A stretch of DNA of 64,000 nucleotides from contig JAQBOZ010000011.1 in NCBI GenBank assembly GCA_028287785.1, positions 62,001-126,000 on the forward strand. The letters run 5' to 3'. The notes beneath the pieces were generated by a model that did not search any database, was not told the DNA's origin, and saw only the letters and a list, made by a program, of their open reading frames with translations. Source of the stretch: Chlorobiota bacterium (GTDB taxonomy: Bacteria; Bacteroidota; Ignavibacteria; OLB7). The translations under genes were made by a program, and so were the position numbers. Of the stretch, positions 1 to 64,000 are shown in pieces. Numbering within the stretch: position 1 is the stretch's first letter; each line of letters starts with the position of its first letter.

Positions 1-1
1 G

Positions 2-688
2 CCCGATTACACCGGCTATACGTTCGAAGAGCTTCACGATGTGGCGAGACGCATCAACCGCTCGGAATTTCCGGAGAGGTACGCGAGGATCGAGGAGGAG
101 ATTGCCCGGCGATATCGCCTGCGCGATGAGCTTCCGCCGCCATCGGGTCGCAGGCCGGCGCGGGGCGAGCCGGGCCCCGTTTCCTCGAAAGCGCTTCCTC
201 CCGAGAATTCCGGTGCTCCGGTCAGGCGGCGCAGCGGGGAGCTGGTGATTCGAATGATCGCGGGGGTCGAGATCGCGATAGGGTGTATCGATATTCTCAG
301 GCTGCTGATCGGAGGATCCAATCCGCTCCTTGCCAATGTCATGGTATCGGTCACGGCCATCGCGGCGGCTGCCTCCATCCTTGCCGGCGCCCTGCTCTGG
401 GGATATCGCCGGGCCGGAGTCATGGTGAGCATCATGGTGCTTCTCCTTCAGATCCCGTTCTTCTACACCCGCTCGATGGGGCTGTATGTCATCGATACCA
501 TCTTCAGTGTTCCGCTCCGGCTTGGGAGGCTGGCGGGTGGCGGTCAGGATGTCGGCGGTTTTCTCGGCATGAACGTTCTGGCCGCCGGAACCCTGTTTCT
601 GATCTTCAGATTCGGGCGGAACCTTGATGAAATCCGTCACCGGGCGGCCCCTGATGGTGACGATGATGACGCGGCGGCGGCTGTATGA
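2..688 (+). CDS. Membrane protein, 5' end cut by the window edge
   Basis: Frame is open upstream of the GTG at 41 (PDYTGYTFEELHDVARRINRSEFPERYARIEEEI...); several hydrophobic segments follow. Confidence 0.6.
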   Translation, partial: PDYTGYTFEELHDVARRINRSEFPERYARIEEEIARRYRLRDELPPPSGRRPARGEPGPVSSKALPPENSGAPVRRRSGELVIRMIAGVEIAIGCIDILRLLIGGSNPLLANVMVSVTAIAAAASILAGALLWGYRRAGVMVSIMVLLLQIPFFYTRSMGLYVIDTIFSVPLRLGRLAGGGQDVGGFLGMNVLAAGTLFLIFRFGRNLDEIRHRAAPDGDDDDAAAAV

Positions 689-1003
689 TCATTCGATAAT
701 TCCCATCGCGCTCATTTTTTTCCGTGGAAGTGAGCGCTATCGGGGCGATATTCCCCAATCAGCCCATGCTCCATCGGCCATCCCGGCCATATCGCGGGAC
801 CATGATGGGCCTGGCGCTGTCCACGGCGGCGTTTCCGGGGGGCAATCCGAAGCGCTGCATGACCGTGGCGCCTTCCGGTCAGGAGAGTCTGTCAACCACC
901 GGGAGCCATCCCGAGCCAATTCCCGCATCTCCTCTGTAGCGTCCCGCTACATGTACAAATCGGTTCCAATTCGAACTCCTCACTTTTTACCAGGAGCAAT
1001 TAC

Positions 1004-2167
1004 ATGGCCTATGATGCCACAAATCCGATCGTGCCGAAAAAACCGGGAATCGAATCTCGCTACCGCAGCAGGCAGGTACCGATAACGACTTTCATCGAAG
1101 ATTATATCGACGGACGGGTCGATCTTTCGGTCGACTTCCGCGATTTTCTCAACCAGAGAAATAAATTCATCAAGTATGCTCTGGTCGCCGACCATCTGAA
1201 GTTCATCGTTACGCGCTTCATCCCCGAGATCACCATTCACTCGAAAGAGCAGGATGAGCGTATCGTGCGCGATCACTACGATCGCGGCAACGATTTCTTC
1301 GCCAGCTTCCTTGGCGACCGGATGGTGTATACATCGGCATTTTTCAAGACCGGTGAGGAGGATCTGGAGACGGCGCAGGATCAGAAGATGGATCTGGTCT
1401 GCCGGAAAATCCAGATGGAGCGTGGCGAGCGCCACCTCGATATCGGCTGCGGATGGGGAACGCTGGTGATGCACGCCGCGCGCGATTTCGGCACCGACAG
1501 CACCGGCGTCACGCTGGCGCAGGACGGCACCGATTATGGCAACGCGCAGATAGCCCGTGCCGGCGTCTCCGATCACGCGCGGATTATCCGCTCCGATTAT
1601 CGCGATATCCCGAACACGAAATTCGACAAGATCACATGCCTCGAAATGGCGGAGCATGTCGGCATCAAGAACTTTCTGAAATTCATGAAGCAGATCAGCG
1701 GTCTGCTGGAGGATGACGGGCTGTTCTATCTTCAGATCGCGGGCCTCCGCGCCAGGACCGGAATGTTCTCCGGCCTGAACATGGAGGATATCGTCTGGGG
1801 TCTGTTCATGAGCAAGTATATTTTCCCCGGCGCCGATGCCAGCATGCCGCTCAGCTTCGTCGTGAAAAATCTCGAGAAGGCCGGCTTCGAAATTCACAGC
1901 GTGGAAAATGTCGGCATTCATTATTCCCGCACCATCGATCTCTGGTACGACAACTGGATGCGGAACAAGAGCGTCATCGTCAACAAGTACGGCGAGCGCT
2001 GGTTCCGTCTCTGGCAGGTATTCCTTGGCTGGTCCGTGCATATCGCGGCCCAGGGCGCATCCACCTGCTTCCAGCTTGTCTGCAACAAGAATCTTGATGA
2101 GTTCAACCGGAAGCGCTGGTTCTCCGGCGTTGCCCTGGGCGAGCGGGAAATGGAGCTGGTCGATTGA
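1004..2167 (+). CDS. Cyclopropane-fatty-acyl-phospholipid synthase-like SAM methyltransferase
   Basis: LDIGCGWGTLVMHAA SAM motif, DHYDRGNDFF and CLEMAEHVG motifs typical of CFA synthases. Confidence 0.85.
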   Translation: MAYDATNPIVPKKPGIESRYRSRQVPITTFIEDYIDGRVDLSVDFRDFLNQRNKFIKYALVADHLKFIVTRFIPEITIHSKEQDERIVRDHYDRGNDFFASFLGDRMVYTSAFFKTGEEDLETAQDQKMDLVCRKIQMERGERHLDIGCGWGTLVMHAARDFGTDSTGVTLAQDGTDYGNAQIARAGVSDHARIIRSDYRDIPNTKFDKITCLEMAEHVGIKNFLKFMKQISGLLEDDGLFYLQIAGLRARTGMFSGLNMEDIVWGLFMSKYIFPGADASMPLSFVVKNLEKAGFEIHSVENVGIHYSRTIDLWYDNWMRNKSVIVNKYGERWFRLWQVFLGWSVHIAAQGASTCFQLVCNKNLDEFNRKRWFSGVALGEREMELVD

Positions 2168-2394
2168 TCGGCACATGATGAAGCGCGCTCCGATGCGGGC
2201 CGCGGGTGAATGCCCGTCCGCATGATGGGTTGATAATCCTCCGGGATATCCCGATGGTCGCCAACCGCGGCATCGGAATATTCCGGAGGTTCTGTTTGAT
2301 GGGGCGTCGCGCATCATGAACGCCGGTTTCCTTCGTTCGAAACTCCCGCAATTCCCCGCCGTATCCCCCGCGCAAATTTTTTTAACGGCATATC

Positions 2395-2922
2395 ATGCAG
2401 CACGATCACGACGCCCATCTGGCTCCGGTGGATACCGATCAGGTTTTCTCGCTGACGCGACCTGATAAGAATCTCCTGACCCTCTATATCATTTATGCTG
2501 TCATCGCAAACGTTGCCGGCATCGTCGCCTTTCTGCCATTATATTTTCACTACAAAACGCTTCGCTACCGTTTCGACAAGGAAGGGGTCGCGGTTTCGTA
2601 TGGGATTTTCTGGCGGAGGGAGTCGTATCTGACCTATCAGCGGATTCAGGATATTCACGTCACGCGGAATATTTTCGAGCGATGGCTCGGCATAGGCACC
2701 GTGCAGATTCAGACCGCCGCCGGAAGCGCCACCGCCGCCGAATCGATCGTCGGGGTGCGGGAGTTCAACGAGGTGCGGAATTTTCTCTACGCCAGGATGC
2801 GCGGGCACAAACTGGTGACGGCCGTGGATGCCGGGAAGCCGAAGCTGGACACGATGCTGGAGGGAATCAGGGATGAACTGCGCGGGATAAGGACGATCGT
2901 GGAGGGGAGAAGCGATGTATGA
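2395..2922 (+). CDS. bPH2/YdbS-like PH domain membrane protein
   Basis: Hydrophobic segment then LRYRFDKEGVAVSYGIFWRRESYLTYQRIQDIHVTRN, a bPH2-type pattern. Confidence 0.75.
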   Translation: MQHDHDAHLAPVDTDQVFSLTRPDKNLLTLYIIYAVIANVAGIVAFLPLYFHYKTLRYRFDKEGVAVSYGIFWRRESYLTYQRIQDIHVTRNIFERWLGIGTVQIQTAAGSATAAESIVGVREFNEVRNFLYARMRGHKLVTAVDAGKPKLDTMLEGIRDELRGIRTIVEGRSDV

Positions 2923-3631
2923 ATTTCTGAAGCGGATATTTTTTCCGCTGCTGAAGGTCGAGCCTACGGAGCCGGTGCCACCCGCCGGGCATGAGAATGA
3001 TGAGCGGGTGATCGTCATGCGCGCCTCACCGGATTACCTCCGCTACAGGATGTTCTACTGGAAGCTCTACTGCGCCATCTGGTGCATCAGCGTGATAGCC
3101 GAAAGCACGGCCCTGCTCATCTTCGATATCCACTTCCTCTGGCTTGTGATTCCCGTCGCCATCGTCGCCGCGTTCAAGGCGGCGGTCCTCTACGTCGTCT
3201 CCCGCGCCGATTACGAGATGCGGTGGTACACGCTCACCGACAGAAGCCTGCTGATCCGCGAGGGGGTCTGGGTTGTGCGGGAGATCACCCTGACGTTTGC
3301 CAACGCGCAGAATGTCCGGGTGACGCAGGGGCCGTTGCAGCGGTATTTCGGCTTCGCCAATGTGGAGGTGGAAACCGCGGGCGGCTCGCAGTCGCCCGAG
3401 AAGAAGGGACAGCAGCATCAGGCAGTGCTTCGCGGGCTGGCGGACGCCAACAGCGTGCGCGATCAGATCCTCGATATCCTCCATCATCATAATAATGCCG
3501 GCCTCGGCGATCCCGACGATCATCGGGGCGGGTCCGCGCATCAGGATGCGCTGAACCCGGAACTGGTTCAGGCGATATGGGATGAGGCGAGGGAGCTTCA
3601 CGTCGCGGTTGATCGGTCGTGGCGCGGCTGA
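2915..3631 (+). CDS. bPH2/YdbS-like PH domain membrane protein (second of pair)
   Basis: Overlaps previous gene by 8 nt; MRWYTLTDRSLLIREGVWVVREITLTFANAQNVRVTQGPLQRYFGFANVEVETAGG. Confidence 0.75.
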   Translation: MYEFLKRIFFPLLKVEPTEPVPPAGHENDERVIVMRASPDYLRYRMFYWKLYCAIWCISVIAESTALLIFDIHFLWLVIPVAIVAAFKAAVLYVVSRADYEMRWYTLTDRSLLIREGVWVVREITLTFANAQNVRVTQGPLQRYFGFANVEVETAGGSQSPEKKGQQHQAVLRGLADANSVRDQILDILHHHNNAGLGDPDDHRGGSAHQDALNPELVQAIWDEARELHVAVDRSWRG

Positions 3632-3669
3632 TGGGCTCCGCGATGCCGGGAATATTTTTTTCGTTCCCC

Positions 3670-3696
3670 TGTCGATTTCAGCCGGTGCCGTTCGTT
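3670..3696 (+). promoter_or_regulatory. Candidate ECF42-type promoter of the DGPF gene
   Basis: TGTCGA - 17 nt - CGTT, 61 bp upstream of the DGPF start codon. Confidence 0.35.
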
Positions 3697-3756
3697 GTTG
3701 GGATGCCGCCGGAGAAATCGGCCGGCGCGATATCAACCAATCTTCAGGAGCTGTTC

Positions 3757-4107
3757 ATGCGCTATATGATGTTGATCTATATCCCGGAATCGGCGGAGAG
3801 CACCGCCACCGTCGCGGACCGCGAGGCGATGTATGCCGAGTATGGAACGTTTGCCCAGGAGGCGATCGATAAGGGGATGATGAAGGGGGGAGATGAGCTG
3901 AAGCCGAGCAGCGTGGCCACCACCGTGCGGGTCCGCGCCGGCGAAGTGCTGAAGACCGACGGGCCGTTCGCCGAAACCAAGGAGCAGCTTGGAGGATACT
4001 TCGTCATGGATTGCAGCGATCTGGATCAGGCAATCGAGATGGCGGCGAAGATCCCCGGCGCGCGCCACGGCTCCATCGAGATCCGGCCCATCGCCACGCG
4101 GGATTGA
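3757..4107 (+). CDS. YCII-related (DGPF) protein
   Basis: MRYMMLIYIPES...LKTDGPFAETKEQLGGYFVMDCSDLDQAIEMAAKIP; DGPF motif. Start taken at 3757 rather than the ORF-track start 3619. Confidence 0.85.
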   Translation: MRYMMLIYIPESAESTATVADREAMYAEYGTFAQEAIDKGMMKGGDELKPSSVATTVRVRAGEVLKTDGPFAETKEQLGGYFVMDCSDLDQAIEMAAKIPGARHGSIEIRPIATRD

Positions 4108-4198
4108 TCATCCCGATGCGGCTGGTTGCGCCATATGATGCAGCGAACGTTGTCGCGGCCCGGAATGCTCCGGGTCGCGACATCGGCATGGAGCGCCC

Positions 4199-5440
4199 AT
4201 GAACACCGCCTACGGCGCCATCGAACGTATTTTTCGCGAGGAGGCCGGGCGCGTCACCGCCTCGCTGATCGCGGTCTTCGGCGATTTCGATCTGGCGGAG
4301 GACGCCCTTCAGGATGCGTTCGCGGTGGCGCTGGAACGATGGCCGGCGGCGGGAGTGCCGGAGCGGCCGGGCGCGTGGATCATGACCACCGCAAAACGGA
4401 AGGCGCTCGATCGCGTCCGCCGTGTCTCCCTGCTGGCGCGGAAACAGATCGAGCGGGAGGCGCCGAGAAATTTCGAGCGATGGGATCTGGAGGATGAGCC
4501 GGAGAGTTCCATCCCGGACGAACGCCTCAAGCTGATCTTCACCTGCTGCCATCCCGCCCTCTCGATCGACGCGCGCGTGGCCCTGACGCTTCGAACGCTC
4601 GGCGGCCTCCAGACGCCGGAGATCGCCGCGGCCTTTCTCCTCCCGGTTGCCACCCTGGCGCAGCGTCTGGTCCGCGCAAAGCGGAAGATCCGCGACGCGC
4701 GCATCCCCTATCGCGTCCCGCCTGATCATCTGCTGGCGGAACGGATCGGCTCCGTGCTGACGGTTCTCTATCTGATCTTCAACGAGGGATACTCCGCCGC
4801 CGCCGGCGATGATCTGCTCCGGCCCGATCTTGCCCGCGAGGCGATACGTCTTGCCCGCGTCATCGCGCTGCTGATGCCGGAGGATGCCGAGGTGCTTGGC
4901 CTGCTGGCACTGATGCTTGCCCACCACTCACGACGTGACGCGCGCAGCGGGCCGGAGGGAGAGCTTCGCACGCTTGAGGAGCAGGACCGTGCGCTCTGGG
5001 ATCGTGATGAGATTGCCGAGGCGGAGGGGCTGCTCGACCGCGCCATCGGCGTGGGGTGTCCGGGGCCGTATCAGATTCAGGCGGCAATCGCATTGCTCCA
5101 TGCGGGCGCGCGCACGGCGGCGGAGACGGACTGGGGGGAGATAGCGCAGCTCTACGGTGCGCTGGCGCGCATGCATCCCTCGCCGGTGATCGAGTTGAAC
5201 CACGCCGTCGCCATCGCGATGGCGGAAGGGCCGGAGCATGGCCTGATGCTGCTGGACAAGCTTGCGGAGGAACTGCGCGACTATCATTATCTCCCCGCCG
5301 CAAGGGCCGATCTTCTTCGCCGGCTTGGTCGCGCGGCGGAGGCGGAAACGGCGTATGTCCAGGCGCTCAGGCTGGTCCGCAACGGCGCCGAGCAGGCATA
5401 TCTCGAGCGGAGACTTGCGGAGATGCGCGGTCCCGTCTGA
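4199..5440 (+). CDS. ECF42/SigJ-like RNA polymerase sigma factor with C-terminal extension
   Basis: Sigma70 region 2/4 patterns ([56 protein letters not shown]), NEGYSAAAG, and a long helical C-terminus; sits next to a DGPF gene. Confidence 0.88.
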
Positions 5441-5669
5441 CATTTGCAAGCGATTCGAGACCATTTCCACCCACTTGCTCCCATTGACTTCATCCTCCAC
5501 GTGATTATCTTCGTGTGCCCGCCGCCATCGCTAGCAAAGCGTTACGGCCTGGCCGGAAGCATGCCGCCGTACCGTGCATCTCCCGAAGCCAGATCCCCCG
5601 ATTCCTCGGTTCGCAATCGTTCCATCAAGCGCTCGCCGCGCGGCGGGCTCCTACTATCATCGTAATCCC

Positions 5670-6077
5670 ATGAATCAATCCGAAGAGCAGCTTCAGGTGA
5701 TCATCGTCGATCAGGAGCATATGCAGGACGGGAGCGGGGCGGATACTCCGGCATACATGATCGGCCCGGCTGAGGGCATCGTGCTGGATGCATCGGACTA
5801 TGTCATCAGGATACCATCGCATCTCAAGGGGCGCCGGCCGAACATGATTCAGCTTATCGTCGGGAAGAACGAGATGTACGGCGCCGACTGGCGTGGGGAG
5901 GGAGGCCGGTACGTTCTGGATCGGGGGACGCTCCGGCCGCTGTATCAATCGAAGCCGTTCGCGGGCTTCATCTCCGGCCAGCATATCGTGCTTGCGATTG
6001 TCCAGGAAAATCCGGGCGGCGCGGATGGGCGGATCGAGGTTTACCCGATGTGGTACTCCATGGTAAATGTCCAGTAA
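5670..6077 (+). CDS. Hypothetical protein
   Basis: 135-codon ORF from ATG 5670 (MNQSEEQLQVIIVDQEHMQDG...). Confidence 0.5.
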   Translation: MNQSEEQLQVIIVDQEHMQDGSGADTPAYMIGPAEGIVLDASDYVIRIPSHLKGRRPNMIQLIVGKNEMYGADWRGEGGRYVLDRGTLRPLYQSKPFAGFISGQHIVLAIVQENPGGADGRIEVYPMWYSMVNVQ

Positions 6078-6408
6078 TCGCCCCGACATCGATAAATATA
6101 TTGCCCGATGGATTTTTCAGACGCCGGTGAATGGCGGGATAATGGCACCGGCGATTTTGGAAATTCGGTATCGAAATAAACACGAACTACGGATCAATGT
6201 CATGCTGGGAATTATCGTCACGGTGGTGGTGCTGCTGGCCGGCGTGGCGTTCACGATCGCAAGTTGTGTAAAGCTCTTTCTCCTGAGCGGGAAATCGAAA
6301 AAAATGGGAGATGTACGCTGCGCCCGCTGCGGCCACGTCGGCCTGCTCCGATGGTGGAAATCGTACAGCCTTACATGCGCCGAATGCGGCACAAATCGAT
6401 GGAAATGA
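6067..6408 (+). CDS. Small membrane-anchored zinc-ribbon protein
   Basis: One TM segment followed by CARCGHVGLLRWWKSYSLTCAECGTNRW (CxxC...CxxC). N-terminal start uncertain. Confidence 0.55.
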   Translation: MSSNRPDIDKYIARWIFQTPVNGGIMAPAILEIRYRNKHELRINVMLGIIVTVVVLLAGVAFTIASCVKLFLLSGKSKKMGDVRCARCGHVGLLRWWKSYSLTCAECGTNRWK

Positions 6409-6445
6409 ATTTCGATTGCCGGAATAATCCGGAGGGGATTTTGCC

Positions 6446-6835
6446 ATGATGAAGGGGCTCAAGCTGGAACGGACGGGAGAGCCGGTACTATCTGTGGGGA
6501 ATTTTCTGCTGCGGATGCTCAGAACGCTGCTGATAGCCTTTCTGTTTATCGGCATTTTTCTGGTCCTCGGGATTTTCGGTTATCATTATTTTCAGGGCCT
6601 TGGCTGGCTCGATTCCCTTCTCAACGCCTCGATGATTCTCTCCGGAATGGGCCCGGTGGATGCTCCGAAGGAGGCCGCGGGAAAATTGTTCGCATCGTTT
6701 TATGCGCTGATGAGCGGCGTGGTATTTATCTCCACCGCCGGGATCATCATCGCTCCGATCGCGCATCGGGTGCTCCATTTATTTCATGCGGAGGATGAAA
6801 CCGATGAACTGGAGGAGGAGGGAGGAGGTGTATGA
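6446..6835 (+). CDS. Small membrane protein, about two TM segments
   Basis: Hydrophobic segments around LLIAFLFIGIFLVLGIFGYHYF and ALMSGVVFISTAGIIIAPI; stop overlaps the next start by 4 nt. Confidence 0.6.
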   Translation: MMKGLKLERTGEPVLSVGNFLLRMLRTLLIAFLFIGIFLVLGIFGYHYFQGLGWLDSLLNASMILSGMGPVDAPKEAAGKLFASFYALMSGVVFISTAGIIIAPIAHRVLHLFHAEDETDELEEEGGGV

Positions 6836-7509
6836 TCACCATGTCCCACCATCTCGATATTTCAGGATATGACGGCCAGGCGGTTCCCTGTACGTTTTTT
6901 TCGCATTCCGCCCAGGCCGATCATCTCGCCATAATTCTACCGGGCCTTGGTTATACCTCCACCATGCCGCTTCTTTATTACGCAACCAGCCTGATGGTGA
7001 ACCGGCGCGCCGATGTGCTTCGTCTGGAATATGATTACAGCAGTTCGGATTTCCGGTCGCTGTCGCCGGAGGTGAAGGGGGATCATATCGCCGCTGATAT
7101 CTCGGCGGCGGGAACCGCGGCGCTTGCGGTAAAGGAATATCGCCGGATCACTCTCATCGGAAAATCGCTCGGGACACAGGGGATTGCGCGGCTCCTCGGC
7201 TCGGACCCGCGATTCAGAGATGCCGTCTGCATCTGGCTGACCCCCGTGCTTGTCAGCGATGATCTCCGCGCCGCCACCGCTTACGCGCGCGACCGATCGC
7301 TCTTCGTTATCGGGACGGCCGATCCATTCTACCGTGAGGATTATCTGGCGGAGGTACTGAAAAATTCGAACGGGAAACTTCTGACGATCGATGGCGCGGA
7401 TCATGCCCTGGAGATCGATGGCGATGTGATCGGCTCGATAGAAATTCTGAGGAAGGTGATCGGGGCGATGGCGGAGTTTATCGATGGCAATGGGGAGCGG
7501 CGCGGATAA
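6832..7509 (+). CDS. Alpha/beta hydrolase family protein
   Basis: LAIILPGLGYTS, GKSLGTQG nucleophile elbow, GTADPFY, GADHALE. Confidence 0.65.
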   Translation: MITMSHHLDISGYDGQAVPCTFFSHSAQADHLAIILPGLGYTSTMPLLYYATSLMVNRRADVLRLEYDYSSSDFRSLSPEVKGDHIAADISAAGTAALAVKEYRRITLIGKSLGTQGIARLLGSDPRFRDAVCIWLTPVLVSDDLRAATAYARDRSLFVIGTADPFYREDYLAEVLKNSNGKLLTIDGADHALEIDGDVIGSIEILRKVIGAMAEFIDGNGERRG

Positions 7510-7512
7510 TTT

Positions 7513-8202
7513 CTACGGTATATCCCGCTCGCCGCGCCGCAGCGCGTTTACCAGATGGTGCGCTTTTCGCGTCGGCTCCGGCTGGCGATAGCCGCCATCG
7601 CAGGCCAGCGTAAGGGCGATCGCTTCATCGAGGGTGATCATTGTCCCCACCGACACGAATATCGGCGAGACACGGTTTTTCGTTCTGAGCGCGGCTCCCA
7701 CAACCTCTCCGCGATCGATCAACGGCGTCCAGCTTCCGCGATCGGGGGCCGGTTCCTGATACGCTCCCACCAGCACGGATTTTCCGCAGCCCAGCGTCGG
7801 CCGCCCCGTCAGCAGGCCAACGTGCGATGCTATTCCAAACCGGCGGGGATGCGCCAGCCCGTGTCCGTCCAGCATCACCGCATCCGGCTCGGTCTTCAGC
7901 TTTTTCCATGCTTCCAGAACCGGGGGGATTTCCCGGAACGAGAGGAGGCCGGGAACGTACGGGAAGTGGGTTTCGGTAACGGCGCCCGCCTCTTCGACGA
8001 CCTCAAGCGTCTCCAGATCGAGCACGACGATGCCGGCGTAGATGATCGGGGAATATCTGTTGAAGGAGATATCGGCCCCGGCAATCGTCCTGACCGGCCG
8101 TTCGAGCGGCGTCACCCGCACGCTGCCGCGCAGGCTTTTCTGCATCTCCACCGCCTCGCGCGGGGTTATCGTCCAGTCGTGCAATGTCTTGAAGCGTGCC
8201 AT
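7513..8202 (-). CDS. nfi: Endonuclease V
   Basis: AGADISF, YVPGLLSFREIPPVLEAW, MLDGHGLAHPRRFGIASHVGLLTGRPTLGCGKS: canonical EndoV motifs. Confidence 0.92.
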   Translation of the reverse strand: MARFKTLHDWTITPREAVEMQKSLRGSVRVTPLERPVRTIAGADISFNRYSPIIYAGIVVLDLETLEVVEEAGAVTETHFPYVPGLLSFREIPPVLEAWKKLKTEPDAVMLDGHGLAHPRRFGIASHVGLLTGRPTLGCGKSVLVGAYQEPAPDRGSWTPLIDRGEVVGAALRTKNRVSPIFVSVGTMITLDEAIALTLACDGGYRQPEPTRKAHHLVNALRRGERDIP

Positions 8203-8371
8203 CGTTCATCCCGCCGGAAGTTGATATTTCTGCTCTCCCGTATTGCCAATAATCGCGCCATCGAGCGTTGCCGGCCCATCGCCCTGGCGCATTTCCCGCT
8301 CCCGCGCAAACGAGAACGGCCCCGGAACTATCTTCCCGAGGCCGTTTGCTCAATGATGGAGGCGGGCGCTG

Positions 8372-9022
8372 TCAGAGCCCCGTGGAGCCGAAGAGCTTTG
8401 CCGAGATGCTGATCGTCTCGCCGACCTTGCTGCCGACAACTCCCTTGGAGCCGGCGACGTTGAAGTCCTTCAGGGCGACCTTGAAGTCCGCCGTAAGCAT
8501 CACCAGATCGCCCGGTGCGCGCTCGCGGGTTCTGGCCGATGCATCAAGATAGGTGAGCGTTACCGGGACGGTGACCTGTTTGGTGACGCCGTGCATGGTG
8601 AAGTTGCCGACCACGCTTGCGGTAAAGGCATTTCCCTTGACCACGACGCCGGAGACCGAGGTCGCGGTGAAGGTGATCGTCGGGAACGCGGCGGCATTCA
8701 GCCACTGATCGCTCTGGATATGGCTGTCGCGCATTCCATTGCCGCTCTTCATGGTGGCGACCTGCGCGGAGAGCGTTCCACGGAGCGAGGCCGGTTTCTT
8801 CGGATCGAGCGTGAAGGCGCCGGTGATCCCCTCGGCGGTGCCGTTGATCGTCTCAAGCGGTGCCGTGCTCACCCAGGTGAACTGGTTTTTGCCGACCTTA
8901 TCGCTGATCGTGACCTTCTTCGGTCCCGAGGCCGTGACCGCAAGGCCCTGCGCCCGCGTCTCGATGCCGGTTGCAAGCAGCCCGACCATCAGCGCAAGGG
9001 CGGCGATTGTCAATGTTTTCAT
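8372..9022 (-). CDS. YceI family protein
   Basis: Signal peptide (MKTLTIAALALMVGLLATG) then a YceI pattern (KNQFTWVSTAPLETINGTAEGITGAFTLDPKKPASLRGTLSAQVATMKSGNGMRDSHI). Start taken at 9022. Confidence 0.85.
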   Translation of the reverse strand: MKTLTIAALALMVGLLATGIETRAQGLAVTASGPKKVTISDKVGKNQFTWVSTAPLETINGTAEGITGAFTLDPKKPASLRGTLSAQVATMKSGNGMRDSHIQSDQWLNAAAFPTITFTATSVSGVVVKGNAFTASVVGNFTMHGVTKQVTVPVTLTYLDASARTRERAPGDLVMLTADFKVALKDFNVAGSKGVVGSKVGETISISAKLFGSTGL

Positions 9023-9090
9023 CTCTGATACTCCTCTGGGAATGAACATGTATGAGATTCTGATAGGTATTTTCGGGAGGCATCGGGCTC

Positions 9091-9106
9091 CGTGTGGCAC
9101 CACACG
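9091..9106. promoter_or_regulatory. Candidate MarR-type operator (inverted repeat)
   Basis: CGTGTGG-CA-CCACACG, perfect 7-bp arms, 69 bp upstream of the yceI start and downstream of the marR gene. Confidence 0.35.
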
Positions 9107-9235
9107 ATTGCGCGGCACTGGAGCGTGGCCGCTGCCATAATGATGCATTGGTCCCGCCTGCCGCCGAATCGTTTAATCGGACGGCAATATCGAGAAGAGA
9201 TAATTGTGTCGTAACACGTATTCGGTCAAAAAAAA

Positions 9236-9700
9236 TCAGCGGTCGGCGTACAGATCCTCGCAGATACGGGAAAGGAGCACCTGATCGGCCTCGGAGATCT
9301 TCCCGGCAAAATAGCCGTGCGCGTTGTGGAGTTCCGGCTGGATTCTGTCCAGGAGGAGGAGCCCCTTCTCCGTGATCCTGGTGATCGAGAGCCGCCTGTC
9401 CTCATCGGAGCGGTCGCGCACCACAAGCTCCTGCTGTTCCAGCCGATCGATCAACCGGGTAACGTCCGGCGCGCGTTCCAGCATGCGGTCGGCGATCTCG
9501 CTGCGGGAATATCCGTTCGGCTGGCCTCCGCGGAGGATGCGGAGCACATTGTACTGCGGATGGGTGATGCCGAACTCGGCCGCCATCTTTTCAAATCGCT
9601 CGCGGACATGACCCGCCGCCACGAGGAGGTTCAACAACGACTCGTGGAGCGGACTCTCGAACTTTGTCTGTCTGATGCGTTTTCTAAGTGCGTCACCCAT
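9236..9700 (-). CDS. MarR family transcriptional regulator
   Basis: HPQYNVLRILRGGQPNGYSRSEIADRMLERAPDVTRLIDRLEQQELVVRDRSDEDRRLSITRITEKG winged-helix pattern. Confidence 0.9.
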   Translation of the reverse strand: MGDALRKRIRQTKFESPLHESLLNLLVAAGHVRERFEKMAAEFGITHPQYNVLRILRGGQPNGYSRSEIADRMLERAPDVTRLIDRLEQQELVVRDRSDEDRRLSITRITEKGLLLLDRIQPELHNAHGYFAGKISEADQVLLSRICEDLYADR

Positions 9701-9869
9701 AACGCGACAAATATACAACGAAATCGATGTTTGTTGCGACAACTATCTCAAAAAGATCAGCTTGATGCCGGCGACCGCGTGATCTGTTTGGAAAGATATC
9801 CCGGAGCGGGCTATTATCCCTCTTCATTTCCGGTTCCTCCCGCATCCATCAAGAGATCGATATCCTTCC

Positions 9870-10634
9870 ATGATCGCCGATATTCTTCGTCCGCTTGCTC
9901 GCGTTGTTGCCGCTGCCGTGGCCGCTGGGTGTATCGCCTGCGCGGGCACCGGACGCTCCGAGGTGACGCCGGTCCGGGATGCCCGGCAGGCCCTTCTGGT
10001 CACTACGGATGGCTGGAACGCCACCACCGGGGTGATGCGGCGTTTTATCCGCGAGAAGCCCGGTGGGGCCTGGCGGCAGGTTGGTGATTCCATGCCGGTG
10101 GTGGTTGGAAGGAACGGTCTGGCGTGGGGAAGGGGGATCAACCCGGCGCCCGGCGCAGGCCCACGGAAGCACGAGGGAGATGGTCGCGCCCCGGCCGGCA
10201 TCTTCCGGCTCCGTTCGGCATTCGGATACGCTCCACGGAGCGCCGCCGACGGCATACGGCTCCCCTATACCGAGCTTACCGCCTCGATCGAGTGCGTGGA
10301 TGATTCGGCATCGCGCAGCTACAATCGGATCACCGACGCGGGGAGCGTGGCGAAGGACTGGTCGAGCTCCGAGAAGATGGCGCGGGCCGGAGTCTTCTAT
10401 CGATGGGGGATCACGGTCGATCATAACACCGATCCGGCGGTTCCCGGCGGCGGGTCATGTATCTTCATCCATATCTGGGGCGGCCCGTCCGTGGCTACAT
10501 CGGGCTGTACGGCGCTGGACAGCGCGAACGTGGTTTCCCTCCTCGGCTGGCTCGATCCCACGCTTTCGCCGGTGCTGGTTCAGCTTCCGGCCGACGAGCT
10601 TCCAGCCCTGCGAACCGTATGGGATCTGCCGTAG
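9870..10634 (+). CDS. L,D-transpeptidase/YkuD-like secreted protein
   Basis: Signal/lipobox-like N-terminus; IHIWGGPSVATSGCTALD resembles the HxxG...SxGC catalytic segment. Confidence 0.7.
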   Translation: MIADILRPLARVVAAAVAAGCIACAGTGRSEVTPVRDARQALLVTTDGWNATTGVMRRFIREKPGGAWRQVGDSMPVVVGRNGLAWGRGINPAPGAGPRKHEGDGRAPAGIFRLRSAFGYAPRSAADGIRLPYTELTASIECVDDSASRSYNRITDAGSVAKDWSSSEKMARAGVFYRWGITVDHNTDPAVPGGGSCIFIHIWGGPSVATSGCTALDSANVVSLLGWLDPTLSPVLVQLPADELPALRTVWDLP

Positions 10635-10676
10635 CGGCGGTTCAACAGTCGAAGTAATTCAACAGCCCCCAGCACA

Positions 10677-11609
10677 GTGAACCTTACCTTCCTCGGCACA
10701 GGAGCCGGCGCCCCATCGCGCCATCGCAACGTTTCGAGCATGGCCCTCCGGCTCCCCGAGCGGGGCGATCTCTGGCTCTTCGACTGCGGCGAGGGGACGC
10801 AGCACCAGTTCATCAGGAGCGATCTGCGGATAAGCCGCGTCAGCAGGATCTTCATCACGCATCTTCATGGCGATCATCTCTTCGGCCTGATCGGCCTTCT
10901 CTCCACCTGTAGCCTTGCCGGCGACCCGAAACGGATCGACATTCATGGTCCCGAGGGGCTTGAGGAATATATCGAGGTCTCCCTTCGTCTCTCCGGGACC
11001 ACGCTCGGGTTTCCATATGCCGTGCATGAGGTTCGCGAGGGGATGATCGTGGAGGATGGCGGGTTTACGGTACGCTGCCGGCGTCTCCTGCACAGGATGG
11101 AGACATTCGGATACCGGGTGGATGAGCCAGAGCGCGCCGGCAGGTTCGATACCGCCGCCGCCGCCGCGCTCGGCATACCGCCGGGACCGATCTACGGGCA
11201 ACTGAAGCATGGGGAGAAGGTTGTGCTGGAGGATGGGCGGGAGATCGACGGCGCGGGCCTCTGCGGGCCGGTTGAACGCGGGCGCTCCGTGGTCTATGCT
11301 ACCGATACCATCTATACGCCGGAGGCGGTGGAGCTTGCGCGCGGGGCCGACCTGCTGATTCACGAGGCGACATTTTCGGAGGCGGATCGGGAGATCGCGG
11401 AGCTGAGCCTTCACTCAACCGCGGCGATGGCCGCGCGGGTGGCACGGGAGGCGGATGTGGGGCGTCTGCTCCTGACCCACATCAGCGTTCGTTATCCGGG
11501 GACGAACGGCGGAGGGACAAACCCACTGCTCGATGAGGCTCGCGCGATATTTCCCGCAACCGACATGGCCGCCGATTTCATGAACGTCGAGCTTCCCCGG
11601 CACGCTTGA
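10677..11609 (+). CDS. rnz: Ribonuclease Z
   Basis: LTFLGTGAGAPSRHRNVSS, FDCGEGTQHQ, FITHLHGDHLFGL, HEATF motifs. Confidence 0.93.
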   Translation: MNLTFLGTGAGAPSRHRNVSSMALRLPERGDLWLFDCGEGTQHQFIRSDLRISRVSRIFITHLHGDHLFGLIGLLSTCSLAGDPKRIDIHGPEGLEEYIEVSLRLSGTTLGFPYAVHEVREGMIVEDGGFTVRCRRLLHRMETFGYRVDEPERAGRFDTAAAAALGIPPGPIYGQLKHGEKVVLEDGREIDGAGLCGPVERGRSVVYATDTIYTPEAVELARGADLLIHEATFSEADREIAELSLHSTAAMAARVAREADVGRLLLTHISVRYPGTNGGGTNPLLDEARAIFPATDMAADFMNVELPRHA

Positions 11610-11621
11610 GGATGCACTGTC

Positions 11622-12290
11622 ATGAACTATCTGATCTGGGATTTCGATGGGACGCTCGGCTATCGCTCCGGCATGTGGAGCGGCACGCTGCTCGATATAC
11701 TGGAGAGCCGGATGCCGGGGCACGGCCGTACCATCGACGATATCAGGCCGCATCTGCGGAGCGGATTTCCGTGGCACAATCATCACCTGATCAATCCTCC
11801 AGACCGTCCCGCCGATGAATGGTGGGGTGGCTGCCACGCTCTGTTCACAAAGGCATTTCTCGCGCTTGGCGTGCCGCCGGCGGAGGCTCCGCGCCTGGCC
11901 GGGCTTGTCCGCCACGCCTACACCGACGTTACGCGATGGCGTCTGTATGATGACACGCTTTCCATCCTCGATGCGCTCTCCGCGCTCGGCTGGCGCCATA
12001 TCCTCCTCTCCAATCACGTTCCCGAACTGCCGCTGATTCTTCATCATCTCGGGCTGGAGCCGCGGTTTCTCAGCGTCTTTAATTCCGCGACCACCGGCTG
12101 TGAGAAGCCACATCCTTCCGCATTTCGCGGCGTGCTGGATGTGATGGAGCCGGGGGCGAACGTCTGGATGATCGGCGACAGCATGGTTGCCGATATCCGG
12201 GGCGCGGAGGCGGCCGGCATTCCCGCGATTCTCGTTCGAGGGGAGGACAAAGGAGGGGTTATCGCGATCGTGGAAGGATCGCGCCGCTGA
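11622..12290 (+). CDS. HAD family hydrolase
   Basis: DFDGTLG, LLSNHVPELP, EKPHPSAF, MIGDSMVADIRGAEAAGI. Confidence 0.85.
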   Translation: MNYLIWDFDGTLGYRSGMWSGTLLDILESRMPGHGRTIDDIRPHLRSGFPWHNHHLINPPDRPADEWWGGCHALFTKAFLALGVPPAEAPRLAGLVRHAYTDVTRWRLYDDTLSILDALSALGWRHILLSNHVPELPLILHHLGLEPRFLSVFNSATTGCEKPHPSAFRGVLDVMEPGANVWMIGDSMVADIRGAEAAGIPAILVRGEDKGGVIAIVEGSRR

Positions 12291-12326
12291 TGCCCACACT
12301 CCCCGATCATCATATTGCGTCCTCCG

Positions 12327-12803
12327 ATGCCGATCATTACACTGACAACGCATATCTCCGCGCCGATCGAGCGCGTGTTCGATCTTTCTCTCAGCGTCGA
12401 TCTCCACGTTGCCTCGATGGGGCATACCGGCGAGTCGGCGATCGGCGAAATCACCACGGGGCTTTTGAAGCTGGGCGATGCCGTTACGTGGCGGGCACGC
12501 CATCTGGGCGTGCGGCAGCATCTCACATCGAAAATCACGGCGTTCGATCGCCCGATATATTTCCGTGATTCGATGGTGCGCGGGGCATTCCGCCGGTTCG
12601 ATCACGATCATTATTTCGAGCACTCCGATGCCGGGACGATTATGCGGGATCATTTCGACTACACATCTCCTCTTGGCCTGCTCGGTCATATGGCCGACGC
12701 GCTTTTTTTGAGACGCTATCTCACAAACCTCCTCATCGAACGGAACAGAACGATTCGGGAGATCGCGGAGACCGGGCGGTGGCGGCAATTCCTCCACGAA
12801 TGA
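12327..12803 (+). CDS. SRPBCC family (cell-division-inhibitor-like) protein
   Basis: TLTTHISAPIERVFDLSLSVDLHVASM...GLLKLGDAVTWRARHLGVRQHLTSKITAFDRP...MVRGAFRRFDHDHYF. Confidence 0.75.
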   Translation: MPIITLTTHISAPIERVFDLSLSVDLHVASMGHTGESAIGEITTGLLKLGDAVTWRARHLGVRQHLTSKITAFDRPIYFRDSMVRGAFRRFDHDHYFEHSDAGTIMRDHFDYTSPLGLLGHMADALFLRRYLTNLLIERNRTIREIAETGRWRQFLHE

Positions 12804-12882
12804 TTTCGCTGTTCCATCAGCGCGGATGAGCTGCCGTGCCGGGTTCTTTATCTATATCATTTGTTCTATTTGCGATTAATCG

Positions 12883-13989
12883 ATGAATTTCAAGAGGATT
12901 CTATTTCTATCCGGTATCTCCGGAATAATTCTGAACCTTGGCCTGGCGGGATGCGGTGGCCGTCGCGATACGCCGATCACGCGGGATACGATGCGCGATG
13001 AAGTGCTGATGTACCTGGCGCAACCGACGTTCGGTGGTCGTGAGCTGGAGAAGCAGGTTCTTGGAAACGCGCATTTCGAGCTGATCGATCTGGACAGCAT
13101 GCAGGTCTACATTTCGATTCCCGACAGCCTTGCCGTTGATGGAAAACGCGAGAAGGCCATCGCCGGGTTCGCGCTCGATCCGAAACGGATTGTCCAGGCA
13201 AAAGAGGAGGGAGGGCTTCTGAAAATCGGAGAGACCAGTTGGGTGCATGGCGGAAAACGGGGAATGATATTCCGCTGTCCGGTCGATAATATTCGGATCG
13301 ATACCGCCGCGATGCTCTCATTTCCGTTCGAACGCGGAACCTATCGGGTTTCCGTGGCTGAGCTTGCGGCGCTCGGCGGAAATAAGAATATCTACGGCGG
13401 ACATCTCGATGCCTACATGGATAATGCCGAACATGGAAGGCCGGTGGTGATCGCAAATCATGGAGCGTTTGTCGCGACGCCGGCGGAGCCGTCGATGAAG
13501 CGGTTTGTGGCGGAGGTGACGAAGGGAATCGGGCCGGGCGATCCGCTTATGCGCGAGGACAGGATTCAGGCACTTCTCAATGTTGTCACCAACGAGATCG
13601 CGTATGATGACGTGGAAGCATCCAATGACTACGAAACATTGAAGCGGCCGAATGAAGTGCTGATGAGCCGTACGTCCGATTGCAGCAACAAGACGATTTT
13701 ATTCGCCTCGCTGATGGAACAACTCGGCGAGGATTATCTGCTCGTCTACTGGGAACACCATATCTCCGTCGCGGTGCTGAAGGGGAAATTCCCGGAGGGG
13801 AATGGGGATGCGTTTCAATGGGATGATAAATCGTGGGTTGTCGCCGAAACCACGGCGAAGGATTTTCGAATCGGCCAGGATCGGCTGACGAAGGATTTCA
13901 CATTCGACAGGATTTATTACGTGCAGCGGCCGAGCGTTCCGGATCAGATCATCAACCCGCACACCGGAAAGGTGCTGGTGTTCAGGTGA
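12883..13989 (+). CDS. Lipoprotein with transglutaminase-like core
   Basis: Lipobox LAGC; SDCSNKTILFASLMEQLGEDYLLVYWEHHISVAV...WVVAETT resembles a Cys-His-Asp/Glu transglutaminase-like arrangement. Confidence 0.55.
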   Translation: MNFKRILFLSGISGIILNLGLAGCGGRRDTPITRDTMRDEVLMYLAQPTFGGRELEKQVLGNAHFELIDLDSMQVYISIPDSLAVDGKREKAIAGFALDPKRIVQAKEEGGLLKIGETSWVHGGKRGMIFRCPVDNIRIDTAAMLSFPFERGTYRVSVAELAALGGNKNIYGGHLDAYMDNAEHGRPVVIANHGAFVATPAEPSMKRFVAEVTKGIGPGDPLMREDRIQALLNVVTNEIAYDDVEASNDYETLKRPNEVLMSRTSDCSNKTILFASLMEQLGEDYLLVYWEHHISVAVLKGKFPEGNGDAFQWDDKSWVVAETTAKDFRIGQDRLTKDFTFDRIYYVQRPSVPDQIINPHTGKVLVFR

Positions 13990-14010
13990 TTTTACTATGC
14001 ATCGATTCCA

Positions 14011-14934
14011 TTATTCTCGTCCGGCCGATCCGATTTCCCGCAATGCCACGCCGTAGCGGACGCCGCGCGTGCTTACGGTGATGGCCGGGAGATCGTAGTG
14101 ACGCATGAATTCCTCCAGGATAATCCCGCCTCCCGGAAGGAGATCGGCCCTGTCGGGGTGAACGCCGGGAATTGAAGCTATCCGCTCCACCGGCATCGCA
14201 AGCAGCTCGGCGACGATGCGTGATACCTCCGCGATGGGAAGCCGGAGCCCGTTGAGCTCCTCCGCGTCGAACCGGCGCATGCCGGTGAGGATTGCCCCGA
14301 ATGTGGTGACTGTTCCGGCGACCCCAACCACGTCGATATCGGCAGGAAGCTCGAACGCGCGGCCGATCGCCCGGCGTGCCATCTCCCGCGCGGATCTGAC
14401 GGCATCGGCGGATGGCGGAAGCGTTGAAAGGAACCGTTCGCTGATGCGGACCGCGCCGATATCCAGGCTTATCGCGTCCTTCAGTCGCCCATCCACACCG
14501 GCGGCTATCTCCGTGCTCCCGCCGCCGATATCGATCACCGCGTGGGCCGAGCCCACCATGTCGAGCTTGAACAGGGCTCCGCGATAGGTCAGCTCCGCCT
14601 CTTCGCTTCCGCTCAACAGCGTGATCTCGATCCCGGTCCGTTCCCGCATCGCCCTGATAAAATCCTCCCGATTATTCGCATCCCGAAGCGCGCTGGTCCC
14701 GAACGCAACGATCCGCTCGGCTCCCAGCCGCTCGGCGACCGCCCGATATCGGCTCAGATATCCCGCAACGCGATCGAACGTTTCCGGAAGAATCCTTCGC
14801 GTTGCGTCCACCCCCTTGCCAAGCCGCGCAATTTCATGCTCGTCTCCCAGAATGGTTATGCCACCGCCGGCATCCACGGCAAGCGTCGCCATCAATATCG
14901 TGTTGGTGCCGATGTCGATAACCGAGAATATCAT
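14011..14934 (-). CDS. Ppx/GppA family phosphatase
   Basis: VIDIGTNTILM, GTSALRDANN, LLSGSEEAELTYRGA, VIDIGGGSTEIA. Confidence 0.9.
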   Translation of the reverse strand: MIFSVIDIGTNTILMATLAVDAGGGITILGDEHEIARLGKGVDATRRILPETFDRVAGYLSRYRAVAERLGAERIVAFGTSALRDANNREDFIRAMRERTGIEITLLSGSEEAELTYRGALFKLDMVGSAHAVIDIGGGSTEIAAGVDGRLKDAISLDIGAVRISERFLSTLPPSADAVRSAREMARRAIGRAFELPADIDVVGVAGTVTTFGAILTGMRRFDAEELNGLRLPIAEVSRIVAELLAMPVERIASIPGVHPDRADLLPGGGIILEEFMRHYDLPAITVSTRGVRYGVALREIGSAGRE

Positions 14935-15045
14935 TTCCAGTCCGGGTACTTGATGTGATTCAACAGGCTGTCATTGATTATTCCGGATAATGCGCGGAAA
15001 ATGATTTCCGGATTGGACAAATAATTCGAATATCGTTTCCCCGTT

Positions 15046-15888
15046 TCAGCCCCGCTGGAATTTCGTGGCGATCCACTCATTCTCCCGCTCCTCGGCAACC
15101 GGCTTCAGGCCATGTTCCGCGACGGCTTCCACCAGGCTGTCGTAGTCGGCGTAGAGGACGCCGGAGGTGAGGATGCAGGCTTCGCTGCCGGCGTGCAATC
15201 GCTTCACCATTTCCGGCAGCAATTCGATGATGATATTACGATGGATATTCGCCAGGATGATATCGAAATCATCTTCCCGCACGGCATCCAGCTCGCCGAG
15301 CGTCAGGAGGATTTCAGGGGCATCATTCATCGCGATATTCTCCCGCGAGTTCTCCACCGCCCACTCGTTGTTGTCGATTGCCACCACATGCCCGGCGCCA
15401 TACTTCGCCGCGATGATCGCGAGCACGCCCGTTCCGGTCCCGATATCGAGAACACGCTTGCCGCGAAAATCGATCCCCGGCATCAGCCGCGCAATCAACC
15501 TGGTCGATTCATGATGTCCCGTTCCGAACGACATCTTGGGATCGATCGTGACGATAAGGTCATCCGGCCCCTCCGGCTCCACCGGGTTCCAGCTCTGCGT
15601 GATCACCAGCCGGTCGGTCAGGCGAACCGGCTGAAGCGATTGCTCGAACTCGGCGTTCCAGTTCTGCTCCTCCACGGTTCCCCGCTCCACGCGCAACTCC
15701 GCCCCTTCCGGCATCCACGACCTGAGCGTTTCGATCATTGTTTCGTCGTACGCCCCCTCATCGAAATAGAGCGTTATGCTGGCGTCGTTATCCACGATGC
15801 CGGTGATGGGAAGCGTGCTGGCGACGGCGGTCAGAATATCGAGCGCGTCGCGGTGGGCGTGGCAGGTCAGTGCTTCGTATTGTTTCAT
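15046..15888 (-). CDS. prmA: Ribosomal protein L11 methyltransferase
   Basis: IDPKMSFGTGHHESTRL, VLDIGTGTGVLAIIAAKYGA, DIILANIHRNII. Confidence 0.92.
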   Translation of the reverse strand: MKQYEALTCHAHRDALDILTAVASTLPITGIVDNDASITLYFDEGAYDETMIETLRSWMPEGAELRVERGTVEEQNWNAEFEQSLQPVRLTDRLVITQSWNPVEPEGPDDLIVTIDPKMSFGTGHHESTRLIARLMPGIDFRGKRVLDIGTGTGVLAIIAAKYGAGHVVAIDNNEWAVENSRENIAMNDAPEILLTLGELDAVREDDFDIILANIHRNIIIELLPEMVKRLHAGSEACILTSGVLYADYDSLVEAVAEHGLKPVAEERENEWIATKFQRG

Positions 15889-15963
15889 GCTGCTGAATGC
15901 GTGTAAGGGAATGGGCTCATCGAACAGGTCGGTTCGATGCGGCGCGGGGAGCGCATTGCGTCA

Positions 15964-17052
15964 TCAGATTTCCGCTGCGGCGGCATCGCGCGTCCGCCAG
16001 AAGGGGCGAAGATAATATCCCCAGAGCCCCAGCACCTCACGACCGATGTAGATCGGGATGGCGAGGAGCGTTTGACTTTCATGTGCCGGCACCGTGAACA
16101 CCTTCCACCGTTCCTGCTGATAGGTCATCTTGATGCGGGGGAGGTGATAGGAGTTGCTGACCGCCATGACGCGCCGCGCGCCGATCCGGCGGAGTATCGG
16201 GATGGTGTTGTCGATCGTCGCCTGGGTGTTGACGCCCCTGGGATCGAGGATGATGGCGCTGTCCGGGACGCCCAGGCTCACCGCCAGCCGCCGCATCGAT
16301 TCCGGCTCGCTGATGGCGCCGTCACCATCGCCGCCGGAGAATATCAGCACGGGCGCCAGATGCTGCCGATAGAGCTCGCACGCGGTCCTGACGCGGTCGG
16401 CAAGGGGGATGGAGGGGCGCCCATCGGCATATGCCCTGGCGCCGAGCACCACGACGGCATCGGCGGGGCGACGGTAATCGGTGCGGCCGAAGCAGAGGAT
16501 CTGCATCAACGGAAATGCGATCAGGGAGACGAAGACGGTGGCGGCAATCGGCAGCACCTGCGCGGTCGCCGCGTCCGCGATCCTGCCGATGATGGCTGCC
16601 ACGATGGCGCCGAGCATGGCGGTCATGAAGAGGGAGAAGGGAATCGGAAACGCCGACGGGAGATCGCCCCGTGCAAGGAGGATATAGAAGCCCACCGTGT
16701 TGCCGAGCGTGATGATGCCGGTGATGCCCGCAACCCCGATGGTGGTCCAGCGGCGCCACGGCCGCATCCGGGGACGGAGAGCGCAGGAGATCAGCGCGAC
16801 GGAGAGAATCGCAAGGAGGATCAGCCCGAGCTGCCAGGGGATCGGATGCAGATCGATCCACCATGTGTTGCCGTCGAAGTTCGTTACCAGACTCCCAACG
16901 ATGTTCAGCAGCGTGAAGGCTCCGAGAAACAGGGCAAGCCCACGGATGATGCCGCCGGTCGCCCGCAGGCGCATGCCCGATACGGAACCGGGGAGATCGT
17001 GATTCCGGGGGGAAAAAAGCGCGGGCGCCGAGGCGCGAGTGAATCCATTCAT
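15964..17052 (-). CDS. YdcF/ElyC (DUF218) family membrane protein
   Basis: Several TMs then VVVLGARAYADGRPSIPLADRVRTACELYR, LIFSGGDGDG, SNSYHLPRI. Confidence 0.85.
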   Translation of the reverse strand: MNGFTRASAPALFSPRNHDLPGSVSGMRLRATGGIIRGLALFLGAFTLLNIVGSLVTNFDGNTWWIDLHPIPWQLGLILLAILSVALISCALRPRMRPWRRWTTIGVAGITGIITLGNTVGFYILLARGDLPSAFPIPFSLFMTAMLGAIVAAIIGRIADAATAQVLPIAATVFVSLIAFPLMQILCFGRTDYRRPADAVVVLGARAYADGRPSIPLADRVRTACELYRQHLAPVLIFSGGDGDGAISEPESMRRLAVSLGVPDSAIILDPRGVNTQATIDNTIPILRRIGARRVMAVSNSYHLPRIKMTYQQERWKVFTVPAHESQTLLAIPIYIGREVLGLWGYYLRPFWRTRDAAAAEI

Positions 17053-17441
17053 GATATGATGCGATAGAGCAGCCTGGTAAACAGCGTCATCTGCGGCGTT
17101 GGCCTTCGCGTCTGGCCGCCCTGCATCCGATCGTTGTTGAACAGGCTGGGGATCTGAAGTACTTCAATAACCCGACAGGTTCATCGGTCGCAGGCTGTTG
17201 ACACGCATCTCTCACCGAAAGTTACCGATTGTGCCCGGCCCGGCATCGCCCGGCGGGCCATGTATCGCAGGGAGCGCGGGGAAGATACGCCGGGGAGGGT
17301 GGGGCGAGCTCGTGTATTTACCTCTTGGGATATTTCCATGAGAATGCGACCTTTTCCTTTGGCATCGTTATTGCCGTTCGCTAAAGAAAATGTGCGATAG
17401 CACCGTTGCGGTAATACATCAAATTTCAGTGGAGAAGAACC

Positions 17442-17873
17442 ATGGCACAGTATGAATCAGGGGAAACCAGTGGGCTCAGCAAGGGCCTTCTGATCGGTCT
17501 GCTTACGGGCGGAGCGGTTGGTGCGGCGCTTGCTCTGCTGTTCGCGCCAAAGGCGGGACGGGAGCTTCGCTCCGATATCTCCGATATGACGAACGATTAC
17601 ATCGACAAGGCCGGTGATATCCTGAACAATGCCAGCGAGCGTTCCAAGGAGATCATCAACGAGGGACGGACCCGTGCCGAGAGCATCATCGATGATGCCC
17701 GTGAGAAGGCCTCCACGCTTCTCACCGACGCAGAACGGATCGTCACCGACGCCCGTGCCAAGGCCACTTCCAGCGGCGGCAAAGTGGTATCGGATGTGAA
17801 GGACGGCGCCGGTCGTCTCGCCGATGCCGCCAAGGCCGGCACCGAGGCCTTCAAGGAAGAGCTTCGCGCCTGA
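17442..17873 (+). CDS. YtxH domain-containing protein
   Basis: GLLIGLLTGGAVGAALALLFAPKAGRELRSDI is a canonical YtxH N-terminus. Confidence 0.85.
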   Translation: MAQYESGETSGLSKGLLIGLLTGGAVGAALALLFAPKAGRELRSDISDMTNDYIDKAGDILNNASERSKEIINEGRTRAESIIDDAREKASTLLTDAERIVTDARAKATSSGGKVVSDVKDGAGRLADAAKAGTEAFKEELRA

Positions 17874-18006
17874 CCCCCGGCCCCTTATCGAACAACTTCC
17901 GATCATGACAGCCGGATCGCGCGCCCATTGCGTGCGCGTGATCCGGCAATCGGATCAACATCATGGTGGGCCACCGTGGCGCACTGCCGTCAGCATATCG
18001 ATCCTT

Positions 18007-18525
18007 ATGGAAATATTACTCTACATCGCCGGGGCGATCGCGCTTCTCGCACTTGCCGGGCTCTTCGTCTTTCTCATCTTCTTCCTGAACGGCACCAAGG
18101 GGCTCCTCAACGGCGTGACCGTGGCGCTCAAGGATCTGGTGGGTGAGATCACCGCGCTCCGCGGAAGCCTGCAGGGGACAATCGGAAAGCTGAATGATTC
18201 CGTGGGGCGCATCAACGCCCAGCTCGACCAGGTGGAGGGGATTATCGGCAGCGTGCGGGAGATGACCAACGATGTGGCCCGCCTGACCAGCGATGCCACC
18301 GATGTGGTCCACGATGCGAAAAATATCGTGGTGAGCGTTATCGGCTTCGTGGATAATGTGCAGGCGCAGGTTCAGAAGCCGATCACCGAGGTGGCGACGA
18401 TCTTCTCGGCGCTTGGCGCCGGCATCAGGAAGTTTCGTCGGAAGCTCGGCGGTCACGAGCCGCAGACGGCCCACACGCTGGAGCAGAGCGTCAGCGGCGA
18501 ACGGCATGTAACCTCCGGGATCTGA
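18007..18525 (+). CDS. DUF948-like membrane protein
   Basis: N-terminal TM then an amphipathic heptad-rich region (SLQGTIGKLNDSVGRINAQLDQVEGIIGSV). Start taken at 18007. Confidence 0.6.
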   Translation: MEILLYIAGAIALLALAGLFVFLIFFLNGTKGLLNGVTVALKDLVGEITALRGSLQGTIGKLNDSVGRINAQLDQVEGIIGSVREMTNDVARLTSDATDVVHDAKNIVVSVIGFVDNVQAQVQKPITEVATIFSALGAGIRKFRRKLGGHEPQTAHTLEQSVSGERHVTSGI

Positions 18526-18658
18526 CCGGGGGCTGCCGTATGATGATGCGACCCTGATGACAGCGCGATGCCTGCATCGGACGGCATCGCGCCCGTGGCG
18601 CCAGCGACTGATACACACGCCCACTTCGCTTCGGCGATCCTCCTTCCCTGCCATACTC

Positions 18659-19372
18659 ATGACCTTACTGGAGATCGGCAACAGCACGATCAAGCTGGCC
18701 TTTCCCACCGGCACCTCCTTCGCGATCGAGCGATTCGATCCCGCGGGCATCCATGCCCTGGTGCGGCGATGCGCCGGTCTCTCCGGCCCCATCGTCTGCG
18801 CGCCGGTCGGATCTTCGCCCGTCGGCGATCCGCTTGGGCGTCTGCGCGACGCGGGAATCGACATCCGCGTGATCGAACGCCGGGAGCTGGCCGATGTCGT
18901 GGGGAACAGCTACGATACGCCCGATACGCTCGGGCTGGACAGGATCTTCAATGTGATGGGGCTGGAGGGGGATGGCGTGGTGATCTCCTGCGGCACCGCC
19001 ATCACGATCGACGCGATTGCCGGCGGGAAGCCACTCTGGGGAGCCATCCTTCCAGGCTTCAGAACCGCCGCCGAGGGGCTTCATCTCCGCATCCCGGCGC
19101 TCCCGGTTGCTGAACTCGACAGCATGACGATGATGCCGGCGCGGAGCACCATCTCCTCGGTCGCCAACGGCGTTCTGCTCGGCACCATGCACGCGGTGCG
19201 GGGAATCGTCGGCGAGCTTGCGCTGCGGGCCCTCGGTGGCGATGCCCAGCGCATCCTCATCACCGGCGGCGATGCCGCGACGCTTCAACGGCTCTGGCCT
19301 CCGGGATCGCTTCCGGAAATCGATGAGGCTCTCCTCTTCCGGGGAATGCTCCGGCTTGTCCGGAACTGGTGA
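18659..19372 (+). CDS. coaX: Type III pantothenate kinase
   Basis: MTLLEIGNSTIKLAF, DTLGLDRIFNVMG, ISCGTAITIDAI, GAILPGFRTAAEGL. Confidence 0.88.
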   Translation: MTLLEIGNSTIKLAFPTGTSFAIERFDPAGIHALVRRCAGLSGPIVCAPVGSSPVGDPLGRLRDAGIDIRVIERRELADVVGNSYDTPDTLGLDRIFNVMGLEGDGVVISCGTAITIDAIAGGKPLWGAILPGFRTAAEGLHLRIPALPVAELDSMTMMPARSTISSVANGVLLGTMHAVRGIVGELALRALGGDAQRILITGGDAATLQRLWPPGSLPEIDEALLFRGMLRLVRNW

Positions 19373-19376
19373 TGGT

Positions 19377-20618
19377 CTATGCCGATGGTTCGCCCGTCAG
19401 CGCCGCCAGCGCGTCGCCGGTGCTTCGCGCATCGGGGAAGAAGGAGACGATCCTCTCGATAACCTCATCGACAAGCGCGTCGGGGCAGGAGGCGCCGCTG
19501 GTCAGCACGATCTCCAGCGGGCGATCGTGATCCGGCAGCCAGTTCATGGCCCGCCGCGTTGCCTTTGCATGAAGATCGAAGTGGACGATCTCATCCCTTG
19601 AAACGATCTCCCCCGCGTCCTTGATAAAATAGGTCGGCATCCGCTTCTCGCACAGCTCCACGAGATGGGAGGTGTTGGAGCTGTTGTATCCGCCAACCAC
19701 CACCGCGATATCCCCCCCCGATTCAATCAGCGCGATTGTCGCCGTCTGGTTCTCGTTCGTCGCGTAGCAGAGGGTATCCCGCGTATCGGCGAAGTGGTCG
19801 GCGATGGCATCGGCGCCATATCGCTCAATCATCGCGACCCTGAGCCGGTCGGCGATCGCCTGCGTTTCGGAGGCGAGCATCGTGGTCTGGTTCACCACGC
19901 CGACGCGCGCCAGATGGACCGCGGGATCGAAGCCATCGGAGCACTGCCCGCCGAACCATTCCGCGAATCTCCCGACCGGCTCGCGCCCGGTGATGATATC
20001 CGCCAGCCGCTCCGTTTCCGCCATGTTCTGCACGATCACCGTGGGCGCCTCCGCGCTGCTGTGGGAGAAGGTGGCGCGCGTCTCCTCATGCGTCCGTTTG
20101 CCGTGAATCACCACCGTGCATTCCTTCTCACCCAGCGTCCCCGTCCGGTTCCAGACCTTCTCGACGAAGGGGCAGGTGGTATCCCATCGATATGGGTCGA
20201 TTCCCCGCGCGGCCAGCCGCTCCTGAAGCTCCAGCGTGGTCCCGAACGCCGGCACGATCACGATATCCTCCGGCGTCAGCTCATCCCAGCCGAACAGATC
20301 ATCCCCGGACGGCGTCATGATAAAGCGGACGCCGCGCGCCAGCAGGTCATCGTTGACATGCGGGTTATGGATCATCTCGGAGAGGAGAAAGATTCGTCTG
20401 CCGGGGTTTTCCTCCAGCGCGCGGTAGGCGATCTCGATCGCGTTCTCCACCCCGTAACAGAACCCGAAGTGGCGCGCGATCCTGAAGCGGACCGGCCCGA
20501 AGTCGAGAATGGATGGGGTCAGGTCGCGACGACGGGGATCGCCCGCCTTGCGCGCCGCCTTCACCGCGGAGATGATCGGCGATCGGAAGTATATCGGGAT
20601 GTCGAATGTTCGTGCCAT
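19377..20618 (-). CDS. ispH: 4-hydroxy-3-methylbut-2-enyl diphosphate reductase
   Basis: HFGFCYGVENAIEIAYRAL, LLSEMIHNPHVNDDL, DTTCPFVEKVW, GGYNSSNTSHL. Start taken at 20618. Confidence 0.9.
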   Translation of the reverse strand: MARTFDIPIYFRSPIISAVKAARKAGDPRRRDLTPSILDFGPVRFRIARHFGFCYGVENAIEIAYRALEENPGRRIFLLSEMIHNPHVNDDLLARGVRFIMTPSGDDLFGWDELTPEDIVIVPAFGTTLELQERLAARGIDPYRWDTTCPFVEKVWNRTGTLGEKECTVVIHGKRTHEETRATFSHSSAEAPTVIVQNMAETERLADIITGREPVGRFAEWFGGQCSDGFDPAVHLARVGVVNQTTMLASETQAIADRLRVAMIERYGADAIADHFADTRDTLCYATNENQTATIALIESGGDIAVVVGGYNSSNTSHLVELCEKRMPTYFIKDAGEIVSRDEIVHFDLHAKATRRAMNWLPDHDRPLEIVLTSGASCPDALVDEVIERIVSFFPDARSTGDALAALTGEPSA

Positions 20619-20689
20619 ATCGGAATTGCTGCTGTCGAGACGTGACGATATCGGATGCAAAGCTACGATATAGCAACGTTTCTGTCCGG

Positions 20690-20718
20690 GTCGGGGCCGG
20701 CTTTAAACCGGCCCCGAC
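20690..20718. repeat. REP-like palindrome/possible terminator
   Basis: GTCGGGGCCGG-CTTTAAA-CCGGCCCCGAC, perfect 11-bp arms. Confidence 0.6.
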
Positions 20719-20969
20719 GGTTGCATGGCAACGCTCCGAAGCTGCCGGAACCGTCCCAGCCGCTGGTGCCTGAAATGTCCGCGAACGTGTTCCTGAAAAT
20801 AATTCCCCTTCGATGCCGATGCGCGGAAGCCCGCGAATACATGCGGCGGGACGTTGCTGAACTGGTAGATTCCGCCGCCGGTGAAGATCACCTCCATCAT
20901 CCGGTGCCCGGCATCGTAACCGATGGCGTGAATCGCGCTGGATCGGACTGTTTCCAATGTCATGATCAT
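20703..20969 (-). CDS. KTSC domain-containing protein
   Basis: SSAIHAIGYDAGHRMMEVIFTGGGIYQFSNVPPHVFAGFRASASKGNYFQEHVRGHF matches the KTSC pattern. Start taken at 20969. Confidence 0.75.
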   Translation of the reverse strand: MIMTLETVRSSAIHAIGYDAGHRMMEVIFTGGGIYQFSNVPPHVFAGFRASASKGNYFQEHVRGHFRHQRLGRFRQLRSVAMQPSGPV

Positions 20970-21352
20970 GCTCCTGGTGAAGTGGTACCAATGTCCCTGG
21001 TTCGTCCCACGGAAAGGGGACATTACGATGACGATCCAGCGGGGGCCGAAATGTGGAATCGACCCCGCGAAACCACTTTCCCGGAAGTAAAAAACCGCGT
21101 TTTCAGGGCATGGTGGCCGATTTTTGATTGATACGATTCGTTGCAACGATCGGCTGCTGGTGGCTCCATCTCCGGCAATGGCCGGCCGTGGCGGGAGGGC
21201 GCCGGGAGGCCCGTCGATCGGTGACAAACCGTTAATATCGGCGGCGGCGGCGGCGGTAAACCTTGGATTACCGAGGCAGTTTGCTATTTTCGAAGAATTA
21301 AATCTTCCTGATTTTACTCATGCCATCTCTGTCCCCGACGGGAACCTTATAG

Positions 21353-22453
21353 ATGATTGCTGTCCCTTCGCACATCGCCTCTCTCAAGCCGTATCAACCG
21401 GGAAAATCGATTGCCGAAGTCGAGCGTGAGCTTGGCATCACCGGCTCGATCAAGCTCGCCTCCAACGAGAACCCGCTCGGCTCATCTCCGATGGCAATTG
21501 AAGCCATCGCGAACTCCCTCCATGACCTCACCTATTATCCCGATGCCGGCTGGTCATTGCGCCACGCCCTGGCCGATCGCTTTGTGATCAAGCCGGAGAA
21601 CGTGATCTGCGGTTCCGGCTCGGAGTCGATCATCTCGACTGCGCTCCATACATTTCTGGAGCCGGGGAATGAGATGATCACCAGCGAGGGGACATTTGTC
21701 GGGTTTCAGGTGCTGGCGCATGCGTCGGGCGTCAAAACACATTTCACGCCGCTGAAGAAGTATGCGTACGATCTGAACGCGATGGCCGCGAAGATCAACG
21801 ACAAGACCAAGATCATCTACATCGCCAACCCGAACAATCCCACCGGGACCGCCGTCACGACCGACGCGCTGGAGCGCTTTATCGCGCGGGTTCCGGATAC
21901 GGTGCTGGTGATCATGGATGAGGCGTATTTCGAGTATGCCGACGGATGGCCGGACTATCCCGACTCGATGCACTACCGCTGGGATAACGTCCTGACCTGC
22001 CGCACCTTCTCCAAGGCTCATGGCCTGGCGGGGATCAGGATCGGCTACGGGATGGCGCACTCCGATATCATCGGCAAGATGCTCAAGGTGAAGTTGCCGT
22101 TCGAGCCGAGCACTCCGGCCGCGGCCGCCGGCCTGGGGGCGATGCGCGACGGGGATTTCCTGCGTCGCACGGTGGAGCTGAACCGCGAGTCGCTCCTCTA
22201 CTTCCATACCGAGCTGGAGCGCCTGAACCTCAACTTCGTCCCATCGCTCGCGAACTACGTGATGATCGATTTCCAGAATGCCGACCGCGTTGAGCGGGTC
22301 TTCAACGGCCTTCTGCAGCGTGGCGTGATCACGCGTCCTCTCCGTGCCTTCGGGCTTCCGCAATGCCTCCGCATCTCGACCGGCACGATGGAGCAGAACC
22401 GTCGCTGCATCGATGCGCTGCAGGGGGTTCTAAGCGCCGAAGTGAGCGCCTGA
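21353..22453 (+). CDS. hisC: Histidinol-phosphate/aromatic aminotransferase
   Basis: IKLASNENPLGSSP, NPNNPTGTAV, DEAYFEYAD, TFSKAHGLAGIRIGYG. Confidence 0.9.
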   Translation: MIAVPSHIASLKPYQPGKSIAEVERELGITGSIKLASNENPLGSSPMAIEAIANSLHDLTYYPDAGWSLRHALADRFVIKPENVICGSGSESIISTALHTFLEPGNEMITSEGTFVGFQVLAHASGVKTHFTPLKKYAYDLNAMAAKINDKTKIIYIANPNNPTGTAVTTDALERFIARVPDTVLVIMDEAYFEYADGWPDYPDSMHYRWDNVLTCRTFSKAHGLAGIRIGYGMAHSDIIGKMLKVKLPFEPSTPAAAAGLGAMRDGDFLRRTVELNRESLLYFHTELERLNLNFVPSLANYVMIDFQNADRVERVFNGLLQRGVITRPLRAFGLPQCLRISTGTMEQNRRCIDALQGVLSAEVSA

Positions 22454-22624
22454 GCGCTCCGATTCCGGCGACCCTCCAGAATATTTGTCCGGTTCAGCTC
22501 CTCACGATTCCGACCATCCCCTTCCGGGTATCCCCCCGTGGAGCAGTGAAAGGGAGATCCGCGCCGATCCTCGGCCGCATGGTGATGCTGGGCCTCTTTC
22601 GATCAGGAATTCCGGGTAACAACT

Positions 22625-23749
<1,125 letters not shown>

Positions 23750-23767
23750 AGATTTTCTCACGCTGCC

Positions 23768-23834
23768 GTCGGGGCGCGTTTCAAACGCGCCCGTTTTGCA
23801 GGGGGATGGGCGCGTTTCAAACGCGTCCCGACGT
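23768..23834. repeat. Nested palindromic REP-like element
   Basis: GGGCGCGTTT-C-AAACGCGCCC plus GGGCGCGTTT-C-AAACGCG-TCCC, enclosed by CGTCGGG...CCCGACG. Confidence 0.65.
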
Positions 23835-23864
23835 GACGAATCGTGCTTTATCTTTCGAGAATAA

Positions 23865-24572
23865 ATGTCGGCATCTCGTCCATTGCTTCTTCTTCACGGC
23901 GCTCTCGGCGCGGCATCGCAGTTCGATGAGCTGCTGCCGCTGCTCCGCGGGCGGTTTGACGTTCACGCGTTGAACTTCGCGGGGCATGGCGGCGGGGAGC
24001 AGACGGAGGAGCCCTTCAGCATCGCGGGTTTTTCGGCCGGGCTGGAGCGATGGCTGGACGATCGGGAAATGGATGGGGCCGATATCTTCGGCTACAGCAT
24101 GGGTGGATATGTTGCGCTCCACCTTGCCAGGCGATCGCCCCGGCACGTGGGGCGGATCTTTACCCTTGCGACAAAATTTGCATGGGATGAGGCGACCTCG
24201 GCGAAGGAGGCGGGGATGCTGAACCCGGTTGCAATAGAAGAGAAGGTGCCGCGTTATGCGGGGCAGCTTCAAGAGCGGCACGCGCCGCACGATTGGAAAA
24301 CTGTGCTTTCGAAGACAGCGGAAATGATGCTCGCACTCGGGAGGGAGCCCGAGCTGCCGATCGAGGATCTGGCGGGGGTGGAGCATCGGGTGATGATCGG
24401 TGTGGGGGACAGCGATCGGATGGTGAGCATCGAGGAGAGCGTCGCCGCATACCGGCGTCTGCCGAACGGACGGTTCATTGTGATGCCGGGGACACCGCAT
24501 CCTCTGGAGAAGGTCTCCTCCGGCAGGCTGGTGGGCGAGATCGATGGTTTCTTTCTGCCGAATGAATCGTGA
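23865..24572 (+). CDS. Alpha/beta hydrolase (MenH-like)
   Basis: LLLLHGALGAASQFDELLPLL, FGYSMGGYVALHLA, PGTPHPLE. Confidence 0.8.
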   Translation: MSASRPLLLLHGALGAASQFDELLPLLRGRFDVHALNFAGHGGGEQTEEPFSIAGFSAGLERWLDDREMDGADIFGYSMGGYVALHLARRSPRHVGRIFTLATKFAWDEATSAKEAGMLNPVAIEEKVPRYAGQLQERHAPHDWKTVLSKTAEMMLALGREPELPIEDLAGVEHRVMIGVGDSDRMVSIEESVAAYRRLPNGRFIVMPGTPHPLEKVSSGRLVGEIDGFFLPNES

Positions 24573-24602
24573 CAGCATAATCAACAACAATCATTAATCG
24601 AA

Positions 24603-26174
24603 ATGGCATCAGAGAAAAAGGGGACAGCGCGCAGCAATGCGACGAAGGCCTCCACCAACGGCAATGGTAAGGCTACCGTCAGCAGGACCTCCAAGCACCA
24701 GGCGGTGACAACCGGTGATCCTCCCACGCCGGTAAAGGGGGTCAACAAGCTCACGAACATGATCTCGCCGGAGCCGTCGTTCTATCAGACCGTGGAGCAC
24801 AATTTCGAGAAGGCCGCCGTTGCCGTCGATTATCCGCGCGGCATCCTTGATCAGATCAAGGTGTGCAACTCGGTCTACATGGTCCGTTTCCCGGTCCGTA
24901 TCAAGAACGATATCCACGTCTTCACCGGCTGGCGCGTGCAGCACTCGCACCACCGTCTCCCGACCAAGGGGGGCATCCGCTATGCCGAGCATGTGACGCA
25001 GGATGAGGTGATGGCGCTGGCCGCGCTGATGACCTACAAGTGCGCCATCGTTGATGTTCCGTTCGGCGGCGCCAAGGGGGGAATCCAGTTCGATCCGAAG
25101 CAGTATACCGAGGAGGAGATCGAGCGGATCACCCGTCGGTACACGATGGAGTTGATCAAGCGGAACTGCATCGGACCCGCCGTTGACGTTCCGGCGCCCG
25201 ACTATCAGACCGGCCCGCGCGAGATGGCATGGATCGCCGACACCTATCAGTCGGTGACATCCAACCAGATCGACGCGCTTGCATGCGTCACCGGCAAGCC
25301 CCTCTCGCAGGGTGGAATCGATGGCCGTACCCAGGCCACCGGACGCGGCATCTACTTCGGCATCCGCGAGGCTCTTTCAAGCACCGAGAACGCCGGCATC
25401 TTCGGCCTGGCGCCGGGCCTGGAAGGGAAGCGCATCATCGTGCAGGGCCTTGGCAACGTGGGCTACTGGGCGGCGAAGAACCTTCAGGAAGGGGGCGCCG
25501 TCATCACCGGCATCGCCGAGTACGAGGGGGGCATCTTCGACAAGAACGGCCTCGATGTCGATGAGGTCTTCCGTCATCGGAAGGAGACCGGCTCCATCCT
25601 CGGCTTCAAGAGCGCCAGGGATTACAAGAAGGGGAACGCGCTTCTCGAACTGGACTGCGACATCCTTGTCCCGGCCGCGCTCGAGAATCAGATCAACGTG
25701 GGAAATGCCGAGAAGATCAAGGCCAGGATGGTTGCCGAGGGGGCCAATGGACCGGTGACCGCCGGGGCCGAGGATATCCTCCTGCAGCGCGGCATCCACA
25801 TCATCCCTGATGCGTACCTGAACGCCGGCGGCGTGACGGTCAGCTACTTCGAGTGGCTGAAGAACCTCTCGCACGTCCGCTTCGGACGCCTCGGCAAGCG
25901 TGCCGACGAGAGCTCGTACACGCGCATCGTCTCAATGGTGGAGCGGGCCACCGGCACCGCGCTGACGCAGGCGGAGCGCTCGGTGCTGGTTCATGGCGCC
26001 GATGAGGCTGATTACGTGGATTCCGGCCTTGAGGAGACGATGATCAACGCGTTCTACCAGCTCAAGCTGGCCTACGACACCAACAAGAAGGTGAACGATC
26101 TCCGCACCGCCGCGTTTGTGGTGGCGATCGACAAGATCGCGAAGTCGTACATGGAGCTGGGCATCTTCCCGTAA
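24603..26174 (+). CDS. gdhA: Glu/Leu/Phe/Val dehydrogenase (glutamate dehydrogenase)
   Basis: GGIRYAEHVTQDEVMALAALMTYKCAIVDVPFGGAKGG; GLGNVGYWAAKNL; EGANGPVTAGAEDIL. Confidence 0.92.
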   Translation: MASEKKGTARSNATKASTNGNGKATVSRTSKHQAVTTGDPPTPVKGVNKLTNMISPEPSFYQTVEHNFEKAAVAVDYPRGILDQIKVCNSVYMVRFPVRIKNDIHVFTGWRVQHSHHRLPTKGGIRYAEHVTQDEVMALAALMTYKCAIVDVPFGGAKGGIQFDPKQYTEEEIERITRRYTMELIKRNCIGPAVDVPAPDYQTGPREMAWIADTYQSVTSNQIDALACVTGKPLSQGGIDGRTQATGRGIYFGIREALSSTENAGIFGLAPGLEGKRIIVQGLGNVGYWAAKNLQEGGAVITGIAEYEGGIFDKNGLDVDEVFRHRKETGSILGFKSARDYKKGNALLELDCDILVPAALENQINVGNAEKIKARMVAEGANGPVTAGAEDILLQRGIHIIPDAYLNAGGVTVSYFEWLKNLSHVRFGRLGKRADESSYTRIVSMVERATGTALTQAERSVLVHGADEADYVDSGLEETMINAFYQLKLAYDTNKKVNDLRTAAFVVAIDKIAKSYMELGIFP

Positions 26175-26204
26175 TTCGGGATGCTCCAGGAAGTGTCTAT
26201 CGGG

Positions 26205-26234
26205 AAGGCCCCGGCGTTCATGCGCCGGGGCCTT
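26205..26234. terminator. Hairpin terminator
   Basis: AAGGCCCCGGCG-TTCATG-CGCCGGGGCCTT, 12-bp arms just after the gdhA stop. Confidence 0.7.
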
Positions 26235-26274
26235 CGCCGTTAAGGTGAGATAGGTTGCGGGATGATGTGTTTGT

Positions 26275-27210
26275 ATGGCATCGAAGCACATTATCAACCG
26301 ACTAACCGCCATGACCAGATTATCTCTCCTCACTGCATTTCTTCTCTCTCTGGCCTGCATCGCCGCCGGCGCGCAGGAGATTGATTCATCGTTGCAGTAT
26401 CGCCCGATGGCGATCGGCGACAAGTGGTATTACCAGCGGGTTCACCACGCCCCGCGCTCCGATACGAGTTACGCAACCGTAGAGATCACCGGCGACACGC
26501 TCATGCCGAACGGGCAGAGGTATTTCATCGTTGAACAGCACGGGCGCATCCTGGCCGCTAGCCCCGACAATCGACGGTACTTCCGGCGGATCGATTCGGC
26601 ATCCGGCGTGGTGTACGACTACAACAGCAGGGATATGCTGGTGGACAGTCTCCGGTGCTGGGATAATGACCTCTTCTCCAGCCCGCATCCCCACTTCTGT
26701 GGAATGCATGATTATAACACCAGCCCGCCAAGACGGTGGTTCTACGGTGACCCGGATGGCAGCCCCAGCGCCAGCTTTCCCTATATCGCCACCCGGGGGG
26801 AGGCGTTCCTTTACGGCCTGGGGCTAATCTATGCGTTAGAGGACGACCCCCTTCACGAGGAGGAGTGGGTGACGAGCCTGACGCATGCCCGTATCAATGG
26901 CAGGGAGATCACGGAGCTTGCGGTCGATGAACCCACGGCGGCATCGGCCGGCCTTCAGGTAATGGCAAATGTTCCCGAGCCGTTTACCACCGGCACCGAT
27001 ATCCGTTTCCTGCTCGGCACACGCTCCCATGCCACCGCGATGCTCGTGGATCTCACCGGAAGAACCATCGCAACGCTCGCCGACGGCGTGATGGACGCCG
27101 GAGAACATCACGTATGGTTGAACGGCGCCGGGCTTGCCGGCGGAAGCTACCTCTGCGTGCTTCGCTCGGGTGGGCGGCAGGTTTCGCGGGTGATTCATCT
27201 CCGCCGGTAA
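26275..27210 (+). CDS. Secreted protein with T9SS type A-like C-terminal sorting domain
   Basis: Signal peptide; C-terminus FLLGTRSHATAMLVDLTGRTIATLADGVMDAGEHHVWLNGAGLAGGSYLCVLRSGGRQVSRVIHLRR. True start may be the second Met at 26311. Confidence 0.75.
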   Translation: MASKHIINRLTAMTRLSLLTAFLLSLACIAAGAQEIDSSLQYRPMAIGDKWYYQRVHHAPRSDTSYATVEITGDTLMPNGQRYFIVEQHGRILAASPDNRRYFRRIDSASGVVYDYNSRDMLVDSLRCWDNDLFSSPHPHFCGMHDYNTSPPRRWFYGDPDGSPSASFPYIATRGEAFLYGLGLIYALEDDPLHEEEWVTSLTHARINGREITELAVDEPTAASAGLQVMANVPEPFTTGTDIRFLLGTRSHATAMLVDLTGRTIATLADGVMDAGEHHVWLNGAGLAGGSYLCVLRSGGRQVSRVIHLRR

Positions 27211-27948
27211 GGGCGCCGGAATTCAGGTCGTTCGGGGGCCGCTGGAGTCGAATTCACGGCCCTCAGCTTTTTTTGCCATATGTTTTTGGTACAAGCATCT
27301 GATTCATCATCACGCATATTATCGATCCTTCACAAATCCAGCCATATCGTGAAAAATCGATTAACACGATCCAAAAAATCGCGTTAATTCCCCAATTATC
27401 ATCATCATCTCCGGAATATCCGCCGGTCATCAAGGGTACACAAAGATGTACTCCTTTTCGGTCCTGTTAATGCCGTAGTTTTGCACCTGTTCAATGAGCC
27501 CGCACGCGGTCCATAATGCCGGGCTCATCGTTCGCCTGGTTCCGTTGCCGTGGTAATCGCGGTTACGTTTCCGGGGCGCGTATCTGCCGGCGTCATCTGC
27601 CTGGCAGCCGCATGGGCGCCGGAAAAGCTGGTGTTGCCGGTCGCGTTGTCCACCTTCTCCCCCTCGATTCACCCTGCTTGGAATCCATCCGTGCCGGTTT
27701 GGCCGCGGATGAAATCGCGCGCGCTTTTTTTTGACGGGATATCGTGGGCGGTTTCGAGAAAAATCGCTCATGTGTCGTTTCGATAAACATGTTTCGAATA
27801 TTTCAGAAATAGATAAAGGAATTTCAACGGCATTGTTCCGATTATCGCGCCGGCAGTTGAAACGTCCGAAATTATTCGTGGCTTTTTGCTGATGATCGGA
27901 TAATGCCACGGACACTACAGGTATTCAACATAACAAGCGGAGGGTGAC

Positions 27949-29937
27949 ATGAATGCGAATAACAGACGCGTTACGTCGTTCCTTTTCTCCCTGCTGGGAG
28001 CGGTCTGCGTGCTTCTCGCGGCGGGAGGCGGGACAGCCCGTGCCCAGACATTTCAGTATGTCTTTGGCGGGCCTCAGGCCGAGGCGGGAAGAGGAGGGGT
28101 GCGCCCCGTGAAGGAGGGGGGCTATGTGGCGGCGGGAGAATCGTTCAGCCAGAATCAGAACGCCGATATCTATGTGGTCCGCACCGATAACACCGGTGCG
28201 CTGGCGTGGTCCTTTACCTACGATATCGGCGGCAACGATTCCGCCACCGATATCGAGGAGCTTGTCGACAATACCACCACCATCGGCTTCGTGGTCTGCG
28301 GCGTCACCCAGAACACCAGGGCAAACCCGATGTGCACCATCCCGAGCCGGGATATCTTCATCATGCGGATCGATCGCTGTGGCAATGTGATGTGGGTGAA
28401 GACCTATGGAGATTCGTTGAGGGATGAGATTGCGTGGGATGTGCTGGTGACCGCGACCGGCGATCCGATGAAGGGGACGGCTCCGGGGGATTTCGTGGTG
28501 GCCGGTTCAACAACGAAGGTCAGGATTGTCGGCACGGGGCCGCGCGACGCCTATCTGCTCCGCGTGGACGGGCTGAACGGGAATATCCGGTGGGACAGGA
28601 CCTACGACGCCGATTCGATCGGCCGGGATGATTACTTCTATTCGCTCGATGAAGCGCTGATCACCGCGCCCCCGGACTCCACCACGACGCATGATATCGT
28701 GGCTGTCGGCGGAACAAACGCGTTCGGGCCGGGAGATGTCGGCGGGCTGATGGTGCGGGTGAACGGCAACACTGGGCTTATCGGTGCCGCGCCGGAGAAT
28801 ATCGCCATCTACGACGCCCCCGGAAATGACGATGAGGATTTCCGGTCGGTGCAGGAGCTTCGGTATCGCACGTTCGCCGGGGATTTCATCATGACCGGGC
28901 GGACCAGAAGCGCGGGCGCGGGTGACTGGGACATCTGGGTGGTGCGGACCTTCCCCGATCCGATGAATGTCGCCGTGGAGCGGGCATTTGGCGATGTGGA
29001 TGACAACGACGAGGAGGGATACTGCGTCCGCGAGGTCCGGCAGCCGGCGCCGTACATGGTGGACAGCAACCTGATCGTCACCGGCTACGCCACCCCCGAT
29101 CCGCCCCCCTTCATGGGGCACGGCGGTCGCGGGTTGAAGGATGTCTTCCTTCAGGAGATCGAGCCCCTGAACCTGAATCTGGTGGGGGAGATGCATGTCT
29201 ACGGCGACTCCGGCGTGGACTGGGGATGGTCGGTTTCGACGGTGCCGGATGATCGCCCCAGGTCCACGGTGGGATATGTGGTGGCGGGGTTCACGCAGAG
29301 CAAACAGATCATCGGCAACGCCGCCGATCCGCAGCAGCTCTATCTGATCAAGACCGATCAGGCGAAGGTCAGCGGCTGCTACGAGGACAGCATCCCGATC
29401 GCGCATGTCGAGACCCCGTGGCTGCCGGAGAAGCCGAAGGTGGCCTATGGAACCATCCGCAAGGTCTGCACGCCGCCCATCACGCAGGTCTGCCAGCGGT
29501 GGCAGCGTCGCGTCTGCTACAACGCGCTGGGCCTGCTCCAGCGGAAGATTCCTCCATGCCCGAACTGCATGGTCGATTCGATCCCGAGGGATACCATGCC
29601 GCGCGATACGATCATCATGCCGCATGATACCGTGCATCCGGGGCTTGGCAAGCTGGGGCTTGGGCCGGTTCCCGGCGGCGCGGTGCTCTCCTATCCGAAC
29701 CCGGTGCGGAGCGGCAGCATTCTGAACATCGAGTACACGCTTGAGGCGGCGGGGCGCGCCAGCGTATCGGTATACGATATTACCGGCGCCGTCCTCTATC
29801 GCCATCTCTCCGATTCCCCCGCCGGGTCGAGCAGGTTCAACCTGGAAACCGACGGATGGCCCACGGGCGTATACCTGATCCAGGTGAATGCCGGTGAGCG
29901 AAGCGAGACGCGGCGGATAGTGGTGGGAGCGCCGTAG
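27949..29937 (+). CDS. Large secreted protein with T9SS type A-like sorting domain
   Basis: Signal peptide; repeated blades with GGxxxD-type motifs; C-terminus SYPNPVRSGSILNIEYTLEAAGRASVSVYDITGAVLYR...GVYLIQVNAGERSETRRIVV. Confidence 0.85.
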   Translation: MNANNRRVTSFLFSLLGAVCVLLAAGGGTARAQTFQYVFGGPQAEAGRGGVRPVKEGGYVAAGESFSQNQNADIYVVRTDNTGALAWSFTYDIGGNDSATDIEELVDNTTTIGFVVCGVTQNTRANPMCTIPSRDIFIMRIDRCGNVMWVKTYGDSLRDEIAWDVLVTATGDPMKGTAPGDFVVAGSTTKVRIVGTGPRDAYLLRVDGLNGNIRWDRTYDADSIGRDDYFYSLDEALITAPPDSTTTHDIVAVGGTNAFGPGDVGGLMVRVNGNTGLIGAAPENIAIYDAPGNDDEDFRSVQELRYRTFAGDFIMTGRTRSAGAGDWDIWVVRTFPDPMNVAVERAFGDVDDNDEEGYCVREVRQPAPYMVDSNLIVTGYATPDPPPFMGHGGRGLKDVFLQEIEPLNLNLVGEMHVYGDSGVDWGWSVSTVPDDRPRSTVGYVVAGFTQSKQIIGNAADPQQLYLIKTDQAKVSGCYEDSIPIAHVETPWLPEKPKVAYGTIRKVCTPPITQVCQRWQRRVCYNALGLLQRKIPPCPNCMVDSIPRDTMPRDTIIMPHDTVHPGLGKLGLGPVPGGAVLSYPNPVRSGSILNIEYTLEAAGRASVSVYDITGAVLYRHLSDSPAGSSRFNLETDGWPTGVYLIQVNAGERSETRRIVVGAP

Positions 29938-29962
29938 CGGTATCGTGAAATATCGATAAGGC

Positions 29963-29995
29963 AACGCCTCCGGTGGATGATCCGCCGGAGGCGTT
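29963..29995. terminator. Bidirectional hairpin terminator between convergent genes
   Basis: AACGCCTCCGG ... CCGGAGGCGTT, 11-bp arms. Confidence 0.65.
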
Positions 29996-30030
29996 CTGGT
30001 ATGATTCAGCCTCGAAGAGACGCGATCCCA

Positions 30031-31542
30031 TCACTTCCTTTTCTTCCGCTCCTCGGCAGGCGAAGTCGCAAATGCGTTCAGGAGATTTCCCGCGTTCCGG
30101 TCGCGCGCGGTGAGCGGCGCCAGCCCCCAGCGTTTCTCGATAAAGGCGAGGATGGAGACGGTTTCGTAGTGGGTGGTATCCACGTAGCCGAGCCGCGCGA
30201 ACGGGGAGATGATGATCATCGGTATTCTGGTTGCCGGCCCGTATTCGTCCACCGGCTGCGGCGGCACATGGTCCCATCGCCCGCCGAACTCGTCGAACGT
30301 GATGATGATCGCGCAGTCGGCCCAGATGGCGGGATGGCTCTGGATGTCGCGCACCAGCGTTGCCACGGCAGAATCGCCGGTCCTGATATCGGCATCGTCG
30401 GGGTGCTGGTCGTTCAGGTTGGTGAGCTTGATGAAGGAGACGGCGGGGAGCGTGTTGCGATCGAGATCGGAATGGAACGATGCGTCCAGATCGGCCAGAT
30501 GCCTCAGCCGGTTGGCCGCCCCCTCCCTTGTGGATGGGTTGAAGTTCTGATAGTAGTTGAACGGCTGATGGTGGACCTGAAACGCGCCTTCCACATCGCC
30601 CGGCGTCTTCATCGCCTCATTCCACCCCTGCGCGTACCACTTCCACGAGACGTTCGCCGCGCTCATCCTGTCGCCGATGGTGGTGTCGGTGAGCGGCGGG
30701 ATCATCAGGCCGTGCTTTGGGTTGCTGTCGGTTGGCGGGAACGGGGGGAAGACCGTGTTGATGGCGTAGCGATAGCCCGGACGATCCCTGGCCGGTGTGG
30801 CGGAGAGCTTGTTGTCCCATTTCCCCGGCAGGGGGTTGGCGGGGTCGGAGATGTAGTTGCCCGCGTTCTTTATCGTCTCCGGGCAGACCGGCATCCGTGC
30901 CGAGACAAGCCACTGGTGGTTGATGAAGGAGCCGCCGTAGACCGACTGAAAGCAGCGATCGCACATGGTGTATTTCTGCGCCAGCTTCCCCACCTGAAGG
31001 TTGGATGCGTCCACCGCGCCGAATGTCAGGGCGTTCATGTTTTCCCGGCCGTTGGGAATCGCGGTGGAGCTGTCGCTCCAGTAGAGAAAGCGATCGTTCC
31101 GCCCCGCGTCGATCTGCTTCGGGTGATGATAGAATCGGTGGGTGATATCGCGCGTGTGCGATCGGTTGGTGTAGGGGTTTGCGCCGCTGTTGAAGCTGTC
31201 GAGCGAGTAGAAGATCACCGGCATTGTTCCCTTCCACGCCGAGCCGGTGAAGGGGCGTCCCTCGTTGTCGCACGGGATGTTCATCGAATCGATCGGCCTT
31301 CCCGAGCCATCGAACTGCGGGATGCGCGTGCCGAACGGCGTCCTGTCGGTGCCGGGGAACTGGCTGTACAGCCCGTCGAAGCTCCAGTTCTCCTGATAGA
31401 TCACGATGACATGTTTGATCCTGCCGATATCGAAGCCCCCGCTCCGGGGCGGCGGATGCGCGCCGGGCGTGCCGCCGCTGGCGCTGTTGCAGTGCTCGAA
31501 CAGAAGCGTGCAGAGCATGATGATGACGACGGCGCGAAACAT
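30031..31542 (-). CDS. Phosphoesterase/phospholipase C family protein
   Basis: IKHVIVIYQENWSFDGLYSQFPGTD N-terminal motif; ITFDEFGGRWDHVPPQPVDEYGPATRIPMIIISPFAR. Confidence 0.8.
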   Translation of the reverse strand: MFRAVVIIMLCTLLFEHCNSASGGTPGAHPPPRSGGFDIGRIKHVIVIYQENWSFDGLYSQFPGTDRTPFGTRIPQFDGSGRPIDSMNIPCDNEGRPFTGSAWKGTMPVIFYSLDSFNSGANPYTNRSHTRDITHRFYHHPKQIDAGRNDRFLYWSDSSTAIPNGRENMNALTFGAVDASNLQVGKLAQKYTMCDRCFQSVYGGSFINHQWLVSARMPVCPETIKNAGNYISDPANPLPGKWDNKLSATPARDRPGYRYAINTVFPPFPPTDSNPKHGLMIPPLTDTTIGDRMSAANVSWKWYAQGWNEAMKTPGDVEGAFQVHHQPFNYYQNFNPSTREGAANRLRHLADLDASFHSDLDRNTLPAVSFIKLTNLNDQHPDDADIRTGDSAVATLVRDIQSHPAIWADCAIIITFDEFGGRWDHVPPQPVDEYGPATRIPMIIISPFARLGYVDTTHYETVSILAFIEKRWGLAPLTARDRNAGNLLNAFATSPAEERKKRK

Positions 31543-31671
31543 TGCGACTCCGGTTAGAGTGAATCGGTGCGCGTATCGATGGGGGAGATTATCGGGGGAG
31601 AGGGGGAATATCGAAGGCGCTCCCCGGAGTCGGAGAACGCCTTCACATGATTGCGACGGGCCGGCTTCCGG

Positions 31672-32295
31672 CTACGATTCCGCGGTTATCTCCCGGTGCG
31701 GCATCGTATCATCCCTCAGCTCACCATCGATCGGCGACGGGGTGGAGCCGGACTGGAGGACATGCTTCTTCGAAGGGTAGAAGATCAGCAGCAGCACCAC
31801 GCCGATCGAAACCGCGGCATCCGCGATATTGAAGACATAGAAGCGCCGCAGCTCATTGCCGAAGAGCTTGATATCGGGGATATCGATATCCACGAAATCA
31901 ACCACCTTGCCGTAGAACAGAGGGGCGTAATCGAAGATGACGCCGTAGAAGGCGCGGTCGACCAGGTTGCCGACCGCGCCGCCGAGAATCAGCGCCAGCG
32001 CGATCCGCAGGCCGCTCATCCCATCGCTCTCCGTCCGTTTCAGAAGATAGACCAGAAAGACCGCCGCGGCGATCGAGAAGATGCTCAGGATCACCGGCAT
32101 CCCGAAGTTCAGGCCGAACGCCATGCCGGGGTTCTCGACGTACGTCAGCCGGAAGAAATCGCCGAAGACTTCCTTGCTTTCGTACATCTGCATCCCGGCA
32201 TGATGAATGCCGAAGAGATCGAAGCCTCTGATTGCCAGCTTTGCAGCCTGGTCGATCAGGACGATCAGAGCGGAGAGGGAGAGGAGTTTTCGCAT
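31672..32295 (-). CDS. lspA: Lipoprotein signal peptidase
   Basis: IVLIDQAAKLAI, YVENPGMAFG, LILGGAVGNLVDRAFYGVIFDYA, FNIADAAVSIGVVLL. Confidence 0.92.
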   Translation of the reverse strand: MRKLLSLSALIVLIDQAAKLAIRGFDLFGIHHAGMQMYESKEVFGDFFRLTYVENPGMAFGLNFGMPVILSIFSIAAAVFLVYLLKRTESDGMSGLRIALALILGGAVGNLVDRAFYGVIFDYAPLFYGKVVDFVDIDIPDIKLFGNELRRFYVFNIADAAVSIGVVLLLIFYPSKKHVLQSGSTPSPIDGELRDDTMPHREITAES

Positions 32296-32301
32296 TGTCT
32301 G

Positions 32302-33369
32302 CTACTCGTTCTCCTCGCCAGGAGTGCCGACCGCTTCCATCTGAATCTTCCCCGGCTCGCACGGCTTCGATGTGTTCTTGTAGATGGTGCAGACCTGCGT
32401 TACCGGCACGGCCAGCAGGCGCTTGCTGTCCAGGCGGAGGCCGCAGACGCGGCAGAGCCCGAAGGTTCCAACCTGAATGCGACGGATGGCCTCATCCAGC
32501 TTCTTGATGTAATCGTTGGTCCGCTGTGCCTGAAGGAACGTCTTTTCCCGCTCCATGGCGTCGGTGCCCTGCTCGGCCATATGGAGCGAGTAGGCGGAGT
32601 TGTCGTCAGTGTTCTCGCTGGATGTCATCTCGCGAAGCTGTTCGGTGAGCACTTCCAGCTCATCCTGGTTATCCACGCGGAGGTTCTGGATCAGCACGCG
32701 GAATTTCTCGAGCTCCTTCTCCGGGAACGGATCGCTGGAAGCGGTGCCGGTTGCCGGGGAGAAGATCCCCTTGGGAAATTTCACGGCCGCGGGCTTCTTG
32801 CCGGACGATGCGCTTTTCTTCGAGGGGGTTTTAGTCACCGGGGCCTCCGCGACGGGGGTCGGGGTTGGGGTTTCCGGCTCTGATTGTTTTGCTGCCATTG
32901 GTTTTGTCTTGGTTGCCGTCTTCTGTGAGCTCGCCGTCGAAGGGGCGGGGGCCGCCTTCGATGACGTTGCGGGAGCGCTGCCGCCACCCTTCTGCGGTGC
33001 GGATTTGGTAGCCTTTGTTGCCGAGGCTTTCGGCTGTTCGGGAGCAGGGGCCGGTTTTTTCGGCGTCGCGCTCTTCGATGATGTGCCGGCCCTGGAGACG
33101 GCGGGTTTTGCGGCTGGAGCCTTGGCCCCGCCGGCATTCGAGGCAGCGGTTTTGGAGCCGACCGTTTTGGAGCCGCCTGCCCTGGATGCACCTGTGCTGG
33201 AGATGCCCGACTTGGCGCTCCCCGCCTTTAAACTGTTTTTCGATGAACTATCGGTCTTTGAAGCGCCCTTCGATGAGCCGCTCGCTTTGGAGCCGCTGGG
33301 TTTGGAGGCACCTGATTTCGAGCTGCTGGTGCTCTTCGCGGCGGGCTTCGATGTGTTCTTGTCTGCCAT
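32302..33369 (-). CDS. DksA/TraR family protein with long S/A/K/P-rich N-terminal extension
   Basis: C-terminal DKxxEAIRRIQVGTFGLCRVCGLRLDSKRLLAVPVTQVCTIYK; about 190 aa low-complexity N-terminus. Confidence 0.85.
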   Translation of the reverse strand: MADKNTSKPAAKSTSSSKSGASKPSGSKASGSSKGASKTDSSSKNSLKAGSAKSGISSTGASRAGGSKTVGSKTAASNAGGAKAPAAKPAVSRAGTSSKSATPKKPAPAPEQPKASATKATKSAPQKGGGSAPATSSKAAPAPSTASSQKTATKTKPMAAKQSEPETPTPTPVAEAPVTKTPSKKSASSGKKPAAVKFPKGIFSPATGTASSDPFPEKELEKFRVLIQNLRVDNQDELEVLTEQLREMTSSENTDDNSAYSLHMAEQGTDAMEREKTFLQAQRTNDYIKKLDEAIRRIQVGTFGLCRVCGLRLDSKRLLAVPVTQVCTIYKNTSKPCEPGKIQMEAVGTPGEENE

Positions 33370-33634
33370 AGTGCGTGTCGCCTCGATGTACAGTGCTCAG
33401 TCGATGAAGCGTTGATAAGTCTCCAACCCGCCATCAGCCGTTGATTACCGGCCGTAGTCGCGCCCATGCCGGGCACTTCGGTTCCCACCGCACGCCTGCT
33501 GCCTCATCTCTCACAACTGACGTATTAATTGATTGATATTCGGAATATCGAACCGCAACATCCCCATAACCCGCTGGGGGTCCGGGAGGGGAACTTCGTT
33601 TCAAGCACAATGTGCATAAAACTAATGCCAGAGA

Positions 33635-36600
33635 TCAGCTCGCGGGGATCTCGGCGGCCCGTTCAAGCGCGATGCGGCACGGCTTTCCGTTCAGCGTCAC
33701 ATCGAGCATCGTCTCCTTCTCCTGGGGGCCGAACTCCACCGCCAGCGTTTCATCCATGATGTACGCCCGTTGTGCTTCCAGCGCCGCGGTCAGCTCGGGA
33801 TCGGACGCAAAGCCAAGCCTGATCCGATCGGTGAGCTCCAGGCCGGAATCCTTGCGGAGATTCTGCACGCGGTTGACAAACTCCCGCGCAATCCCCTCGT
33901 TCAGAAGATCCTCATCAAGCTCGGTGTCGAGTGCAACGGTGACGGTCCCCTCGGAGGCGACAAGCCATCCCTCGATATCCTCGTGGATTACCTCGATATC
34001 CTCCGAAAGGAGCGCAAACGTATCATTCCCCGACGTGAGAGTCAAGCTCCCGCTGCGTTGCAGTTCGATGATCTGCCCGGCGGACATCCCCACCACGGCG
34101 GCGGCCACGCTCTTCATCTGCTTGCCGTACTTCGGTCCAAGCGTCTTGAAGTTCGCCTTGGCCTTCATCTTTACGATGTCGGAGCCCTCCTCGGCCGATA
34201 CATACTCTATCTGTTTGATGTTCAGCTCGTCCTTGATGATCTCCTCCATCGCCCGGTAATCCTCACGCTCGGCGTCGTTCAGGACGGGGATCAGGAGCCT
34301 GCGGAGCGGCTGCCGCACCTTCAGGTTGGACTTCTGCCGGAGCATCAGCGCCAGCGCCACGATCCGCTGCCCGCGCGCCATCCGGCGCTCCAGGTCGCGG
34401 TCGATCGCCACGGTCTCCACCTCGTCGATCAGCGCCAGATGGACCGATTCGGAGGGATCGCGACCGGTTACGCCGTTCAGCGACCGGAAGATGCGGTCGG
34501 AGAGAAACGGCGCCAGCGGGGCCATCATCTTCGTGACCGCGGCAAGGCACTCATACAACGTCTGGTAGGCTGCCACCTTGTCGGCCGAAAGCTCCCCCTT
34601 CCAGAAACGGCGCCGGTTGCGGCGGACATACCAGTTGGAGAGCTGCTCCACGGTGAACTCCGACACCAGACGCATGGCGCGCGTCGGGTCGAACTCATCC
34701 ATCAGCTTCAGATATTCGGCGATCGTCGAGTTGAGGACCGAGAGAATCCAGCGGTCCAGCTCCGCCCGTTCGGCCACCGGGATGCGCTCCTCCGCGTAGG
34801 TGAAGCCGTCGATGTTGGCGTAGAGCGTGAAGAAGTTGTACGACTGCGTCAGCGCCCTGAAGAAATCGGCGATGACGGTCGGGAGGATATCCTCCTCGTT
34901 GAAGAGCATCGATTTCCACGGCGGGGAGTTGGTCACCATGTACCAGCGGACCGCGTCGGCGCCGTACTTCCGCATCATCTCGAACGGATCGACGGTGTTG
35001 CCGAGTCGCTTGGACATCTTCCGGCCTTCCTTGTCCAGAACATGGCCGTTCACCAGAATGTTCCTGGCGGCCGGCTGGCCGAACATCGGCGTGGCGATGG
35101 CGTGCAGTGTATAAAACCACCCGCGCGTCTGGTCGATCCCCTCGCCGATGAAATCGGCCGGGAAGAGCTTCTCCAGGCGTTCGCGGTTCTCGAACGGGTA
35201 GTGCCACTGCGCGAACGGCATGGCGCCGGAATCGAACCAGACATCGATCAGCTCCGGCGTGCGACGATAGACCTTGCCGTCGCGACGGAAGATCACATGA
35301 TCCACGAACGGCTTGTGAAGATCGACCTGATCGGCGACGGTTTCCATCGGCACGATCGTCCCATCCTCCCGCTCGTACTCGCCGCTCATCAGCCCGTGGA
35401 TCGAGCCGACGGCGAGGGTATCGGAGGGATCATCCTGGTTTACCCAGATCGGAAGCGGCGTTCCCCAGTAGCGATCGCGCGAAAGCGACCAGTCCTTGTT
35501 CTCCTCCAGCCAGTTGCCGAAGCGCCCCACGCCTATCTCCGGCGGCTGCCAGTTGATGTTCCGGTTCTGCTGGATCATCTCCGCGGCGTACTGCGTGGTC
35601 CTGATATACCAGGAATCGCGCGCGTAGTAGATCAGCGGGTTATCGCACCGCCAGCAGTGGGGATAGCTGTGGAGATAGTCGTTGGTGGACTTCAGGACCC
35701 GCCCTCGCTTCTTCAGCGCGATCACGATATCCTTGTCCACCCCTTCCTCCACGCGATCCTCGAACCGGATCGTCTTGACGGCGCGCCCGGCGAAATCGGT
35801 CACATCATCGGTGAAGTGTCCGCCGGGGGTTACGGGCTGGAGCACGGGGAGATCGTACCGCCGCGCCACCTCGTAATCGTCCTGGCCGAACGCCGGGGCG
35901 ATATGGACGATGCCCGTGCCGTCCTCGGTCGATACGAAGTCGCCGATCGTCACGTAGAAGGCATCGCGGTCCACCGGGACGTAATCGAAGAGGCGGACGT
36001 AGTGGAGGCGCGCAAGATCGCTCCCCTTGAACATCGTCACCACGCTCCACTTCCCGTCGGGATCGAGCGCGGCGCGGCGGGCATCGGCAAGGATGAAATG
36101 CTCGCCGGTTTCAGCGTCGTGCACCAGCGCGTAATCGATATCCATCCCGACCGCCAGCGCCACATTGGAGATCAGCGTCCAGGGGGTTGTTGTCCAGACC
36201 AGGAAGAGCGTGTTTTCAGGAAGCGGCGTTCCGTTGACCGACTGGCCCGGCTCCAGCGGCAGCTTCACGTAGAGGGAGGGATCGCGCACCTCCGCGTAGC
36301 CCTGCGCCAGCTCGTGCGAGGAGAGGGGGGTTTCGCAATGCGGGCACTGCGGGACGATCTTGAACCCGCGGTAGATCAGCCCTTTCTTATAGAACTCCGA
36401 GAGCGACCACCAGACCGACTCGATATACTCGTTCGTGCAGGTGATATAGGGATCATCCAGATCGACCCAGTAGCCCATCATCTCGGTAAGCTCGTTCCAG
36501 CCTCCCGGCTTGTTGATATGTTCGTACACGAACTCCCGCGCCATCCTGTTGAAGTTGGCGACGCCGACCTTCGTCTCGATCTCCTTCTTCTCCTTCAGGC

Positions 36601-36901
36601 CAAGCTGCTTTTCCAGCGCGATCTCCACCGGCAGGCCGTGCGTATCCCAGCCCCCCTTGCGGGCCACGCGGTAGCCCCGCATGGTCCTGTAGCGGCAGAA
36701 GATATCCTTGAGCGCGCGGCCGAAGACGTGATGAATGCCTGGGTTGCCGTTGACCGTGGGAGGGCCCTCGTTGAAGATCCATGCCTTCTCCTCGGGACGT
36801 GATTCCACGGAACGCTTGAAGATGTTCGACTCCTTCCAGAAGTCGAGGATCTCGCGTTCGAGCGCGCTGTAATTGGGCCTGTCCGGAAACTGCGGAAACA
36901 T
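33635..36901 (-). CDS. ileS: Isoleucyl-tRNA synthetase
   Basis: GPPTVNGNPGIHHVFGRALKD (HIGH region), GWDTHGLPVE, KMSKRLGN (KMSKS region). Confidence 0.97.
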   Translation of the reverse strand: MFPQFPDRPNYSALEREILDFWKESNIFKRSVESRPEEKAWIFNEGPPTVNGNPGIHHVFGRALKDIFCRYRTMRGYRVARKGGWDTHGLPVEIALEKQLGLKEKKEIETKVGVANFNRMAREFVYEHINKPGGWNELTEMMGYWVDLDDPYITCTNEYIESVWWSLSEFYKKGLIYRGFKIVPQCPHCETPLSSHELAQGYAEVRDPSLYVKLPLEPGQSVNGTPLPENTLFLVWTTTPWTLISNVALAVGMDIDYALVHDAETGEHFILADARRAALDPDGKWSVVTMFKGSDLARLHYVRLFDYVPVDRDAFYVTIGDFVSTEDGTGIVHIAPAFGQDDYEVARRYDLPVLQPVTPGGHFTDDVTDFAGRAVKTIRFEDRVEEGVDKDIVIALKKRGRVLKSTNDYLHSYPHCWRCDNPLIYYARDSWYIRTTQYAAEMIQQNRNINWQPPEIGVGRFGNWLEENKDWSLSRDRYWGTPLPIWVNQDDPSDTLAVGSIHGLMSGEYEREDGTIVPMETVADQVDLHKPFVDHVIFRRDGKVYRRTPELIDVWFDSGAMPFAQWHYPFENRERLEKLFPADFIGEGIDQTRGWFYTLHAIATPMFGQPAARNILVNGHVLDKEGRKMSKRLGNTVDPFEMMRKYGADAVRWYMVTNSPPWKSMLFNEEDILPTVIADFFRALTQSYNFFTLYANIDGFTYAEERIPVAERAELDRWILSVLNSTIAEYLKLMDEFDPTRAMRLVSEFTVEQLSNWYVRRNRRRFWKGELSADKVAAYQTLYECLAAVTKMMAPLAPFLSDRIFRSLNGVTGRDPSESVHLALIDEVETVAIDRDLERRMARGQRIVALALMLRQKSNLKVRQPLRRLLIPVLNDAEREDYRAMEEIIKDELNIKQIEYVSAEEGSDIVKMKAKANFKTLGPKYGKQMKSVAAAVVGMSAGQIIELQRSGSLTLTSGNDTFALLSEDIEVIHEDIEGWLVASEGTVTVALDTELDEDLLNEGIAREFVNRVQNLRKDSGLELTDRIRLGFASDPELTAALEAQRAYIMDETLAVEFGPQEKETMLDVTLNGKPCRIALERAAEIPAS

Positions 36902-37075
36902 GATATGCTCTCTTGATCGGGGATCGGTGGCTCGGCGCGTCCTGCGTTTGGACCGGGGTCCCGGGCCGTTTGCATCCGGAAACGCACCGGGCTCCGCGCC
37001 TGGCGATTACTGGTTACGTTAAAGAGGACAAGTCTACACAATGCGCGGGAGATAGGCAACCGTTAATCGGGGAAC

Positions 37076-37111
37076 GGCAAGGGCCGCCGGCTTGTACCGG
37101 CGGCCCTTGCC
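37076..37111. terminator. Hairpin terminator
   Basis: GGCAAGGGCCGCCGG-CTTGTA-CCGGCGGCCCTTGCC, perfect 15-bp arms. Confidence 0.7.
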
Positions 37112-37138
37112 ATGACTACCGTTGAGCGATCCCGCGCG

Positions 37139-38746
37139 TTACCGCACGATGCTCAGCGGTATCATCGATACCGAACCGTTCGCGCTCAGACGGGCGAAGT
37201 AGCGTCCGGCAGGAAGCCCGGTCAGATCAACGGGGATGTCGTGCTCGCCCCCCTCGACAGCGCCATCGATCACCTCCCGTATCTCCCGACCGAGCAGGTC
37301 GATGATGTTCAGGCGAACGCGGGCGCCTTCCTTCAACGCGATGCGGATGGTTGCAGCGGTGGTTGCCGGGTTCGGAACGATGCCGCGTAGCCCGCCATCG
37401 GTTGCCGCCGGTGTCTTCTCATCCCTGATCCCCAGATAGATCCTCTCCGGTGGGATGGTGCCGTCCAGAATGGCGAGGCCGCCGTCGTAGGTTCCGATCC
37501 AGATGCTTGTATCGTTCTTCACCCTGAGCGTGGCGACGCTGTTGCTCGGAATTGCCGAGTTGCCGATGGTATAGAACCACCTGTTCGTTCCATCATACCG
37601 GGTTACGCCGCCAAAATTCCCGTTGACGTTGGGCACCCACGCGATCCCGCGCGTATCAAACTCTATGGTGAATGGATTCGTTCCGGGAAACATCCGTGGA
37701 TCGCGTATGTTGTCGGAGCTTCTGTATGTGGTCCACGTGGTTCCCGCCAGTTCCGCCAGACCGTAGGTTCCCCCCACCCACACATGGCCCCGGCTATCGA
37801 TCGATAGCCAGCTTGCGTTGAACAGCGCGGGGAACGAAGGATCGGTATCGTGGGAATAGATGGTCTGGTATGTGCCGTCGAACTTCATCAGGCCGGCGCC
37901 GTATGTTGCCCAGATGATGCCGGATGTATCGATGGCGATATGCCGCAGCGGCAGCTTGGCGGCGTCGTGCGACCGCCAGGTGCCGTTATGGTACTGATAG
38001 AACTGCTCCCCGGTCACCACCCAGACATCCCCGTTCGGCGCCGTAGCTACATCGGGGTAGATGTATCCATAGGTCTGCAACGTGAGGTTGTGCCGGCGCC
38101 ATTCTCCCTGCCGGTAGCTTGCGACTCCACTTCCGGTGGTTACCCAGACTCCGCCGCTGCTGTCGATGCAAAGGCCCGATACCGTGTTGATGTTGTTCGG
38201 GAAACTTTCATGGAACGGATAGCCGGGGATGAGCGTCCAGTTCGCGCCGTCGAAACGCACCAGCCCCTTGTCGGTGCCGATCCACCCGGTGCCCTCGCGA
38301 TCGAAGGCGATCTTCGAGATGCTGTTGCTGGGGATCGCCGAGTTGTCGGTGTTGAACACTTTCCATGTCGTCTGTGCGGGGATCACGATGGTGACTGTGT
38401 CCCGTGCCTCGGCCAGCCCGTTCTTCCCAACGATGATCACATTGTGAACCCCGCTGATCTTTTCCCCCTTTACCAACACCTTCAGCGTTGCCGGCTGGTT
38501 GCTCGACGGGTTGAGCGTCGTCGGGCTGAGAATGATATCCGCATTCGGGAGGGATGGAACCGAGGCGCTCAGAAAGACGCTCGCCGCGAAGCCGTTGTGT
38601 GGAACAATCGTTATCGAGAAGGTGGCGGTGGCAAAGCTGAGCTCCGTTGATCGGGGAAAGGTGGCGATCGAGAACGGTTCCTGGGCCGCCGCGGGGAGGA
38701 CCACGGCCAGAACGAGGAGCGCGCGAAGAAGATGTTTGAGCATCAT
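37139..38746 (-). CDS. Two-component-regulator-propeller-like secreted protein with T9SS-like C-terminus
   Basis: WKVFNTDNSAIPSNSISKIAFDREGTGWIGTDKGLVRFDG propeller repeats; C-terminal VPNPATTAATIRIALKEGARVRLNIIDLLGREI...LPAGRYFARLSANGSVSMIPLSIVR. Start taken at 38746. Confidence 0.82.
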   Translation of the reverse strand: MMLKHLLRALLVLAVVLPAAAQEPFSIATFPRSTELSFATATFSITIVPHNGFAASVFLSASVPSLPNADIILSPTTLNPSSNQPATLKVLVKGEKISGVHNVIIVGKNGLAEARDTVTIVIPAQTTWKVFNTDNSAIPSNSISKIAFDREGTGWIGTDKGLVRFDGANWTLIPGYPFHESFPNNINTVSGLCIDSSGGVWVTTGSGVASYRQGEWRRHNLTLQTYGYIYPDVATAPNGDVWVVTGEQFYQYHNGTWRSHDAAKLPLRHIAIDTSGIIWATYGAGLMKFDGTYQTIYSHDTDPSFPALFNASWLSIDSRGHVWVGGTYGLAELAGTTWTTYRSSDNIRDPRMFPGTNPFTIEFDTRGIAWVPNVNGNFGGVTRYDGTNRWFYTIGNSAIPSNSVATLRVKNDTSIWIGTYDGGLAILDGTIPPERIYLGIRDEKTPAATDGGLRGIVPNPATTAATIRIALKEGARVRLNIIDLLGREIREVIDGAVEGGEHDIPVDLTGLPAGRYFARLSANGSVSMIPLSIVR

Positions 38747-38903
38747 CGTCAAGTGAATTGGTGAATCAGGGGGTTGAATGTCAATGCATTGCTGGTAACG
38801 ACAGTGGGAAAGACACATGGGGTGGAGTTCTGTCACGGGCTGCGCGATCAGTTCCCGGATGTTCCGGGATGGCGCTCTCAGCCCCACGCTGTAATGACAG
38901 GAA

Positions 38904-38932
38904 GGGGTTGCCGGCACTGAACCGGCAACCCC
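38904..38932. terminator. Hairpin terminator
   Basis: GGGGTTGCCGG-CACTGAA-CCGGCAACCCC, 11-bp arms. Confidence 0.6.
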
Positions 38933-39023
38933 CGCCACATTGATGCGCGATGCCCATTGCGCGCGATGGTATCTGATGACGATCAGCGAACGATTGCCAG
39001 GGGGATTGCCGAGACTGTTCCCC

Positions 39024-40442
39024 CTACACCGTCACCTCCTCGAACAGCCTCCTGTGAACGGCGCTCAGCGCCTCGTTCGCCCGCGATTCCGGCACGCCTA
39101 TCAGCATGATATGCTCGCTGGTTCCGGCGGCGACCAGCGCAACGGTGATCCCGTCCAGCGCGGCAAGCGGCTCGGAGAGCGCGGCCGGCACGTCGTGGAG
39201 TGCGGCGCCGGTCATGCAGAGGAGGGCAATCTCCTCATCCACCGTGACGCGGCAGGTGGATTCCACGGCCGCCAGGAGAATGTCGTTGAAGGCTGAGCTC
39301 TGCGTGATCGCCAGCCCGCGCGACTCCGCCAGGAGGCCGCAGTACAACGGCACTCCGTGTTCGGCGAAGAGGGAGAGGGCGCGTTCCACCGGGGCGGAGC
39401 CATCGCGCGGATCGCGCGGGGAGAGCTTCAGGGCGGTCATCCCCTTCTTCATCGTGATGGAGTGGATGCCGGAGGGGATCGGCGTTCCATCGGGCATGAT
39501 CCGGGTACCGGGATCGGCCGGGGCCATGGAGTTGCGGATCACCACCGGGATGTTGCGGGCCACGGCGGGGAGAATCGTATCGGGATGGATCACCTTCGCG
39601 CCGAAGTATGCCAGCTCCCGCGCCTCGGTAAACGTCACCTCCGGCACAACCCGCGCGTTCGGCACCAGGCGGGGATCGGCGGTGAGGATGCCGCTTACGT
39701 CGGTCCAGATCTGAATCTCCCTGGCGCCGAGCGCGGCCCCGATCAGCGCGCCGCTGTAGTCGCCGCCGCCACGCCCGATGGTGGTCGTGATCCCGTCGAT
39801 CGTGGAGCCGATAAACCCCTGCGCCACCACCACATCGTGCTCCGCCATCAGCGGGTCCACCATCCGGTGCGCCCGGCGGTCGATCTCCGCCATCAGCGGC
39901 GCGGCGCGGATGAAGGTGTCGTCGGTGATGATAAACTCCCGGCTGTCGGCAAGCGCGGCCCGGAATCCGGCAGCCCTGAACGCGGCGGTCAGCAGAAGCG
40001 AGGAGAGTCGTTCGCCGTACGACGCGAAAAGATCGGTGGTGCGCGGCGTCAACTCCCCCAGCATCGCGACGCCGCGGACCAGACGCTCGATCTCATCGAG
40101 CATCGTCCGGAGATCGGCGCGGCCCTCGTGATCGTCGTCGGGATCGAGATCATGCAGGATGCCGAGATGCCGCTCGCGGAGCGTTGCAACCAGGGCGAGC
40201 GCCTCTTCCGGCCGTTCTCCGCCGCAGCCGCGCGCGCACTCCAGAAGCATGTCCGTGACGCCGGCGCACGCGGAGGTGACCACGACCATCGGGGCGCGCG
40301 GCCCCGGAGCCGACCTGCCAAGGGCGATCTCTCCGGCGACGATCGCAACGACGCGCCGCATCGCCCCGGCATCGCGGACGGAGGTTCCGCCGAACTTGAG
40401 GACGAGGGGAGATGTGCTGATATCGATGGAAGGATCGCTCAT
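39024..40442 (-). CDS. lysC: Aspartate kinase
   Basis: LVLKFGGTSVRDAGAM, GRGGGDYSGALIGAAL, two ACT-like segments at the C-terminus. Confidence 0.92.
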   Translation of the reverse strand: MSDPSIDISTSPLVLKFGGTSVRDAGAMRRVVAIVAGEIALGRSAPGPRAPMVVVTSACAGVTDMLLECARGCGGERPEEALALVATLRERHLGILHDLDPDDDHEGRADLRTMLDEIERLVRGVAMLGELTPRTTDLFASYGERLSSLLLTAAFRAAGFRAALADSREFIITDDTFIRAAPLMAEIDRRAHRMVDPLMAEHDVVVAQGFIGSTIDGITTTIGRGGGDYSGALIGAALGAREIQIWTDVSGILTADPRLVPNARVVPEVTFTEARELAYFGAKVIHPDTILPAVARNIPVVIRNSMAPADPGTRIMPDGTPIPSGIHSITMKKGMTALKLSPRDPRDGSAPVERALSLFAEHGVPLYCGLLAESRGLAITQSSAFNDILLAAVESTCRVTVDEEIALLCMTGAALHDVPAALSEPLAALDGITVALVAAGTSEHIMLIGVPESRANEALSAVHRRLFEEVTV

Positions 40443-41041
40443 TGTGCCTCGGAGCCGGGCTCCTCCTCCAGTTCCTGGGTCGGCTGGCGGAGTATCCCCT
40501 CATCGAGGAGCCATCGCACCATGTTCTTTACCTCATCGAGCGGTTGTTTGTAGATATAGGCGAAGCGCCAGAGATCGATCGGCGCGCGCCAGACCTCCAC
40601 CACAAACGCCTGATCCATCGAAAGGCGCCCCTCGTTCTTCACGATCGCGAGGGCCGCGTCGAGGAACGGGGAACCATCCTCGGGGGCGATTTCGTTGGTC
40701 GTAAAGTAAAAGTTCTCATGTTCGAGCAGATCGCAGACCGGAAAGCCGCGTTTGTTCGGGAGGAGATCGGGAAGCAATCCCAGGCCCACCCGGTAGGGGA
40801 TCTCGTCATCCCCCCAGAGATCGTTCCAGATCGGCTCATCGCGCTCCCTCAGCCATTCGAAGAACGTGCGTTCCTTTCGTGGAAGCGTGATCAGGGAGTT
40901 CGATCCGTAGAGCGCCACGATCTGCTCCGCCTGTTCGCGCGTCAGCGTGGCTATCTCCTCCTCGGTGATCTGGACCGAATGAAGCTGTTCTCCGACGGGG
41001 CGGAGCCGCTCAACCAGTTCTTGAAATTCCTCGTTGGTCAT
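40439..41041 (-). CDS. Conserved-looking hypothetical protein
   Basis: Overlaps the lysC start by 4 nt; good codon usage over 200 aa. Confidence 0.6.
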   Translation of the reverse strand: MTNEEFQELVERLRPVGEQLHSVQITEEEIATLTREQAEQIVALYGSNSLITLPRKERTFFEWLRERDEPIWNDLWGDDEIPYRVGLGLLPDLLPNKRGFPVCDLLEHENFYFTTNEIAPEDGSPFLDAALAIVKNEGRLSMDQAFVVEVWRAPIDLWRFAYIYKQPLDEVKNMVRWLLDEGILRQPTQELEEEPGSEAQ

Positions 41042-41229
41042 TATCGTCAGGGTTTCATATTGTCACGCGCCGCCGGCCATTGAATCTTCCGGCGATTCGG
41101 ATCGTCCTCTCGATGCCGCGAACGACGAAGCCTCGAGAGAATATACGGACTCCATCCGCCCGGCACCGGCGACACCAGCCGAACAACCCGCGCCAGGAGG
41201 CGCGGCATCCATCCGACCTAGTCAAGGCC

Positions 41230-42735
41230 ATGAAATTACTACGAACATTCGCGGCAATTCTTTTTTTACTGTTACCGGCCGTTTCAACGCTCCACGCGGA
41301 CAATGTGGACCGTTTCGTGACGCAGGGGGTGGAGTATCTCTATTCCGTCCGGTTCGATGACGCGGCAAGGAGTTTCGATCAGGCGATCGCCGCCGACAGG
41401 TCCGATCCACGCGGTTATTTCTATCGCGCCAACGTGCATCTCTGGAGCTACATCTTCGACAAGCGTCCGGCCCAGCTCGATCTGTTCTTTCAGACGAGCG
41501 ACCAGGCGATCAGCACCGCCGAGGAGCGGATCAAGGCCAACCCCGCCGATTTCCGCTCGAAGCTCTTTCTCGGGATGTGCTACGGTTACAGGGCGATCGC
41601 CAATGCCCGCGCCGAGAACATCATGGCCGCGGCGCTCTCGGCGCGCTCCTGCTACGACAAGCTGAACGATCTGGTGAAGGACAACCCGAAATACTACGAC
41701 GCCTACCTCGGGCTCGGCATCTTCCATTTCGTGATCGGCTCGGTGCCGAAGGCAGCGCAGTTCATGGCCGGCCTCAGCGGGTTGAAGGGGGACGCGAAGC
41801 TGGGGGTGAGGGAGATCGAGGCGGTGGCGGCGCAGGGAAGCTATTTCCGGAACGACGCGCAGATGATCGTCGCCCTGATGAACATCTATTATCAGAACGA
41901 TTTCACGAAGGGGATCGTGGCGCTCGAATCGATCTCCCGGCGCTACCCGCAGAACGTGGCGTTTCTCTACGCGCTTGGCACCGCGTATCTGAACCAGAAC
42001 CAGCCGGACCGGGCGATCGACTATTTCCAGCGGGTGATTGCCCAGAGCAACAATGATTTCAAGGTCTTTACCGATCTGAGCTACGGCCGTACGGGCATCG
42101 CGCTCTGCCAGAAGAATGAATTCGAAAAGGCGAAGCCATACCTTCAGAAATATATCAAGGTCTCCGGCGAAACCACCTACAAGGCCTATGCATGGTATCT
42201 GCTGGGCCTCAGCTTCGAGATAGGCGGAAGCAGGGCGAACGCGGTCAAGGCGTACGAGTATGCCACGAAGAGCGCCGGGAATACATCGCCCGAGGATCAG
42301 GCATCGCGGCGGAAGGCGAAGCTCCTGCTGGAGAAGCCGCTCGATCCCGTCGGCGTGGCGATCATCAAGGCGCTCAATGCCGATGCGGGAGGTCGATACG
42401 ATGACGCCATCCGGCTCAGCAACGGCGCGGCCGGGCTGCCGAACCTTTCGTCGGCGCAGCGGGCGCAGCTCAACTATGCCTATGGGCGTGGCCTGCAGGG
42501 GAAGGAGGAGTACCAGCGGGCGATCAACGCCTACAAGGTGGCGCTCTCAACATTTCAGAAGGAGGAAACCTGGGTTGCGCCGTTCAGTTGTTTCCATACG
42601 GCCGAATGTTTTCTGAAGCTGGGGGACAAGGAACAGTGGCGTTCCAACATCCAGCTTGCAAAAGGGTATCACTCCTACGATAATGAGATGCTCCTCCGCT
42701 TTCTCATCGAGCGTGATGTGACGTTGATCGATTGA
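41230..42735 (+). CDS. Secreted tetratricopeptide-repeat protein
   Basis: Signal peptide (MKLLRTFAAILFLLLPAVSTLHA); repeated helical TPR-type motifs (NVAFLYALGTAYLNQNQPDRAIDYFQRVIAQ). Start taken at 41230. Confidence 0.75.
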   Translation: MKLLRTFAAILFLLLPAVSTLHADNVDRFVTQGVEYLYSVRFDDAARSFDQAIAADRSDPRGYFYRANVHLWSYIFDKRPAQLDLFFQTSDQAISTAEERIKANPADFRSKLFLGMCYGYRAIANARAENIMAAALSARSCYDKLNDLVKDNPKYYDAYLGLGIFHFVIGSVPKAAQFMAGLSGLKGDAKLGVREIEAVAAQGSYFRNDAQMIVALMNIYYQNDFTKGIVALESISRRYPQNVAFLYALGTAYLNQNQPDRAIDYFQRVIAQSNNDFKVFTDLSYGRTGIALCQKNEFEKAKPYLQKYIKVSGETTYKAYAWYLLGLSFEIGGSRANAVKAYEYATKSAGNTSPEDQASRRKAKLLLEKPLDPVGVAIIKALNADAGGRYDDAIRLSNGAAGLPNLSSAQRAQLNYAYGRGLQGKEEYQRAINAYKVALSTFQKEETWVAPFSCFHTAECFLKLGDKEQWRSNIQLAKGYHSYDNEMLLRFLIERDVTLID

Positions 42736-43170
42736 TCGCGCGGGATTGCGGCGGCGATCCCCAAATGGGGAAACGGCTGCTCCGGTATTATCATTTCGGA
42801 GCAGTTGGGATTTAACTTGGCGGTGCGATTTGACGGTGCGTAGGTTGCCACCGTAATTGGTCCTTCACGCCATCGTGTATCCGCCGCTCGGGCCTGCCGA
42901 TGTCCATTGGTTCTTCGGGCACGCGTTGTCCATGCGTGCTGTTTTCGGTTGAATGAGGTCCGGTCCAGGGATGTTCATCGATGGTTCGCGCTGTCGCATC
43001 GAAGCAGGATGTCAGCTTCGTTCGCCGCGCGATCATCATGTTCCGCCACCCTTTCAGCGGCCGACGCACTCCTCCTGATGATTCCGAGGCCCGGTGCCAT
43101 CCCCTTCTTCGTTTCGAACGGTCGGTCGCGCGCGTGAATATCGTGCAACCCTTCATCGAGGTCCAGCTCA

Positions 43171-43492
43171 TGAACCGTACTGCCATCATCCGCGGCGCGC
43201 TCATGCTCTCCGCACTTCTCGTCATGCCCGTGTACGCGCAGGAAAGTCTCCATCAACGCGACCATCTCACGACCACCGCGCTTCCCATCGCTTCAACCGT
43301 TCATCCCCCGGACCTTCACATATGCCATTTATCCGAATTACGCCGTCGGCATGGGAATTGATCCCGGTCGGCGGCGTTCGTGCATGGCGCCATTTATTTT
43401 TTCGCCGATCATTTCAGGTACGTGGTTTGCCATTATGGAAATCATGATGCGGGAGATGGTAATGCCATCGGGATTTCCGCGATGATGCGATG
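43171..43492 (+). pseudogene. Possible decayed secreted-protein gene
   Basis: Signal peptide MNRTAIIRGALMLSALLVMPVYAQES then a frame change to FTYAIYPNYAVGMGIDPG and VHGAIYFFADHFRYVVCHYGNHDAGDGNAIGISAMMR. Confidence 0.3.
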
Positions 43493-43534
43493 AAGGATGC
43501 AATGGTAGATGATTTTTATCCGGGGGATACGATA

Positions 43535-44308
43535 ATGAAACGATCAGGAACAATGATGATGGCGCTGGCGATTCTCGCGGGAGGTGTTCTCGCCTCCTGC
43601 TCCGACAGCCCCGTGGACGGCACCTCGACGGTTCAGCCCGGGCCGTCGTCAACGCAGGCCGCCGTGACGATGCAGGCGGAACTGGTCGCCAGCGGCGTGG
43701 GCGATCCCGCGTACAGGCGCTGGACCATTCTGAGCGGGTCCAATGTCGATTCGCTGACGGTATCGCGCGTCCGCATTCTGGTCTCCAACCTGAAGCTCCA
43801 CCGCGTGGATGATGAGGGCTTCGAGGATGGCGGGCATGATGAGCAGGAACGAGGCGAGCACACGCTGAAGCTTGGGCCGATGATGATCACGATTGACTCG
43901 GTGGGAACGCGTCAGTTTGCGGTGGGGACGATTCCCGCGGGGACGTACGATCGCGTCAAATTCGAGGTCCATCGCCTCGATCGCGGTGATGTCTCCACGT
44001 TCCTTGCCGATCCGGTCTTCGCCGATTTCGTTACCGACGATCGCTATACGGTGCTCATTGACGGGCGTGTCTTCCGCGACGGCCAGGCATTTCCCTACAC
44101 ATATCGGAGCGATGTGACCGCGAACCTTGAGTTCCGTCAGGAGCCGTTGCTGGCCTTCGCCGGCGGGAGCAATGCAACCATCATGGTTCATGTTGATCCC
44201 GCCTCGATATTCGCCCGCAAGAGCGGTATTCTTGATCCGCGCGATAAATCGAACAGAAATGAGATCGATAATGCGATACGAAGCGCCTTCCGTGCGTTCC
44301 GGAGATAA
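43535..44308 (+). CDS. DUF4382-like lipoprotein
   Basis: Lipobox LASC; SRVRILVSNLKLHRVDD...FAVGTIPAGTYDRVKFEVHRL. Start taken at 43535. Confidence 0.6.
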   Translation: MKRSGTMMMALAILAGGVLASCSDSPVDGTSTVQPGPSSTQAAVTMQAELVASGVGDPAYRRWTILSGSNVDSLTVSRVRILVSNLKLHRVDDEGFEDGGHDEQERGEHTLKLGPMMITIDSVGTRQFAVGTIPAGTYDRVKFEVHRLDRGDVSTFLADPVFADFVTDDRYTVLIDGRVFRDGQAFPYTYRSDVTANLEFRQEPLLAFAGGSNATIMVHVDPASIFARKSGILDPRDKSNRNEIDNAIRSAFRAFRR

Positions 44309-44336
44309 ATGCGAAAATATGAAGCGATGGATATGA

Positions 44337-44364
44337 CGGCCCCGCCGGCGGTTCGGCGGGGCCG
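44337..44364. terminator. Hairpin terminator
   Basis: CGGCCCCGCCG-GCGGTT-CGGCGGGGCCG, 11-bp arms. Confidence 0.65.
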
Positions 44365-44441
44365 CGCTGTAATCGTTATCTTCGCCTGGGGGGATTTCCT
44401 GTTCCGCCCCATATCGTATCTCTGATCCAGGCGAATGGACT

Positions 44442-45191
44442 ATGATCTCCGAAGCATCTCAGCAATCAGATAATCCGCTGTACACGGTCCGCATTTTCTG
44501 CGATTTCGACGGCACGATTTCCGGGAAGGATATCGGCTTTGATTTCTTCAATCGCTTCAGCGTGCAGGAGCCGTGGAATGGAATGATGCTGAACCACGAG
44601 ATTTCCGTGACCGACTACTGGCGACGGATGGCCTCCGGGCTCCGCGACCCGCTCACCACTGAATTCCTTGATGATTATCTCCGCTCCATTCCCGTCGATC
44701 CCGGCCTCGATGATCTTCTCACGCTGATCCGCGAGCGGTCTGTTCCGTTCACGGTCGTCAGCGATGGATTCGATCTCTACATCAGGCGTTTTCTTGCCAT
44801 CCACGGAGTCCACCATCTCGACATCTACGCCAATCATGCCGGGCTGACCGCGGACGGACGGATGGAGGTGAGCTTCCCCCACGCCGCCGAGGGGTGCGCG
44901 TGCTTCTGCGCCACGTGCAAGCGCAATCTGGTCCTCTCCCTTTCGTCGCCGGATGATCGTATCGTCTACATCGGCGATGGCGTGAGCGACTACTGTCCCG
45001 CCGAGCATGCGGATGTGATTTTCGCGAAGGGGTCGCTTGCCGCGTACTGCAACGCTCACCGCCTGCCGCACTATCCTTTCAAGACACTTGCCGATGTTGC
45101 CCTCCAGCTCCGAACGCTGCTGGAGCGCCGTCGCCTGCGGCCACGGCATCAGGCGGCGCTGAAGCGAAAAGGGGTGTGGGAAGGGGAGTAG
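44442..45191 (+). CDS. MtnX-like HAD-IB phosphatase
   Basis: VRIFCDFDGTISGKDIGFDFFNRF, FTVVSDGFDLYI, CKRNLVLSLSSPDDRIVYIGDGVSDYCPAEHADVIFAKGSLAAYC. Confidence 0.85.
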   Translation: MISEASQQSDNPLYTVRIFCDFDGTISGKDIGFDFFNRFSVQEPWNGMMLNHEISVTDYWRRMASGLRDPLTTEFLDDYLRSIPVDPGLDDLLTLIRERSVPFTVVSDGFDLYIRRFLAIHGVHHLDIYANHAGLTADGRMEVSFPHAAEGCACFCATCKRNLVLSLSSPDDRIVYIGDGVSDYCPAEHADVIFAKGSLAAYCNAHRLPHYPFKTLADVALQLRTLLERRRLRPRHQAALKRKGVWEGE

Positions 45192-45196
45192 AGCAT

Positions 45197-45890
45197 CATG
45201 GTCCTGAACGTGGGCCAGCAGGTTGCCATTACATGGCAGAGCAGCGGCGCGGATTCGCACGCCGTGAAGCTCTCCATCGATGGGGGACATCGGCGACGTT
45301 GATTCGCAGACGGTGGCGATTCTTCCGGTGGACGGCATCACCTTCATGGGAATGGAGATGAGGCTCGATGCCACTGTACGCAGCCAGCAGTTTATCCTTC
45401 CCAAAATCCCGGCGGGGCAACCGGTACCGTGGTCGGCGGCATCGCGCGGGTGACGGTGCGCTACAAATCAGGGGGGAGCCTGATGGCCGACCTTCCCTTC
45501 CGTCTCGCGTTCACCAGCGGACCCGATGTCAGGGGAGTGAGCCCCAATTTCAGTGTTCAGAACACGCCGTCTCCCGGGCCGGAGCAGGGCGCGCCTCGCA
45601 TCTCCACCTTCTCGCCGTTGCGCGAAGCCGGCGGCACGCACATCGAGATCAGCGGTGGCGAATTCATTCAGGTGACGGGGGCAGCTTCAACGGCGTTCCG
45701 GCGCAGTACAATGTCCTCTCCCCGATGGCGATCGATGCCATTGTTCCGGCGGGAGCGCGCAGTGGCCCTGTCATCGTCACGATCGCGGTCGGCGAAGCAC
45801 CGACTCCCTCCAGGTGGCGATCGGGACTCGCCCGACGGGGGATATTCCGATGGGCAGGCTGCCGGGGAGTAGCAAGGAAGCATCCTGATG
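45197..45890 (+). pseudogene. Frameshifted gene fragment with IPT/TIG-like domain
   Basis: Pieces in different frames read collinearly: MVLNVGQQVAITWQSSGADSHAVKLSIDGG / DIGDVDSQTVAILPVDGITFMGMEMRLDATVRSQQFILPKIPAG / VVGGIARVTVRYKSGGSLMADLPFRLAFTSGPDVRGVSPNFSVQN... / GSFNGVPAQYNVLSPMAIDAIVPAGARSGPVIVTIAVGEA. Confidence 0.7.
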
Positions 45891-45911
45891 CAACGGGTTC
45901 TTCCGATATAA

Positions 45912-45959
45912 CGGATGAACAAGGCTATCCCGGTGTGTCCGGATAGCCTTGTTCATCCG
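45912..45959. terminator. Strong hairpin
   Basis: CGGATGAACAAGGCTATCC-CGGTGTGTCC-GGATAGCCTTGTTCATCCG, perfect 19-bp arms. Confidence 0.75.
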
Positions 45960-45996
45960 GATTTCCTATATTTGCGGCCGGCCAAACCCGCCGCAC

Positions 45997-46069
45997 GGGC
46001 CCTTAGCTCAATGGTTAGAGCAGTGGACTCATAATCCATTGGTTGGGGGTTCAAGTCCCTCAGGGCCCA
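45997..46069 (+). tRNA. tRNA-Ile2 (anticodon CAU)
   Basis: GGGCCCT acceptor pairs with AGGGCCC; D arm GCTC...GAGC; anticodon arm GTGGA-CTCATAA-TCCAT; T arm GGGGG-TTCAAGT-CCCTC. The TTAGCTCA...ACTCATAATC...GGTTCAAGTC pattern resembles bacterial ileX. CCA not encoded. Confidence 0.93.
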
Positions 46070-46073
46070 CCCG

Positions 46074-46107
46074 AAACCCCGATTTCGATAAGATTTCGGG
46101 GTTTTTT
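46074..46107 (+). terminator. Rho-independent terminator after tRNA
   Basis: AAACCCCGA ... TCGGGGTTT followed by T-rich tract. Confidence 0.8.
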
Positions 46108-46279
46108 AGTGTCCGGGTAAGAATTCGGGTAAGAATCGAAGCTGTTTCAGATCTGTTTCCAGCCTTGTTTTTGATCACCATTCCCATCACATTCTCCTCC
46201 GAGGATAGATCTGAATCGGCGTCATTGTGCTTCCGCCGATTGTGTTGCAGGCACCCCGGCAACTTCCCGGAGTTCACTG

Positions 46280-47293
46280 ATGATAGTTACCACGCTCTCC
46301 CATGATCCAGCATCGCCGCGCTACCGCGTTGAGTATGCGAACGGACAGATTGATGATCAGGCAGATCAACTCCCTGACAAGTTCTTCTCGGTCGGAACCC
46401 GCAAGTTCGAACTCACTGATCCGGATTACTCCCCGGAATACCGAGCACTCACCAGACATCTCCATCTTGTTCTCAACAGCCTCCAGGCCTTCGAGTCGCT
46501 CATGGACTCTGATGAGTTCCAATCGCTCGATCTCCCCATCACCCCTCGACGAGATTTCGCACTCTCTGTTCTCAAACGTATCCGTCCTGCCCTCAAACAT
46601 TATGCTCCCTGCAATGACAGCAACGGCCGCGATATCGCCAGAGCCTGGATCAATGACTACTGCTCGAATGCCCTGGCCGACTACTGGACAGAGTTCCATT
46701 CCTGCGATCTGCCGCAGTTCGATTTCGACGGCATTCGTCGCTATCTTGAATCGCTCGACAGCATCGAGGATCGCCACGCATTCATGAACCAGATTCTTTG
46801 CGAGATGGCCCAGCCGGTTGCCTGCGCCTTGATTGATCGCAAGCAGGAGCGCCATAACCGCTTCTCGGGACACGACTGGCAGATCGTCCTCTTTCATCGG
46901 CACGCAATCTCCCTTGACGAAGAGACCCATCTTCAGGACATCCAGCATGATCTGCGATTGCAGCGGGATATGAATGTTCAGCGTGCGATGAGGGGAGAGG
47001 AGGCTGGCACCGTTGGGGCCAGCGCTCACTCTTCCATAGCCACAGCACCTCAGCTTATTGAATGGATGGCACAGCAGGTTGATCTGGTGTTTATCATCGA
47101 TGCCTTGAAGGAAGCCGGATACTGCCGGGCAACCCATGCGATAATCGTCGATCACTTCGATTATCGGAGCCAGTCGAAGGACAAAGCCAAGACCTACCGC
47201 GATATGCGGAAGAAGCTTCGTGAGGGAGCGTCCTATGCCGATCGTGCTCGGCTCGATCATCTCATTCGAATCTTGACCGAAGGATTGCGGTAG
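46280..47293 (+). CDS. RteC-like protein (putative mobile-element regulator)
   Basis: C-terminal layout LIEWMAQQVDLVFIIDALKEAGYC...YRDMRKKLREGASYADRARLDHLIRIL resembles the RteC C-terminus; similarity judged by eye. Confidence 0.45.
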   Translation: MIVTTLSHDPASPRYRVEYANGQIDDQADQLPDKFFSVGTRKFELTDPDYSPEYRALTRHLHLVLNSLQAFESLMDSDEFQSLDLPITPRRDFALSVLKRIRPALKHYAPCNDSNGRDIARAWINDYCSNALADYWTEFHSCDLPQFDFDGIRRYLESLDSIEDRHAFMNQILCEMAQPVACALIDRKQERHNRFSGHDWQIVLFHRHAISLDEETHLQDIQHDLRLQRDMNVQRAMRGEEAGTVGASAHSSIATAPQLIEWMAQQVDLVFIIDALKEAGYCRATHAIIVDHFDYRSQSKDKAKTYRDMRKKLREGASYADRARLDHLIRILTEGLR

Positions 47294-47418
47294 TGGATAG
47301 ATAAGCAATGCGCCGTATGGAATCGCAGAAGTATGCCCCTACCGCGCGCCTACTGATTTTGACCTATCGTATTCTCCATGTTGCATCCGTATCTCTCACG
47401 ATTAATGGATGAACACTT

Positions 47419-47712
47419 ATGGACACGATTGGCTTTCTCTCCCTCTCGATCGATGAACTTCGCGATCTGATCTATCGCACCGTTGGTGATGCCCTTGACG
47501 CCAGCAAGAAGAATTCGCCACCACCGGCCGAACCTGCCGGCAATGAACTCCTCACACGCAAGGAAGCGGCCGAGATGCTGCACGTCTCCGTTCTCACGCT
47601 CAGCAATTGGGAACGTCGGAATATCCTCCATCCGCGCCGTATCTCGCGGCGGGTTCTCTACATGAAAGCTGATCTCCTTGCAGCGCTTGCGCGGGCGGAC
47701 CGGCAGAGATAA
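47419..47712 (+). CDS. Helix-turn-helix (excisionase/MerR-type) protein
   Basis: NELLTRKEAAEMLHVSVLTLSNWERRNILHPRRISRRVLYMKADLLAAL. Confidence 0.85.
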   Translation: MDTIGFLSLSIDELRDLIYRTVGDALDASKKNSPPPAEPAGNELLTRKEAAEMLHVSVLTLSNWERRNILHPRRISRRVLYMKADLLAALARADRQR

Positions 47713-47974
47713 AATCAATGCCTTCCGTGGCTTTTTACGACCGCGGATTTCAGCAGGTGTACTAGTCGCAGTATGTCCTGCTGCGGATGGTTTACACAAC
47801 CAACCCGCAGCAGGACATTAACCATCAGGTACGGAAGGCAACGAGGAACCGCTCACCGCTGCCGCGCTTCAACATTGCATTGCGTCTGCTGACTCTACGG
47901 CTGGGGCAATGATGTCGCATCATAGGTGAACGTAACCGACATCAACTGCTATCACCCATCTTAGGAACAACACA

Positions 47975-48910
47975 ATGACCACTCCATCTCCTCCACTATC
48001 GAGAGAATCCCTTCAGACTCCTGACGGTGATCTCAACGTCTTTGATATGGCAAGTCGGAAACCTTTTGTGCCGTTGCGCGGCGAGGTGGTGATGTATGAA
48101 TACCTGCCTTGGCACGAGTCCGATCCCACGATGTATCCAACCATTCTCGATCTCATGGTTCGTATAACGCTCACAACTGTGACACCTCCGTACTGGGATC
48201 GGAACTCGGAACCCAGGAAGGGAAGAGTGCTGTTTGTATCTCCCTTCGCTCAGCTTGTCCGTGTGGTCGAGCAGCATCTCAAGGCAGCGGGTGCGGATTG
48301 TAGCCGCGTTTGGGAGTACCCATGCAACGACCGTTCAGGGAATGCCATGTCTGTGATGCGGTTGCCCAATCATGCCGTGCGGCTCCGCGACGACATCATT
48401 GAAACTGGGGCAGACCTTGTCGTGATTGATCCCCTGAACGGAATGCTCGCCGAGGATGCCGGCAGATTGCAACGCGAGACGATCGAGCGAGTACGTTCAG
48501 CCCTCAGACCCATTGCCACCGAGACCCATGCCGCGATCGTGGTTGGATTCGTTCGTACAGACTTGGACCCTCCCGATAGCCCCGATGACCACGCAATCCG
48601 GTCGTCAACCGGTGGGGCGACGACACAATCATCCTCGGCCGCTATCTACCGCTCGGCAGAGAAGTCCGGTCCGGTAGACGGCAGTAGCGTGGTGAGCACC
48701 GCTGCTCATGGGGACGTGCCGAAGGCCATAGAATTCCTGCAACGGACGTTGGCGCGTGGACCGTGTTCGAGTCGAGAGGTGGAATCCCTTGCGTCTCAAC
48801 ATGGCCTGAAGCAGCGAACGTTGCGAACAGCTCGTGAGAATCTTGGTATTCGCGTGTGGAAGAAGCAAGGCGCGAGTGGGCAATGGATGTGGGAGCTTCC
48901 CGTCAGATGA
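47975..48910 (+). CDS. RepA-like RecA-fold protein lacking a recognisable Walker A
   Basis: Collinear with RepA-type AAA proteins: PFVPLRGEVV..., GRVLFVSPFAQLVRVVEQHLKAAGADCSRVWEY, TGADLVVIDPLNGML (Walker B-like), C-terminal winged helix KAIEFLQRTLARGPCSSREVESLASQHGLKQRTLRTARENLGIRVWKKQGASGQWMWELP; no GxxGxGK[ST]. Confidence 0.65.
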   Translation: MTTPSPPLSRESLQTPDGDLNVFDMASRKPFVPLRGEVVMYEYLPWHESDPTMYPTILDLMVRITLTTVTPPYWDRNSEPRKGRVLFVSPFAQLVRVVEQHLKAAGADCSRVWEYPCNDRSGNAMSVMRLPNHAVRLRDDIIETGADLVVIDPLNGMLAEDAGRLQRETIERVRSALRPIATETHAAIVVGFVRTDLDPPDSPDDHAIRSSTGGATTQSSSAAIYRSAEKSGPVDGSSVVSTAAHGDVPKAIEFLQRTLARGPCSSREVESLASQHGLKQRTLRTARENLGIRVWKKQGASGQWMWELPVR

Positions 48911-49290
48911 GGCGAGAGACTGAGAGCATCGCTGATCGTGAGGAGCCAAACTGAAGCCGTCGACGCATGAAGAACGTGCGTCGGCGGCTTCGTCGTTTCA
49001 TCGACTCGACTGGATGAACCTGTGTACATACCCTCTGCTTCGCATGCACGGCTCCTTCACCGGATCTGATTCGTTGTCGGCAGGTTGTTGCTGCACAGAT
49101 ATCCATCGGCCAGCTTCCTGTCGACATTCATGAACCCCTGTGGCCCCGTGGGAGATGCCAGGCCCTGGAGGCTTTCTGATAACACTGCTGCGAACGACGA
49201 CAATCCCTTAGGAGAGAATCGATCCCACCTCCTCCAAATTCTCACGGCTCCTCCCAATGACTGCAACGATCGCCACATGGTGGATGATTG

Positions 49291-49543
49291 AACTTGACGC
49301 GCGCAGGAAGTCGTGCGTCAAGTTCCCACTCGTATATCGGCAACTTGGTTGCTCTGTCGTGACATGTTTGAATCCTGTCTAAGAGGCGGGGTAGAGGCGA
49401 CATAGAGGCGAGGGAAGTTTGACGCGAAGCTGCTCCGTTCTTGACCTGATTTCACCAGATGAACTTGACGTCATCTTAAAACGGCGCGCGTCATCTTCGA
49501 TAGAATAAATAAATTTCGACGTTTTTTGTGTCGAGCTTGACGC
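49291..49543. repeat. Iteron-like cluster (TTGACGC repeats and 11-bp direct repeats)
   Basis: AACTTGACGC...GCGTCAAGTT (49291-49324), TTGACGC at 49419, TTGACG at 49465, TTGACGC at 49537; AGAGGCG at 49382, 49393 and 49404 (11-bp period). Confidence 0.5.
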
Positions 49544-49739
49544 AAAACGCGCGCGGATTTCTGCATTTCTGTCGGTATAAGAATGAGTGCAACGGATTTT
49601 TGTACAATTGGCAATGCGGCTAGTTGACATTGCCTCGTTATGGTGGAAACGAGTTCGTGATTGTGTGAGCTCGATCGAGCTAGATCGCCTAATGCTGAGG
49701 CAGCTGCTCATGGTTTAAAACACGCCGACGTATTAGAAT

Positions 49740-50190
49740 ATTGCTGTACGAGTCCCGCTTGACTTGCGTAGACATGGCCATTGATCGGCTCTTGTTTCAG
49801 CGTAGCGAAGAAGCTCTTGCTCGGCGCATTATCCCAACAGTTGCCCCGACGGCTTATGCTCTCCTCAGCCGCGTTGCTGCGGCACTATTGCCCGATTCCC
49901 GCGGTTGCATACTGACTCCTCTGATCGGAGTACAGCATATCGTGATTGATCAGCTTATCCTACAGTGCCATGACGATTGCTTGGCAAAGGTCACGCATTG
50001 ACGATCAGCATCTGGCCAATGCCGTCACGTAATGAGCTTCATATCGTGCGGCGCGGAGGTCTGAGAGGATACCGTCACAATTTGTTCATGATCCACTGGG
50101 ACATGAAATTGCTTCTGGTTCTGTTAAGTCGTGGCACGGCGAAGCGCTATGGAATTGTACTGACGTGCCAGCTGGCGTATATGGGCTGAG
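49740..50190 (-). pseudogene. Decayed IS3-family transposase fragment (orfB C-terminal part)
   Basis: Minus-strand reading LYSDQRSQYA...[stop]...SRRGNCWDNAPSKSFFATLKQE, matching IS3-type HSDxGSQYA / S(R/K)xGNCWDNAxxESFFxTLK. Confidence 0.8.
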
Positions 50191-50761
50191 CATCTTTGCT
50201 GCTGCTGAAACATCGCTACAAACTGTCCACCTGCTGAAAGAGTAATGTGAAGCTCAGTCCGTTAGCGTCAACGCATCCAATGAAGCGACTGAAGCAAGCG
50301 CATGTGAAGGATCGTTTCTCGGCCTTGAGCGAATCGGAGATGCACGCGCTGGGATTGATCGCTGACACAATCCGAGAGGATTAGAAGAGGGGGGAGGAGG
50401 CCGGGACGGAGGTATCCGATTGGCCCGGGTAATACGGGTAACGATTTGGCACCTTCAGCTATCGGATCGCAGACGGCGGTTAGCATTATGAGCTGACGCC
50501 GAATATCGATGCGAACACCACCCTTGGTGTAGCTAGCGCGTAACAGAGAGGAAGACATAGGGGGATTCGGCATTCTTCACTGGCCGGAAAGAGGATCGGA
50601 ATGTATGCCACGAAATCAAATCGGTCCTGTACTTACCAATGCCGGCAAGAACTATCTCCCCTTCCACTTTGCCCACGCGTCGATGTATATTAGGCAGATA
50701 TCCGTTCCTCTCTGTTCGAGAACCACATCCTATTGAACCTATATTCTGATACGGAAGAGAT

Positions 50762-53700
50762 ATGTCTAAAATCAACCAGATCCAGTCCGCACTGAAGGCA
50801 ATCGACCAAGCTCGGTTTCAACAACTCTGCGATCACTACCTTCACAAGCAAGGGTACGTCAATATTAATTCGATTGGTTTGGTTATCGGGAAGGATAAGA
50901 CAAAGACTGGGACTCCTGACACTTATATATCTCTTACTAGTGGTAAATATCTCTTTGCTGAATATACAACTCAGCAAGAGGGTGTCGTATCGAAGTTCGA
51001 AGATGACCTTGCTAAATGCTTCGATTCAACGAAGACAGGCTTGTCGGATAGCGAAATCGAAAAAGTCTTTCTCTGTTACAACGGACAGATGGATGTTCGT
51101 GGTGATCAAAGACTAAAGGCACTTGGAGCCAAACACGGCTGCATTGTTGAGATAATTGGAATTGGTCGTCTGTCGCACGATTTGAAAGACAAATATCCCG
51201 ATCTAGCGAAGGAACATTTAAACGTTGATGTTGATTCCGGTCAAATCCTCGATGAGGAACGGTTCATTGCGATGTACCAGAAGCACCCCAACGCCACGCG
51301 AATCGATACTGTATTCCTGGGGCGCGAATCGGATCTTGAGCTTGCGCATGAGTTCTTGCTGAGTAACAATGTGTTGCTCATCTCCGGGCGTCCGGGCGTC
51401 GGCAAAACACGATTCGCGTTGGAATGTTGTCGCCGATTTGCCGGATCGCATAGTGAATATCGTGCCTCTTACGTGTTCAACCGTTCCGCCGACGTTTACG
51501 ACGATGTCCGAACCTATTTCAGCCAACCTGGCAAATACCTGATAATGATCGATGATGCGAACCGGCGGACGGGTCTTACATATTTCCTGGAATTACTTCA
51601 AGAGCAAAGTAATGATCGCGAGTTCAAGATCGTTTGCACTGTCCGTGACTACGCAGCGGAGAAGATCAGAAGTGATATAGGAAAATATGCTCGGCCGGAC
51701 GAGCTTGAAATCAACCCGTTCAGCAACGACGAGATCAAGGAACTTGTCCGGGTATCCTATAACATCCAGAATGGTGATTATCTCCGCCGGATCGAGCGAC
51801 TCGCCCAGGGAAACCCACGGCTTGCCATGATGGCTGCAAAAGTTGCGACTGAACATAATTCACTTGGCAGTATCGACGACGTTTCGGCCCTCTACGATGA
51901 ATATTTCAAATCCATTCGTGGTGATATGGAAGGCGACGACTTCCCGGGTCTTCTGCGGGCGGCTGCTGCGGTAACTTTTTTTCGTGGTATTGACCGCGAT
52001 AACGATGAACAGAAACATCTTATTCTCGATGCCTTTGGTCTAGACAACGATTCTTTCTGGAGTTATCTCGAACGGCTACATGAGTTGGAAATAGTGGATT
52101 TATGGGAAGATCATTCCATCGCTCGAATAGCAGATCAGGTATTGGCGACGTATCTGTTCTATCGGGCCGTGTTCGTTGATAAGGTTATTGATCTAACATT
52201 CGTTCTCACGAAGTTATTCCCGCGCTTTCGATCCCGTCTGATGGATGCCGTTAGTCCGGTATACTCAGCATTTGATGTGACACTCATTGAGAAAGTATTG
52301 AAACCAAGCATTCTAAATGTCTGGGGCCAATTCACAGATCAGAAGAGATGGGATGAACTGTGGGAACTGATGGAGGCATTCTGGTGGGTGAATGAGAATC
52401 AGACTTTGATAATAGTCCGTGACTCTATCCGCTCAATGGAAAGTGAGTTGATTGATGTAGCAAGCATCGAATGGAAGACGAACTCCTTTGTGCCTCGATC
52501 AACTCCACTTAGTGTGCTTTCGCAGTTTCGAGGGTCCGTCTACCAACAGAACGCAGCTAAACTTATTCTCGACTATGCAGCCAAGCAACCAAGTGCATAT
52601 CCCTATGTCATTCATATTTTGACAGACGATTACGGTTTTCGCACCAATTCACATCGGTATGGATATGCAACTGAAAAGATGGTTCTCGATGTCATATGGG
52701 CGGAGTGGGAATCAACAAAGCGGTTTGAGAGCGCATGGCTCTACGTCGCCGTGGTAAATGAATTCATCAAAACTCATCATATGGCAACTGAACCGCTAAA
52801 TCGCAGGGCGCTCACGATAATGCAGTTCGATCTCTTACCCACTGAAGAGATGCAGGCAATGCGGCGGATGATGCTGAAGCAATTGTTGGAATTGTACGAG
52901 CGTCCGGAGTTGGTAGGCTCCGTGACTGCACTGCTCCACCAATACCCTCGTATGGGATGTGACATTAGTGGTAAGGGTATCATAGGATGGGACATGGAAA
53001 TACTATTGCCGTTTGTCCGAAGTCATCTTGATCCTGCTAAGTATAGCGATTGCCGATATGTGCAGAGTTTATTGGCACATTGCCGGCGCAACGATGTTGA
53101 GTATGACCAAGATTTGAAAACGATATTCACAAATCAGACCTACGAACTGAGCATTCTCCTGACGGATGATTATGAGGAATTGCAAGAGTACGGACATGAC
53201 CACTATCGAGAGCGGAAACGGGATGCTATCCGCCAGCAGTTTAGCCTGTATACGGCTCATGAGTATCGCGTTCTTCTGCAGCAATGTCAGGAGGTCCTTG
53301 CCGCGACGAGCCGGCAATATCAAATCCTTGAGGGGATAGGCCAGATTTTACTCGATCTGTTGAATCGTGACCCCACTCTGTTCGAAATTGTGATGGCGAA
53401 GTATCTGGATGACGGCGACAGTCTCACTATTCATCCAGATCAATTTGTGGGTGCGATGATGACTGCGTTCGGTGCCAAACGCACTCATGATGTTGTTGAA
53501 TATGCTACCAGTAATGTTAAGGATAAATGGCTGTTCTCCTATTTTAGCTTGTTACCTGAGACATCCATTACAGCATCCGAGGCAGAACAGCTAAAGAATC
53601 TCTACGCGGTGGCTGACGTACAGGTCATGCCCTATCGCCTCGCTTACCTTGAGCGATTTAGTAGGGCATCTCCAACCATCGCAAATGATATTGTAACCAC

Positions 53701-54505
53701 TTTGCTCCGGCGATCAAAAGAGGACAAGCGGTACATCTTTTGCTTCTCAAAGCTATTTTTACTCGCTGGTGAAAATCAGGAGGCAATGCTCCTACGTACT
53801 CTCGATATCGACAACATCGAGACGGCATATATTGAGGTCGCGAGTATCGAACGGCACCTCGACTATCAGTGTCGAGCGATGTCTCTGATCCTCGACCGCG
53901 ATCCGGCTTTTCTCAATAAGTACATTCACGAACGTCATCAAGTTCGTAAAGATCATTACTGGCCCGAGGAGCGTGATTACAGTCTGTTATGGGAGCGTGA
54001 TGATTATCGTGCAATAATAAAATCGGCTTTGGATGAGGCATTTGGCCTCGATAAGAAAGATCGATTTTTTCTGAGCGATACGCGAGATCGGCTTTTGACG
54101 GTTTCTCGATTGGGAAACGATGAACGTCGTAAACCATGTGAGAGAGTGATCTCGCTTCTCGAAGAAATCATCGAGGAGCACTACTCCAATCGGGAGTACA
54201 TGGAGTTCTTATCTGACGGTATTGCCCGCTTCGACGAAGACACACACAGGCGTTTGCTCGCATTCTTCCTTCTGCACAATAAGAACCCGGAGGACTTTCA
54301 AAAGTTGTGGCTGGAACCGAGCAGTGGATCGGCCTCTGGGAGTTGGGTTCCGGTGTACACCAGACAGAAGGAATTCCTTCAATCGTTGTTTTCGCTCGTG
54401 GCGGATATCGACTTGCTCGATCATCGTGCGTACTTGGAACACCGAATTGAGATACTGGAGCAGCAGATTGAACGGGAAAAGCGGAGCGACTTTTTAGAAG
54501 AATAG
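50762..54505 (+). CDS. Restriction-endonuclease-like + nSTAND3 NTPase protein (Avs-like putative antiphage defence)
   Basis: N-terminal PD-(D/E)xK-like GTPDTYISLTSGKYLFAEYTTQ; FLGRESDLELAHEFLLSNNVLLISGRPGVGKTRFALECCRRF (Walker A), YLIMIDDANR (Walker B), VCTVRDYA, EINPFSNDEIKELV, GNPRLAMMAAKVA; about 800 aa helical C-terminus. Confidence 0.85.
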   Translation: MSKINQIQSALKAIDQARFQQLCDHYLHKQGYVNINSIGLVIGKDKTKTGTPDTYISLTSGKYLFAEYTTQQEGVVSKFEDDLAKCFDSTKTGLSDSEIEKVFLCYNGQMDVRGDQRLKALGAKHGCIVEIIGIGRLSHDLKDKYPDLAKEHLNVDVDSGQILDEERFIAMYQKHPNATRIDTVFLGRESDLELAHEFLLSNNVLLISGRPGVGKTRFALECCRRFAGSHSEYRASYVFNRSADVYDDVRTYFSQPGKYLIMIDDANRRTGLTYFLELLQEQSNDREFKIVCTVRDYAAEKIRSDIGKYARPDELEINPFSNDEIKELVRVSYNIQNGDYLRRIERLAQGNPRLAMMAAKVATEHNSLGSIDDVSALYDEYFKSIRGDMEGDDFPGLLRAAAAVTFFRGIDRDNDEQKHLILDAFGLDNDSFWSYLERLHELEIVDLWEDHSIARIADQVLATYLFYRAVFVDKVIDLTFVLTKLFPRFRSRLMDAVSPVYSAFDVTLIEKVLKPSILNVWGQFTDQKRWDELWELMEAFWWVNENQTLIIVRDSIRSMESELIDVASIEWKTNSFVPRSTPLSVLSQFRGSVYQQNAAKLILDYAAKQPSAYPYVIHILTDDYGFRTNSHRYGYATEKMVLDVIWAEWESTKRFESAWLYVAVVNEFIKTHHMATEPLNRRALTIMQFDLLPTEEMQAMRRMMLKQLLELYERPELVGSVTALLHQYPRMGCDISGKGIIGWDMEILLPFVRSHLDPAKYSDCRYVQSLLAHCRRNDVEYDQDLKTIFTNQTYELSILLTDDYEELQEYGHDHYRERKRDAIRQQFSLYTAHEYRVLLQQCQEVLAATSRQYQILEGIGQILLDLLNRDPTLFEIVMAKYLDDGDSLTIHPDQFVGAMMTAFGAKRTHDVVEYATSNVKDKWLFSYFSLLPETSITASEAEQLKNLYAVADVQVMPYRLAYLERFSRASPTIANDIVTTLLRRSKEDKRYIFCFSKLFLLAGENQEAMLLRTLDIDNIETAYIEVASIERHLDYQCRAMSLILDRDPAFLNKYIHERHQVRKDHYWPEERDYSLLWERDDYRAIIKSALDEAFGLDKKDRFFLSDTRDRLLTVSRLGNDERRKPCERVISLLEEIIEEHYSNREYMEFLSDGIARFDEDTHRRLLAFFLLHNKNPEDFQKLWLEPSSGSASGSWVPVYTRQKEFLQSLFSLVADIDLLDHRAYLEHRIEILEQQIEREKRSDFLEE

Positions 54506-54559
54506 AGGTGGCTGGCTTGTGGGCCAGAACTATAACCAGGCTTCTTTAAGCCAATCACT

Positions 54560-55245
54560 GGTGTGGGCACTCACGAAGTTGTAGCTCCAGACATGGTTGG
54601 CAGGTTCCGGTCATTAGATGCTCGCGATGGGTGCGGGCATGCCGCGATCGCTTCTTTTGCTTGGCCGGTATGCGCAGTTCTTCCCATCATCAGATCCGCT
54701 CGGTGCACTTGCGGTTGACAGCTCATCCGTCGACTCGCAGTTCTGCGTGGGCACGGCGATAGCCCTAGTGCCGATGTTGGGGGAACCTTCCACATCGACT
54801 GCCGCAACGGCTCACCGCGTTGGCTTCTGTGCCGCTGTTAGTGTTACGTTGCTTGAGTTTGCCTCAGCAACTACAGGCACGGCGCTGGCTGATTGTAATC
54901 TTCTGCTGAACATGGTCGACCGACCGCTGACGGGCTTACCATGTTCCCTTAGCCACCTCCTTCAGTATGCTTGACTCGATCGCTTGGTCGGCGGTGATCT
55001 TTCGAATGCGTTGGTTCTCCTTCTCCGGCTCAGGCAAACGATATCTCCGACGGTTGCATCCCGCCGTACTTCTGCTTCCAGCGATAATTGCTCTTTGATC
55101 CGATGCTGAGCTGCCACAGGCTTCGTTGGCGGTAGCTTCGTCGACGAACATGCGTTCGATCTTTTGTAGCAGTCTGATGATCTAGTCGGTTGTATGACGC
55201 TTCTTCATGAGAATCTCCTCTCTGGATGGGATGGTTGACTCCCAT
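54560..55245 (-). pseudogene. Decayed IS3-family element (orfA and start of orfB)
   Basis: Minus-strand SIGSKSNYRWKQKYGGMQPSEI, then out of frame EPEKENQRIRKITADQAIESSILKEVAKGTW (orfA coiled coil), then PEPANHVWSYNFV (orfB PNHVWSYDFV). Confidence 0.8.
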
Positions 55246-55619
55246 AACGTATGGATTACTTCTTGGGGGCAGGTCACAGCCAGTATCTTATCGCCTAACT
55301 AATGGAGTAACCCAAGACGACCACAAGGATATTACTCAGATCCGACCCTTAGTCACAGAGGCTGGGAACCGGAAATTGATGTGATATGCCGCTGATTTCC
55401 ACAAATTTCTCAAAAATCGATGAAAATTACCTATGGTTGTTATTGCTGACAGTTTTGTAGATTGAGCGCGCCAAATTGTGCCTCCTGCGATATGGCTAGT
55501 CCGTTCTGCCAGATGTCGCATCGACTCTTTCTTTCACGCACCGGGAGTCCCGATCACCGCAAGGCTCGGGAGCGCTTGGCATAAGCGCGGCAGCTCCCGG
55601 TGTACTTTTCTGCCATCTT

Positions 55620-56135
55620 ATGCCAAAGACCAAGAAAATTCCATCAGCTACTGAAGCCGATCAGCAGGGTGCCTTTGTTCCGTGGAGGATGATTGATGAC
55701 ATCGATATCGGTCTGTCGACCCTGTTCGTAACTATCGAAGCCGTTCGCCATTTCATGGATGAGTCCGATGATGGTTCGCTGGAATGGCAATTGCTCCGCA
55801 ACGCATTGCCGGAAACGTTCTACGATCTTCTGGGCGTGCTGGATCGCGCCGGAGTTCTGGAGACAACGTCGCGATATCCCATTGCGGCACGTGCCGCCAA
55901 TCGAAGCAAAAATCAGCATACTCCGCCATCATCGTCGGATGATCTTGAGAAGCCGCAGCCTCATCTGGCACCGCCGTATGCCGTCGACACATGGGCAGAG
56001 ATGGTAGTGATGGGACGGCAATTGATGATACGGTTCCTGCTGGAAAAGGCCCTTGCCGAGAATAACGAGCGCAGGGTAACGCTGCTTCAAGGTGCCACGG
56101 AGGTTGCGCGGCGTGGAGTGGTGGAAGCAGGGTAG
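55620..56135 (+). CDS. Hypothetical protein
   Basis: 171-aa ORF with ATG and coding-like composition; no family recognised. Confidence 0.5.
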   Translation: MPKTKKIPSATEADQQGAFVPWRMIDDIDIGLSTLFVTIEAVRHFMDESDDGSLEWQLLRNALPETFYDLLGVLDRAGVLETTSRYPIAARAANRSKNQHTPPSSSDDLEKPQPHLAPPYAVDTWAEMVVMGRQLMIRFLLEKALAENNERRVTLLQGATEVARRGVVEAG

Positions 56136-56299
56136 TCCTATCTCCGCGACGTGTAGTCCAAACCGGAATGGCGGTTCAGAATGGAATATCTGAACCGTCG
56201 TTTATATCAATGACGATAGCGTCTTCATCGAATCCGGGTTCGATGCAGGCGTAACCATCTGATCCGCTGTATATTCGCCACGTCTCACATGCGATCCCA

Positions 56300-57187
56300 A
56301 TGACGCAATCCCGAATCCATCCTGTGAACACAAGCATCGATCATCTTCCAGAACACAAGCAGGAACAACTCCGTCGCGTGGTGGAAATTATCCGCGAGGA
56401 GACGGAGGTGGAGATGATCATCCTCTTCGGGAGCTATGCCGCCGGCACATGGGTGGAGGAGCCCGGTCCCGACCCGCGCACCTTCGAGTACCAGAGCGAT
56501 TTCGATATCTATGTGCTTGTGGAGGATAAGAAAGTCGCCCGCAAGGGATCGCTCTGGGCGCGTGTGGAAAACCGGCTTCGCCGTCAAGTCCCGACGCCGG
56601 TGGGATTGCTGGTTGATGCCATCGCCGCATTCGATAGCTACATTCGTGAGGGACGATACTTCTACACCGATATCCGAACGCTCGGGATTCTGCTGTACGA
56701 CTCGGAGAAGTTCGCGCTGGCAGAGCCGCGTGAGCTGAGCCCGGAGCAGCGTTTGGTATTGGCGACGGAGGATTTTGAATACTGGTTCGATAGCGCGAAT
56801 GGTTTTCTATTGAACACACAGTTTGCCATCGATCGTGCTGATTATATCAACGCGGTGTTCCAGCTTCATCAGGCAACCGAGCGGTTGTATTCCGCTCTTC
56901 TCCTGACCTTTACCAACTACAAGCCGAAACTCCACGATATCGAGAAGCTCGGTAATCTTGCGGCGGGACAGGCACCGGAGCTGGTTCCCGTCTTTCCAAT
57001 CGGGACTGAAGAGGAACGACGGTTATTCTCACTCCTTCGCCGGGCGTATATCGAGGCCCGGTATGATAAGAAGTACAGGATAGAGCGGCAGGAGCTGGAG
57101 TGGCTGCTGGAGCGGGTGATCGCGCTGAAAGGGATTGTGGAGGATGTCTGCCGGGCCAGAATCGCGAAGTACTCGGGAGTGCGTTGA
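56300..57187 (+). CDS. MNT nucleotidyltransferase-HEPN fusion protein
   Basis: MIILFGSYAAGTWV...SDFDIYVLVE (GSx..DxD nucleotidyltransferase motif) followed by HEPN-like AVFQLHQATERLYSALLLTF...RRAYIEARYDKKYRI. Confidence 0.8.
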   Translation: MTQSRIHPVNTSIDHLPEHKQEQLRRVVEIIREETEVEMIILFGSYAAGTWVEEPGPDPRTFEYQSDFDIYVLVEDKKVARKGSLWARVENRLRRQVPTPVGLLVDAIAAFDSYIREGRYFYTDIRTLGILLYDSEKFALAEPRELSPEQRLVLATEDFEYWFDSANGFLLNTQFAIDRADYINAVFQLHQATERLYSALLLTFTNYKPKLHDIEKLGNLAAGQAPELVPVFPIGTEEERRLFSLLRRAYIEARYDKKYRIERQELEWLLERVIALKGIVEDVCRARIAKYSGVR

Positions 57188-57221
57188 TATTTGTGTAATA
57201 GGCAGAGCGTGAGTTGTCAAT

Positions 57222-57985
57222 TTACGATCGTGGTCCCCATTGATTTGGCAGCGCCGCCACGAAGTGGATGTGCAGCTCTCGCACGATTGCCGTCCAATCT
57301 GGACGCGCTCGTTCCCAGCTCAGCGATCGCTCGTTGATATCGCGCAGCACCAGTGTCAACAGACGCATCGCGCTGTCGATGCTCGGCATCTGCGCGCGGT
57401 TCTTCGTCAGATTCCGCACCTGACGGTTGATGTTCTCCTGCGGGTTGGTCGTGTACACCATCCGCCGCAGTCCCGGCGAGTAGTTCCACATCGAAGCGAT
57501 CCGCGGCAGGAACACCTCCGACTGATGCACGATCTCAGGATACCGCGACTGGTACTCCTGGCGGAACTCCGCAAGCGCCAGCTCGGCCGATTCATAGCTA
57601 GGCGTCTGGTCGATCCCCTTCATCACCCGAGCGACCGCCGCGCGATGGATCCACGGAACGTGCTGAAGACTGGAACGGATTTGATGGACGACACACGGCA
57701 GATGCTCGGCCGATGGGTAGTTCACCGCAAGCGCCTGATCGATCCCCGTAAGGTTGTCCGAGCAGACGATCAGCATCTGCTTCAGACCGCGTTTCTGAAG
57801 CTCGACGAACACCGTCTGCCAGAACCCCTCCTGCTTCAGGCTGTGCTCGACGAACGCACCCGACCATCCGACCGAGCGGCGAGCCGGACGCCATCGACAG
57901 CGGCTTGCCGGCTGCTTCCTTGACAGCGGCGGTAAGTTCAGATCCTCGATGCTTTTACCTCGTTGTTTGCCGTCGCCGACGGCTG
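57222..57985 (-). pseudogene. Truncated IS256-family (mutator) transposase
   Basis: FWQTVFVELQKRGLKQMLIVCSDNLTGIDQALAVNYPSAEHLPCVVHQIRSSLQHV...RRMVYTTNPQENINRQVRNLTKNRAQMPSIDSAMRLLTLVLRDI; the N-terminal DNA-binding part and first catalytic Asp region are missing or out of frame. Confidence 0.85.
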
Positions 57986-59164
57986 ACGGTTGTATCAACA
58001 TGCTTCCTCCGTGTTGTGTACCGCCGTCATGCCGCGGCGGAAAGGTGCTGGCTGAAATGCCTATCCCTATTACACAAACTTCGGCGCACTCTCTTGCCGG
58101 AGTATCCGTTGCGCTTCGGCAGCCTGCAGGATGCGCGATCATTCTGTGGAGGCGGGCTTTGTCAGGTACAACACCGAGCACCGTTATAGTGGGATCGCGA
58201 CGTTACCGCTGATATCGCTACATCGCGGTCATGACAACAGGATGCTGGTGCGGTGAAACCCGTTCCTTGCTGAGGCGTACTGGTGCCATCCTGGGCAATT
58301 TGTCAAAGGAGGGCCGAAGGTCGCTGTAGTACTGGCAGCGGTGCAGGTAAACAAGCTATGGGTAATTATCTCGACGGCGGGCAATCAGAGTGTCAATGTT
58401 GTCGCATTCCTATCGGCAGGTTTCGTCGCTGCTTTTTCATTTGAGCCCATTACTGTCAGGGTTTTATGGTCGTTACACTACATAAATAGTGATAGACACC
58501 GCTGAATCGATTATAAGCCATACCCGGCGAATCAATCCGACCTTCACGATCCTTTGAAAAAAAATCGATGATAGTGAATATACACTTGACAATATGACAA
58601 GGACAGTATACCTTCATCCCTATAAGACAACGTTTGTAAATACGGGCGGGATAGACATTGACGAGGAGCTAATCCGATGATAAGCGAAATATCAAGAGAA
58701 ACAGGTTCGATAAGAAGAATAACAGCGCATGAAGGTCGGCTTGACCAATAATGATTCAGTCTTCTAGCTTCGTTTAGAGAGGTTGACTGTTTAGGATTTA
58801 TCGCCTTTAATGGTGATCATTTGCCTCTCTTCCGTTCTATTTTAGTTGCAGTTGAAAGTTATTTATAGTCTCGGATGTAACTTTCCATAAAACGAAGTTA
58901 TAGCCAAATTGCGCAAAAATGGCTGAGAAGATAACCTGGCGAGCTTTGAGGCGTTTCTATTTTCAGGAAGTTAAATTCGAGATTTAGTTGCATATATGAT
59001 TGTGTAGATCGATTATGAAATGCATCTATCCAATATATTTCGAAAAGGTTGAAAAATAGACATTCTGTCTCAATGAATCGTTTCGGATGCTGTCTATAAC
59101 GTTACTATACGTGCGGCTTCTTTTGCACTACTGAGGTGCACTTAACAAGCTAAACATCCTATCT

Positions 59165-59662
59165 TTGCCACGGGGTGACACAATGGCAAAGAACCTAGCG
59201 CAGAAGCGCGATTGGCGCGAAGAGCGCCGCTTTCGAGCATGGGATCTGCATCAGCAGGGCTGGAAACAGATCGATATCACAACGGCACTTGGAGTTACCA
59301 CCGGAGCCGTCAGCCAGTGGCTGTCGCGTGCTTGTAGTGGCGGAGTCGATGATCTTCACAATCGCCCGAGGCGTGGTGCTCCACGCCGATTAACCGACGA
59401 GCAGCATCAACGTATTCCAGGCCTACTGGCACTCGGAGCCGAGCATTTTGGCTTTCAGGGCGATGTCTGGACGAGCCAGCGTATTGCCGAGGTGATTCAA
59501 AGGACTTTTCATGTCCGCTATCATCCGGCACACGTCCGGCGGCTGTTGCATGCGTTGGGCTTCTCGGTACAGAAGCCCAATGTCAAGGCCACGCAACGCG
59601 ATGAAGCGGCAATCGCCGCTTGGGTGCAGGACACGTTGCCAGCAATCAAAAAAAAGCGGTAG
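59165..59662 (+). CDS. IS630 transposase, N-terminal part (HTH)
   Basis: RAWDLHQQGWKQIDITTALGVTTGAVSQWLSRA; ends PAIKKKR* at the A8 run. Effective start may be MAKNLAQ at 59183. Confidence 0.88.
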   Translation: MPRGDTMAKNLAQKRDWREERRFRAWDLHQQGWKQIDITTALGVTTGAVSQWLSRACSGGVDDLHNRPRRGAPRRLTDEQHQRIPGLLALGAEHFGFQGDVWTSQRIAEVIQRTFHVRYHPAHVRRLLHALGFSVQKPNVKATQRDEAAIAAWVQDTLPAIKKKR

Positions 59663-60179
59663 ACGAACAGCGTATTCCGACGAATCGGGCTTCTATCTGC
59701 TCCCGGCAGTTGCTCGGACATGGGCACCGAGCGGTCAAACACCGGTTCTGCGCTCGAAATTGACCCGAGATCATCTGTCGGTCATCAGTGGCATCACTGC
59801 TGACGGCGAGTTGCTGATGCAGGTCTACGCGCATGCGATCAGTAGTACAGAATGCGTGCGATTCCTGAAGCACCTCGTCCGACATCTTGGGACAATCCTG
59901 GTCGTGTGGGACGGAGCGCCGATCCATCGATCAAAGGTTGTCAAAGAGTATTTGAGCACCGACGCTGAAGGTTTGGTGCATCTGGAACGATTACCGGCAT
60001 ATGCACCGGAGGTCAGTCCGGACGAGGGTGTCTGGCATTATTTGAAGAATGTCGAGTTGCGCAATATCTGCTGCGACAGCCTGCGAACGCTTCGCTATGA
60101 ATTACGCTGCGCAACAAAGCGTCTACGCCATAAATGCAATGTCTTACTTGGATGTTTGCGACAAATTGAGTCCGTTTAG
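59649..60179 (+). CDS. IS630 transposase, C-terminal part (DDE)
   Basis: KKSGRRTAYSDESGFYLLPAVARTWAPSGQTPVL...VVWDGAPIHRSKVVKEYL...LPAYAPEVSPDEGVWHYLKN; frame is +1 relative to the upstream ORF. Confidence 0.88.
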   Translation, partial: KKSGRRTAYSDESGFYLLPAVARTWAPSGQTPVLRSKLTRDHLSVISGITADGELLMQVYAHAISSTECVRFLKHLVRHLGTILVVWDGAPIHRSKVVKEYLSTDAEGLVHLERLPAYAPEVSPDEGVWHYLKNVELRNICCDSLRTLRYELRCATKRLRHKCNVLLGCLRQIESV

Positions 60180-60201
60180 ATACCAATGCGCACTTCAGTA
60201 A
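60093..60201. repeat. 109-bp repeat, copy 1 (IS630 right end)
   Basis: Five mismatches to 60526-60634 by direct comparison. Confidence 0.95.
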
Positions 60202-60525
60202 ATCGATCATCACCGGCGCGTTACGCAGAAGTCTTCTGGAGAAGGATGGGGTGCTGATCCGGCGGGTGAAGTAATGGATGCCATGAAGCGCCGCGAGGAA
60301 TTGGTTGTCGTATAACCATAGCCGCATTTAAGCAACATGAGATAACGGATAAGTTCAGCCCAAGCGCTCGATTTGTTTTGTGTTGTTCTGTATGATTGTC
60401 AAGGACAATTACAGGACGGTCGTAGATTTGCCACCTGATAGCCTCCCAAGATATCCTGACTCACTTATCGATTCTGTTCTCGAAGATTGAGCTTTGAGAT
60501 TTTTTTCATTAGCAACAGAAATTGT

Positions 60526-60634
60526 CGTTATGAATTAAACTGCGCAACAAAGCGTCTACGCCATAAATGCAATGTCTTGCTTGGATGTTTGCGACAAATT
60601 GAGTCCGTTTAGATACTAATGCGCACTTCAGTAA
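60526..60634. repeat. 109-bp repeat, copy 2 (solo IS630 right end)
   Basis: CGTTATGAATTAAACTGCGCAACAAAGCG...GCGCACTTCAGTAA; same terminal sequence as the IS630 right end. Confidence 0.95.
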
Positions 60635-60665
60635 CATCATCACAACCACGTGACAGGAATGCACC

Positions 60666-63600
60666 ATGGCCGATATTCATGTGTTTGCCGACATAGATCA
60701 GATCAGGGGACAGGACGATAATAACCCGATGCAGACGATCGATGAGGCATATGGGCCGACTCGCACAAATGTGAATGACCGTTATCGTCTTACCAGTCGG
60801 TTCAAGTTCGACGATGAAGCAGTGGCGTATGCCATGTTCGATGGCATCGCGATTGTGCAGGATGTCCCCGATCCAAATTTTCCAGGCTTGGTCAATTTGG
60901 CGCTCTATAACATTGGAATTAGTCGCCGTTTTCCTAATCCGAAGGTTGTGATTTACCGCGGATTAGTTCGGGATGATTTCTTCCGAGATACCGGTATCGA
61001 ATCGAAGATGCAAATTGCGAATCGACCAGGTTTTAACTCTGATTTAATTGTCAATATGTGGCAACACTTTGACGATTGGAAAAACAAGATTTTACCCATT
61101 GGACAGACCACATCTCTCGTCGAGCCTCCCTATGATATGGTCGGTTATATGAATTATGACCCAAATGGACATGAACTTGATTCGGATGGGCGAGAGATCA
61201 AAAGGAAAGAATACGGAGATGACGATGACGTCATTGGATGGTTCCTGAGACACTCAACCGGACTAAATTATTATCCGTTTCCCATAAAAAAAGGTTGGAC
61301 AATCGGTCGATTTAAGCGCTATACTGAACTGCACCAAGTCGGAGGGGGAATCGATATACTTCTTCAGGAAGAAAGTCATGGGTTGACGTTCGGTGTAATG
61401 CGGAAGTTTCAGAATACTGTGGAATTTACACAGCCTTCGACGGGCGTTGCGGGAGCCGAGGATGTTGACAAAATGAGATCTCGTGAACGTGTGCTTGATT
61501 ACATCGACCCGGCAGCATTCTATAATCATTTTCGCGATTCCGGTGTAGACTATAAAGCTGAAACAATCATTGGGGATGCCGTCTATGATCGAATTGTCAG
61601 CAAATTTTATACAAAAAATCGCATTTATGTGGAAATACGGAATCAAAGTGACAATTCGCTGAATATGGGCCTGGATAACATGGACGAGACCACCATGACT
61701 GATCATTTTAAGATCGGATTCAATGGTGCTCCCGGATCGGAACTGCCCGCAAATTATTATGTGAATTTCTGGCCCATATATTATACGGAACTCAGCACGG
61801 CATCGGGCGATATGAATACGATGCAGATAGCGTTTCGCAAGAAGTATAATCCTGTTCCGGTTATCTACATGGATCAGGCGATGTCCGTAAAAGAAGTGGG
61901 GAGTGAGCGTTTTATTAGGGATTTTGCGGCGGAAAGTGCCATATGGTCAAACACCTTTCAATTCCTCACCCCCAATCTGCCGCGCCTTGTCAATGATCAT
62001 GGGGCAGGGGCGAAGACAGGTACGGCATGGATGACACGGATCTATCTGATACGAAAGAAGCTCCCTGCGATCCAACTACCCGCTCGCACCATTCCGTCCG
62101 ATAATTATGCGGATCTTATTTTTGGACCAGTAGTAAACCTGAGTTCATTCTATCCGGCAGGTAATAATAGCAAATGGATATTGGGCGGAGCAAAGCGATA
62201 TGTAAATGGAGATGTCGAATTTGGCGGTAAAGGAGACTTTATGGTGCTTACCGGAAAGTATATCGATCAATCGTCGATTGTATTTTTCGCGACACTGCTC
62301 GATAAGAACGGTCGTATTACTCCCATGCCTGTCGTTTCTACAAGGCCGATCCAAGCCGTCGATTACGGGCCGTTGTCGGGTCAGTTCTTCGAGGCGATTA
62401 AAAGCTGGTCTTCGCAGTTCGATAAATTTAAAAATTTTCCAATCCTCCCTATGGGAGGCACAAAGAAAGAACTTCCGACATATCAACGTGAATACGAGTA
62501 CTTCCCGGAATATGGTATGCTGACCTTACGTGTGTCACATTCGGAGTACGATGTCCATCTTCTTCCTGCGGTTGCATTGTTCGACCCATCTCTGCTTCCA
62601 ATATATTTCAGCCTGGATAGCTTTCAGCATGCCAAGGATCAGAACGGCAAGTACTTTCATCAGGCTCAGTTAATGCTCAGCGGCTTGAATAACTCCAGCG
62701 TTTATACGCGCGAGTTCCCCATGAATGGAAATGTTATCGTTCGATCAGTGGACCGCTTCAATTTTACCTCGGATAATTCGGTCGTTGGAGAGGGCTTGAT
62801 CGAGGCGACGACTGATCCCAAAGCTTACTTTGTTGCTAATAGTAGTGATAAGGCGAATCTGATAGCATTTGTTGAAGCGATTGAAGATACATATGCTGAT
62901 TGGGATTTGCGGCCGGAGGATACAGTGTCAAGGTTCAGGCAGGAATACTATGGAAGCAATTATCGTGCATCTGCTCAGGGGGCGACCAAAGAGCACATAA
63001 TGGCTATAGGAAAAGGTCTCTTGTTTCAAATATCTATTCCAGCGGATAATAATTTGGAAGCTGACGGTATTACGCCGCGAATTTTAATCAGGTGGCGAGC
63101 GAGGGTCGCTTCTCCAGATAAGGTAGATCTGGTGCGACGCTATGAGGATGCAATCGATCACTTGTGGGCTTTGGCTGATGAAAACAGCTTCCGTGATAAT
63201 CCAAGCCCTCTTGTCCAGGATCCTGAACACGCTGGCAGTCTTCCAAGATATAGATGGGATCTTGGGCATGCAACGTATGGCCTAATGGCGTTGATTAACA
63301 ATGGCCTGATCGATTATCCATATACAAAGGGATTTGGAATTGACAACAGCATCGATCTCGCCAGCTACGTCGGTGATCTCGGTGGGGTGCCAGCCGACTA
63401 TTTTGGACATATTGTCAATGGTGCGCCACCTTCTGGTCGGGCCGAATTTCCTGAAACTCCGGATCGGGATCGCTATTGGGAGATTGAAGCTCCAGATAAT
63501 GATTTGATCGGAGATGCAGAGTCGTTTGGCTGGTGGAGAGCATGGAAATCAGTGCGGGATGATGCGGCGGCGGCGCATGACACCTTTAAATTCAGTGATG

Positions 63601-63974
63601 TCTTAAAGCATTACTATAACCCCAATGTCGTCACCAATGCACATTACACAAAACGCTGGCATATCTTCTGTGAAGACAACGGTTATATCGATGCCACTGG
63701 CAATTGGCTTATTACTGGCCCGACACATCCTGTGTATCAGCAACTTGTGGGGCGGGTACGAAGGTCGGGCGTGCTTCTGGCATGTGTTGCGTATGAGACT
63801 AGAGCAACGGGAATTTACCTGCTCAACTCTAAAAAAATTCTGGATTCTCCCGCGGAGAAATATCTGAGGCCTCCAGTAGAGAAGTATAGTGCCGTGCTGA
63901 CCGATACTGAAATTGTATATTATACTATCGATAGATGGTTGAACAAGGTACAGGGATGGCTGGCGGCTGAATGA
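60666..63974 (+). CDS. 1102-aa protein of unknown family
   Basis: Long uninterrupted ORF, AGGA upstream of ATG, no signal peptide, no family recognised. Confidence 0.8.
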   Translation: MADIHVFADIDQIRGQDDNNPMQTIDEAYGPTRTNVNDRYRLTSRFKFDDEAVAYAMFDGIAIVQDVPDPNFPGLVNLALYNIGISRRFPNPKVVIYRGLVRDDFFRDTGIESKMQIANRPGFNSDLIVNMWQHFDDWKNKILPIGQTTSLVEPPYDMVGYMNYDPNGHELDSDGREIKRKEYGDDDDVIGWFLRHSTGLNYYPFPIKKGWTIGRFKRYTELHQVGGGIDILLQEESHGLTFGVMRKFQNTVEFTQPSTGVAGAEDVDKMRSRERVLDYIDPAAFYNHFRDSGVDYKAETIIGDAVYDRIVSKFYTKNRIYVEIRNQSDNSLNMGLDNMDETTMTDHFKIGFNGAPGSELPANYYVNFWPIYYTELSTASGDMNTMQIAFRKKYNPVPVIYMDQAMSVKEVGSERFIRDFAAESAIWSNTFQFLTPNLPRLVNDHGAGAKTGTAWMTRIYLIRKKLPAIQLPARTIPSDNYADLIFGPVVNLSSFYPAGNNSKWILGGAKRYVNGDVEFGGKGDFMVLTGKYIDQSSIVFFATLLDKNGRITPMPVVSTRPIQAVDYGPLSGQFFEAIKSWSSQFDKFKNFPILPMGGTKKELPTYQREYEYFPEYGMLTLRVSHSEYDVHLLPAVALFDPSLLPIYFSLDSFQHAKDQNGKYFHQAQLMLSGLNNSSVYTREFPMNGNVIVRSVDRFNFTSDNSVVGEGLIEATTDPKAYFVANSSDKANLIAFVEAIEDTYADWDLRPEDTVSRFRQEYYGSNYRASAQGATKEHIMAIGKGLLFQISIPADNNLEADGITPRILIRWRARVASPDKVDLVRRYEDAIDHLWALADENSFRDNPSPLVQDPEHAGSLPRYRWDLGHATYGLMALINNGLIDYPYTKGFGIDNSIDLASYVGDLGGVPADYFGHIVNGAPPSGRAEFPETPDRDRYWEIEAPDNDLIGDAESFGWWRAWKSVRDDAAAAHDTFKFSDVLKHYYNPNVVTNAHYTKRWHIFCEDNGYIDATGNWLITGPTHPVYQQLVGRVRRSGVLLACVAYETRATGIYLLNSKKILDSPAEKYLRPPVEKYSAVLTDTEIVYYTIDRWLNKVQGWLAAE

Positions 63975-64000
63975 TTTCGATTTACACATTATCGATAAAA

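Follow-up and report, generated by a model that had tools for sequence, protein, structure and literature searches.

The STAND gene and its island

The gene described here lies in a 64,000-nucleotide stretch of Chlorobiota bacterium DNA (hereafter the window), in which a check of open reading frames shows it as an intact forward-strand frame of 1247 codons plus a stop, with a GGAAGAG a few bases 5′ of its ATG. Its start codon matches a 'MSK..I' start kept in relatives across a 34-member alignment, and the frame, its motifs and its match to the nSTAND3 family, taken together, are not due to chance. The parts of the gene and the features of its integration site are collected in Table 1.

Table 1. 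Gene parts and integration-site features in the window
Feature	Position	Strand	Basis
Whole gene, 1247-aa STAND protein	50762–54505	+	Full-length colinear relatives
N-terminal domain, residues 1–178, PD-(D/E)xK-like fold, presumed effector	50762–51295	+	AlphaFold, Foldseek, conservation
P52-D53, 'PD' of nuclease-like block	50915–50920	+	Invariant, 34 sequences
E67-Y68-T69, 'E-x-T' in strand 3	50960–50968	+	E67 in 20/34 relatives
K78 to D82, helix after strand 3, candidate displaced catalytic residues	50993–51007	+	Both invariant
nSTAND3 NTPase core, residues 192–312: Walker A, Walker B, TVRDYA	51335–51697	+	Pfam; Avs4 NTPase homology
Helical/winged-helix-like segment after NTPase, residues ~313–480	51698–52201	+	AlphaFold model
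Mostly helical C-terminal region, residues ~481–1247, presumed sensor	52202–54502	+	Model; fastest-evolving part
tRNA-Met, 3′ end = left attachment site of the island	45997–46071	+	
Direct repeat, left copy	46050–46106	+	54/57 identical to L105:1975–2031, ~40 kb on, past the window end

GC content is about 61% in the backbone and drops to 46–55% at the tRNA-Met, with 46–52% for the island. The left repeat consists of the tRNA-Met 3′ end and the bases after it, and the right repeat adjoins a tyrosine recombinase gene with a Phage_int_SAM_5 domain (L105:567–1784, minus strand). Because of the GC drop, the 54/57 repeat and the adjoining recombinase, we regard the gene as cargo of a ~40-kb island at tRNA-Met, bounded by att repeats and equipped with an integrase, in keeping with the mobile cargo status proposed in the initial annotation. 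The same annotation placed the gene alone between IS remnants, which holds for its 3′ side, where Mutator-type and DDE_3-type transposase remnants follow, but not for its 5′ side, where HTH and AAA genes of the element itself run up to the tRNA-Met. In an empty-site comparison with a congener and family genomes only the tRNA-Met itself matched and the flanks were not syntenic; a search of the island against plasmids gave no near match.

The left end of the island holds a 337-aa gene without a Pfam family (46280–47293), an HTH_17 gene at 47419 and an AAA_25 gene at 47975, all of which look like maintenance genes. Elsewhere in the island, a 295-aa protein (56300–57184, plus strand) fuses a nucleotidyltransferase (Polbeta/NTP_transf_2) to a HEPN domain and resembles a fused HEPN-MNT toxin-antitoxin pair, whilst a very large 1102-aa protein (60666–63974) and, near it, one of 2861 aa (L104:1855–10440, extended ~65855–74440) are both without any Pfam family. 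A DDE_3 transposase at 59165–60179 is broken into overlapping frames, and a transposase-like pair of overlapping frames lies just past the window (L104:472–1271). Just upstream of the tRNA-Met, a perfect 19-bp inverted repeat with a 10-bp loop (45912–45959) is possibly the terminator of the preceding gene.

An Avs-like layout outside Avs1–5

Residues 192–312 match PF20720 (nSTAND3) with an E-value of 9.5e-8 and 32.3 bits, above the Pfam gathering cut-off of 27.2, so the clade named in the initial annotation stands. The motifs it had listed are also in place: Walker A (GRPGVGKT, residues 209–216) and Walker B (LIMIDDAN, 260–267) are intact, the VRDYA sensor-like motif reads TVRDYA (293–298), and G212, G214, K215, D264, D265, N267, T293 and R295 are invariant in the 34 sequences. 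AlphaFold2 was run with alignments of the window protein and fetched homologues, the two halves being modelled separately (pLDDT 86 for residues 1–178, 82 for residues 172–1247). The protein beyond the NTPase is mainly helical in the model, about 770 residues of it making up the C-terminal region, and the tripartite arrangement of effector, STAND NTPase and long C-terminus is present in one protein, as judged from the Pfam nSTAND3 match and the AlphaFold models.

Structural comparison of the C-part (172–1247) gave EcAvs4 as best PDB match (E 5.5e-8, prob 1.00) and Avs3 next (E 3.4e-7); EfAvs5 and NLRP2 rank further down among AAA+ proteins. Sequence search of the PDB returned no relatives. TM-scores to Avs4 are low for the C-part (0.18–0.19) and for the N-domain (0.48–0.52), so the fold evidence is good, not decisive. 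A profile comparison, for which genuine Avs4 sequences and remoter homologues were drawn from plasmids, shows the NTPase core to share homology with its Avs4 equivalent (hhalign prob 97, E 6.4e-11, columns 184–344); no profile homology of the N-domain or C-terminus to the Avs4 counterparts was detected. Comparison with Avs1–Avs5 profiles, the check proposed in the initial annotation, gave no Avs match: no NCBIfam Avs model hit the protein at E ≤ 1, NF041815 (Avs4, cut-off 1500 bits) matched neither the protein nor anything else in its genome, and the Avs models of PADLOC-DB 2.0.0 did not match, the weak PDC-S73 and mad8 matches there falling mainly at the NTPase. The relatives likewise had no Avs match in PADLOC. 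As the Avs4 model does not match and detectable homology is confined to the NTPase core, we call the protein Avs-like and not a member of Avs1–5; on present evidence it probably works like an Avs but lies outside these types. The Avs-like layout of the initial annotation is upheld.

With Avs4 (8dgf, NF041815) the protein shares a central STAND NTPase, a long helical C-terminus, a single-gene form and, by prediction, a nuclease-fold N-domain, yet Avs4 is about 1587 aa long against 1247 aa here, and where Avs4 proteins have WQ(S/A)KFY, a Q-x-K, the present family has E/M-x-T/G. Effector swapping is a hallmark of Avs. It is described for STAND defence proteins (PMC9122126), whereas in the present family the N-domain and C-region stay together: both were found in the same genomes, one decayed copy excepted, and no swapping of effectors within the family was seen in the 399 genomes searched. 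Avs5 (SIR2-nSTAND3-repeats) is likewise reported to carry nSTAND3, PF20720 (PMC12931631), but its effector is a Sir2 NADase and not a nuclease fold. The STAND proteins of P4 satellite hotspots, which bear Mrr_cat or BpuSI_N nuclease domains (PMC9122126), are alike in that a single gene, carried by a mobile element, encodes nuclease, STAND and C-terminal repeat parts; by their description they are set apart, as their nucleases belong to named Pfam families and the N-domain here matches none above cut-off.

A predicted nuclease-type fold with a non-canonical site

The N-domain of the window protein has no Pfam family above cut-off and is nuclease-type by predicted fold. The best PDB match of its model in Foldseek is EcAvs4 (8dgf, E 2.9e-3, prob 1.00), with the restriction enzymes EcoT38I and MspJI close behind and VRR_NUC and EndoMS lower. 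The elements of the model follow the PD-(D/E)xK order, which agrees with the core fold: P52-D53 precede strand 2, E67-x-T69 end strand 3, and K78 and D82 sit in the next helix. Both blocks noted earlier, GTPDTY and YLFAEYTTQ, are present, and the motif indeed reads E-x-T rather than E-x-K. Across the 34 sequences G39, G50, P52, D53, K78 and D82 are invariant, whereas position 67 holds Glu in 20, Met in 11 and Ala, Val or Asn in one sequence each, and position 69 is T in 20, G in eight and S in six, with Lys in none. The conserved D, (D/E)xK triad is therefore not found (D53 34/34, E67 20/34, no Lys at 69), and the canonical PD-(D/E)xK site is not conserved, as the Glu is lost in 14/34 and Lys never stands at 69. 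In short, the PD-(D/E)xK-like block of the initial annotation is upheld as a fold with an invariant D53 but not as a canonical active site; its guess of a displaced lysine is consistent with the invariant K78. The sequences without E67 all sit in a single region of the tree that is mostly Bacillota and in which two members keep E, and the pattern needs three changes on the tree. A literature search on displaced-lysine nucleases found nothing useful.

Profile searches with the N-domain led, by way of a weak match (L140), to a second STAND family of ~1190–1245 aa (L153–L157, L140), for which we found no curated name. It occurs in cyanobacteria, proteobacteria, Campylobacterota and haloarchaea, with copies on plasmids of Pseudanabaena, Aliarcobacter, Acinetobacter, Sphingomonas and Haloquadratum. 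Profile comparison relates the two families over N-domain, NTPase and the next segment (prob 98, E 2.2e-13, 428 columns), extending through residue ~448, and over the N-domain alone (prob 96, E 4e-9), whilst the C-terminal sensor of the second family is not aligned with that of the present one. Both share a P-x-D / x-x-T-T / invariant Lys pattern; in the second family neither the PD aspartate nor the Lys opposite K78 in the alignment varies, and the Glu position is E, H or A. Two further weak N-domain matches came up: L142 was dropped, having no matching coding relative, and in L143 a comparable block lies in a 320-aa protein without a Pfam family.

The invariance of D53, K78 and D82 across phyla, together with the PD and helix-Lys set common to two families, suggests retained chemistry, and from these alignments catalysis would use D53 with K78, perhaps D82, with E67 dispensable. 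It is also possible that the protein is the same defence receptor but that its N-domain is a degenerate PD-(D/E)xK fold and no catalytic nuclease, binding nucleic acid or a partner, or doing other chemistry, the phage then being stopped by oligomerisation alone or through a recruited factor. Such a loss would fit the Glu missing from a Bacillota lineage while the remainder of the N-domain is still conserved, the E, H or A at this position in the second family and the Lys that is never at the canonical place; it is harder to square with three invariant residues across phyla and with a PD and helix Lys that recur in the second family. A wider proposal, which we advance tentatively, would make this N-domain a distinct class of STAND effector, found in at least two STAND families and triggered by phages in bacteria and archaea, in which a PD-(D/E)xK fold with a dispensable strand-3 Glu relies on the PD Asp and a helix Lys-x3-Asp for catalysis or other phosphodiester chemistry.

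Distribution, proposed function and neighbours

Full-length relatives (about 40, with lengths clustering at 1190–1290 aa) occur in Pseudomonadota, Campylobacterota, Bacteroidota, Ignavibacteriota, Bacillota, Leptospira and Methanobrevibacter, with a patchy distribution and partly on plasmids or islands. In plasmids, tblastn recovered relatives that are colinear and 22–25% identical over 90–96% of the length, from Bacillus cereus and from 13 Leptospira plasmids. Scanned with a profile, 85,488 species genomes gave 33 loci with N-domain and NTPase, most of them full length, including Nitrosospira, Sulfuricurvum, Paenibacillus, Flavobacterium, Staphylococcus, Streptococcus and Methanobrevibacter; a single-sequence scan of the genome contigs found nothing, the relatives there coming from the profile scan. 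Three more lie on IMG/VR contigs, and none was found among 50,697 phage records. Amongst 399 genomes of the same phylum, beyond the window's own, copies that are long, full-length or split occur in five and a remnant in one; the congener and three family genomes examined lack the gene. In the tree the window protein clusters with sequences from Nitrosomonadaceae and Campylobacterota (SH-aLRT 96 and 99), apart from the Ignavibacteriota and Bacteroidota members. Broken copies were found in two of the seven phylum genomes with a C-region match, one split (G075) and one decayed with eight internal stops (G156), which fits rapid gain and loss. The family is widespread and so far unnamed in PADLOC and NCBIfam; beyond the initial annotation, what emerges from alignments and models is this widespread unnamed family, its Avs-like design and a predicted nuclease-fold effector with a non-canonical site.

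Mean pairwise identity is 34–37% in the N-domain and NTPase against 17–21% in the C-terminus, and a divergent C-terminus beside a conserved effector and NTPase is, at the sequence level, the pattern expected where the sensor is under selection. The protein probably defends against phages, and we consider it likely that it is a single-gene, NLR-like phage-defence receptor, driven by nSTAND3, whose N-terminal PD-(D/E)xK-fold domains attack nucleic acid. In such a receptor the fast-evolving helical C-terminus would bind a phage product, allowing the NTPase to take nucleotide and oligomerise; oligomerisation would cluster the N-terminal domains, which would then attack nucleic acid of the phage and/or the host and so stop the infection, with D53, K78 and D82 presumably replacing the classical D-(D/E)xK triad. 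All steps past the domain assignments, namely phage sensing, oligomerisation and nucleic-acid cleavage, we infer. If correct, this would be a conserved family of single-gene NLR-like phage sensors in Bacteria and Archaea, without a name in PADLOC or NCBIfam, and a natural experiment in a nuclease-fold effector without its textbook catalytic Glu, open to direct comparison of the E67 with the M67 clade; the architecture conserved across phyla would make the sensed phage protein findable by standard co-expression screens. Defence against plasmids or competing mobile elements, for which carrier islands and plasmids would keep the gene, seems unlikely: several relatives are on plasmids, three are on IMG/VR contigs and the window copy itself is on an integrative element, but Avs3 and Avs4, which stand nearest in structure, were solved in complex with phage terminase and portal proteins (PDB titles).

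The genes around relatives are in keeping with a defence role. The 115 genes flanking relatives matched 349 PADLOC families at 1e-10, against 65 for 115 control genes, figures that count families and not genes, the controls being arbitrary stretches of other same-phylum genomes that differ from those of the relatives. One control stretch itself carried a Wadjet-like cluster, and some neighbour matches (AriA, PbeA, mads) may be generic ATPases; for these reasons, with the family counts and the unlike control genomes, the enrichment is supportive and not strict. Several members each were matched by PADLOC models for type I and III restriction, Gabija (GajA) and specificity subunits, and the Pfam families among the 115 neighbours include ResIII (5), HSDR_N (3), SWI2_SNF2 (3), Methylase_S (2) and OLD-like TOPRIM (2). 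On the B. cereus plasmid the relative's neighbours include a restriction endonuclease, AAA ATPases and a McrC-family gene.

STAND NTPases include MalT-type regulators. A role as regulator of host transcription or development, with no part in phage defence, nevertheless appears very improbable for the present protein. The initial annotation had named a C-terminus matching a housekeeping STAND regulator as evidence against its reading, and a maltose-system regulator structure (8bob) is among the fold matches, with Avs4 and then Avs3 ranking best. Against a regulator stand the carriage on plasmids and islands, the absence from close relatives, the horizontal spread between phyla and into an archaeon, the split and decayed copies, the defence-gene neighbours and the nuclease-like N-terminus.

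On plasmid pLiSL2 of Leptospira interrogans the next gene after the relative encodes 1264 aa and has no Pfam family (L022:15881–19675); its product has the N-terminus GGHQDAPDGGVD and is possibly another nuclease-type defence protein.
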